Origin: Pseudomonadota bacterium
GTDB lineage: Bacteria > Desulfobacterota > Binatia > UBA12015
Assembly (NCBI GenBank): GCA_005777805.1
Contig: SXLG01000039.1
Span: forward strand, 1 to 33,524
Reading direction: 5' to 3'
DNA: 33,524 nucleotides
The notes under the pieces were generated by a model, which searched no databases, was not told where the DNA came from, and saw only the letters and a program-made list of their open reading frames with translations. A program made the position numbers and the translations under genes. Shown in pieces: positions 1-33,524 of the stretch (its first letter is position 1; every line of letters starts with the position of its first letter).

Positions 1-803
1 ACGAGCGCGGCGCGTTCACCGGCGCCACGGCACGGAAGCTCGGCCGGTTCGAGGTCGCCGACGGTGGTACGGTTTTTTTTGACGACGTCGATACCCTGCC
101 GCTTGGCGTGCAGGCCAAGCTGCTGCGGGCGATTCAGGAGGGCGAGATCCAGCGCCTCGGTTCCAACCAGCTTCGCCGGGTCGATGTCCGCATCATCGCC
201 GCGACCAATCGAGACCTGCTGGCCGAGGTCCGGGCGGGCCGCTTCCGCGAGGACCTCTACTCCCGGCTCAACGTCGTGCCGATCGTGTTGCCGCCGTTGC
301 GCGGCCGGCCGGGCGATGTCCGACTGCTGGTCGATCACATCGTTCGGCGTGAGGCGCTGAACCTCGGACGCGAGATCCGCGAGATCTCGGCCGAGGCTCT
401 CGCCGAGATGGAGGCCTACTCGTGGCCCGGTAATGTGCGCGAGCTGCGCAACGTGCTCGAACGGGCCATCGTCATGGCCAGCGACCACGTGCTGCGCCTG
501 ACGGGACCGCTGGCGACTGGGCTTGCCGGCTCGCGCGTTCGGGAGGGGGGCGGGGGGGAGCTCGGCAGCGCACCGCTCGCTGATCTGGTGCGCGGCTACA
601 AGGTTCGACTGGTGAGTCGCGCGCTCGAACTCTCGGGCGGCAATCAGCGCGCCGCCGCGGAACTGCTGGGCATGCACCGCCCGAGCTTGACGCGCATGAT
701 CGGCGAACTCGGCCTGCGCGAGCCGGCCACGGGACCGGACCGCGAGGCGGGCGGCGGCGTGGCGCGAGCGTCGGGTGCACCCCGGCGGACCACGGACGAC
801 TAG
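1..803 (+). CDS. Sigma-54-dependent transcriptional activator, 3' part (start lies before the window)
   Basis: The open frame starts at base 3 and ends with TAG at 801-803; 266 residues are visible. This is the C-terminal two thirds of a bacterial enhancer-binding protein, an AAA+ ATPase that remodels the sigma-54 RNA polymerase closed complex. The GAFTGA loop that contacts sigma-54 is at bases 9-26. A Walker B-like GGTVFFDDVD follows at 63-92, then the conserved SRLNVVPI and LPPLRGR segments, then the sensor II motif SWPGNVREL near 420-445. The C-terminus carries a Fis-type helix-turn-helix (GGNQRAAAELLGMHRPSLTR, near 640-700). The N-terminal sensory domain is missing, so the signal is unknown. 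Walker B has DD in place of the usual DE, so the acidic catalytic position is conservatively changed. Family assignment is firm; the target genes cannot be told. Confidence 0.93.
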   Translation, partial: ERGAFTGATARKLGRFEVADGGTVFFDDVDTLPLGVQAKLLRAIQEGEIQRLGSNQLRRVDVRIIAATNRDLLAEVRAGRFREDLYSRLNVVPIVLPPLRGRPGDVRLLVDHIVRREALNLGREIREISAEALAEMEAYSWPGNVRELRNVLERAIVMASDHVLRLTGPLATGLAGSRVREGGGGELGSAPLADLVRGYKVRLVSRALELSGGNQRAAAELLGMHRPSLTRMIGELGLREPATGPDREAGGGVARASGAPRRTTDD

Positions 804-1254
804 CTCGGCGTGGCTCCGTCATACTCCGCTGCGGCGACCCGGTGGTCAGGTCGCGGGAGCTCTGCACCGGCTGCCGCGGATGAGATCGTTGGGTGGTTCG
901 CGTCCTCGGCGCGCAGGGGGCTCTCCCGCTGTCTTGGGCCGGCACGGATTCTGCCTGACGATTGCCGGCATGTTCCGTCTTCGCGTTGATCGGATCGTCC
1001 CCTGGATCGTCGTCTTCGTGGTGATTGCGAACGTCATCGCGCTGCTCCTTCTGGGTTTCCCGGCGGTCTGGTCACCCGAGGAGCGGCGCGAACCGGTAAC
1101 GCGATCGTCCGGCCGGTAGCGGGAGGTTACCGGTGCGGGGCCGTGCCGAGGCGCGCGCGCGAGTCGCATGGACCGATGGCGGGCCCGACCCAACGTGGTA
1201 GAGCCGCCCGAGCTGGCAGCGCTTGGGGGCGCGGCGGCGGGGAGGTTGGTCCGC
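804..1254. other. Gap between activator and serine hydrolase, holding only one small ORF
   Basis: No recognisable family was found in any frame apart from the small membrane ORF at 970-1119. Just after the activator there is a 6-bp inverted repeat (GCGACC at 834-839, GGTCGC at 849-854, 9-base loop). It has no T-run, so a terminator role is doubtful. The longer reading of the next gene from an ATG at 1168 would occupy the last 87 bases, but the better ribosome site favours 1255. Confidence 0.4.
970..1119 (+). CDS. Putative small single-span membrane protein (49 aa)
   Basis: Reading from ATG 970 gives a 49-residue protein with a short basic N-terminus (MFRLRVDR), one clear hydrophobic segment of about 22 residues (IVPWIVVFVVIANVIALLLL) and a charged tail (WSPEERREP). 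This is the layout of a single-pass inner-membrane micropeptide. The same frame is open further upstream to 775, but that part has no protein-like character. No obvious Shine-Dalgarno sequence precedes the ATG. No family is recognised. It sits alone between the activator and the serine hydrolase on the same strand. It may be real or a chance ORF in GC-rich DNA; the hydrophobic run is the only support. Confidence 0.35.
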   Translation: MFRLRVDRIVPWIVVFVVIANVIALLLLGFPAVWSPEERREPVTRSSGR

Positions 1255-2436
1255 ATGGCCGAGGGCACGCCGTTTGGGGGCAATTGCGATCCGCGGTTCG
1301 ATCCCGTGCGCGAGGAGTTCGAGCGCAACTTCCGCGAGCGCGCCGAGGTCGGTGCGGCGCTCGCGGTGGTCGTGGACGGCCGTCCGGTGGTGGATCTATG
1401 GGGTGGCCACGCCGACCAGGCGCGCACGCGGGCCTGGCAGCGCGACACGCTGGTCAACGTCTACTCGACGACCAAGGGCATGGCGGCGCTCCTCGCCCAC
1501 CAGCTCATCGATCAGCGGCAGCTCGATCTCGATGCGCCCGTCGCCCGCTACTGGCCGGAGTTTGCCGAGGCAGGCAAGGCCGCGCTGCCGGTGCGCTGGT
1601 TGCTCTGCCACAAGGCCGGGCTGGCCGCGGTGCGCGAGGTGCTGCCGGGCGAGGCCCTCTACGATTTCGATGCCATGACGACAGCGCTGGCGCGCCAGGA
1701 GCCGTGGTGGACACCGGGCGAACGGCACGGCTACCACGCCGTGACCTTCGGTTGGCTGGTCGGCGAGCTGGTGCGCCGCGTCACCGGCCGGAGTGTCGGA
1801 GCGGCGTTCCGCGAGCGCGTGGCCGGCCCGCTCGGTGCCGACTTCCACATCGGTCTTGCCGACGACCAGCACGGGCGTGTCGCCGAGATGAGCGGCCTCT
1901 CGATGGAGAAGCCCGAAGGTCTGGAAGAGCCGGGACTCGCCGCGATCATTCTCGGCGACCCCGAGGGGTTGGTCGCCAAGGCTTTCGCCAACCCGCCCAC
2001 GCTCGTGCTCGGCCCCAACACAGCCGAGTGGCGGCGGGCCGAGATCCCCGGCGCCAATGGTCAAGCCAATGCGCGTGCGGTGGCGCGGATCTACGGCGTG
2101 CTGGCGCGCGGTGGTCACGACAACGGCACCAGGATCCTCTCGCCCGAGGGCGTGGCGCGCTGCCGCGAGCCGCAGGCCGAGGGGCCCGATCTGGTGCTGC
2201 AGATTTCGACCCGCTTCGGGCTCGGCTACATGTTGCCGCAGGCGCGGCGCGATTTTCGCTTCGGTCCGAGCGAGCAGGCTTTCGGGCATCCGGGGGCCGG
2301 CGGCTCGCTCGGCTTTGCCGATCCCGAGAACCGGGTCGGCTTCGGCTACGTGATGAACCGCATGGGCCCGCATATTGCGCTCGACCCGCGCTGCGTCGCG
2401 CTGATCGAGGCCACCTACGAGTGTCTCGGGCGCTGA
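1255..2436 (+). CDS. Serine hydrolase of the beta-lactamase/EstB-like esterase family
   Basis: A 393-residue protein of the class C beta-lactamase-fold hydrolases (Pfam Beta-lactamase), which include esterases, D-aminopeptidases and penicillin-binding-like enzymes. The nucleophile motif SxxK is seen as S71-T-T-K74. The second-motif tyrosine is probably Y160 in GYHAV. The third-motif region near the C-terminus reads GHPGAGG, as in esterases of this family rather than the KTG of true penicillin-binding proteins. No signal peptide is visible, so a cytoplasmic esterase is the likeliest role; the substrate is unknown. ATG 1255 was chosen because GGGGAGG lies nine bases upstream and the length then matches the family; an ATG at 1168 in the same frame would add 29 residues. 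The stop is four bases before the GH31 start, suggesting co-transcription. Confidence 0.85.
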   Translation: MAEGTPFGGNCDPRFDPVREEFERNFRERAEVGAALAVVVDGRPVVDLWGGHADQARTRAWQRDTLVNVYSTTKGMAALLAHQLIDQRQLDLDAPVARYWPEFAEAGKAALPVRWLLCHKAGLAAVREVLPGEALYDFDAMTTALARQEPWWTPGERHGYHAVTFGWLVGELVRRVTGRSVGAAFRERVAGPLGADFHIGLADDQHGRVAEMSGLSMEKPEGLEEPGLAAIILGDPEGLVAKAFANPPTLVLGPNTAEWRRAEIPGANGQANARAVARIYGVLARGGHDNGTRILSPEGVARCREPQAEGPDLVLQISTRFGLGYMLPQARRDFRFGPSEQAFGHPGAGGSLGFADPENRVGFGYVMNRMGPHIALDPRCVALIEATYECLGR

Positions 2437-2440
2437 TCGC

Positions 2441-4846
2441 GTGAGCACGTCCGGGCGAGCGCCTCGCGCACGCGGTGTCGCCCGGATCGAGCCGCGAGTC
2501 TTCGCGGAGGTGTTGCTGCCGGACGCGGTCAGCCGTCGCGAGACGAGGGGAGCGCGGGCGGGCGGCGGCGGCGACATGCACCCCCGTGCGGTGGCTGCCG
2601 GCGAGGTTCGCCTCGTGGCGTGGGTGCCCGCACCACTGGCCGCGGCCGGTCGGGGACAACCACGCTTTTTGTTGCCGCAGCGGATGCCCCGGCTACGGCC
2701 GGTCGAATACCCCGAGCCGCGCGAAGGCGTGGTGTTCACGCGACTCCCGGCGGCCAGTGAAGCCCGCGTGCGCTTTCCGCGGGGCACGACCTTTCACGCC
2801 ACCGGCTCGGTCGCGGGCCCGCTCGTGCGCAATGGCCATCGGGTCAAGCTATCGAATCATGATGCTTTCTGCTACGGCGCGGCGACGCCCGCGCTCTACC
2901 AGTCGCATCCCTGGGTGCTGGCGGTGCGTCCCGACGGTTCGGCGGTCGGACTTCTCGCCGACACCTTCCGGCGCGGCGAGATCGCGACCGGTCAACGCGA
3001 GGTGGTGTTCCGTTTCGAGGCCGAGCCTTTCTCCGTGCTGTGCCTCGAAGCTGCCGATCCCGCGGCCGTGGTGCGGGGTCTCGCGACGCTCGTCGGCACC
3101 ATGCCGATGCCGCCGCGCTGGGCGCTTGGCTACCATCAATGCCGGTTTTCGTACAGCACCGCCGAGGAGGTCCGGACGATCGCGCGCGAGTTGCGGGCGC
3201 GGCGGATCCCCTGCGACGCGATCTGGCTCGATATCGACTACATGGATCGCTTCCGGGTGTTCACCTGGAATCGCGCGTCCTTTCCCGAGCCGGCGCGGCT
3301 GGCACGCGAGCTGCGCCGCGAGGGCTTGCGCGTCGTGGCGCTGGTCGATCCCGGGCTCGCCGCGAGCCCGGACTACGAGCCCTTCATGGCGGCTCGTCGC
3401 GGCGGCCATCTGGTGCGGGCGGCTGCGAAGGTGGCCGGTGGTGCACGGGCCGTGCCGCACACCGCCGCGACTCGGCTCACGGACGGGCTCGCCATCGGCG
3501 CGGTCTGGCCCGGTGCCTGCGCTTTCCCCGATTTCACAGCACAGCGCACGCAGCGCTGGTGGGCCGATCGCGTCGCGCGCTTCGTCGCTGAGAGCGGCCT
3601 CGATGGGCTTCTCTGCGACATGAACGAGCCGGCCGTCTTCGACGGCCCGGACAAAACGCTGCCTGACAGCGCGCGCCATCGCGGCTGGCCCGGCGCCGGT
3701 TCGGGCGATCACGCGCGTTTTCACAACCTCTACGGCCAGCTGATGGCAGAGGCGACGCGGGCCGGGCTCGAAGCGGCGTATCCCGCGCGTCGCCCCTTTC
3801 TCGTCAGCAGATCTCTCCATCTGCGCGGTGGTGCTGTCGCGGGCACCTGGACCGGCGACAATCAGAGCGATTTTACCCACCTCGCGTGGTCGATCCCGAT
3901 GGCGCTCAATCTCGGTCTCTCCGGGCAGCCCTTCGCCGGGCCCGATGTCGGCGGTTTCTACGGTGCGCCGAGCCGTGAACTCTTTGTGCGCTGGTACGAG
4001 CTGGCGGCTTTCCTGCCTTTCTTTCGCGGCCATGCCGACAAGACCTCGCCCCGCCAGGAGCCCTGGGCTTTCGGTAAACGCGCCGAGGGCCTCGTCAAGC
4101 GCGCGATCGAGCGGCGTATGCGGCTTCTACCGACGCTCTACACCCTCTTCCGCGAGGCCCACGAGAGCGGTCTGCCGGTAGTCCGACCGGTCTTTTTCCT
4201 TGATCCGCGCGATGCGGCGTTGCGCGCCGTGGACGATGCGTTCCTGCTCGGCGACGCGTTGCTGGTGGCGCCGGTGGTGGTCGAGGGCGCGCGGCGCAAG
4301 CACGTCATCCTGCCGGGGGTGCCGGGTGGCTGGTTCCGCCTTGGCGCGCGGGGGCGCCGCATCGAGAGGCGCGAGATCGAGGTGGCCGCGCCACTCGGCG
4401 AGGTGCCCCTCTTCGCACGCGCCGGCACGATTATTTTTGAGGACGAGAGGCGTGTGTCTGCGGCCAGCGCGGGATCTGGCGCGCTGATCCTGCACGTCTT
4501 CCTCGATCGCGAGGGCCGGGCCGCGGGGCGTCTCTTCGACGATGGCGGCGACGGTCGGGAGTCGCGGCGCGACCCGCGGAGATCCGATCTCGCGATCGAA
4601 ATCGAGATGGAAGCCGCCCGTGGGCAGGGCGAGATCCGCAGCACGGGCCGGCGCTCGCGCGAGATCGACCGCCGCCCGGTCGAGTTGCGAATTTACGGGG
4701 TCGCCGGCGGGGTAGGGGTGCGGTGTCTGCGTGGCGTGCCGGCCAGCAGGGGATTCCGGCTCCAGGCGGGCGGAACGAGAAGGCCGAACGGAACGGAACG
4801 AACGGACGGAGCGGAGCGAGCGGGCGGAACGAGTCGAGCGGAATGA
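2441..4846 (+). CDS. Glycoside hydrolase family 31 protein (alpha-glucosidase-like)
   Basis: An 801-residue GH31 enzyme, a family that hydrolyses alpha-glucosidic or alpha-xylosidic bonds with retention. The nucleophile is D393 in CDMNEPAVF. The likely acid/base is D473 in TWTGDNQSDF. Other family blocks are visible: AIWLDIDYMDRFRVFTW, FAGPDVGGFYG and PFFRGHADK. The N-terminal beta-sandwich is represented by FHATGSVAGPLVRNG, typical of GH31. There is no signal peptide, so the enzyme probably acts on internal glucans or imported oligosaccharides. The GTG at 2441 lies four bases after the upstream stop. The first 45 residues are low-complexity, and a start at ATG 2575 is possible. The last ~25 residues are encoded by a degenerate microrepeat and do not look like a folded domain, so the gene may originally have ended earlier. 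Confidence 0.9.
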   Translation: MSTSGRAPRARGVARIEPRVFAEVLLPDAVSRRETRGARAGGGGDMHPRAVAAGEVRLVAWVPAPLAAAGRGQPRFLLPQRMPRLRPVEYPEPREGVVFTRLPAASEARVRFPRGTTFHATGSVAGPLVRNGHRVKLSNHDAFCYGAATPALYQSHPWVLAVRPDGSAVGLLADTFRRGEIATGQREVVFRFEAEPFSVLCLEAADPAAVVRGLATLVGTMPMPPRWALGYHQCRFSYSTAEEVRTIARELRARRIPCDAIWLDIDYMDRFRVFTWNRASFPEPARLARELRREGLRVVALVDPGLAASPDYEPFMAARRGGHLVRAAAKVAGGARAVPHTAATRLTDGLAIGAVWPGACAFPDFTAQRTQRWWADRVARFVAESGLDGLLCDMNEPAVFDGPDKTLPDSARHRGWPGAGSGDHARFHNLYGQLMAEATRAGLEAAYPARRPFLVSRSLHLRGGAVAGTWTGDNQSDFTHLAWSIPMALNLGLSGQPFAGPDVGGFYGAPSRELFVRWYELAAFLPFFRGHADKTSPRQEPWAFGKRAEGLVKRAIERRMRLLPTLYTLFREAHESGLPVVRPVFFLDPRDAALRAVDDAFLLGDALLVAPVVVEGARRKHVILPGVPGGWFRLGARGRRIERREIEVAAPLGEVPLFARAGTIIFEDERRVSAASAGSGALILHVFLDREGRAAGRLFDDGGDGRESRRDPRRSDLAIEIEMEAARGQGEIRSTGRRSREIDRRPVELRIYGVAGGVGVRCLRGVPASRGFRLQAGGTRRPNGTERTDGAERAGGTSRAE

Positions 4847-4866
4847 GCGGGCCGGGAGCGAGTGAG
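4770..4866 (+). repeat. Degenerate GGAACGAA/GGAGCGAG microrepeat across the GH31 stop codon
   Basis: About 97 bases are built almost only from short, drifting copies of units such as GGAACG, GAACGAACGG, GGAGCGAG and GGAATGAG. Pyrimidines, especially T, are rare on this strand. The repeat covers the last 25 codons of the GH31 gene, where it encodes an NGTERTDGAERAGGTSR tail, and runs past the stop at 4844-4846. Replication slippage is the simplest origin. Confidence 0.6.
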
Positions 4867-4925
4867 CCCAGGCAAGCACGGGTGCCGGGCGGCATGAAAT
4901 CCGTCCAGGACGAGGAGGCCAACAG

Positions 4926-5561
4926 ATGGCGGGCGAGATCGACATCGAGATGATCGGCGAGGACGTGCCGCTGCTCGAGGGCATCCGCACGGCGTGCGCC
5001 ATCCGGCGGCTTCGCCCGGACCCCGTACCGCGCGCGCTGATTCGCAAGGTCTGCGAGGCCGGGACGTTCGCGCCCTCGGGTGGCAATCGCCAGCCGTGGA
5101 TCTTCGTTGCCGTGACCGACCAGGAGCGGCGGGCGTGGATTGCCGAGCGTTACCGGCGGGTCTTCGATGCCTACATCGCGCCCGCGCGGCAGGCCGCCGA
5201 GGCGCCGGGCCATTCTCCAGAGAAGCGCAAAATCATGGAGGCGGGGATCCATCTCGCCGCCCACCTGCACGAGGCGCCGGTGCACCTCGTCATCGCCGGC
5301 TGGACCCGTCGCGGCGCGCCGCAGACCCAGGCCCTCTTCCCGGCGATCCAGAACGTGTTGCTCGCCTGCCGCGCGGTCGGCCTCGGCGCGTCGCTGACAA
5401 CCGTGCATCTGGCGTTCCGCGAAGAGCTCGACCGCTACCTCGGCCTCCCCGAGACCCAGCCGAGCTCCGCGTTGCTGCCGATCGGCTGGCCCCGCGTGCC
5501 CTACCGCCGCCCGGTCCGGCGCCCGATCGACGAATGCCTCTTCTTCGAGCGCGCGGATTGA
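4926..5561 (+). CDS. Nitroreductase-family FMN oxidoreductase
   Basis: A 211-residue nitroreductase-like flavoprotein, a family of FMN enzymes using NAD(P)H to reduce nitroaromatics, enones or related electrophiles. The FMN-binding loop is visible as APSGGNRQPW (residues 49-58), preceded by the usual arginine-rich start of the fold (AIRRLRPDPVP). The C-terminal conserved part reads NVLLACRAVGLGASLTT, followed by LPIGWP, equivalent to the usual ..P.GYP block. ATG 4926 has a strong GAGGAGG site seven bases upstream at 4912-4918. Length is usual for a single-domain member. The physiological substrate cannot be told. It lies in the same direction as trxB, 156 bases upstream of it. Confidence 0.88.
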   Translation: MAGEIDIEMIGEDVPLLEGIRTACAIRRLRPDPVPRALIRKVCEAGTFAPSGGNRQPWIFVAVTDQERRAWIAERYRRVFDAYIAPARQAAEAPGHSPEKRKIMEAGIHLAAHLHEAPVHLVIAGWTRRGAPQTQALFPAIQNVLLACRAVGLGASLTTVHLAFREELDRYLGLPETQPSSALLPIGWPRVPYRRPVRRPIDECLFFERAD

Positions 5562-5717
5562 GGGGCGATGGTCCCGGCGGTGCGGCCGGAGCCATCGCTG
5601 GCCGAGGGAGGTCGGCACGCTGCGCCCCACCACCGCGGCCAAGGACCCCCGGCGGTGCAGGCCGCGGGAAGGCTCCGCGCCATCGAGTCCGGGCGGGCGT
5701 TTGTTATCCGGAGGCCG

Positions 5718-6653
5718 ATGTCCACTCCGCACAAGATCGTCATCCTCGGTTCTGGCCCGGCCGGTCTCACGGCGGCTCTCTACGCGGCGCGCGCCAACCT
5801 CGCCCCGGTCGTCATCGACGGCTCCCAGCCCGGCGGCCAGCTCACCATCCCCACCGAGGTCGAGAACTACCCGGGCTTTCCCGAGGGGATCCTTGGCCCC
5901 GAGATGGTCGAGCTTTTCCGCAAGCAGGCCGAGCGCTTCGGCACGACCACGGTCGCGGCCGAGGTGACGGGGATCGATCTCTCGCAGCGTCCCTTTCGGC
6001 TCGACCTCGGCAGTGGCGAGCCCATTCTGGCCGAGGCGCTGATTGTTGCGACCGGCGCCTCGGCCAAACTGCTCGGCCTGCCCTCGGAGACCGCGCTCAT
6101 GGGCTTCGGCGTCTCGGCGTGTGCCACCTGCGATGGGTTCTTTTTCCGCGACAAGGATGTGCTGGTCGTGGGCGGCGGCGACACGGCGATGGAGGAGGCG
6201 ACGTACCTGACGCGCTTTGCCTCGCGCGTGCGCGTCATCCATCGCCGCGGCGAGCTGCGCGCGTCAAAGATCATGCAGGAGCGCGCCCTCAAGAACCCCA
6301 GGATCGAGATGGTCTGGCACAGCACGATCACCGAGATCCACGGCAGTCGCGAAGCCGGCGTGAGTGGCGTGACGCTTGCGGACACCCGCAGCGGCGAACG
6401 CACGCAGGTGGCGACCGATGGCGTCTTCATGGCGATCGGCCATCAGCCGAACACGGCACTCTTCGCCGGCAAGCTCGACATGGACGAGCGCGGCTACCTC
6501 CTGACGCAGGGCCGCTCGACGGCGACCAACGTGCCGGGCGTGTTCGCGGCCGGCGACGTGCAGGACCCGACCTACCGCCAGGCGGTGACGGCGGCGGGCA
6601 CCGGCTGCATGGCCGCGATCGACGCGGAGCACTTTCTCGAGGCGCACGAATAG
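5718..6653 (+). CDS. trxB: Thioredoxin reductase
   Basis: A 311-residue low-molecular-weight thioredoxin reductase, the NADPH-dependent flavoenzyme that keeps thioredoxin reduced. The FAD-binding motif GSGPAG is at residues 11-16. The redox-active disulfide is C135-A-T-C138, the same numbers as in the E. coli enzyme. The NADPH-binding [10 protein letters not shown] follows, and the C-terminal FAD segment reads [18 protein letters not shown]. The ATG at 5718 was chosen because it follows GGAGG and gives the family length; the frame is open to an ATG at 5568, but those 50 residues are not family-like. The gene faces cysC, with one copy of the repeat element between them. Confidence 0.97.
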
Positions 6654-6671
6654 AGCTGGTGCGTGCCGGGC

Positions 6672-6800
6672 CTATTCGGCGCTGTTCAGCACCCCACTAG
6701 TGTCCTGTCTCGCAAATAGCTTTACAAATTCGGCTGGAGGGCCGCTGCGTGCATCCTGCGCACGATCCGCAGTTGTAAAGAAACGTTTGAAACAGGACAT
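6672..6800 (-). CDS. Possible 42-aa peptide encoded by the repeat element after cysC
   Basis: The ATG at 6800-6798 overlaps the cysC stop as TAATG, so translation could be coupled. The peptide begins [17 protein letters not shown] and contains EFVKLF. The second element copy, after radC, keeps the same frame from a GTG in TAGTG (MSRFQRFSTTADRAQDA ... EFVKLF). The only length difference inside the element is one 3-base indel, which keeps the frame. About half of the coding-position differences change the residue, so purifying selection is not obvious. It may be a real small protein or only the translation of a mobile repeat. Confidence 0.25.
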   Translation of the reverse strand: MSCFKRFFTTADRAQDARSGPPAEFVKLFARQDTSGVLNSAE

Positions 6801-6802
6801 TA
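6698..6802 (-). mobile_element. Miniature TA-bounded repeat element, copy A (MITE-like), at the cysC stop codon
   Basis: A 105-bp element lies between convergent trxB and cysC. Read on the minus strand it starts TAATGTCCTGTTTC and ends ACAGGACACTA. The ends are inverted repeats: TGTCCTGT pairs exactly with ACAGGACA. A second pair of arms, CTTTACAA and TTGTAAAG, lies further in, so the whole element could fold into a long hairpin. TA flanks both ends, as expected for TA-targeting transposons such as the IS630/Tc1-mariner group; that family link is an inference. A second copy, about 87% identical by hand alignment, is at 20550-20657 in the opposite orientation. The first three bases of the element are the TAA stop of cysC. 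No transposase is in the window. Confidence 0.72.
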
Positions 6803-7423
6803 GGAGCGGGGGATGTAGCCCTTGCTCTCGAGGTACTCGATGCAGGCGGCGGCGCATTCGTCGACGGACTTCTCGGCGGTGCGCAGGGTGAGCTCGGCCT
6901 TGTCGGGTGCCTCGTAGGGTGCCGAGATGCCCGTGAACTCGGGGATCTCGCCGGCGCGGGCCTTCTTGTAGAGGCCCTTTACGTCGCGCTTCTCGCACTC
7001 CTCGACCGGGCAGTCGATGTGGACCTCGATGAAGTCGCCCGCCTGCATGATCTTGCGGACGTTGTCGCGGTCGGCCCGGTAGGGCGAGATGAAGGCCGTC
7101 AGATTGACACTGCCGGCCTCGGTGAAGAGCTTGGCGACCTCGCCGATACGGCGGATGTTCTCGGTGCGGTCGGCGGGAGAGAAGCCGAGGTTGCTGTTGA
7201 GCCCATGGCGGATGTTGTCGCCATCGAGGATGAAGGCAGAGACACCGCGTTCCCAGAGGACCTTCTCCAGCGCCACGGCCACGGTGGATTTGCCAGAGCC
7301 CGAGAGCCCCGTGAACCAGAGGGTGCAACCCTTGTGCCCCAGGATCTTCTCGCGATCCTCACGGGTGACGTTGCCCTGGTGCCAGACGATGTTGGTTGCC
7401 TTGCGCGTCGCGTCGCTGCTCAT
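6800..7423 (-). CDS. cysC: Adenylylsulfate (APS) kinase
   Basis: A 207-residue APS kinase, which phosphorylates adenosine 5'-phosphosulfate to PAPS for sulfation or sulfate reduction. The P-loop GLSGSGKS is at residues 39-46. Other family blocks are [10 protein letters not shown] (substrate binding), [13 protein letters not shown] and [12 protein letters not shown], and the lid region with [17 protein letters not shown]. Length is normal for a stand-alone CysC. No cysD or cysN is adjacent, so the APS supply is encoded elsewhere. The TAA stop coincides with the first bases of repeat element copy A; the protein end ([11 protein letters not shown]) looks natural, so the element has not truncated it. 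There is no Shine-Dalgarno before ATG 7423, and a promoter candidate lies so close that the message may be leaderless. Confidence 0.96.
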
Positions 7424-7431
7424 GGCGGGGT

Positions 7432-7460
7432 CGGATACTGATCGGTCCCGCCGTCTTCAA
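7432..7460 (-). promoter_or_regulatory. Candidate sigma-70-type promoter of cysC, near-leaderless
   Basis: On the minus strand TTGAAG (7460-7455) and TATCCG (7437-7432) are separated by exactly 17 bases. The ATG of cysC begins eight bases after the -10 box, so transcription would start within a base or two of the start codon. The absence of a Shine-Dalgarno sequence agrees with a leaderless message. The -10 match is modest. Confidence 0.35.
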
Positions 7461-7686
7461 CCGCGCATCCCGCAACCTTGGGATGGCGCAGAGATGCGCT
7501 TGCCCGTGATGGCCCCGTCGTGGTGGTGTGAAGGGCGAACCACCCGCCTGACATGGCGAGATCTGGCCGAGGCTTGCGTGCCGAGAGGTCAGGAGACCGA
7601 GCTGCCCGATCATGCCCTTCCTCCGGAAGAAGTCGCTGCAACCCTGGCCTTGGTGGCGTGGAGCACACGGCCGAAGGCGTCGCGCC

Positions 7687-8172
7687 ATGCCTCTGCTCCG
7701 GATAAAATCGTTGCTTTTTCTCGCGCCGGTCTTGCTTGCGGCGTCCGGCGGGGAGGCCCGTGCTGGCTCTCCTGTCGAGATCGGCGCGATCGATATCCCG
7801 GGTGCGGGCCGGCCGATCGCGCTGGCGCGGGCGGGGAGCTGCGTGGCGGTAGGCCGGCGGGGCAGTCCGGATCTCTGGTTGGTCGAGACAAGCGACCCCA
7901 CCGCGCCACAGATTCTGGGATCGATCGAGATTGGTGGCACTCTTCGGGCGCTCGCGGGTCGCGATCGCTGGGTCTACGCGATTGGAACCATCAGCGGGAT
8001 GGCGCGGCTGCACGTCGTCGACGCGTTGGGCCGAGTCGAGGTGGCTGCTGTCGAGTTGGGGCGGCTGGCGCCGCCGCTTGCGCTGCAGACGGAGACGTCG
8101 AGTCGGTTGCGGGTCACCGGCCGGGGGCGCGGGGCGTACGTCACGCTCGTGCTGGATGTCGCCGACCCCTAG
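7687..8172 (+). pseudogene. N-terminal part of an exported LVIVD-like/SGNH-hydrolase gene, ended by an in-frame TAG
   Basis: The reading begins at ATG 7687 with a signal peptide (basic MPLLRIK, hydrophobic LLFLAPVLLAAS, then a GGEARA cleavage region). It continues with beta-propeller-like LVIVD-type text such as LWLVETSDPTAPQILGS and LVLDVADP, until TAG at 8170-8172. The same frame resumes directly after the TAG with HPSIVES and runs without a further stop to 8946 through a complete SGNH hydrolase. In LVIVD repeats the motif is D-x-x-D-P-x-x-P, so the TAG replaces one residue inside the motif (DVADP-stop-HP); a CAG-to-TAG change would explain it. An ATG at 7612 in the same frame would add 25 residues ahead of the signal peptide and is less likely. 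Either a recent nonsense mutation, a sequencing error or readthrough. Confidence 0.6.
8170..8172 (+). other. In-frame amber codon interrupting the LVIVD-SGNH gene
   Basis: TAG follows GACCCC and precedes CATCCG; the frame on both sides belongs to one continuous protein. No other stop occurs between 7687 and 8943. The next start-like codon in frame is GTG at 8236, without a clear ribosome site. Confidence 0.75.
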
Positions 8173-8235
8173 CATCCGTCGATCGTTGAATCTATTGCCG
8201 ATCGCGCGCCGCACTCGCCGCCGCGCGCGCAGGCC

Positions 8236-8946
8236 GTGCCCGACTACGAGCCCGGAGCCTCGATCCTTGCGGCCGCCTGGGAGACCCGTGGTGGATCGCG
8301 CTTCTGGGACGTCATCGTCCTCGATCCCCGTCGCGAGCTGCGTCTGGTCGAGCGCAAGGTGGCAGGCTTCGCCGACATCAATGGCGACGGTATCTTCCGG
8401 CTTGCGTGCCTCGGCGATTCCAACACGCTGGACCGGCCGCCGTGGGCGCAGGCGCCGGGATGGTGGGCTCTCCTGGCCGCCCGCATCGACGATCCTTTCT
8501 TCGAGCGGATCGAGATCGCGGAGATTGGCGCCACGGTGACCCGGCAGCTCTTCCCGGAGTTGGCCCGACGCGAGGCACGCTACCATCTTCTGTCGGCCTT
8601 CCGCTACGCGCCCGACATCGTGGTGATGGCCTACGGAACGAACGATGTTCTCCAGTGGCGCGGCGCCGAGGCCATCGTCGCGGCCTATCTCGAACACGAG
8701 GCCACGACTCTCTCGGCCGGGGTCACCCAGTTCGCGGTCTCGACCACGCCTCGCATCGGCGAGGGCGACGACATCACCATCATCGCGTCGAATACGTTGC
8801 TGCGCGAGGTCTTCGCCGGACGCTTCTTCGAGTCCTTCGATGGCTACACCCTCGAGGAGCACTTCCGCGTGGACGGCTACCACCTCAACGCCTTGGGCCA
8901 GCGCAAGCGGGCGGAGGCGGCTCTGGCACTTTTCGGCCCGCGCTAG
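8236..8946 (+). CDS. SGNH/GDSL-type hydrolase domain (C-terminal half of the interrupted gene)
   Basis: From GTG 8236 this is 236 residues with a complete SGNH esterase/lipase fold. Block I is CLGDSNT with catalytic S62; block III is AYGTNDV, supplying the oxyanion Asn; block V is DGYHLN, supplying D213 and H216. A DINGDGIF segment just before block I resembles a calcium-binding loop. These hydrolases act on acyl or acetyl esters of polysaccharides, lipids or peptidoglycan; the substrate is not evident. Without the upstream part this half has no signal peptide. If it is made only by internal initiation it would stay in the cytoplasm; if the TAG is read through, the full protein would be exported. 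All catalytic residues are kept, which argues that the interruption is recent or suppressed. Confidence 0.8.
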   Translation: MPDYEPGASILAAAWETRGGSRFWDVIVLDPRRELRLVERKVAGFADINGDGIFRLACLGDSNTLDRPPWAQAPGWWALLAARIDDPFFERIEIAEIGATVTRQLFPELARREARYHLLSAFRYAPDIVVMAYGTNDVLQWRGAEAIVAAYLEHEATTLSAGVTQFAVSTTPRIGEGDDITIIASNTLLREVFAGRFFESFDGYTLEEHFRVDGYHLNALGQRKRAEAALALFGPR

Positions 8947-9009
8947 CGGGGCGCGAGCCGTGACGTCGGATCGCTCTGCTCGTGGTACGAGACGCCGCGG
9001 CGGTTCTTG

Positions 9010-11199
9010 ATGAGCGGATGGCGGGAGCGGCTGGGATGGTGGTGCGCTGAGGCGGATGCGCGAAGGCGATTCGCCCCATTCTTCGTCGCGCTCGTGCTGA
9101 CGGCGTTCTGGACGGGGCGGTGGTGGTCGCGACTGGCCGACAGCCTGCCCGATCCCTCGTCGTGGGGTGGGCCCGCCGAGGCGGCCGATGCCCGTCTCGC
9201 CGTCTGGACCATGGCCTGGCAGGCCCACGCGCTGATTTCGCCGGCGGCCTCGTTCTACGACGCAAATATCCTCCATCCCGCGCGTGGCATGTTGACGGGC
9301 TCGGACACGTTCTTCACGCCCGCCCTGCTCGCGGCTCCGTTGAACGGGCTCTTCGGCAACGCTCTCCTCGCCGCTAATATCGTGCTTGTAATCGGTTACG
9401 GGCTGGCCGTCCTCCTCGGAATCTGGGTGGCGCGTGCGGTGGGGCGGGGCTTTGCCGGCAGCGTGATCTTCGGCGGCGCAGTCGCGCTCGGGCCGCTCGC
9501 CGTACCGGCGAGCGCGCATGTGCTCCAGTATCCGAGCTGGGTCCTGCTGCTGGTGCTGCTGGCCGTCGCGCGGGCTGGACGGGCGGGGACGGTTCGTGCG
9601 TGGGCGGCAGCGGCCTGTGCCGTTGCGCTGGGGCTGCTGACGTCGATGTACATGGCCGCCATGACCTTGGTCGTCGTGGCGGTGGAAGCGCTCGTCGTGG
9701 CGCCCGGCGGCCGGGCGAAACGGGCTCTCGGTCTCGCTGGCGCGGTCGTGCCCGGCGGCCTTCTGCTCGCCGGCGCAGCGTTGCCCTGGCTGCGGCGCAG
9801 CGGTGATCTTCAGGGTTCCCCTGCCGTGCTGCGCGAGGGGCTCGGAGTCATCGCCGACACGCTCCTCCCGTCCTACCTGGATCCGACAAACAGCCAGTTC
9901 GGAGTCGGCTGGATCGTCGCGGGTCTCGGTCTGCTCGGGCTGATCGAGCCGCTGCTCCGCCGGGAGAGGCCGTCGCGGGACTGGTGGAGGTGGACGCTCT
10001 TGCTCGGCGCGGGTGTGATCCTGGCCCTTGGGCCACGGGTGGTCGTCGGCGGCGTTCGTATTCCGCTGCCGTATAGCCTCATCGTCGAGACTCCCGCGGT
10101 GGCCCTGCGCGGCTTTTATCGCTTCTTCATCGTCGGACATCTGGGGTTGGCCGGTCTGGCGGCGCGTGGTTGCGATTCTTTGCTCTCCATTGGCCGGGCG
10201 TGGTTCGGGGCGCGGGCGTCCGCGCTGCTTGCCGCGGGGCTGATCGTGGCGGCCTTGCTGCCGCGCTCCGAGCTGCTGCGCTCCACCGAGCTGCGCACCC
10301 TGCCGACCGATCCCGAGCTCGACGCGATTCACCGCCGCCTCGCTGCGAGTGCCGATCCAGGTGCGGTTCTCGAGATACCGGGCCCGGGAGATGCCCTCAC
10401 TCTCGGCCGCATGGCGCTGCAAGCAGATTACATGCTCTACAGCACGCGACACTGGCGCCCACTGATCAACGGGTTTACGGGCTATCCGCCGTGGTGGTGG
10501 TCGTGGCTGCGCCGCGAGATCGCGGGCCTGCCCGGCGACGCCACGGCCTGGGGGGCGGTAGTCGATGCGACGGCGGTCCGCTGGATCGTGGTTCACCGCA
10601 CTCATCTGTCGGCGCACGAGTGGCAGAGCTGGCAAGAGGCGGCCGCTCGCCTGCCAGGCGTCGAACGCGTGGCGGGCGGCAAGCAACATCTACTGCTGCG
10701 CGTGGACAGGATGCCGCAGCGGTCATGGCTCGAGCGACTGCGAGAGGGCAGATTCGGCCCGGAGGAAACGATCCTCGGCACGCGCCGGGCGCCGCTGGAA
10801 CCTGCCGACACGCGGGGACGGCTCACGCTGCGCGGTCCGGTCCCACCGGTCGAGCCGGGGCGTGCCTTCGTTCTCCGCTTGACCCTGCGCAACGCCGGAG
10901 GAGTGGCGTGGCCAGCACTGGCACCCCGGGATGATCCGGGAGAGGGGCTCGTCGTGATCGAGAGCCGCTGGCACGCCGCTGTCGGCGGAGCGCAGGTGCC
11001 GCCCGCGACCGCACGCCTCCTGCGCGACGTCTTCCCCGGCGAAGTCCAGACAGAATCCATCACGCTGGTCGGGCCACCCGGGCCGGGGACGTACGACCTC
11101 GAGCTCTCGCTGCATCAGGTCGGTGTCGGGCCCTTGCGGTCGGTGCCACCGCTCTCGCTTCGCGTCGAGAATCGCGCCGTCGATCGCAAACCCTCGTGA
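9010..11199 (+). CDS. Large polytopic membrane protein, GT-C glycosyltransferase-like, with C-terminal beta-sandwich
   Basis: A 729-residue protein. The N-terminal ~420 residues hold many hydrophobic spans; the first periplasmic loop carries DARLAVWTMAWQAHALI and DANILHPARG. This arrangement is typical of bacterial GT-C-fold membrane proteins that use polyprenyl-linked sugars, although the exact family is not recognised. Residues about 430-570 form a soluble region (PGAVLEIPGPGD, HWRPLINGFTGYPPWWW) like the periplasmic part of such proteins. The last ~110 residues look like an Ig-like beta-sandwich (LRLTLRNAGGVAWPAL, RDVFPGEVQTESI, PGTYDLELSLHQVGVG), of the type attached to glycosyltransferases and Wzt-like transporters. 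ATG 9010 was chosen over TTG 9007. It may build or modify a cell-surface glycan; no substrate can be assigned. Confidence 0.7.
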   Translation: MSGWRERLGWWCAEADARRRFAPFFVALVLTAFWTGRWWSRLADSLPDPSSWGGPAEAADARLAVWTMAWQAHALISPAASFYDANILHPARGMLTGSDTFFTPALLAAPLNGLFGNALLAANIVLVIGYGLAVLLGIWVARAVGRGFAGSVIFGGAVALGPLAVPASAHVLQYPSWVLLLVLLAVARAGRAGTVRAWAAAACAVALGLLTSMYMAAMTLVVVAVEALVVAPGGRAKRALGLAGAVVPGGLLLAGAALPWLRRSGDLQGSPAVLREGLGVIADTLLPSYLDPTNSQFGVGWIVAGLGLLGLIEPLLRRERPSRDWWRWTLLLGAGVILALGPRVVVGGVRIPLPYSLIVETPAVALRGFYRFFIVGHLGLAGLAARGCDSLLSIGRAWFGARASALLAAGLIVAALLPRSELLRSTELRTLPTDPELDAIHRRLAASADPGAVLEIPGPGDALTLGRMALQADYMLYSTRHWRPLINGFTGYPPWWWSWLRREIAGLPGDATAWGAVVDATAVRWIVVHRTHLSAHEWQSWQEAAARLPGVERVAGGKQHLLLRVDRMPQRSWLERLREGRFGPEETILGTRRAPLEPADTRGRLTLRGPVPPVEPGRAFVLRLTLRNAGGVAWPALAPRDDPGEGLVVIESRWHAAVGGAQVPPATARLLRDVFPGEVQTESITLVGPPGPGTYDLELSLHQVGVGPLRSVPPLSLRVENRAVDRKPS

Positions 11200-11390
11200 T
11201 TGGCGCCGCGCCGTAGTCCCGAGGGTGGCTTGGGCTCGGCGTGGCCACCTTCCCATTCCGACCTGAGTTTGCACATGTACCGGGCATCGCTCGAGGCCTC
11301 ATGCTCTCGCTCCTCCTGGCACCGCTGTAGGGTCAAGCCGAGGGGATGTGTCGGCAGCTGCCGTGGACCGATCGTCCCGACCTGCCGGGA

Positions 11391-11774
11391 CAGTCGGGTG
11401 ATCCTCGGTACGCCATCGAAATCGGCGTCGGAGCTCAAGATGGTTCCAATTCGGTGTCGCCGCATCAGCGCAACCTGGATGGCGTCGCGCGCGGAGAGGC
11501 GCGTCGACCCGAGCGTGATCCCCCTGGCCGCGTCGAGATCCGCTGCGTCGAGAGCCAGCACCTCGTCGACGATCCCCAGGACCGCGTCGGCCGCAGGCTG
11601 GATCCTGTCCCTGCGCTGGATTGCGGTGTAACGATGGCGGATCTCGTGGAGCACCTCGACGTCGGTCACGAGCCGATCGCGCTGGACCATGCGATGCGCG
11701 TCGATCTTGTGGGGATGGACGCACCCATGAGGTACATCGGCCGACACCTCGGTGCTTACCGATGTGGAGATCGT
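11391..11774 (-). pseudogene. vapC: Decayed VapC-type PIN-domain toxin
   Basis: On the minus strand the frame reads HPHKIDAHRMVQ, RLVTDVEVLHEIRHRY, LGIVDEVLALDAADLDAARG, LSARDAIQVALMRRHRIGTI and SSDADFDGVPRITRL, the ordered blocks of a VapC PIN ribonuclease. Three acidic PIN positions are kept (E of EVLHEI, D of SARD, D of SSDADFD). The N-terminus is broken. MYLMGA can be read only in a shifted frame at about 11724-11741, with a base apparently missing before HPHK and extra bases before MYLMGA, and the first catalytic Asp is gone (VSTEV where VDTEV is expected). A few residues also appear deleted after MVQ, and no stop follows the natural end at PRITRL. It is therefore almost certainly inactive. 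No VapB is left beside it. Confidence 0.7.
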
Positions 11775-11784
11775 TGATGACCAC
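11751..11784 (+). pseudogene. higB: C-terminal stub of a HigB/RelE-type toxin directly before higA
   Basis: The bases read GAY, then one extra C, then DVEIVDDH. HigB toxins usually end in a sequence like GDAYDVEIVDYH immediately before higA. Only this tail is left, and the stub meets the broken vapC head-on at its left edge. Identification rests on a short motif plus its exact position. Confidence 0.5.
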
Positions 11785-11799
11785 GGGGAGAGGCAGGAG

Positions 11800-12096
11800 A
11801 TGGCAAATAACGGAATGCGTCCCATTCGCCCCGGTGAGATTCTGCGCAAGGAGTCCCTGGCACCACTCGGGATGAGCGCCCACGCGCTCGCCAAGGCGTT
11901 GCGAGTTGCGCCACCGCGTATCAACGACATCGCACGCGAGCGTCGCGGAATCACGGCCGACACCGCGATGCGACTCGCCCGGTACTTTGGCGTCGACGCG
12001 AGGTCGTGGCTCAATCTCCAGACCGCCTACGATCTTCGTGTGGCGGAACGAAGGAATGCAAAGCGCGTCGAGCGCGAGGTGACTCCGGCCGGGTGA
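11800..12096 (+). CDS. higA: HigA-family antitoxin (XRE helix-turn-helix), orphan
   Basis: A 98-residue HigA/VapI-type antitoxin. It has the family start MRPIRPGEILRKESLAPLG and an XRE helix-turn-helix (SAHALAKALRVAPPRINDIA, then RRGITADTAMRLARYFG), ending with SWLNLQTAYDLRVAERR. HigA neutralises the HigB mRNA interferase and represses its own promoter. ATG 11800 was chosen from the family start and the GGGGAG at 11785-11790; the open frame continues upstream to GTG 11752 only because the higB stub is in the same frame. The partner toxin survives only as a stub, so this is an orphan antitoxin. It might still act as a DNA-binding regulator or protect against related toxins. Confidence 0.88.
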   Translation: MANNGMRPIRPGEILRKESLAPLGMSAHALAKALRVAPPRINDIARERRGITADTAMRLARYFGVDARSWLNLQTAYDLRVAERRNAKRVEREVTPAG

Positions 12097-12215
12097 AAGC
12101 GCTGGCCCTCCCGGGATCTGGTGCGCGCGTTTGAACCTCTCCCGCCGGACCCCCGAGAAGGCGCCCCAGGCCCGAACCCGCTTCCGCGAGAAGCCCGGGC
12201 GAGAGTCACGCTCTC

Positions 12216-13673
12216 TCAGCGCAGCTCGAAGGCATCGGGCCGCGGTGCGCGCATCTCGTCGATGAAGTGCGAGAAAGGCCAGGGCCACGACGCGGGCACG
12301 CCGCGATCGTCGAGGTACCAGCTCTTGCAGCCGGTCATCCAGATCGTCGTGCGGGCGGCCTCGGTGCGGGCGGCCTCGAAGGTGTCGAGGGCTTCGCGGG
12401 TGGAGCAGATCTCGCGCGCCTCGCCCGAGCGCAGCCGCGCGGCCAATTGCAGGATGTAGCCGAGCTGCAACTCGGCGACCTCTATCAAGGAAAAATTACC
12501 GACCGGTCCGTTCGGCCCGTTGAGCATGAAGAGGTTCGGGAACTCGGGGATCGAGATCGAAAGATAGGCGCTCGGTCTCAGCCGCCATTCCTCGGCCAGC
12601 GTCCGGCCTCCGCGGCCGGTGATCTGCATCGGGCGCATGAAGGCGTCGGTCTGGAAGCCGGTCGCCAGCACCAGCACATCCAGCGGATGCAGGCGGCCGT
12701 CGGCGGTGCGCACGCCCTCGGGCTCGACGCGCGTGATCGCCTCGTTCACGAGTTCGGCGTGGGGCCGCTGGATGGCAGCATAAAAATCGGGCGAGATCAC
12801 GAGGCGCTTGCAACCGGCGCGGTAGTTCGGCCGTAGCCGCTCGCGCAGAATCGGGTCGTGGACGTTGTTCTCGAGATTGTCGAGACACATTTGCTCGACG
12901 GCCTTCATGCGCTCGGAGTCCGCATCGACGATCGCGTTGGAGAAGACGGAGAAGAGTTCGCCGAGGTTGCGGTGAAGTTCGACGGCGCGCGCCGGCTCCT
13001 TGCGCCAGGCGGCTTTCTCCTCCTCGGAGTAGCTCGGGTTCTCCAGCGGCATGATCCACTGTGCGGTGCGCTGGAAGAGCGAGAGCCGGGCCACGCGATC
13101 GACCAGCGCCGAGACGATCTGCACACCGGTCGAGCCCGTGCCGATCAGGCCGAAGCGGGTTCCGTCGAGCGCAACCGAGTGATCCCAGCGCGCGCTGTGG
13201 AAAACCGCGCCGCGGAAGGTGTCGAGTCCCTCGAGGGCGGGCAGGCGAGGCCGATGCAGCACGCCGGTCGCCGCGATCACGACATCGGCGGTGTCGCGGT
13301 GGCCGCTCGCGCTCTCGAGCTGCCAGCGGCCGTCGTCGAAGCGCGCCGACACGACCTCCTCGCCGAAGCGCATGAAGCGCTCGACGCCGTGCTCCCGGGC
13401 CACCCCCTCGAGGTAGGACTGGATCTCTCCGCCGGGAGAGTAGTGGCGACTCCACTCGGGGTTGGGCGCGAACGAGTAGCTGTAGAGCGGCGAGGGCACG
13501 TCGCAGGTGAGACCGGGATAGGTGTTGTCGCGCCAGGTGCCGCCCAGGCGGTCGGCTTTCTCGTAGACCGTGAATTCGTCAAGCCCGAGTTCGCGCAGGC
13601 GGATGGCCGAGAGAATGCCGGCCATGCCGGCGCCGATGATCGCGAAACGGAGTGGCCGGTTCTTCTCGGGCAT
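12216..13673 (-). CDS. Flavin-containing monooxygenase (Baeyer-Villiger type)
   Basis: A 485-residue NAD(P)H- and FAD-dependent monooxygenase. The FAD Rossmann motif GAGMAG is at residues 14-19, the second dinucleotide motif is GTGSTG, and the Baeyer-Villiger fingerprint FxGxxxHxxxW appears as FRGAVFHSARW. Also typical are GGTWRDNTYPGLTCDVPS near residue 45 and the LATGFQTDAF motif. Such enzymes insert oxygen into ketones or oxygenate N or S atoms; the substrate is unknown. ATG 13673 gives the family length; the frame is open further upstream, but into the next gene. It starts 35 bases after the transglycosylase stop on the same strand and so may be the last gene of a three-gene transcript with the acyl-CoA dehydrogenase. 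Confidence 0.9.
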   Translation of the reverse strand: MPEKNRPLRFAIIGAGMAGILSAIRLRELGLDEFTVYEKADRLGGTWRDNTYPGLTCDVPSPLYSYSFAPNPEWSRHYSPGGEIQSYLEGVAREHGVERFMRFGEEVVSARFDDGRWQLESASGHRDTADVVIAATGVLHRPRLPALEGLDTFRGAVFHSARWDHSVALDGTRFGLIGTGSTGVQIVSALVDRVARLSLFQRTAQWIMPLENPSYSEEEKAAWRKEPARAVELHRNLGELFSVFSNAIVDADSERMKAVEQMCLDNLENNVHDPILRERLRPNYRAGCKRLVISPDFYAAIQRPHAELVNEAITRVEPEGVRTADGRLHPLDVLVLATGFQTDAFMRPMQITGRGGRTLAEEWRLRPSAYLSISIPEFPNLFMLNGPNGPVGNFSLIEVAELQLGYILQLAARLRSGEAREICSTREALDTFEAARTEAARTTIWMTGCKSWYLDDRGVPASWPWPFSHFIDEMRAPRPDAFELR

Positions 13674-13708
13674 GTTTCGTTTCTCACACTTGACGGACGC
13701 GCCGGGCG

Positions 13709-14725
13709 TCAGGGTTGGCGGTGCAGTCGGGCGGCCAGGGCGAGGACCGTGTCGATGTAAGCGTCGCTGCGGTTGTAATGCCAGATCACGCGGCGGCGTG
13801 CCGCGTGGCTCAGTCCGGGGCGCCAGCCGTGGCCGGCGAGGTAGGCCGCGACCGAATGCATGGCGTCCGGTGGCTCGAACAGGCTCACGCGGGCGTTGGC
13901 GTTGCCGTCGCGCCCGAAGCGGACGTAGCTCGCGGGCAGGAACTGCGGCCACCCGAAGGCGCCGGCCACAGAACCACGGATCGCGAGTGGGTCGATGCCG
14001 AGCTGGCTCGACATCGTGAAGGTCGCTCGTACCTCGGGGTAGAAGTTGTCCTCGAGGTAGCGGGCACGCGCTGCGGTTTTGCGCGCGACCTCGCGGCGCG
14101 AGAGGTCGCGATTGCTGCGCTGGTGGCTCGCGACGTTGCGCGCAAGATTTGCCGGCTCGGCGGCCATCGCGAGTCGCGCCAGCCGATACAGCACGACGGA
14201 GTTGCCGGTATAGCCGCCGCAGCCCGTCTCGACGTGCAGGATCGCGGCGATGACCTCGGGGGACACGTTGGTGCTGCGCCCCGCCCGGCTGATCTCGGGC
14301 CACCAGCGGTCACGGCAACGACGCGCCCGCGCCAGGCTGCCGGGCTCGAGGAATTGGCGGTAGCGGCTCTGCGGTTCGCGCGGCTCGAGGGCAAACGGGA
14401 GGCCGTCGAAGGCCGGCACGCGCGGATCCGAGAAGCTGCGCACGACGGTGGCGCGCGGCACGCCGTCAGCGATGAGTTTCTCGACCAGATACGACCAGCT
14501 TGCCAGCGAGGGCCGCCCGGCCGCCACCGCAACGCCGCCTTGCAGTGCCACGGCGAATGCCAGCAGCGTCGCGAGCCACAGGCCGGCGCGCCGGTATCCC
14601 CCGGCGCTGTCCTCCCCCCTGCGTCTCGTCACCCGCATGCCGGCCGTCTCCCGAACTTGCGAGCGCTCGGGGCGCAGCCGTGCGCCCTCGTCAAGCAGCC
14701 GTGAAGTTTCGGTGAGTGCCATCAT
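13709..14725 (-). CDS. Lytic murein transglycosylase, MltB/SLT_2 family
   Basis: A peptidoglycan-cleaving lytic transglycosylase, up to 338 residues. The catalytic glutamate is E166 in AAILHVETGCGGYTG. Other family blocks are GVPRATVVRSFSDPRV, SVAGAFGWPQFLPASY and IWHYNRSDAYIDTVL. The hydrophobic segment GLWLATLLAFAVALQGG (residues 48-64) is the signal sequence; no lipobox cysteine is seen. Two starts are possible. ATG 14725 overlaps the upstream stop as ATGA, which suggests coupling, but it has no clear ribosome site. ATG 14638 has GGGAG nine bases upstream and gives a more normal signal peptide (MRVTRRRGEDSAGGYRRAG...). The shorter form is as likely as the longer. It acts in the periplasm in wall turnover. 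Confidence 0.87.
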   Translation of the reverse strand: MMALTETSRLLDEGARLRPERSQVRETAGMRVTRRRGEDSAGGYRRAGLWLATLLAFAVALQGGVAVAAGRPSLASWSYLVEKLIADGVPRATVVRSFSDPRVPAFDGLPFALEPREPQSRYRQFLEPGSLARARRCRDRWWPEISRAGRSTNVSPEVIAAILHVETGCGGYTGNSVVLYRLARLAMAAEPANLARNVASHQRSNRDLSRREVARKTAARARYLEDNFYPEVRATFTMSSQLGIDPLAIRGSVAGAFGWPQFLPASYVRFGRDGNANARVSLFEPPDAMHSVAAYLAGHGWRPGLSHAARRRVIWHYNRSDAYIDTVLALAARLHRQP

Positions 14726-15903
14726 TCAAACGCCGAGAGGCCCGTGATGTCGCGACCGAGAGTGAGCCGGTGGATATCCTCGGTGCCTTCGTAGGTGTTG
14801 ACGGTCTCCAGATTCAGCATGTGGCGGATTACCGGGTAGTCGTCGCTGATGCCGTTGGCACCGAGGATGTCGCGCGCCAGCCGCGCGATGCCCAGTGCCG
14901 TGGAGACGTTGTTCATCTTGGCGAGCGAGACCTGTTCGGAGCGCATGGTGCCGGCGTCCTTCAAGGTGCCAAGCCGCCAGGCCAGAAGCTGGGCCTTGGT
15001 GATCTCGTTCAGCATGTGGACGAGCTTCGCCTGCACGAGCTGGTAGCCACCGATCGGGCGCGAAAAAACAGTGCGCGATCTGGCGTAGTCGAGAGCGCAT
15101 TCGTAGCAGGAGAGGGCGGCGCCGATGGCACCCCACGAGATGCCGAAGCGCGCCTGCGTGAGACAACTCAGCGGACCGCGCAGGCTGGCGACACCCGGCA
15201 ACACGTTTTCCGCCGGCACGAAGCAGTCCTCGAAAATGAGCTCGGAGGTGATCGAGGCGCGTAGGCTCCACTTGCCGTGCATCAGCGGGCGTGAGAAGCC
15301 GGGACGCTCCTTCTCGACCAGGAAGCCACGGATCTGGTCGCGACCGTCGTCGCTCTCGAGCTTCGCCCAGACCACGGCAACGTCGGCGATGCTGCCGTTG
15401 GTGATCCAGCGCTTCGTGCCGTTGAGCACGAAGCCACCGTCGGCCGGACGGGCGCGCATGATCATGCCCCCCGGATTCGAGCCATAATCGGGTTCGGTCA
15501 GGCCAAAACAACCGATCGCTTCGCCACGCGCCAACTGCGGCAGCCAGTGGCGCTTCTGGTCCTCGGAGCCGAACGCCAGAATCGGGTACATGACCAGCGA
15601 CGACTGTACGCTCGCGAACGAGCGCAGGCCCGAGTCCCCCCGCTCGAGTTCCTGGCACATCAGCCCGTAGCTGATGGAATCGAGGCCGGCGCCGCCGTAC
15701 TCGGTCGGGACCGTCGGGCCGAAGCAGCCCAGCGCGGCCAGCTTGGGGGTGAGTTCGGTGGGGAAGGTGGCGGCGGCGAAATGCGTGCGCACCCGCGGCA
15801 GGAAAGCGTCGTCGACGAAGCGTCGCACCGAGGCGCGTACCTGACGCTGCTCGGGGCTCAGCAGCTCATCGACGGCGAAATAATCGCTGGAGGACGGGGC
15901 CAT
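14722..15903 (-). CDS. Acyl-CoA dehydrogenase, glutaryl-CoA dehydrogenase type
   Basis: A 393-residue FAD enzyme of the acyl-CoA dehydrogenase superfamily. The block GCFGLTEPDYGSNPGGM and the C-terminal NTYEGTEDIHRLTLGR match glutaryl-CoA dehydrogenases, with catalytic base E372. Glutaryl-CoA dehydrogenase oxidises and decarboxylates glutaryl-CoA to crotonyl-CoA in lysine, tryptophan and aromatic degradation. Some anaerobes have a non-decarboxylating form, and the sequence alone does not decide this. Length is normal. The start ATG 15903 gives MAPSSSDYFAVDELL. It is the first of three leftward genes; the stop overlaps the transglycosylase start. The 204 bases up to the divergent HD gene should contain its promoter, but no convincing box was seen. 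Confidence 0.92.
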   Translation of the reverse strand: MAPSSSDYFAVDELLSPEQRQVRASVRRFVDDAFLPRVRTHFAAATFPTELTPKLAALGCFGPTVPTEYGGAGLDSISYGLMCQELERGDSGLRSFASVQSSLVMYPILAFGSEDQKRHWLPQLARGEAIGCFGLTEPDYGSNPGGMIMRARPADGGFVLNGTKRWITNGSIADVAVVWAKLESDDGRDQIRGFLVEKERPGFSRPLMHGKWSLRASITSELIFEDCFVPAENVLPGVASLRGPLSCLTQARFGISWGAIGAALSCYECALDYARSRTVFSRPIGGYQLVQAKLVHMLNEITKAQLLAWRLGTLKDAGTMRSEQVSLAKMNNVSTALGIARLARDILGANGISDDYPVIRHMLNLETVNTYEGTEDIHRLTLGRDITGLSAFE

Positions 15904-16107
15904 GGCGCGACGCTAACGGCGGCCCGGCGAGCGGTCCAGCCCGACGGGGGCCCGACTGCGGGGAGCAGAGGATCTGTTCGCTCCCGAGGGCAAATCAAGT
16001 GACCGCACCGAGACACCCGGCCGGGAGGTGGGCGGGTCCAGGACGAGGGGTGTTTGCACGACAGGCCAGACATCGCCGCTCTGAGCCGAAGATGGTAGGC
16101 CAGAGCC

Positions 16108-17403
16108 GTGGTCGTCCGCGATCCGGTGCATGGCGACATCGAGATCGCTCCACTCACGGCGGTGATTCTCGATCTCGGCGCGGTGCAGCGCCTGCGCGGC
16201 GTCAAGCAGCTCGGCACGGCGCACCTGGTCTACCCCGGATGCGTGCATACGCGCTTCGACCACTCGCTCGGCACGGCATATATGGCGGGTCGCCTGACCG
16301 AGGCGCTGCGGCGCGACGGTGCCGCGATTCCGGCCGATCTCGAGGCCTTGATCGTGGTGGCAGCGCTGTTGCACGACGTCACCCACGTCCCCTTCGGCCA
16401 TACTCTCGAGGACGAGCGGCGGCTCTTCCCCCGCCACGACAAGGGCGCCCGGCTCGAACGCCTGCTGGCGGGCGAACTCGGCGACGCGCTCGCGCGTCTG
16501 GGCGTGCTGCGCGAGGTCCGCGCGCTGCTGGGCGCCGACGGGGACCAGGGCATGGTCGGGGCGGGACTGCCCTGGTTCGCACGCGAGATCGTCGCCAGCA
16601 CGATCGACGCCGATCTGCTCGATTACCTCGCGCGCGACGCCTATTTCGCCGGCCTCGGTCTGCGCTACGACGAGCGCGTCCTGCGCAGTTTTGGCGTCGC
16701 GGACGATCGTCTGGTGCTGCGGCTCGCCCGGGACGGCATGGAGCGTCCCGACGCGCGCAGCGAGGTCGTTGCCCTGCTGCGCATGCGCTACGTCCTGACC
16801 GAGCGCGTCTACTACCATCACACCAAGGTGGTGGCCGGTGCGATGATCTCGAAGGCAGTAGAATATGCACTCGACACCGGTACCCTGACCGAGGACCACC
16901 TGCTCGAAGTGGACGACGGGTCGTTGCTCGACCGCTTGCAGGCGATGGGTGATCCGGCCGGCGCGGCGCTGGCCGCGCGCGTACGGCGGCGCGATCTCCT
17001 CAAGCGCGCCTGGGTGGTCTCGGCGCGGGGCACTACGGTCGAGGAGAGGCGAGATTTCGTGGCCGGGCTGCACGACGATCGCGCCGCCCGCGCCGCGGCC
17101 GAGGCCGAGATCGCGCGCGCCGCGCGGCTCGCGCCGGGCGAGCTGGTCCTGCACTGCCCCGAGCGCACCTTGATGAAGGAGGCCTCCGCCCGGGTGATTG
17201 GCGCCGGTGGCCCCGGGCGCCTGAACGATGCCGGTGCCGAGGGCCTCGGCGAAATCCGCGCTCTCGAGGAGCGCTACGCGGCGCTCTGGCGCTTGCACGT
17301 CTTCGCGCCGCGCGAGGCGGCCGAGCGCGCTGTGGCGGCCGCTACCGAATTTTTCGGCCGTCCGAGTGAACGCAACCCGCGCGCGGTGGCAGCCACGTCC
17401 TGA
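16108..17403 (+). CDS. HD-domain phosphohydrolase (dNTPase/SAMHD1-like)
   Basis: A 431-residue HD-superfamily metal-dependent phosphohydrolase. It opens with [10 protein letters not shown], the usual start of the SAMHD1/YwfO-type group. Metal ligands visible are H52 (TRFDHSLG), H89-D90 ([13 protein letters not shown]) and the later aspartate in [11 protein letters not shown]. Relatives hydrolyse dNTPs or nucleotide second messengers; the actual substrate is unclear. The GTG at 16108 is the only start that keeps RDPVHG intact and is poorly supported by a ribosome site. The gene is divergent from the acyl-CoA dehydrogenase. Its last codons and stop lie inside the left copy of a direct repeat, so the C-terminal end (RAVAATS) is duplicated downstream. 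Confidence 0.85.
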
Positions 17404-17524
17404 CGGGGCAGGAGCACGGGCGGACGCGCCTGACGACGAGCATCGAGTCGCACTGGCGCGCGGTGGCAGCCACGTCCTGACGGGGCAGGAGCACGGGTGG
17501 GCGCGCCTGACGACGAGCTTCGAG
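17379..17524 (+). repeat. Imperfect direct repeat (2 x 69 bp, offset 77) duplicating the 3' end of the HD gene
   Basis: Copy 1 is 17379-17447 and copy 2 is 17456-17524; by eye they differ at three positions. Each begins GCGCGCGGTGGCAGCCACG and includes the HD gene's last codons and TGA stop, followed by CGGGGCAGGAGCACGGG. Within each copy TCCTG and CAGGA can pair around a six-base loop, placing a small hairpin over the stop codon. The repeat fills most of the gap before moaC. Confidence 0.85.
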
Positions 17525-17581
17525 GCATGCGCGTGTGCCGGGGTGCGTCAGGCCGCGCGTCCGGTACAAGCCCGGCGTACG

Positions 17582-18094
17582 ATGGCCGACAAGACACCCT
17601 CTCTGACTCACCTCGACGAAGCCGGGCACGCCCGCATGGTCGATGTCGGGGCCAAGGCGGTCAGCGCGCGCGTCGCGGTGGCACGTGGCGTGGTGCGGAT
17701 GGCACCTGCGACCGCGCGTCGCGTTCAGGAGGGCGATCTGCCCAAGGGCGACGTCGTCGCGACCGCACGGCTCGCCGGCATCATGGCGGCCAAGCGCACG
17801 GGCGAGTTGGTGCCGCTCTGCCATCCGCTCAGCCTCGATTTCGTCGATGTGCGGCTCGCCGTGGACGTGGCGGCCGGCCGGGTGGACCTCGAGGCCGAGG
17901 CGCGCATTCAGTCGCGTACGGGAGTCGAGATGGAAGCCCTCACCGCGGTGTCGGTTGCGGCCCTCACCATCATCGACATGTGCAAGGCCATCGATCGCGG
18001 TCTGGTGATCGAGGGAATTCGGCTGGTCCGCAAGAGCGGCGGCCGCAGCGGTGACTGGGTCGCGCCCGCGCCCGCCACGGGAGGTGTCGCGTGA
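17582..18094 (+). CDS. moaC: Cyclic pyranopterin monophosphate synthase accessory protein MoaC
   Basis: A 170-residue MoaC, which with MoaA converts GTP to cyclic pyranopterin monophosphate in molybdenum cofactor synthesis. The signature [13 protein letters not shown] is at residues 71-83, and the second block [17 protein letters not shown] leads into IDMCKAID, including the conserved Asp and Lys (D132, K135). Near the N-terminus, [18 protein letters not shown] is also typical. ATG 17582 gives the family length. No other moa or moe gene is in the window. The stop overlaps the GTG start of the methyltransferase gene (GTGA), so the two are probably translated together. Confidence 0.96.
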
Positions 18095-19494
18095 CTCCAG
18101 AAGCCAAGGACGGCGAAGTGCTCGTCGCGCAAGGGGACGCCGCCGCCGCAGCGCGCGGACTCGCGTCGGGCGATTCCGCCGCTCCAACATCTATCCTTGA
18201 CTGCGAGCCGGAGGTGGTCGCTGCGGGAGCACCGCCGCCGGGTTCGGTGACGGCCGAGAGAGGGCGCACCGCCGCCTTGCCACCACCCCTGCCCGGTACC
18301 GCGCTCGAGGGCACGGTCCATCTCAAGAGTGGCCGCGACGGCCCGGTCCGCGCGGGGCATCCGTGGGTCTTCTCGGGCGCGGTGCGCGAGATCGAGGGGT
18401 CACCGTTCGAAGGGGCCTTTGTGCGGGTCCTCGGCGCCGAGGGCAACGTGCTCGGTGTCGGCAGTTACAGCGCGGTCGGATCGCTCACCGTGCGGATGTT
18501 CACGCGGGCCGAGGTCCCGCTCGACGCGGGCTTCGTCCGCGAACGCTTGCGCGATGCACACGCCCTCCGGAAATCGGTTGGAATGACTGGGCCACGGGCC
18601 GGCTTTCGCTTGATCAATGCCGAGGGCGACGGCATGCCCGGTGTCGTCGTCGACGTCTACGGCGGCTTCGCGGTCGTGCAGCTGCTCTCTGCCGGTGCCG
18701 AGCGCCTGCGCCCAGAAGTGATTGACGCCCTCTGTAACGACCTCGGAGTCCGCGGCGTCGTCGAGCGGAGCACGGGTGGGTCGCGCCGCGCCGAAGGGCT
18801 GCGCGACGTGACCGGCCTTGCCGCGGGCGAGGAGCCACCGGCGGAGATCGAGATCGATGAGCACGGGATGCGGCTGCTCGTCGATATCCGCGGCGGACAG
18901 AAGACCGGCTTCTACCTCGACCAGCGCGGCGCCCGGGCGCTGGTGCGGCGGCTGGCGCCGGGCCGGCGCGTGCTCAACGCCTTTGCCTATACCGGGGCCT
19001 TTGCCGTCGCGGCGGGCCTCGGCGGCGCGGCCGAGGTGGTCTCGGTCGAGACCTCCGGGCCTTCGCTCGAGCTGGCACGGCGGAGCTGGGCGCTCGACGC
19101 TCGTCTCGTGTCGGCGCAGACATCGTGGGTGTGCGGGGATGCTTTCGAGGCGCTTGACGCCGAGCGCGGCCGTGCCCGCTTTGACCTCATCGTGCTCGAT
19201 CCGCCGCCCTTCGCGCGTCACCGCAGCGATCTCGAGCGCGCCATGCGCGCCTACCGCGATCTCAACCGCCGCGCCCTCGAGGCGTTGGCCCCCGGAGGGT
19301 TGCTCCTCACGTGCAGTTGCTCGCCGCACGTCTCGCGCGAGAGTTTCGTGCGCGCCGTCGCGGGCGCCGCCCGGGCGCCACTGCGGGCCCAGGTGCTGGC
19401 CCAGCTCGGTTTCGAGCCCGACCACCCGGTGCTGCCGGCGCACGCCGAGGGCGAGTACCTCAAGGGCCTGCTCGTCCGTCCCGCCGTGGGTTGA
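18091..19494 (+). CDS. Class I SAM-dependent rRNA methyltransferase, RlmI-like (m5C)
   Basis: A 467-residue protein of the RlmI/PUA-methyltransferase family, which makes 5-methylcytosine in 23S rRNA. After an unusual N-terminal stretch of about 75 low-complexity residues comes the PUA-like start [20 protein letters not shown]. The methyltransferase core has [13 protein letters not shown], the SAM-binding block [17 protein letters not shown], the DPPPF motif from D370, and the catalytic TCSCS with C408 and C410. The last residues, [13 protein letters not shown], are also typical. The GTG start overlaps the moaC stop. The N-terminal extension is not found in typical family members and no clear alternative start exists near the PUA domain. 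Family is firm; the exact rRNA site is inferred. Confidence 0.9.
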
Positions 19495-19512
19495 ACTCTG
19501 AAATAATAGCTG

Positions 19513-19556
19513 AGGCAAGGCTGGAGCCGGCCATACCCGCTGGCGGAACCTTGCCT
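19513..19556 (+). terminator. Two-tier hairpin after the rRNA methyltransferase gene
   Basis: Outer arms AGGCAAGG and CCTTGCCT pair perfectly over 8 bp. Inside, GCCGGC (19526-19531) pairs with GCTGGC (19539-19544) through one G-T pair, leaving a 7-base loop. It begins 19 bases after the upstream stop. There is no T-tract, so a classical intrinsic terminator is uncertain; it could be a terminator variant or an RNA-stability element. Confidence 0.35.
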
Positions 19557-19761
19557 GTGCGATGCGGGCTCTCGCGCGCTGGGAGACGGAGCCCCTGCCC
19601 CCACCGGCGAAACCCAACCCTGTCGCCGCGTATCCTCTCCTCCCGCGGCGAGCCGGTTCAGACCTCAAGAACGCGATCTCGCCAGGTTCACGTGCCGGTA
19701 ACGTCCATTTGTGCGCGCAGCGCCGACGTTGCGGCATTCAAGAACATAATATCGCCGGATT

Positions 19762-19784
19762 CGAAACGCCCCCGTGACGTTTCG
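19762..19784 (+). repeat. 7-bp inverted repeat upstream of radC
   Basis: CGAAACG (19762-19768) and CGTTTCG (19778-19784) are exact inverted repeats nine bases apart, 64 bases before the likely radC start. It could be an operator half-site pair or a chance hairpin. Confidence 0.25.
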
Positions 19785-19847
19785 TTGCGGGCGTGTAGCG
19801 CCTGGTTGCGCGAACGAGCGCTTGCGCGACCGGGCCGGCGGCGCGCT

Positions 19848-20552
19848 GTGGGCACGTATCTCGCAGAGCGTGGGCCTGTGCTGCCCTTGCCTGTCCCCGA
19901 GGTCGAGCGACCGCGCGAGCGCCTGCTGCGCTTGGGCGTCGAAGCTCTGAGCGATGTCGATCTGGTCGCACTTCTGCTCCGCACCTGTCCGCGCGGGGCG
20001 AGCGCGGCCGAGGTCGCGCGGCGCGTGCTGGAGCACCACCGGGGTGTAGCCGGGATGGCGCTCGCCTCGGCCGGCGAACTCGCCGTGATGCCGGGCGTCG
20101 GGCCGGTGCGGGCCACAGCGCTCACCGCGGCGATCGCGCTCGGCCGGCGTGCCGCGGCCAGTCCGGCCGATCGGGGCCGTCCCGTGGTGTCGAGCGAGCA
20201 GGTCTTCCGCCACTTCGCGTCCCGACTCGGCGGACTGCTGCAGGAGCGATTCTATGTGCTCCTGCTCGACGGGCGTGGCCGCATTCAGGGCGAGGCTCGA
20301 GTCTCCGAGGGGACGCTGACGGCGAGTCTGGTCCACCCGCGCGAGGTCTTCCGGCGCGCGATTCGCGAGGCGGCGGCCGCGGTCATCCTCGTCCACAACC
20401 ACCCGAGCGGCGATCCGACACCCTCGGTCGAGGACGAGACGTTGACCGTTCGCCTGGTTGCTGCCGGGGAGGTGGTCGGCATCCGCGTGCTTGACCACGT
20501 CGTGATCGGTGGTGGGCGCTGGGTCAGCTTCGCCGAGACGGCCCGGCTCTAG
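19848..20552 (+). CDS. radC: RadC-family JAB/MPN-domain protein
   Basis: A 234-residue RadC homologue. It shows the family start ERPRERLLRLGVEALSDVDL, a helix-hairpin-helix (ELAVMPGVGPVRATAL, residues 77-92) and the JAMM metal motif H183-N-H185-PSGDPTPSVED196. RadC is a predicted metal-dependent JAB-domain protein linked to DNA repair or natural transformation; its biochemical role is unsettled. GTG 19848 was chosen by homologous start; GTG 19878 is also possible. The upstream frame is open but not family-like. The TAG stop at 20550-20552 is the first three bases of repeat element copy B; the protein end (GRWVSFAETARL) is natural, so the element has not shortened the protein. Confidence 0.92.
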   Translation: MGTYLAERGPVLPLPVPEVERPRERLLRLGVEALSDVDLVALLLRTCPRGASAAEVARRVLEHHRGVAGMALASAGELAVMPGVGPVRATALTAAIALGRRAAASPADRGRPVVSSEQVFRHFASRLGGLLQERFYVLLLDGRGRIQGEARVSEGTLTASLVHPREVFRRAIREAAAAVILVHNHPSGDPTPSVEDETLTVRLVAAGEVVGIRVLDHVVIGGGRWVSFAETARL

Positions 20553-20657
20553 TGTCCCGTTTCCAACGCTTCTCTACAACCGCGGATCGTGCCCAGGATG
20601 CAGGCAACAGCGGCCCTCCAGGCGAATTTGTAAAGCTATTTGGCGAACAGGACACTG
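20550..20657 (+). mobile_element. Miniature repeat element, copy B (MITE-like), at the radC stop codon
   Basis: A 108-bp element lies between convergent radC and ssb. It starts TAGTGTCCCGTTTCC and ends GAACAGGACACTG. It aligns over its full length with the reverse strand of 6698-6802: 14 mismatches in 105 aligned bases by hand count, plus a 3-base insertion (AAC) in this copy. The terminal inverted repeat (AGTGTCC/GGACACT) and the inner arms (CTCTACAA/TTGTAAAG, one mismatch) are kept. The far-end TA has become TG. The first bases form the radC TAG stop, and GTG overlaps it (TAGTG) in the same relative frame as copy A. The open frame from GTG 20552 continues past the element to 20842, but beyond the element it is not protein-like. 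Confidence 0.72.
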
Positions 20658-20738
20658 GAAGCCGTGATTTTGCGGTGCGACGGCCCGCACCGGCAGCGCC
20701 TCCGGGATCCTGTCAAGACTCGTGTCCTCGCGGGTGCG

Positions 20739-20790
20739 CACATGCCCCTGCCTGCGGCCGGCGTGGGGGCATGTGTAGCGGCATAGCCGC
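20739..20790. terminator. Double hairpin between convergent radC and ssb, candidate bidirectional terminator
   Basis: CACATGCCCC (20739-20748) and GGGGCATGTG (20766-20775) are a perfect 10-bp inverted repeat with a 17-base loop. It is followed at once by GCGGC-ATA-GCCGC (20778-20790). The site is 15 bases beyond the ssb stop and lies in a convergent gap, as expected for a shared terminator. No strong T-run is present, only a weakly T-rich GTTGTCGCTTCGTTT on the plus strand. Confidence 0.5.
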
Positions 20791-20804
20791 GTTGTCGCTT
20801 CGTT

Positions 20805-21224
20805 TCAGAACGGGATGTCGTCGTCCCCGGCCTGGCCGCTGAAATTGCCCGCGGGCTCGTCGGCCATGCCGGAATCGTCGCGACGGCCACCGCCATCCTT
20901 GCTGCCGAGGAAGCGGACGTCGCGCGCCACGATATCGTAGGCTGTGCGCTCGACGCCGGTCTTGTCCTGATACTTCCTGCTGCGGATCTCGCCCTCGACG
21001 AAGACCTCGCGTCCCTTGGTCAAGAACTTCTGGCAAGGCTCGGCCTGGGGGCCCCAGACGACGATGCGGTGCCACTCGGTGTGCGTCTGCTTGTTGCCGT
21101 CGCGGTCTTTCCACGCCGCGTCGGTCGCGATGCTGAAGTTGGCCACGGCTTGCCCGCTGGGCGTGAACCGCAACTCGGGATCCCGCCCCAGACGACCTAC
21201 CAGAATCACTTTATTGACCGACAT
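20805..21224 (-). CDS. ssb: Single-stranded DNA-binding protein
   Basis: A 139-residue SSB. The OB-fold occupies about residues 1-107 (MSVNKVILVGRLGRDPELR, VANFSIATDAAWKDRDG, THTEWHRIVVWG, FVEGEIRSRKYQDKTG). A short flexible linker leads to the acidic protein-interaction tip DDDIPF at the end. SSB coats single-stranded DNA in replication, repair and recombination. ATG 21224 is supported by an AAGGAGG site four bases upstream. The linker is short for the family. It is divergent from rnj and convergent with radC; the shared upstream region holds promoter candidates for both directions. Confidence 0.97.
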   Translation of the reverse strand: MSVNKVILVGRLGRDPELRFTPSGQAVANFSIATDAAWKDRDGNKQTHTEWHRIVVWGPQAEPCQKFLTKGREVFVEGEIRSRKYQDKTGVERTAYDIVARDVRFLGSKDGGGRRDDSGMADEPAGNFSGQAGDDDIPF

Positions 21225-21228
21225 CGTT

Positions 21229-21279
21229 CCTCCTTGCAGTGCGCGGCTGCGCGTTACACCCGCAACTCGCGGGGAGCAA
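21229..21279 (-). promoter_or_regulatory. ssb promoter candidate and ribosome-binding site
   Basis: On the minus strand TTGCTC (21279-21274) and TAACGC (21256-21251) are spaced by 17 bases. The AAGGAGG ribosome site is at 21235-21229. The ribosome site is clear; the promoter boxes are only moderate matches. Confidence 0.4.
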
Positions 21280-21312
21280 CGGTTCCAAACGCCGTGCCAG
21301 TCCGCGCCCGCG

Positions 21313-21341
21313 TTGACTTCGGGAGGGCCGGCGCCTAGCGT
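21313..21341 (+). promoter_or_regulatory. Candidate promoter of rnj
   Basis: TTGACT (21313-21318) and TAGCGT (21336-21341) are 17 bases apart, 46 bases before the GTG start. The -35 box is good and the -10 box weak. Confidence 0.35.
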
Positions 21342-21387
21342 CTGGGCGGGGTCGGCTCCGTGGGGAGCCGCAGGTGGTGGGGGGAGC

Positions 21388-23040
21388 GTGGCGGAGCCTG
21401 TTAGGATCGTGCCTCTCGGAGGGCTCGGCGAGATCGGGCTCAATATGCTGGTCGTCGAGACCGGCGGGGCGGCGATCGCGATCGACTGCGGCGTGCTCTT
21501 TCCCGAGCGGCCGGGCCTCGGCATCGATCTGCTGTTGCCCGATATCTCCTATCTGGAGAGTCGCCCCGACCTGCTGCGCGCCGTGGTCCTCACGCACGGC
21601 CACGAGGACCATATCGGGGCGGTGCCGCGCCTGCTGCGCAAGTTTCCGGTCCCGGTGTTCGGGCCCCGGCTGGCGATCGAGCTGGTGCGCGAGAAGCTGC
21701 GTCGCGCCGACGTCACGGCGAGCCTCGAGGTGATCACGCCCGGAACCGAGATCGCCATCGGCCCGTTCACGGTCGAGGCGATTCACATGACGCATTCGAT
21801 CATCGACGCCTGCGCGCTCGCGATCGGCACGCCCCAGGGGACCATCCTGCACAGCGGCGACTTCAAGCTCGATGCCACCCCGGTCGACGGCCGCCGGGCG
21901 GATACCGACCGGATCGCCGAGCTGGCGCGCCGGGGCGTGCTCTTGCTGCTCTCGGATTCGACCAACGTCGAGAGCGAGGGCGAGTGTGGCTCCGAGAGCA
22001 GCGTGGGACCGCGCCTCACGGAACTCTTCGCGAAGACCACGGGTCGAGTCTACGTCACGACCTTTGCTTCCCATCTCCACCGGCTGCAACAGGTGGTCGA
22101 TGCGAGCCAGGCTTGCGGGCGTGAGATCGCGGTCGCCGGGCGGGGCATCGAGGAATCGACGCGGCTCGGCGGCGAGCTGGGTTATCTCAAGCTGCCACGC
22201 CACGGCCTGATTGGCACCGATCAGCTCGAGGCTCTCCCGCGCGGCGCCTCGACGGTTGTCATCACCGGTTCCCAAGGCGAGCCGAATTCGGCGCTGAACC
22301 GTCTCTCCGAGGGCCAGTTCCGCGGGCTCGAGGTCGTGCCGGGCGATGGCGTGGTGTTCTCCTCGCGCATCATTCCGGGCAACGAGCGGCCGGTGCACGC
22401 CGTGTTGAACCGGCTCTCGCGCCGGGGCGCCGAGATCCATCGCGGCGAGCGCGACCACGTTCATGTATCCGGGCACGCGCACCGCGACGAGCTGCGCACC
22501 TTGATCCAGCTTGCCCGTCCGCGCTACTTCGTGCCCGTCCACGGTGAGTACCGCCACCTCGCCGAGCATCGCCGGCTGGCGCTGGAATCCGGCATGGACG
22601 GGGCCGACTGCTTTCTGCTCGAGGATGGCGACGTGCTCGAGATCGAGGGCGCGAGCGTGCGGCGCAGCGAGCGGGTGGTGGCGGGGCGCGTGGCGCTGGA
22701 CGGCACGGGCGAGGGGGATGTCGGCCCCGAAATCCTGCGCGAGCGCCGCCATCTCTCCGAGGACGGCGTCGTCGTCGCGGTCGTCGCGATCCACGCCCAG
22801 ACGGGCGAACTCACCTCCGGTCCCGAGCTGATCATGCGTGGCGTGGTGGGCGAGGTGAATGAAGCCGCCGTGCGCGAGGAAGCCCGGCAGGTGATTCTTG
22901 CGGGGCTGCGCGGGCTCACGCCGGAATCGCGCGCGGATGTGATCGAGGCCGAGGACGGCATGCGGCGCGCGCTCAAACGCTATTTTTCGCGCACACTCGG
23001 GCGCCGCCCCCTGATCGTGCCGCACGTCTTCGAGCTGTGA
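21388..23040 (+). CDS. rnj: Ribonuclease J
   Basis: A 550-residue RNase J, a metallo-beta-lactamase/beta-CASP enzyme with 5'-3' exonuclease and endonuclease activity in mRNA decay and rRNA processing. It starts VRIVPLGGLGEIGLNM. The metal motif is H70-G-H72-E-D74-H75. Further blocks are HMTHSIIDACALAI, LHSGDFKLD, LLLSDSTNVESEG, VITGSQGEP and the late HVSGHAHRDEL, VPVHGEYRHL pair; the C-terminal domain completes the family length. The start GTG 21388 follows a GGGGGGAG run; the frame is open to 21016, but that part is antisense to ssb. Eight bases separate the stop from the GTG of ftsK, so the two are likely co-transcribed. Confidence 0.96.
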   Translation: MAEPVRIVPLGGLGEIGLNMLVVETGGAAIAIDCGVLFPERPGLGIDLLLPDISYLESRPDLLRAVVLTHGHEDHIGAVPRLLRKFPVPVFGPRLAIELVREKLRRADVTASLEVITPGTEIAIGPFTVEAIHMTHSIIDACALAIGTPQGTILHSGDFKLDATPVDGRRADTDRIAELARRGVLLLLSDSTNVESEGECGSESSVGPRLTELFAKTTGRVYVTTFASHLHRLQQVVDASQACGREIAVAGRGIEESTRLGGELGYLKLPRHGLIGTDQLEALPRGASTVVITGSQGEPNSALNRLSEGQFRGLEVVPGDGVVFSSRIIPGNERPVHAVLNRLSRRGAEIHRGERDHVHVSGHAHRDELRTLIQLARPRYFVPVHGEYRHLAEHRRLALESGMDGADCFLLEDGDVLEIEGASVRRSERVVAGRVALDGTGEGDVGPEILRERRHLSEDGVVVAVVAIHAQTGELTSGPELIMRGVVGEVNEAAVREEARQVILAGLRGLTPESRADVIEAEDGMRRALKRYFSRTLGRRPLIVPHVFEL

Positions 23041-23047
23041 GGCAAAA

Positions 23048-25363
23048 GTGGCGACTCGCAATCGCGCCCGACCGATCGTAGCGGCCCCTGCCGCGGCTTC
23101 TCTGGGTCGCGAGGCGGCCGGCGTTGGCGTCGGCGTGGTGGCGCTGCTGATCGGGCTCGCCGTCCTCTCCTACGACCCGCTGGCTCGTTCCAACCTGATC
23201 GGCCCGTCGGGCGCGGCTCTCGCCGACCTGCTCGTGTCGACACTCGGGCTGGCGGCCATGGCCGTGCCGATTGGCGGGCTGGTGTGGGCCGTGGCGATCT
23301 TCCGCGGCGGCGCCCAGGAAATCGGCCCGGTGCGTGGCGCGGCGATCGGTGGCACACTGCTCGCGAGTGCGGTGGCGGTTCATCTCGCCGTGGGCACCTG
23401 GCATGGCCTCCAAGCGGGTGGCCTGATCGGTGGCTTTCTGAGTGCGGTGCTGGTCGATGGTCTCGGCAGCGCCGGGGCCTGGCTCGTGGTGGCGACGGTT
23501 CTGCTGCTTCTCGTGGCGACACTTTCGGGACGCACGGTCGGCGCTCTGGGGCGCTCGGCGGGAGGTGCGGCCGCCCGGGTCGGGCGGGGCAGCGCGGCGC
23601 TCGCGCGACAGCGCGCGGCCCGGTGGCGCCGCGGCGCAGACGGCGACCGCGAGGATGTCATCGATCTCTTCGATGAAGACGAGTCGGCGCCGATCCTGTT
23701 GCGTCGCTCGCATGTCGTCACCGACGCCCCGGTGCGCGGCCGCGACACCCCGCCCGAGGGGCGGCGTGCCCCGGTGGTGATTTCGACACCGCCCGAGGCG
23801 TCGCCGAAGACGGCGACCCGTCGTCAAGTCGAAATGCCTTTCCAGGACGGCCGGGCCTGGTGTCTGCCCGACGTCAACCTGCTTGATGTTCCTGTCAACA
23901 GCGAATCAGACGTCGACCACGAAACGCTCAACGCGAGCGCTCGCGTGCTCGAAGCCAAACTCGCGACCTTCGACATCCGCGGCGAGGTGGTCGTCATCCA
24001 CCCCGGGCCGGTCATCACGACCTACGAGTTCGAGCCCGCCGCGGGTATCCGTGTTCAGCGCATCGTCGCGCTGGCCGACGATCTCGCGATGGCGATGCGC
24101 GCCATGAGCGTGCGTATCCTGGCGCCGATTCCCGGCAAATCCGTTGTCGGCATCGAGGTCGCCAACGCGCGTCGCGACTCGGTTCTGCTGCGCGAAATCG
24201 TCGCCTCGGATGCCTTTCACCAGGCCAACTCGACCCTCGCGCTCGCTCTCGGCAAGGATACGACCGGCAGGCCATTTGCCGGCGATCTGGCCCGAATGCC
24301 GCATCTGCTGGTCGCGGGATCCACGGGGTCGGGCAAGTCGGTTTTCCTGAATACGTTGATCGTGAGCCTGCTCATGCGGGCCTCGCCACGCGACGTGCGC
24401 ATGGTGATGATCGACCCCAAGATCCTGGAACTCGCGCCTTACCACGAGATCCCCCACCTGCTGGTTCCGGTGATCACCGAGCCCAAGCAGGCCCTCATCC
24501 TGCTGATCAATCTCGTCATGGAGATGAACGATCGCTATCGCGTGATGCGCGACAAGGGGGTGCGCAACCTCGAGGCCTACAATCGCGCGGTTGCCGCCGA
24601 GAAGGACCAACGCTCCGTGATCGAACTCGAGGCCGATGACGCCGAGGAGGCCGACGCCGAGGATCCGGCGGCCGCCTCGGCGCCGCCCGGCCGGATGGTC
24701 CATCAACACCTGCCGCGGCTCGTCGTGATCATCGACGAGCTGGCCGATCTCATTATGTCGCGGCGCGAGGTCGAGGACCCGATCACCAAGCTGGCGCAGA
24801 AAGCGCGGGCTGCGGGGATCCATCTCGTCGTGGCCACGCAACGGCCCTCGGTGGACGTCATTACCGGCCTCATCAAAGCAAATTTTCCAGCGCGGATCGC
24901 CTTTCAGGTCGCCGGCAAGGTGGACTCGCGCACCATTCTCGACGCCATGGGCGCCGAGCGGCTGCTCGGACAGGGCGACATGCTCTTCCTGCCGCCGGGC
25001 AGCTCGCGTCTGACGCGGCTGCATGGTGCCTTCGTCTCCGACCCGGAGATCGAGCGCATCACGCGCTTCGTGCGGGAGCAGGGGGAAGGGCCCGCCTACC
25101 GCATGGATCTGCTGGAGGATCCGACCGGTGACTCCGAGTCCACGCCCAGCGCTGTTAGTGACGAGGCCGATCCGATGTACGATCTGGCGGTGCAGACGGT
25201 GGCAGAGAGTGGTCGCGCCTCCACGTCCTACGTGCAGCGCCGTCTCCAGGTCGGCTACAATCGGGCGGCGCGCATGATGGAGATGATGGAGCGAGAGGGC
25301 GTCGTGAGCGCGCCCGACCATCGTGGCAATCGCGAGATTCTTGTGCGTTCGATGGACGAGTGA
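23048..25363 (+). CDS. ftsK: DNA translocase FtsK
   Basis: A 771-residue FtsK/SpoIIIE-family translocase, which pumps DNA during chromosome dimer resolution and division. The N-terminal ~165 residues hold four hydrophobic spans (for example VGVGVVALLIGLAVLS and AGAWLVVATVLLLLVATLSG). A short linker of about 90 residues follows, then the alpha/beta motor. Walker A is GSTGSGKS at residues 424-431 and Walker B is LVVIIDELADL; the QRPSVDVITGLIKANFP block follows. A small acidic insert (EADDAEEADAEDPAAAS) lies just before Walker B. The C-terminal gamma winged helix (GRASTSYVQRRLQVGYNRAA), which reads KOPS-type DNA sequences, is complete. The TGA stop overlaps the lolA GTG start. Confidence 0.97.
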   Translation: MATRNRARPIVAAPAAASLGREAAGVGVGVVALLIGLAVLSYDPLARSNLIGPSGAALADLLVSTLGLAAMAVPIGGLVWAVAIFRGGAQEIGPVRGAAIGGTLLASAVAVHLAVGTWHGLQAGGLIGGFLSAVLVDGLGSAGAWLVVATVLLLLVATLSGRTVGALGRSAGGAAARVGRGSAALARQRAARWRRGADGDREDVIDLFDEDESAPILLRRSHVVTDAPVRGRDTPPEGRRAPVVISTPPEASPKTATRRQVEMPFQDGRAWCLPDVNLLDVPVNSESDVDHETLNASARVLEAKLATFDIRGEVVVIHPGPVITTYEFEPAAGIRVQRIVALADDLAMAMRAMSVRILAPIPGKSVVGIEVANARRDSVLLREIVASDAFHQANSTLALALGKDTTGRPFAGDLARMPHLLVAGSTGSGKSVFLNTLIVSLLMRASPRDVRMVMIDPKILELAPYHEIPHLLVPVITEPKQALILLINLVMEMNDRYRVMRDKGVRNLEAYNRAVAAEKDQRSVIELEADDAEEADAEDPAAASAPPGRMVHQHLPRLVVIIDELADLIMSRREVEDPITKLAQKARAAGIHLVVATQRPSVDVITGLIKANFPARIAFQVAGKVDSRTILDAMGAERLLGQGDMLFLPPGSSRLTRLHGAFVSDPEIERITRFVREQGEGPAYRMDLLEDPTGDSESTPSAVSDEADPMYDLAVQTVAESGRASTSYVQRRLQVGYNRAARMMEMMEREGVVSAPDHRGNREILVRSMDE

Positions 25364-26091
25364 GGGTGCAGCCGAGCAAGCACGTTTTGGGGCACCTTCG
25401 GCGGGGGCGGGTCGCAGTGGCGGTCACGGTGCTGCTTCTCGCTGGTCCCTTCGCAGTGGCGCCGGCCCGGGGGGCGAGTGCGGCCGTCACCCCCGCGGAT
25501 CTCGCTCAAGTCATCGCCAAGGTGCAGGCGCGCTACGACGCGACGCGGGACTTCGAAGCCCGCTTCCGCCAGGAGTTGCACCTTGCGGCGGGCGGGCAGA
25601 CCATCGAGTCGCGCGGCCGGGTGTGGTTTCAGCGCCCCGGCCGGATGCGCTGGGAGTATGCAGCGCCCGAGCTGCAGACCATCGTCGCCGATGGCAAGCA
25701 CCTCTGGGTCCATCGGCCCGCCGAGCAGCAGGTCCTGCGCTCGCCGCTCGTCGAGGCCTTCCAGGCCCAGGCTCCGGTCTCCTTTCTGCTCGGCGTGGCC
25801 CGGCTCGACGAAGCCTTCACCGCCCGCCGGCTCGAATCCGTGGGCACAGGCCGCGTGCGCCTCGAATTGACGCCGGCGGATGCCGGAGAGGCGGCTGACC
25901 TCGGCAGGCTTACGCTCGAGGTCGACTCGGCGACCTGGGATCTGGTGGCCGCGGTCGTGCGCGATCCGCTCGGCAACCAGACGCGCGTCGAACTCCGCGA
26001 GCTGAAGCGCAATCGCGGGATCGACGCGGCTCGTTTCCGCTTCGTGCCGCCGCCGGGAGCGGACGTCATCGAACCGCCGAGCCCGCGCTAG
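25360..26091 (+). CDS. lolA: Outer-membrane lipoprotein carrier protein LolA
   Basis: A 243-residue LolA-type protein that carries lipoproteins across the periplasm from the LolCDE complex to the outer membrane. A signal peptide is visible (VAVAVTVLLLAGPFAVAPARG, cleaved near residues 38-42). The mature part has the family core: ATRDFEARFRQE, GRVWFQRPGRMRWEY, LQTIVADGKHLWVH and QVLRSPLVEAFQAQAPVSFLLG. Length is usual. The GTG at 25360 overlaps the ftsK stop as GTGA. No LolB is seen, as is common outside Beta- and Gammaproteobacteria. An outer membrane in the host is implied. Confidence 0.93.
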   Translation: MRVQPSKHVLGHLRRGRVAVAVTVLLLAGPFAVAPARGASAAVTPADLAQVIAKVQARYDATRDFEARFRQELHLAAGGQTIESRGRVWFQRPGRMRWEYAAPELQTIVADGKHLWVHRPAEQQVLRSPLVEAFQAQAPVSFLLGVARLDEAFTARRLESVGTGRVRLELTPADAGEAADLGRLTLEVDSATWDLVAAVVRDPLGNQTRVELRELKRNRGIDAARFRFVPPPGADVIEPPSPR

Positions 26092-26115
26092 GAGGCCTTC
26101 CGTCGGGTGCTGGCG

Positions 26116-26144
26116 TTGACACGGCTCGGTGCTGCGCCTATGTT
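26116..26144 (+). promoter_or_regulatory. Strong candidate sigma-70-type promoter before the DksA/TraR-like gene
   Basis: A perfect TTGACA (26116-26121) is 17 bases from TATGTT (26139-26144). The ATG of the zinc-finger gene follows 33 bases later. It is the best promoter match in the window. Confidence 0.65.
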
Positions 26145-26177
26145 CCCGCCGCCTCGGGAAACGAAAGCGATTCCGGT

Positions 26178-26600
26178 ATGAGAAAGACCTTCCTCAAGAC
26201 GGCGCAGAAAGCTCTTCTGACGATGCGGGAACAGCTGCTCCTGGACATCCGTTCGGAGCAGAAGACGGGTCGCGACGCGCAGAAGGACGAAGGCATGGAC
26301 GCCTACGACGTCGCCAGCGAAGAGCGCGATCGCGATATCGGCACCATCCTGTCGGATCGCGATCGCACCAAGCTGCAGGCGATCGACGCGGCTCTCGAGC
26401 GGATCCGTGGCGGGATCTACGGCGTCTGCGAGGAGTGCGAACTCGAGATCGCGCCCGACCGGCTCAAGGCGCTGCCCTTCACGCGGCTCTGCGTGGTCTG
26501 TCAGGGCGATCGCGAACGCGAGGCCCGGCTGACCCGCCGGCCCGACGAAGATCGCGGCATCCGGCGCCTGCAGGTCGGCGAGACCGACGAAGAGGGTTGA
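26178..26600 (+). CDS. DksA/TraR-family zinc-finger protein
   Basis: A 140-residue member of the DksA/TraR C4 zinc-finger family. The N-terminal ~75 residues form a coiled-coil-like region (MREQLLLDIRSEQ, YDVASEERDRDIGTILSDRDR). The zinc finger follows: C84-x-x-C87 (GVCEECELEIAPDRLKALP) and C105-x-x-C108 (LCVVCQ). DksA proteins bind in the RNA polymerase secondary channel and tune transcription with ppGpp. In DksA the coiled-coil tip carries DxxDxA; here DAYDVAS at 41-47 resembles it. It may be DksA itself or a paralogue. No strong Shine-Dalgarno is visible, but the promoter upstream is good. Confidence 0.88.
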   Translation: MRKTFLKTAQKALLTMREQLLLDIRSEQKTGRDAQKDEGMDAYDVASEERDRDIGTILSDRDRTKLQAIDAALERIRGGIYGVCEECELEIAPDRLKALPFTRLCVVCQGDREREARLTRRPDEDRGIRRLQVGETDEEG

Positions 26601-26601
26601 G

Positions 26602-26628
26602 CCGCGGCGAGACCGCGGGAATCCGCGG
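26602..26628 (+). repeat. Three CCGCGG palindromes spaced about one helical turn
   Basis: CCGCGG occurs at 26602-26607, 26613-26618 and 26623-26628, directly after the zinc-finger gene's stop. Any two can pair to form a short GC hairpin, so this could be a transcription pause or terminator. In GC-rich DNA chance is also possible. Confidence 0.35.
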
Positions 26629-26713
26629 GCGAGCTGACGGGTCGCAAGGGCGTCCTCGGGGGCCAGGCGCGACAACGAGCGCCGCGCCTCGGGCTCTACG
26701 GGCCGGGGGCGCC

Positions 26714-28114
26714 TTGGGACCTGCTCGGGGGCCACGTCGTCGCGCTCACCAAGACCTCAGGGCGATTTTTGCGGCGGCCCTTCGCGCCGTCGAGCCCGCA
26801 GCGCTGGTCACGAAGTTCGTTCGCCGGAACGGTACAAGCATCGAATTAATGCTCCCGGGCATCGACCTGTGTCTCGATCCCACCCGGCTCCGCGTGATTG
26901 CCGCGGGCAAGGCGGCGGCCGCGATGGTCCGGCCGATCTACGAGCTGGCCCGTGGCGTTCGCGGCGTGGTGGTCGCGCCCGCACGGCCGCGGAGCCTGCC
27001 GCCTGGTGCCCGCGGCTTGCGCTGGATCGCGGCCGAGCATCCGTTGCCGGGTCGGGGCAGCTTCCGGGCCGGGCGGGCGGTGCTTGATGAAGTTCAGGCC
27101 GCCGCGCCCGACGACACGATCCTGGTCCTGCTGAGCGGTGGTGCTTCGAGTCTCCTCGAGTGCCCCGCGCCGGGGCTGACCACGGCCGAGGTGCGTGCGG
27201 CATACCGCGTGCTGCTCACGGCCGGTCTGTCGATTGTTGACATGAACCGGATTCGGAGCTGCCTCTCGGCGCTCAAGGGTGGCGGACTCCGGCTCGCGGC
27301 CGGTCGCCGGCGGGTCATCACGCTGGCCCTCTCGGACGTTCCCGGTGATGACCCCGCCGCGATCGGTTCGGGGCCGACGGTGTTGCCGCCGCGGGTCACG
27401 ACGGGGCGGGCGACGGGATCACGCCGGCTCGACGCCGCGCTGCACCTGCTCCGGGCCGGGGGACTGGACCGGAAGCTCTCGCCGCGGGTGCGGGCCATGC
27501 TGGAGCGTGAGGAGGGGGCCGCCCGGGGCACTCGTTCCGCAGGGCTGACCCGAGCTGCGTTCCGTGCGCCATCGGTCTACGTCGTCGTTGGTTCGAATGC
27601 CGACGCGCGTCGGGCGGCCGCGGCCGAGGCTCGGCGGCTCGGCTATGCCGTCCGTCATCGAGCGGCCCTCATCACCGGCGAGGCGACCCGCGCGGGGACG
27701 AGCTTCGGCCGGGGCCTGGGGCCCGTGCCGGCGGGCCGGCCCGTTTGCGTCGTGGCGGGCGGTGAGAGCACGGTGCAGATCGCCGGGCCGGCCGGGCAGG
27801 GGGGCCGGAATCAGGAGTTCGTGATCGCCGCCTCACGTGCCGTCCGCGCCCCGGGCTGGGTCCTTCTCGCTGCCGGAACTGACGGCCGGGACGGCCCCAC
27901 GCCCGCCGCGGGTGCATTGCTCGACGCCACCGTCTTGGGCCGGGTTGGCCGAGGTTTGCTCGACGCCGCGCTGCGCCATCACGACGTCTACCCCTTGCTG
28001 GCCCGCCTGGGCGCGCTGATCGAGACCGGGCCGACCGGCACCAACGTCATGGACCTTGCGCTCGCGCTCAGCTTCGAGCGAAGAGTTCTTGCGGCTCCTC
28101 TTTCGGCTCGTTAA
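26714..28114 (+). CDS. Glycerate 2-kinase (GckA/TtuD type, MOFRL family)
   Basis: A protein of about 466 residues that phosphorylates D-glycerate to 2-phosphoglycerate, linking photorespiratory, serine-cycle or sugar-acid routes to glycolysis. The N-terminal domain has VIAAGKAAAAMVRPIYEL, LLSGGASSLLECPAPGLT, NRIRSCLSALKGGGL and ALSDVPGDDPAAIGSGPT. The C-terminal MOFRL domain has VVAGGESTVQI, GRNQEFVIAA, AAGTDGRDGPTPAAGA and GPTGTNVMDL. The start is uncertain: no ATG or GTG fits the homologous N-terminus (HQDLRAIFAAALRAVEP). TTG 26714 is proposed because it is in frame and gives the right length; the open frame reaches back to 26129 through the zinc-finger gene and is not coding there. Confidence 0.88.
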   Translation: MGPARGPRRRAHQDLRAIFAAALRAVEPAALVTKFVRRNGTSIELMLPGIDLCLDPTRLRVIAAGKAAAAMVRPIYELARGVRGVVVAPARPRSLPPGARGLRWIAAEHPLPGRGSFRAGRAVLDEVQAAAPDDTILVLLSGGASSLLECPAPGLTTAEVRAAYRVLLTAGLSIVDMNRIRSCLSALKGGGLRLAAGRRRVITLALSDVPGDDPAAIGSGPTVLPPRVTTGRATGSRRLDAALHLLRAGGLDRKLSPRVRAMLEREEGAARGTRSAGLTRAAFRAPSVYVVVGSNADARRAAAAEARRLGYAVRHRAALITGEATRAGTSFGRGLGPVPAGRPVCVVAGGESTVQIAGPAGQGGRNQEFVIAASRAVRAPGWVLLAAGTDGRDGPTPAAGALLDATVLGRVGRGLLDAALRHHDVYPLLARLGALIETGPTGTNVMDLALALSFERRVLAAPLSAR

Positions 28115-28171
28115 CTCGCCGACGCGGCCCCGGGATGGATTCGGGGCGGGAAGGACGGGCGTCGGCCTCCT

Positions 28172-29290
28172 GTGGGCGTCACGATGATAGAGGCCGTGCT
28201 CGACAGGACGACGGTCGCCTCGCTGGTCGAGGACTGCGGGCTCGGGCGCCTGCAGGAGATCGCCGCAGCACCTGCCGGCTGGGCTGATCCCACCCTCGGA
28301 CAGAGTGCCCTTGCCGCCGAGCTGAGTCGTGGTCGGGTCGTGGTCCGGGTCGACAGCGAACGCGCCGAGCTCGAAGTCAAGCGCGAAGTCGATCTCGCCT
28401 TCTTTCTGCGCAATCAGGGCTTCCCTGCACCCCAGCCGGTCGAGGACCGCCGCGGACGCCACCACCGCGAGGTCGGCGACCGACACGTCGTGGTCTTTCG
28501 TTCGCTCGATGGTCGGGTGAAGCCGGTCACACAGCTCCTCCCGACGCACGTCGAGGCTTGCGGGCGCGCCATCGCCGAGTTCCAGGCGCTTGGTCGTACC
28601 TACAAAAAGGGTGTCGAAGGTCGGCACGGTTTCGAGTTCGTCGCGGAGCGCTGGATGGCGCTGCGCGACCGCCTGCCGCCGTTCCTGCGCAAGGTCGTGC
28701 GGACCATCAACGACGAAATCGAGTATCTGGGTGGCTATCTCGAGGGCAAGTTGCCCAAGGGTGTCATCCTGCGGGACCTGGAACCCGAGCGCCTGCTGGT
28801 CAAAGGCGACAAGCTGGTAGGCATCCTGCATCTGGGCGGGGTGTGCCGTGGCAAGTATATTTTCGATCTGGCCGCGGCGATCAACGCGCTCTGTTTCGTC
28901 GACGGGGCCTACGATCTCAAGCGTTTCGAGAGCCTGCTGACCGGCTATGAATCGGTGCGACCGCTCTCGCTGGCGGAGTGGGATGCCTTCCCGAGTGAAC
29001 TCCGGCTCGCGGCGGTGCGGCTGGTGGTCCGGCGACTCGACGAGGCCGCCTCGGGGCCGCTCGGTCTGTCCGTTCTCTCGGCGATCGCGGGAGCCATGGC
29101 GTCTCCCCGTGACGACGGTTTCCCCGGGCCGGTGCAGCTCTTTCTTGACGGCTACAACCGACTGCTGACGCTGCGGCGCGAACGCGAGGGCGGCATGGAC
29201 GACCTGTTGCTCGCGTTGGCGACCGGCTACGACTATCGGAAATATCAGAAAATCCGGGCACCTCAGCGGCGCCGGAACCGGTCATCCTGA
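28172..29290 (+). CDS. Homoserine-kinase-like (APH-fold) protein with degenerate active site, probable pseudokinase
   Basis: A 372-residue protein. Its C-terminal half follows type II homoserine kinases and other APH-fold kinases: [60 protein letters not shown] and [16 protein letters not shown]. In active relatives the catalytic loop is HGDLxxDN. Here it is L200-R-D202-LEPE-R207: Asp is kept, but His and the metal-binding Asn are lost. The metal-binding Asp of the D-F-G-like motif (ID-F-G) is H220 (LH-L-G). These losses argue against normal phosphotransfer. GTG 28172 or ATG 28184 may be the start; an AAGGA lies before the GTG. The stop overlaps the folE ATG as TGATG, so the two are probably translated together. 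It may be a regulator or scaffold; its function is unknown. Confidence 0.75.
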
Positions 29291-29841
29291 TGCGGCGGCA
29301 GTTCGAGGAGATCCTTCGCGCGGTGGGGGAAGACCCCACACGTGAGGGCCTGCTCAAGACCCCCGAGCGTTGCGAAAAGGCGCTCACCGAATTGACGTGC
29401 GGATATCGGCAAGATCCCGAGCAGATCATCAAGGGAGCCATCTTCACCGAAGAGTGCTCCGAGATGATCATCATGAAGGACATCGATTTCTTCTCGCTCT
29501 GCGAGCACCACATCCTGCCCTTCTTCGGCAAGGCTCATATCGCCTACCTGCCGCGGGGGCGGATTGTGGGCATCTCCAAGCTTGCGCGCGTGGTCGACGT
29601 TTTTGCCCGCCGGCTGCAGGTGCAGGAGCGCATGACGACGCAGATCGCCCAGGTCCTCATGCAGAACCTCGAACCCGAAGGCGTTGCGGTCGTGGTCGAG
29701 GCCGACCACCTCTGCATGCGGATGCGGGGGGTCGAGAAGCAGAACTCGTTCGTCGTGACGAGTGCCATGCTTGGCGTCTTCCGGGATCGCCAGGCGACGC
29801 GCGAGGAGTTCATGGAACTTCTCGGGCATCCCCGCCGCTGA
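29290..29841 (+). CDS. folE: GTP cyclohydrolase I
   Basis: A 183-residue GTP cyclohydrolase I, the zinc enzyme that converts GTP to 7,8-dihydroneopterin triphosphate, the first step towards folate and other pteridines. Zinc ligands are C71 and H74 (CEHH, 71-74) and C142 ([11 protein letters not shown]). Other blocks are [56 protein letters not shown] and the C-terminal [11 protein letters not shown]. The ATG overlaps the pseudokinase stop (TGATG), which suits translational coupling. It is convergent with the glycosyltransferase, five bases apart. Confidence 0.97.
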
Positions 29842-29846
29842 GCGAC

Positions 29847-30728
29847 TCAACCGACCGTCGGCGTGTCCGCGGTGGCGATGCCGAAAGCGGTCCGTGACAC
29901 GCCGCCCCGCCGGTTCTCTTCGAGCAGGAGCCTGTTCGATTCGATCAACGTCGCTCGGCTGGCCGGGCGGTCGTGTTCGAGGTGCAACATCGGTACGCGA
30001 TAGCGGACCGAGCAGCCGGCGAGCCCGGCCGCTCGCAGTCGCTGCGCCAGATCCTTGTCCTCCAGACCGAGACCGAAGCGCTCGTCGAAGCCGGCCACGG
30101 CGAGGAGGTCGCTGCGCCAGGCCGAGCTGTGGCCGCCGCGCCAGCCGACGGGTCGAAGCAAGGCGAGGCTATCGAGCAGGGGCGCGAGTCCGGGGACGAG
30201 GCCCGCGAGCAGCCGGCGCGACCTCCTGCCGCGCAGCGCGAGCGCGCGCCAGCCTTCGGTCGAGCCCGCATTCACCGCGGCCCTATCGAGGCTTCGCGTG
30301 GCCTTGTGTCCGAGCAGAATCGTGCCCCCGGCGAGCCAGCGTCGTGGCCGGCGCAGACGCAGATGAGAGGCGATCGCGTGCCGTGGCACCAGGCAGTCGC
30401 CGTCGACGAAGAGGAGGTAGGGGCCGCGGGCCGCGACGATCGCGCGGTTCATGAGGGTGCACTTCCGCGGGCCCCGATGCGCCTGCCAGAGATGCAAGGT
30501 CGGCAAGCGCGAATCCCGGGCGAAGTCTGCGACGATCGTGGCTGTCGTCGCGTCGCTGCCGTCGTCGGCGACGATGATCTCGAAGTCCTGCCGGGTCTGG
30601 CGCGCGAGGCTCGCCAGCACAAGTTCGAGAGCGCTGGGATTATCCCAGGTGCAAACCACGACCGAGAGCGCCGGCGCACCGGCCGTGGCAGGGGCAGACG
30701 ATTTTCCGCTCAGAAGCGCGCCCACCAC
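29847..30728 (-). CDS. Family 2 glycosyltransferase
   Basis: A 293-residue GT-A-fold inverting glycosyltransferase. The nucleotide-sugar site has LSVVVCTWDNPSALELVLAS, VADDGSD (53-59) and the metal-binding FVDGDC (D109-G-D111). The acceptor region has the family-type GLEDKDLAQRLRAAG, and RKCTLMNRAIVAARG is also typical. There is no membrane span. It probably adds a sugar to a cell-surface glycan on the cytoplasmic face. The GTG at 30728 lies inside the end of the TolC-like gene, with a 19-base overlap, so the two are likely one transcript. An internal start is possible. Confidence 0.85.
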   Translation of the reverse strand: MVGALLSGKSSAPATAGAPALSVVVCTWDNPSALELVLASLARQTRQDFEIIVADDGSDATTATIVADFARDSRLPTLHLWQAHRGPRKCTLMNRAIVAARGPYLLFVDGDCLVPRHAIASHLRLRRPRRWLAGGTILLGHKATRSLDRAAVNAGSTEGWRALALRGRRSRRLLAGLVPGLAPLLDSLALLRPVGWRGGHSSAWRSDLLAVAGFDERFGLGLEDKDLAQRLRAAGLAGCSVRYRVPMLHLEHDRPASRATLIESNRLLLEENRRGGVSRTAFGIATADTPTVG

Positions 30729-32569
30729 GGCACGTGGGTCGGCTCGCGCGTTTCGATCTCCACGTTGTAGCGCGTGAGTATCGTGCCGCGGGCGCGCTCG
30801 AAGGCGGCCAGTGAATTGTTGTAATGAATAATGGTCTGGACCTCGGCCAGGCGGGCCTGCGCGACGTCGTTCTGGAACTTGATCAGGTCGGTCGGCGTCA
30901 CCATGCCGACCTCGTAGCGCCGCGTCTGGTTGCGGAGGTTCTCCTCGGCGAGTTCGCGTGAGACGCGCGTCGCTTCCACCCGCTCCATCGCCGAACTGAG
31001 GTCGCCGGCACTCTGGGTCACCTGCAGCACGACGTCGGAGACCTCCTGACGGAAGCCGGCCGACGCTTGTTCGCGCGAGATACGGCTCTGCCGGGCCTGG
31101 GCTTCGGCGCCGGCGTTGGCGATCGGGATCTCGAGTCGGAGGCCGGCTTGATAGGTGTAGAAGTCACCGCTGAACATCCGGTCGAGGGCCTTGGAGTAGG
31201 GCCCGTCGTAGGGGCTTGGCGGGTAGACGACGCCGCCGATCTCGACCTGGGTTGCGGTTCCGGAAGCAGCGTTGACGCCGCCCGCGCCGTAGAGATCGAC
31301 GCGAGGCAGGAGCTGATTCTGGTCGAGATCGACCTGCAGCTTGCTCTGCCGGACGGATTCGCGCGCGGCGCGGATCTCCGGGCGCTTTACGACCGCAGTT
31401 CGCACGGCCTCCTCGACGTCGAACTCCACGCGCTCGCTCGAAGGCCGCTCGATCGCGTCGATCGGTCGTGGAACGAATTCGTTCTCGCCGGGCAGATAGA
31501 CGATCTGCTGGAGCTGACGGCGCGCGGTGGCGAGGTCGTTCTCGGCCACCAGCACGTCCTCGCGTCGGCGCGCGGCCTCGGCCTCGCTCTCCTTGATCGC
31601 CACCGGTGGCAGGACACCCACTTCCACCCGGGTGCGGTTCTCGCGCACGGTCTTCTCGGCGAGATCGAGCGAGGCCTGCAGGACCTCGACCCGCTCGGCT
31701 GTTGCCACCACCTGCCAGTAGGCCGCGATCACGAGCGTCACGAAGTTGGCAGCTTGGGCCTGGAACTGGGCGACCGCACCCTCGGTCGCCGCCTCCGCGA
31801 TCGCGATTCTGAGCCGCGTGAAGCGCAGGCCGAAGTCGCGCAGTAGCGGCTGGTTCAGGGTCGCGACGAGCTGAGGCGTGTACATCGGGTTCAGTGCTTG
31901 AATGAACGAGTCCGAACTCAGCTTCTCGTTGGTCCAGGCAAGCCGCATCCGGCCGCCGCTCAACAGGCCCTTGTCGAGGAAAAAGTCCCAGTTCGAGGTG
32001 AGTGCTTCGGCGATGAACTCGTCATCGGAGTCGCTCTGGCCCGAACCCTGGAAGATGTTGGTGACCGGAGTGTTGGTGCGCCCGTAATTCGCGTCGGAGC
32101 CGAAGATGGGATCGAAGAAAGCCTGTGCCTTGAGCACGTTCTGCGCCACCGACTCGGGCTGGAGCGAGGCGGCCAACATGCGTGGATTGTTGGCGAGCGC
32201 GGTCGCGATCGCTTCGCGCAGCGTCAAGCGAGCGGTCGGGGGCATCGCGCTCGGCAGCGAGGGCATCGGTCCCTCGGGCCAGTCGGTGTCGAACTGCGCC
32301 TGGAGCGTCTGCCAGATCGAGGGCTCGTCGATCAGGCGGGTGCGGAGTTCGGCCGAAGCGCCGACTCGGGTGGGAGGCTGTGTCCCCGCGTCACTGGCGC
32401 TCGCCGGAGCGGAGAGCGCCAGCAGGCCTGTCAGGAGAAGGGCGGCTGCGGCTGGCATGCCCCCGCGGGAGGCCGCCCGCGCCGCCTGCTTGCCGATTCC
32501 GTTCTCCGGGCGCGGCAGAGAGCCGTGAACGCCCGGCGCCGATCTCAATCGCGTTGCACGTTCAGCCAT
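30710..32569 (-). CDS. TolC-family outer-membrane efflux protein
   Basis: A protein of up to 619 residues in the OEP/TolC family, which forms outer-membrane/periplasmic channels for efflux pumps or type I secretion. Two alpha-helical OEP repeats are visible. The first runs from LTLREAIATALANNPRM to about residue 350 (NFVTLVIAAYWQVVATAERV). The second runs from EFDVEEAVRTAVVKRPEIRAARESV to the end (LAEENLRNQTRRYEVGMVTP). Beta-barrel segments such as NWDFFLDKGLLSGGRMRLAW lie between. Two starts are possible: ATG 32569, or ATG 32458 (M38), which directly begins a signal peptide (MPAAAALLLTGLLALSAPASA); the second is more natural, but no ribosome site decides it. No inner-membrane pump gene is in the window. 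The glycosyltransferase overlaps its 3' end. Confidence 0.92.
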   Translation of the reverse strand: MAERATRLRSAPGVHGSLPRPENGIGKQAARAASRGGMPAAAALLLTGLLALSAPASASDAGTQPPTRVGASAELRTRLIDEPSIWQTLQAQFDTDWPEGPMPSLPSAMPPTARLTLREAIATALANNPRMLAASLQPESVAQNVLKAQAFFDPIFGSDANYGRTNTPVTNIFQGSGQSDSDDEFIAEALTSNWDFFLDKGLLSGGRMRLAWTNEKLSSDSFIQALNPMYTPQLVATLNQPLLRDFGLRFTRLRIAIAEAATEGAVAQFQAQAANFVTLVIAAYWQVVATAERVEVLQASLDLAEKTVRENRTRVEVGVLPPVAIKESEAEAARRREDVLVAENDLATARRQLQQIVYLPGENEFVPRPIDAIERPSSERVEFDVEEAVRTAVVKRPEIRAARESVRQSKLQVDLDQNQLLPRVDLYGAGGVNAASGTATQVEIGGVVYPPSPYDGPYSKALDRMFSGDFYTYQAGLRLEIPIANAGAEAQARQSRISREQASAGFRQEVSDVVLQVTQSAGDLSSAMERVEATRVSRELAEENLRNQTRRYEVGMVTPTDLIKFQNDVAQARLAEVQTIIHYNNSLAAFERARGTILTRYNVEIETREPTHVPWWARF

Positions 32570-32829
32570 GGTCCTGCGAGCTAGCGCATGGCTCTGTTCA
32601 CGGTCAATCCGCGAGGGCGCCTCGGGGGTCGCCTCGCCGCCGCCTCGATGGCGGCTCTATGGATGCCGCATGGAGGACCGACGTGTTGATCCCTCGCCGG
32701 GCCTTCGCTAGCGGGAACGTTCGCCGGGGTTGGGCTGGAAGCACTCGAGGGGGACCGCGACGCCATGGGGCGCGACTCGAACCTTGGTGCTGGCGCCGTG
32801 CTCTGCCCGCGGACATTCAGAGGGATTCC
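32570..32829. other. Divergent gap between the TolC-like gene and serA
   Basis: No gene is recognised here; a 70-residue ORF on the minus strand has no protein-like features. A weak TTGATC (32686-32691) and TAGCGG (32709-32714) pair with 17-base spacing points towards serA. AGAGGG ending six bases before the serA ATG is a plausible ribosome site. No riboswitch was recognised. Confidence 0.35.
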
Positions 32830-33524
32830 ATGGCGCATCGCGTTCTCGTTTCTGACAAGCTGGCTCCCGAAGGGCTCGCGATCCTGCGCGCCGCAGGCGA
32901 TCTCGAGGTAGACGATCGGCCCGGCCTCTCGCCGGCCGAACTTCTCGCCGTGATCGCCGACTACGACGCCCTGGTGATCCGCAGCGGGACGCGTGTGAGC
33001 GCCGAGGTCATCGCCGCGGCCACACGGCTGCGTGTGATCGGCCGCGCGGGGATTGGCGTCGACAACGTCGACGTGCCGGCCGCGACCCGCCGCGGAATCG
33101 TCGTCATGAATACTCCGGGCGGCAACAACGTGACCACCGCCGAGCACGCGCTGAGCCTCATGCTCTCACTGGCGCGCTTCGTGCCGCAGGCCGACGCCTC
33201 GTTGCGCTCGGGCCAATGGGAGCGCAACAAGTTCACTGGCACCGAGATCACCGGCAAGGTTCTCGGCGTCGTCGGCCTCGGCAACATCGGCCGGATCGTC
33301 GCCGATCGTGGCGCCGGCCTCGCCATGAAGGTGCTCGGCTACGATCCATTTCTTACGCCCGAGAATGCGCCGCCCGCGGTGGAACTCGTTTCCCTCGACG
33401 ACCTCTTCGTGCGCTCGGACTTCGTGACCGTGCACGTGCCGCTCACCGCCGAGACCCGCAACCTGATCGACGCTGCGGCGATGGCCCGCCTGAAGAAGGG
33501 CGTGCGCCTCATCCACTGCGCGCG
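32830..33524 (+). CDS. serA: D-3-phosphoglycerate dehydrogenase, 5' part (runs off the window)
   Basis: 231 complete codons of SerA are visible, from ATG 32830; the gene continues past the window end. The enzyme oxidises 3-phosphoglycerate with NAD+ as the first step of serine synthesis. The N-terminal substrate domain has LVSDKLAPEGLAILRAAG and LVIRSGTRVSAEVI. The dehydrogenase core has GRAGIGVDNVDVPAATRRGI, NTPGGNNVTTAEHALSLML, the NAD Rossmann motif VVGLGNIGRIVADR, and LTAETRNLI. The catalytic His and any C-terminal ACT domain lie outside. AGAGGG six bases upstream supports the start. It is divergent from the TolC-like gene. Confidence 0.95.
   Translation, partial: MAHRVLVSDKLAPEGLAILRAAGDLEVDDRPGLSPAELLAVIADYDALVIRSGTRVSAEVIAAATRLRVIGRAGIGVDNVDVPAATRRGIVVMNTPGGNNVTTAEHALSLMLSLARFVPQADASLRSGQWERNKFTGTEITGKVLGVVGLGNIGRIVADRGAGLAMKVLGYDPFLTPENAPPAVELVSLDDLFVRSDFVTVHVPLTAETRNLIDAAAMARLKKGVRLIHCA

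Follow-up and report, generated by a model that had tools for sequence, protein, structure and literature searches.

In the window, a stretch of 33,524 nucleotides, the gene for a predicted exported SGNH hydrolase is interrupted by an isolated in-frame TAG codon, and we give an even chance to the reading that this stop is a real and recent loss-of-function allele. Translation demonstrated that positions 7687 to 8946 of the forward strand form a single frame of 420 codons, the sole interruption of which is the TAG at 8170–8172 (codon 162). Both the coordinates and the frame proposed in an earlier sequence-only reading were thereby confirmed, as was its statement that the GDSN, GTND and DGYH motifs are intact past the stop, since all three were found downstream as described. 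The gene was dissected into the following features, with the basis of each assignment in brackets:

7687..8946, forward strand: the interrupted gene, with a signal peptide, a beta-propeller-like region and an SGNH hydrolase domain (translation, homologues, Pfam, structure model)
7687..7764, forward strand: signal peptide, a hydrophobic stretch up to ARA (translation, called by eye; the model confidence is low at residues 1–25)
7774..8358, forward strand: all-beta, propeller-like region, residues 30–224 (strands of the model; weak matches to WD-repeat chains)
8170..8172, forward strand: in-frame TAG at codon 162, where the beta region passes from one strand to the next (translation, homologues, structure model)
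8407..8904, forward strand: SGNH/GDSL hydrolase domain, residues 241–406 (PF13472, TesA-like fold, invariant residues in alignment A2)
8944..8946, forward strand: natural terminator, likewise TAG (homologues stop close by)

Two near-duplicate stretches of 28 bases (7612–7639 and 7687–7714; 21 of 28 bases identical, 75 bases apart) each contain an in-frame ATG start, so that the true start of the gene is uncertain. Downstream, and in the same frame, lies a gene for a membrane-type protein of 730 amino acids (9007–11199) without a Pfam or NCBIfam match, and the distance between the two genes amounts to the terminal TAG plus 20 open codons (8944–9012). Further along, a PIN-domain ORF on the reverse strand (11299–12014) overlaps a helix-turn-helix ORF on the forward strand (11752–12096); both may be small genes whose starts were misjudged.

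Homologues of the interrupted gene were sought in 58 genomes, consisting of the window's own genome and 57 relatives. A match was obtained in 18 of them, and it was full-length in seven relatives. An alignment query, which returned 20 loci and in which the seven that cover the TAG column were aligned, added two more full-length homologues (OFTM280 and UWMA-0330), the remaining full-length rows being contigs that had already been counted, as their identical lengths indicate; L087, which duplicates the G009 contig, was excluded from the count. The best homologue, in G003, matched residues 12–417 across the TAG with 38% identity (E 1e-56). The orthologue comparison called for by the sequence-only reading thus yielded single frames that are open through the TAG column in all nine other genomes, and in none of them is the gene split into two. 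Together with the match across the stop, this shows that the observation exceeds chance. It had also been anticipated that one residue is expected at the site of the TAG, and this was indeed the case, but which residue it is differs among the homologues (A, M, A, H, G, A, K, A, A). The nine homologues terminate close to the position of the window's second TAG, with TGA in eight cases and with TAG in that of G013. All homologue records are MAGs, labelled Deltaproteobacteria, Myxococcales or just 'bacterium'. A single-sequence scan of genome contigs gave no match. When a conserved neighbourhood was looked for, just two of the 11 window proteins, the SGNH protein and a nitroreductase, had matches in the supplied loci of seven relatives.

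The read-through protein matched PF13472 over residues 241–406 with 33.8 bits, against a curated cut-off of 32.9, and all seven members of alignment A1 matched at E≤0.5. Residues S245, G281, N319 and H399 were invariant in the ten sequences of alignment A2; we take the SGNH blocks to be block I (GDSN), block II (Gly), block III (GTND) and block V (DxxH). A structure model built from ten aligned sequences (mean pLDDT 83.3) consisted of an all-beta part, residues 30–224, followed by an alpha/beta domain. In Foldseek searches with this model, the alpha/beta domain resembled E. coli TesA and carbohydrate esterases, while the all-beta region gave weaker matches to WD-repeat proteins, which suggests that residues 30–224 form a propeller. 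The label 'LVIVD' that had been attached to this region was weakly backed: PF08309 did not match the window protein at E≤1, but it did match two of the seven family members at E≤0.5. The protein shares the GDSN, Gly, GTND and DxxH blocks and the fold with known SGNH/GDSL hydrolases (PF13472; TesA; the carbohydrate esterase PbeAcXE, 7toh); it differs from them in that the domain is fused behind a propeller-like region and in that this genome alone carries the stop. No description of such a pair of domains stood out among the papers listed by a literature search. The gene product is predicted to be an exported two-part protein, in which a beta-propeller-like region precedes an SGNH esterase or acyl-hydrolase domain that probably acts on an extracellular or surface ester.

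The age of the lesion was approached from the columns that are invariant in eight relatives, with L009 and L087 removed as near-copies of L008. Upstream of the TAG the window protein retained 4 of 6 such residues, and downstream of it 19 of 22. In the control, where relatives were left out singly, 0 to 6 of 28 to 34 invariant columns were missed. The retention of 19 of 22 residues downstream implies that the stop is recent and, with the catalytic residues also in place, an old pseudogene is unlikely. The gene's own branch, with a length of 1.62, is the second longest among the nine, so that some relaxation of constraint is possible. On the reading as a real allele, a single substitution would have created the stop at codon 162, translation would halt there to leave an exported fragment of 161 residues that lacks the catalytic domain, and the gene in this genome would be a recent loss-of-function allele. 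That living cells carry the stop and that its product is inactive are both points that we infer.

Other genes with single in-frame TAGs, for which the sequence-only reading had advised a search, do occur in this genome. A coding-potential scan of 77 stretches (1,210,737 bases) yielded 47 candidates, and the same scan yielded 14 candidates in 289,757 bases of G003 and 10 in 221,769 bases of G001. The candidates were sorted by eye and unblinded, and most proved to be gene borders; at the thresholds used, the scan missed position 8170 itself. Seven of the 47 candidates were interruptions, whereas none was seen among the 24 control candidates from G003 and G001. TAG interrupts the genes for a haloalkane dehalogenase, a winged-helix/ATPase regulator, an alpha/beta hydrolase, a CoA-transferase and GcvT; an aldo-keto reductase gene is interrupted by TAA and a fragment of a quinoprotein dehydrogenase gene by TGA. 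Screening 624 kb of the own genome and the G003 sample with tblastn produced 26 rows with stops in two directions, nearly all of them shadow frames, and the one that was retained is a TAG in a gene named by eye as a MoxR-like ATPase, 23 bases off a contig end. With the stop at 8170 included, nine interrupted genes were thus counted in 1.21 Mb of the own genome, seven with TAG and one each with TAA and TGA. Seven of these loci (L059:15877, L065:7938, L067 on the reverse strand near a contig end, L069:8448, L139:3861, L151:3480 and L155:92) hold five TAG, one TGA and one TAA, and two of them lie less than 100 bases from a contig end. At L178:1992, on contig 95, gcvT is followed in the same frame by an apparent gcvH; its lone in-frame TAG is odd for a core gene.

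The residues that occupy the interrupted sites in solved relatives are Lys or Ala, Gln or others, Tyr, Tyr, Lys, Tyr or Gln, and Trp; the gcvT site is Tyr in all three solved relatives shown, and the MoxR-like site is Tyr in G003. As these residues differ, no single amino acid fits. Tyr can be taken as the residue expected at 4 of 8 conserved stop sites (p 0.009 with uniform mutation, 0.0008 with transitions weighted four times), an excess that was noted post hoc and was not built upon, one of the four sites being Tyr or Gln in solved relatives. Within family matches of the own genome, stops were present in 1 of 41 SDR, 2 of 19 alpha/beta hydrolase, 0 of 44 ABC, 0 of 29 AMP-binding and 0 of 13 CBS matches, and the TGA in the SDR match was rejected as an interruption because it is the natural end of the gene. 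In a hydrolase search across 15 genomes, at least one TAG was present outside the own genome (G017) among the matches listed.

Conceivably, a suppressor tRNA could read UAG partly as an amino acid and so produce some full-length enzyme. Seven of the nine in-frame stops found are TAG and the genes look intact past the stop, which would accord with this idea; the genome is 70% complete, and the tRNA may sit in the missing part. In addition, PMC8318568 describes decoding of UAG as pyrrolysine in some Deltaproteobacteria. An in-frame TAG in a MAG with relatives labelled Deltaproteobacteria is what our case has in common with the pyrrolysine genes of marine Deltaproteobacteria as covered there; it differs from them in that the gene encodes no methylamine methyltransferase, in that neither a CTA tRNA nor PylS was found, and in that the residue at the site is unconserved. 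The search for a suppressor tRNA came back empty, with no CTA anticodon among the 24 tRNA genes found in the 70% complete genome, and RF1 is encoded in this genome. The only PylS profile match within the assembled 70% scored 21 bits where the cut-off is 178, and matches below or over the cut-off were also present in 13 of 14 control genomes. TAG closes 126 of the 615 long ORFs whose ends were sampled in 1.21 Mb of the own genome (TGA 469, TAA 20), compared to 33 of 137 in G003 and 29 of 113 in G001, and it also terminates the SGNH gene itself; TAG is a normal terminator here and is not depleted. Random substitution in the interrupted genes predicts 53–57% TAG, so that 7 of 9 (p 0.12–0.18) is not above chance, and the residues expected vary between sites. 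RNA folding downstream of the stop was unremarkable as well (z = +1.0). Partial decoding by a suppressor tRNA is therefore improbable, and a shade more so is the version in which a low-efficiency amber suppressor tRNA encoded in the unassembled 30% would let scattered UAGs be tolerated in accessory and core genes (gcvT) at the price of reduced esterase. Recoding at the level of the genome was likewise set aside, as the data do not require it; the stop-type counts cover a third of the genome. Reversible, phase-type switching of the exported enzyme is the least probable of all: apart from the export of the encoded protein nothing speaks for it, no tandem repeat was detected within 7000–9500 and no pair of inverted repeats flanks position 8170. 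To our knowledge, there is no mechanism that rapidly reverses a stop made by substitution. Nor is it at all likely that the locus comprises two genes, one for an exported N-terminal protein and one for an SGNH hydrolase on its own, with a new start at GTG 8236 or GTG 8359. Relatives do have SGNH-only homologues (e.g. L007 and L010), but in all nine genomes with a full-length homologue the gene is a single frame, no ribosome-binding site was seen by eye upstream of either GTG, and the restart product would have no signal peptide.

Of the four options that the sequence-only reading had listed, switching and amber readthrough were accordingly left unsupported, and those still standing are a fresh nonsense mutation and a sequencing error. 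If the TAG were an assembly consensus error or a minority-strain base, the gene would be intact in the living population, and about 3e-4 unselected substitutions per base would be enough; we regard this as a serious possibility that falls short of an even chance. It is favoured by the isolated in-frame stops in core-type genes of the same assembly (gcvT, the MoxR-like ATPase) and by the closeness of 2 of the 9 interruptions to a contig end (at most 100 bases; p 0.003), which point to errors for at least some of them. In addition, two relatives showed no interruption over 512 kb, against an expectation of 3.5 (P 0.03, counted by eye). On the other hand, position 8170 is 8 kb off the contig end, and frameshift-like candidates were no commoner in this genome (11 in 1.21 Mb) than in the relatives (4 in 0.29 Mb and 1 in 0.22 Mb). 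Besides their stops, the genes for the dehalogenase and the regulator have additional frameshifts, which indicate that real decay occurs in this genome, and the quinoprotein gene is a fragment. A real allele is also consistent with nine open homologues out of nine, the variable column, the retention of the catalytic and most invariant residues, the presence of RF1, the normal use of TAG as terminator and the long own branch. Because the gene is an accessory one with one lesion, far from a contig end, we judge a real recent allele to be somewhat likelier than an assembly error.

The stop at codon 162 is an ordinary isolated nonsense lesion or an assembly error, and no new mechanism is needed to explain it. 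It shares a single in-frame stop, an intact remainder and unbroken homologues with ordinary nonsense pseudogenes and null alleles; the difference is that it is predicted from an assembly sequence, for which a consensus error is the less favoured alternative. Given that several isolated in-frame stops occur in this draft genome, a single stop there should not be taken as recoding without reads. If the allele is real, it would document that an uncultured deltaproteobacterium has recently lost one exported esterase, which is of minor importance.
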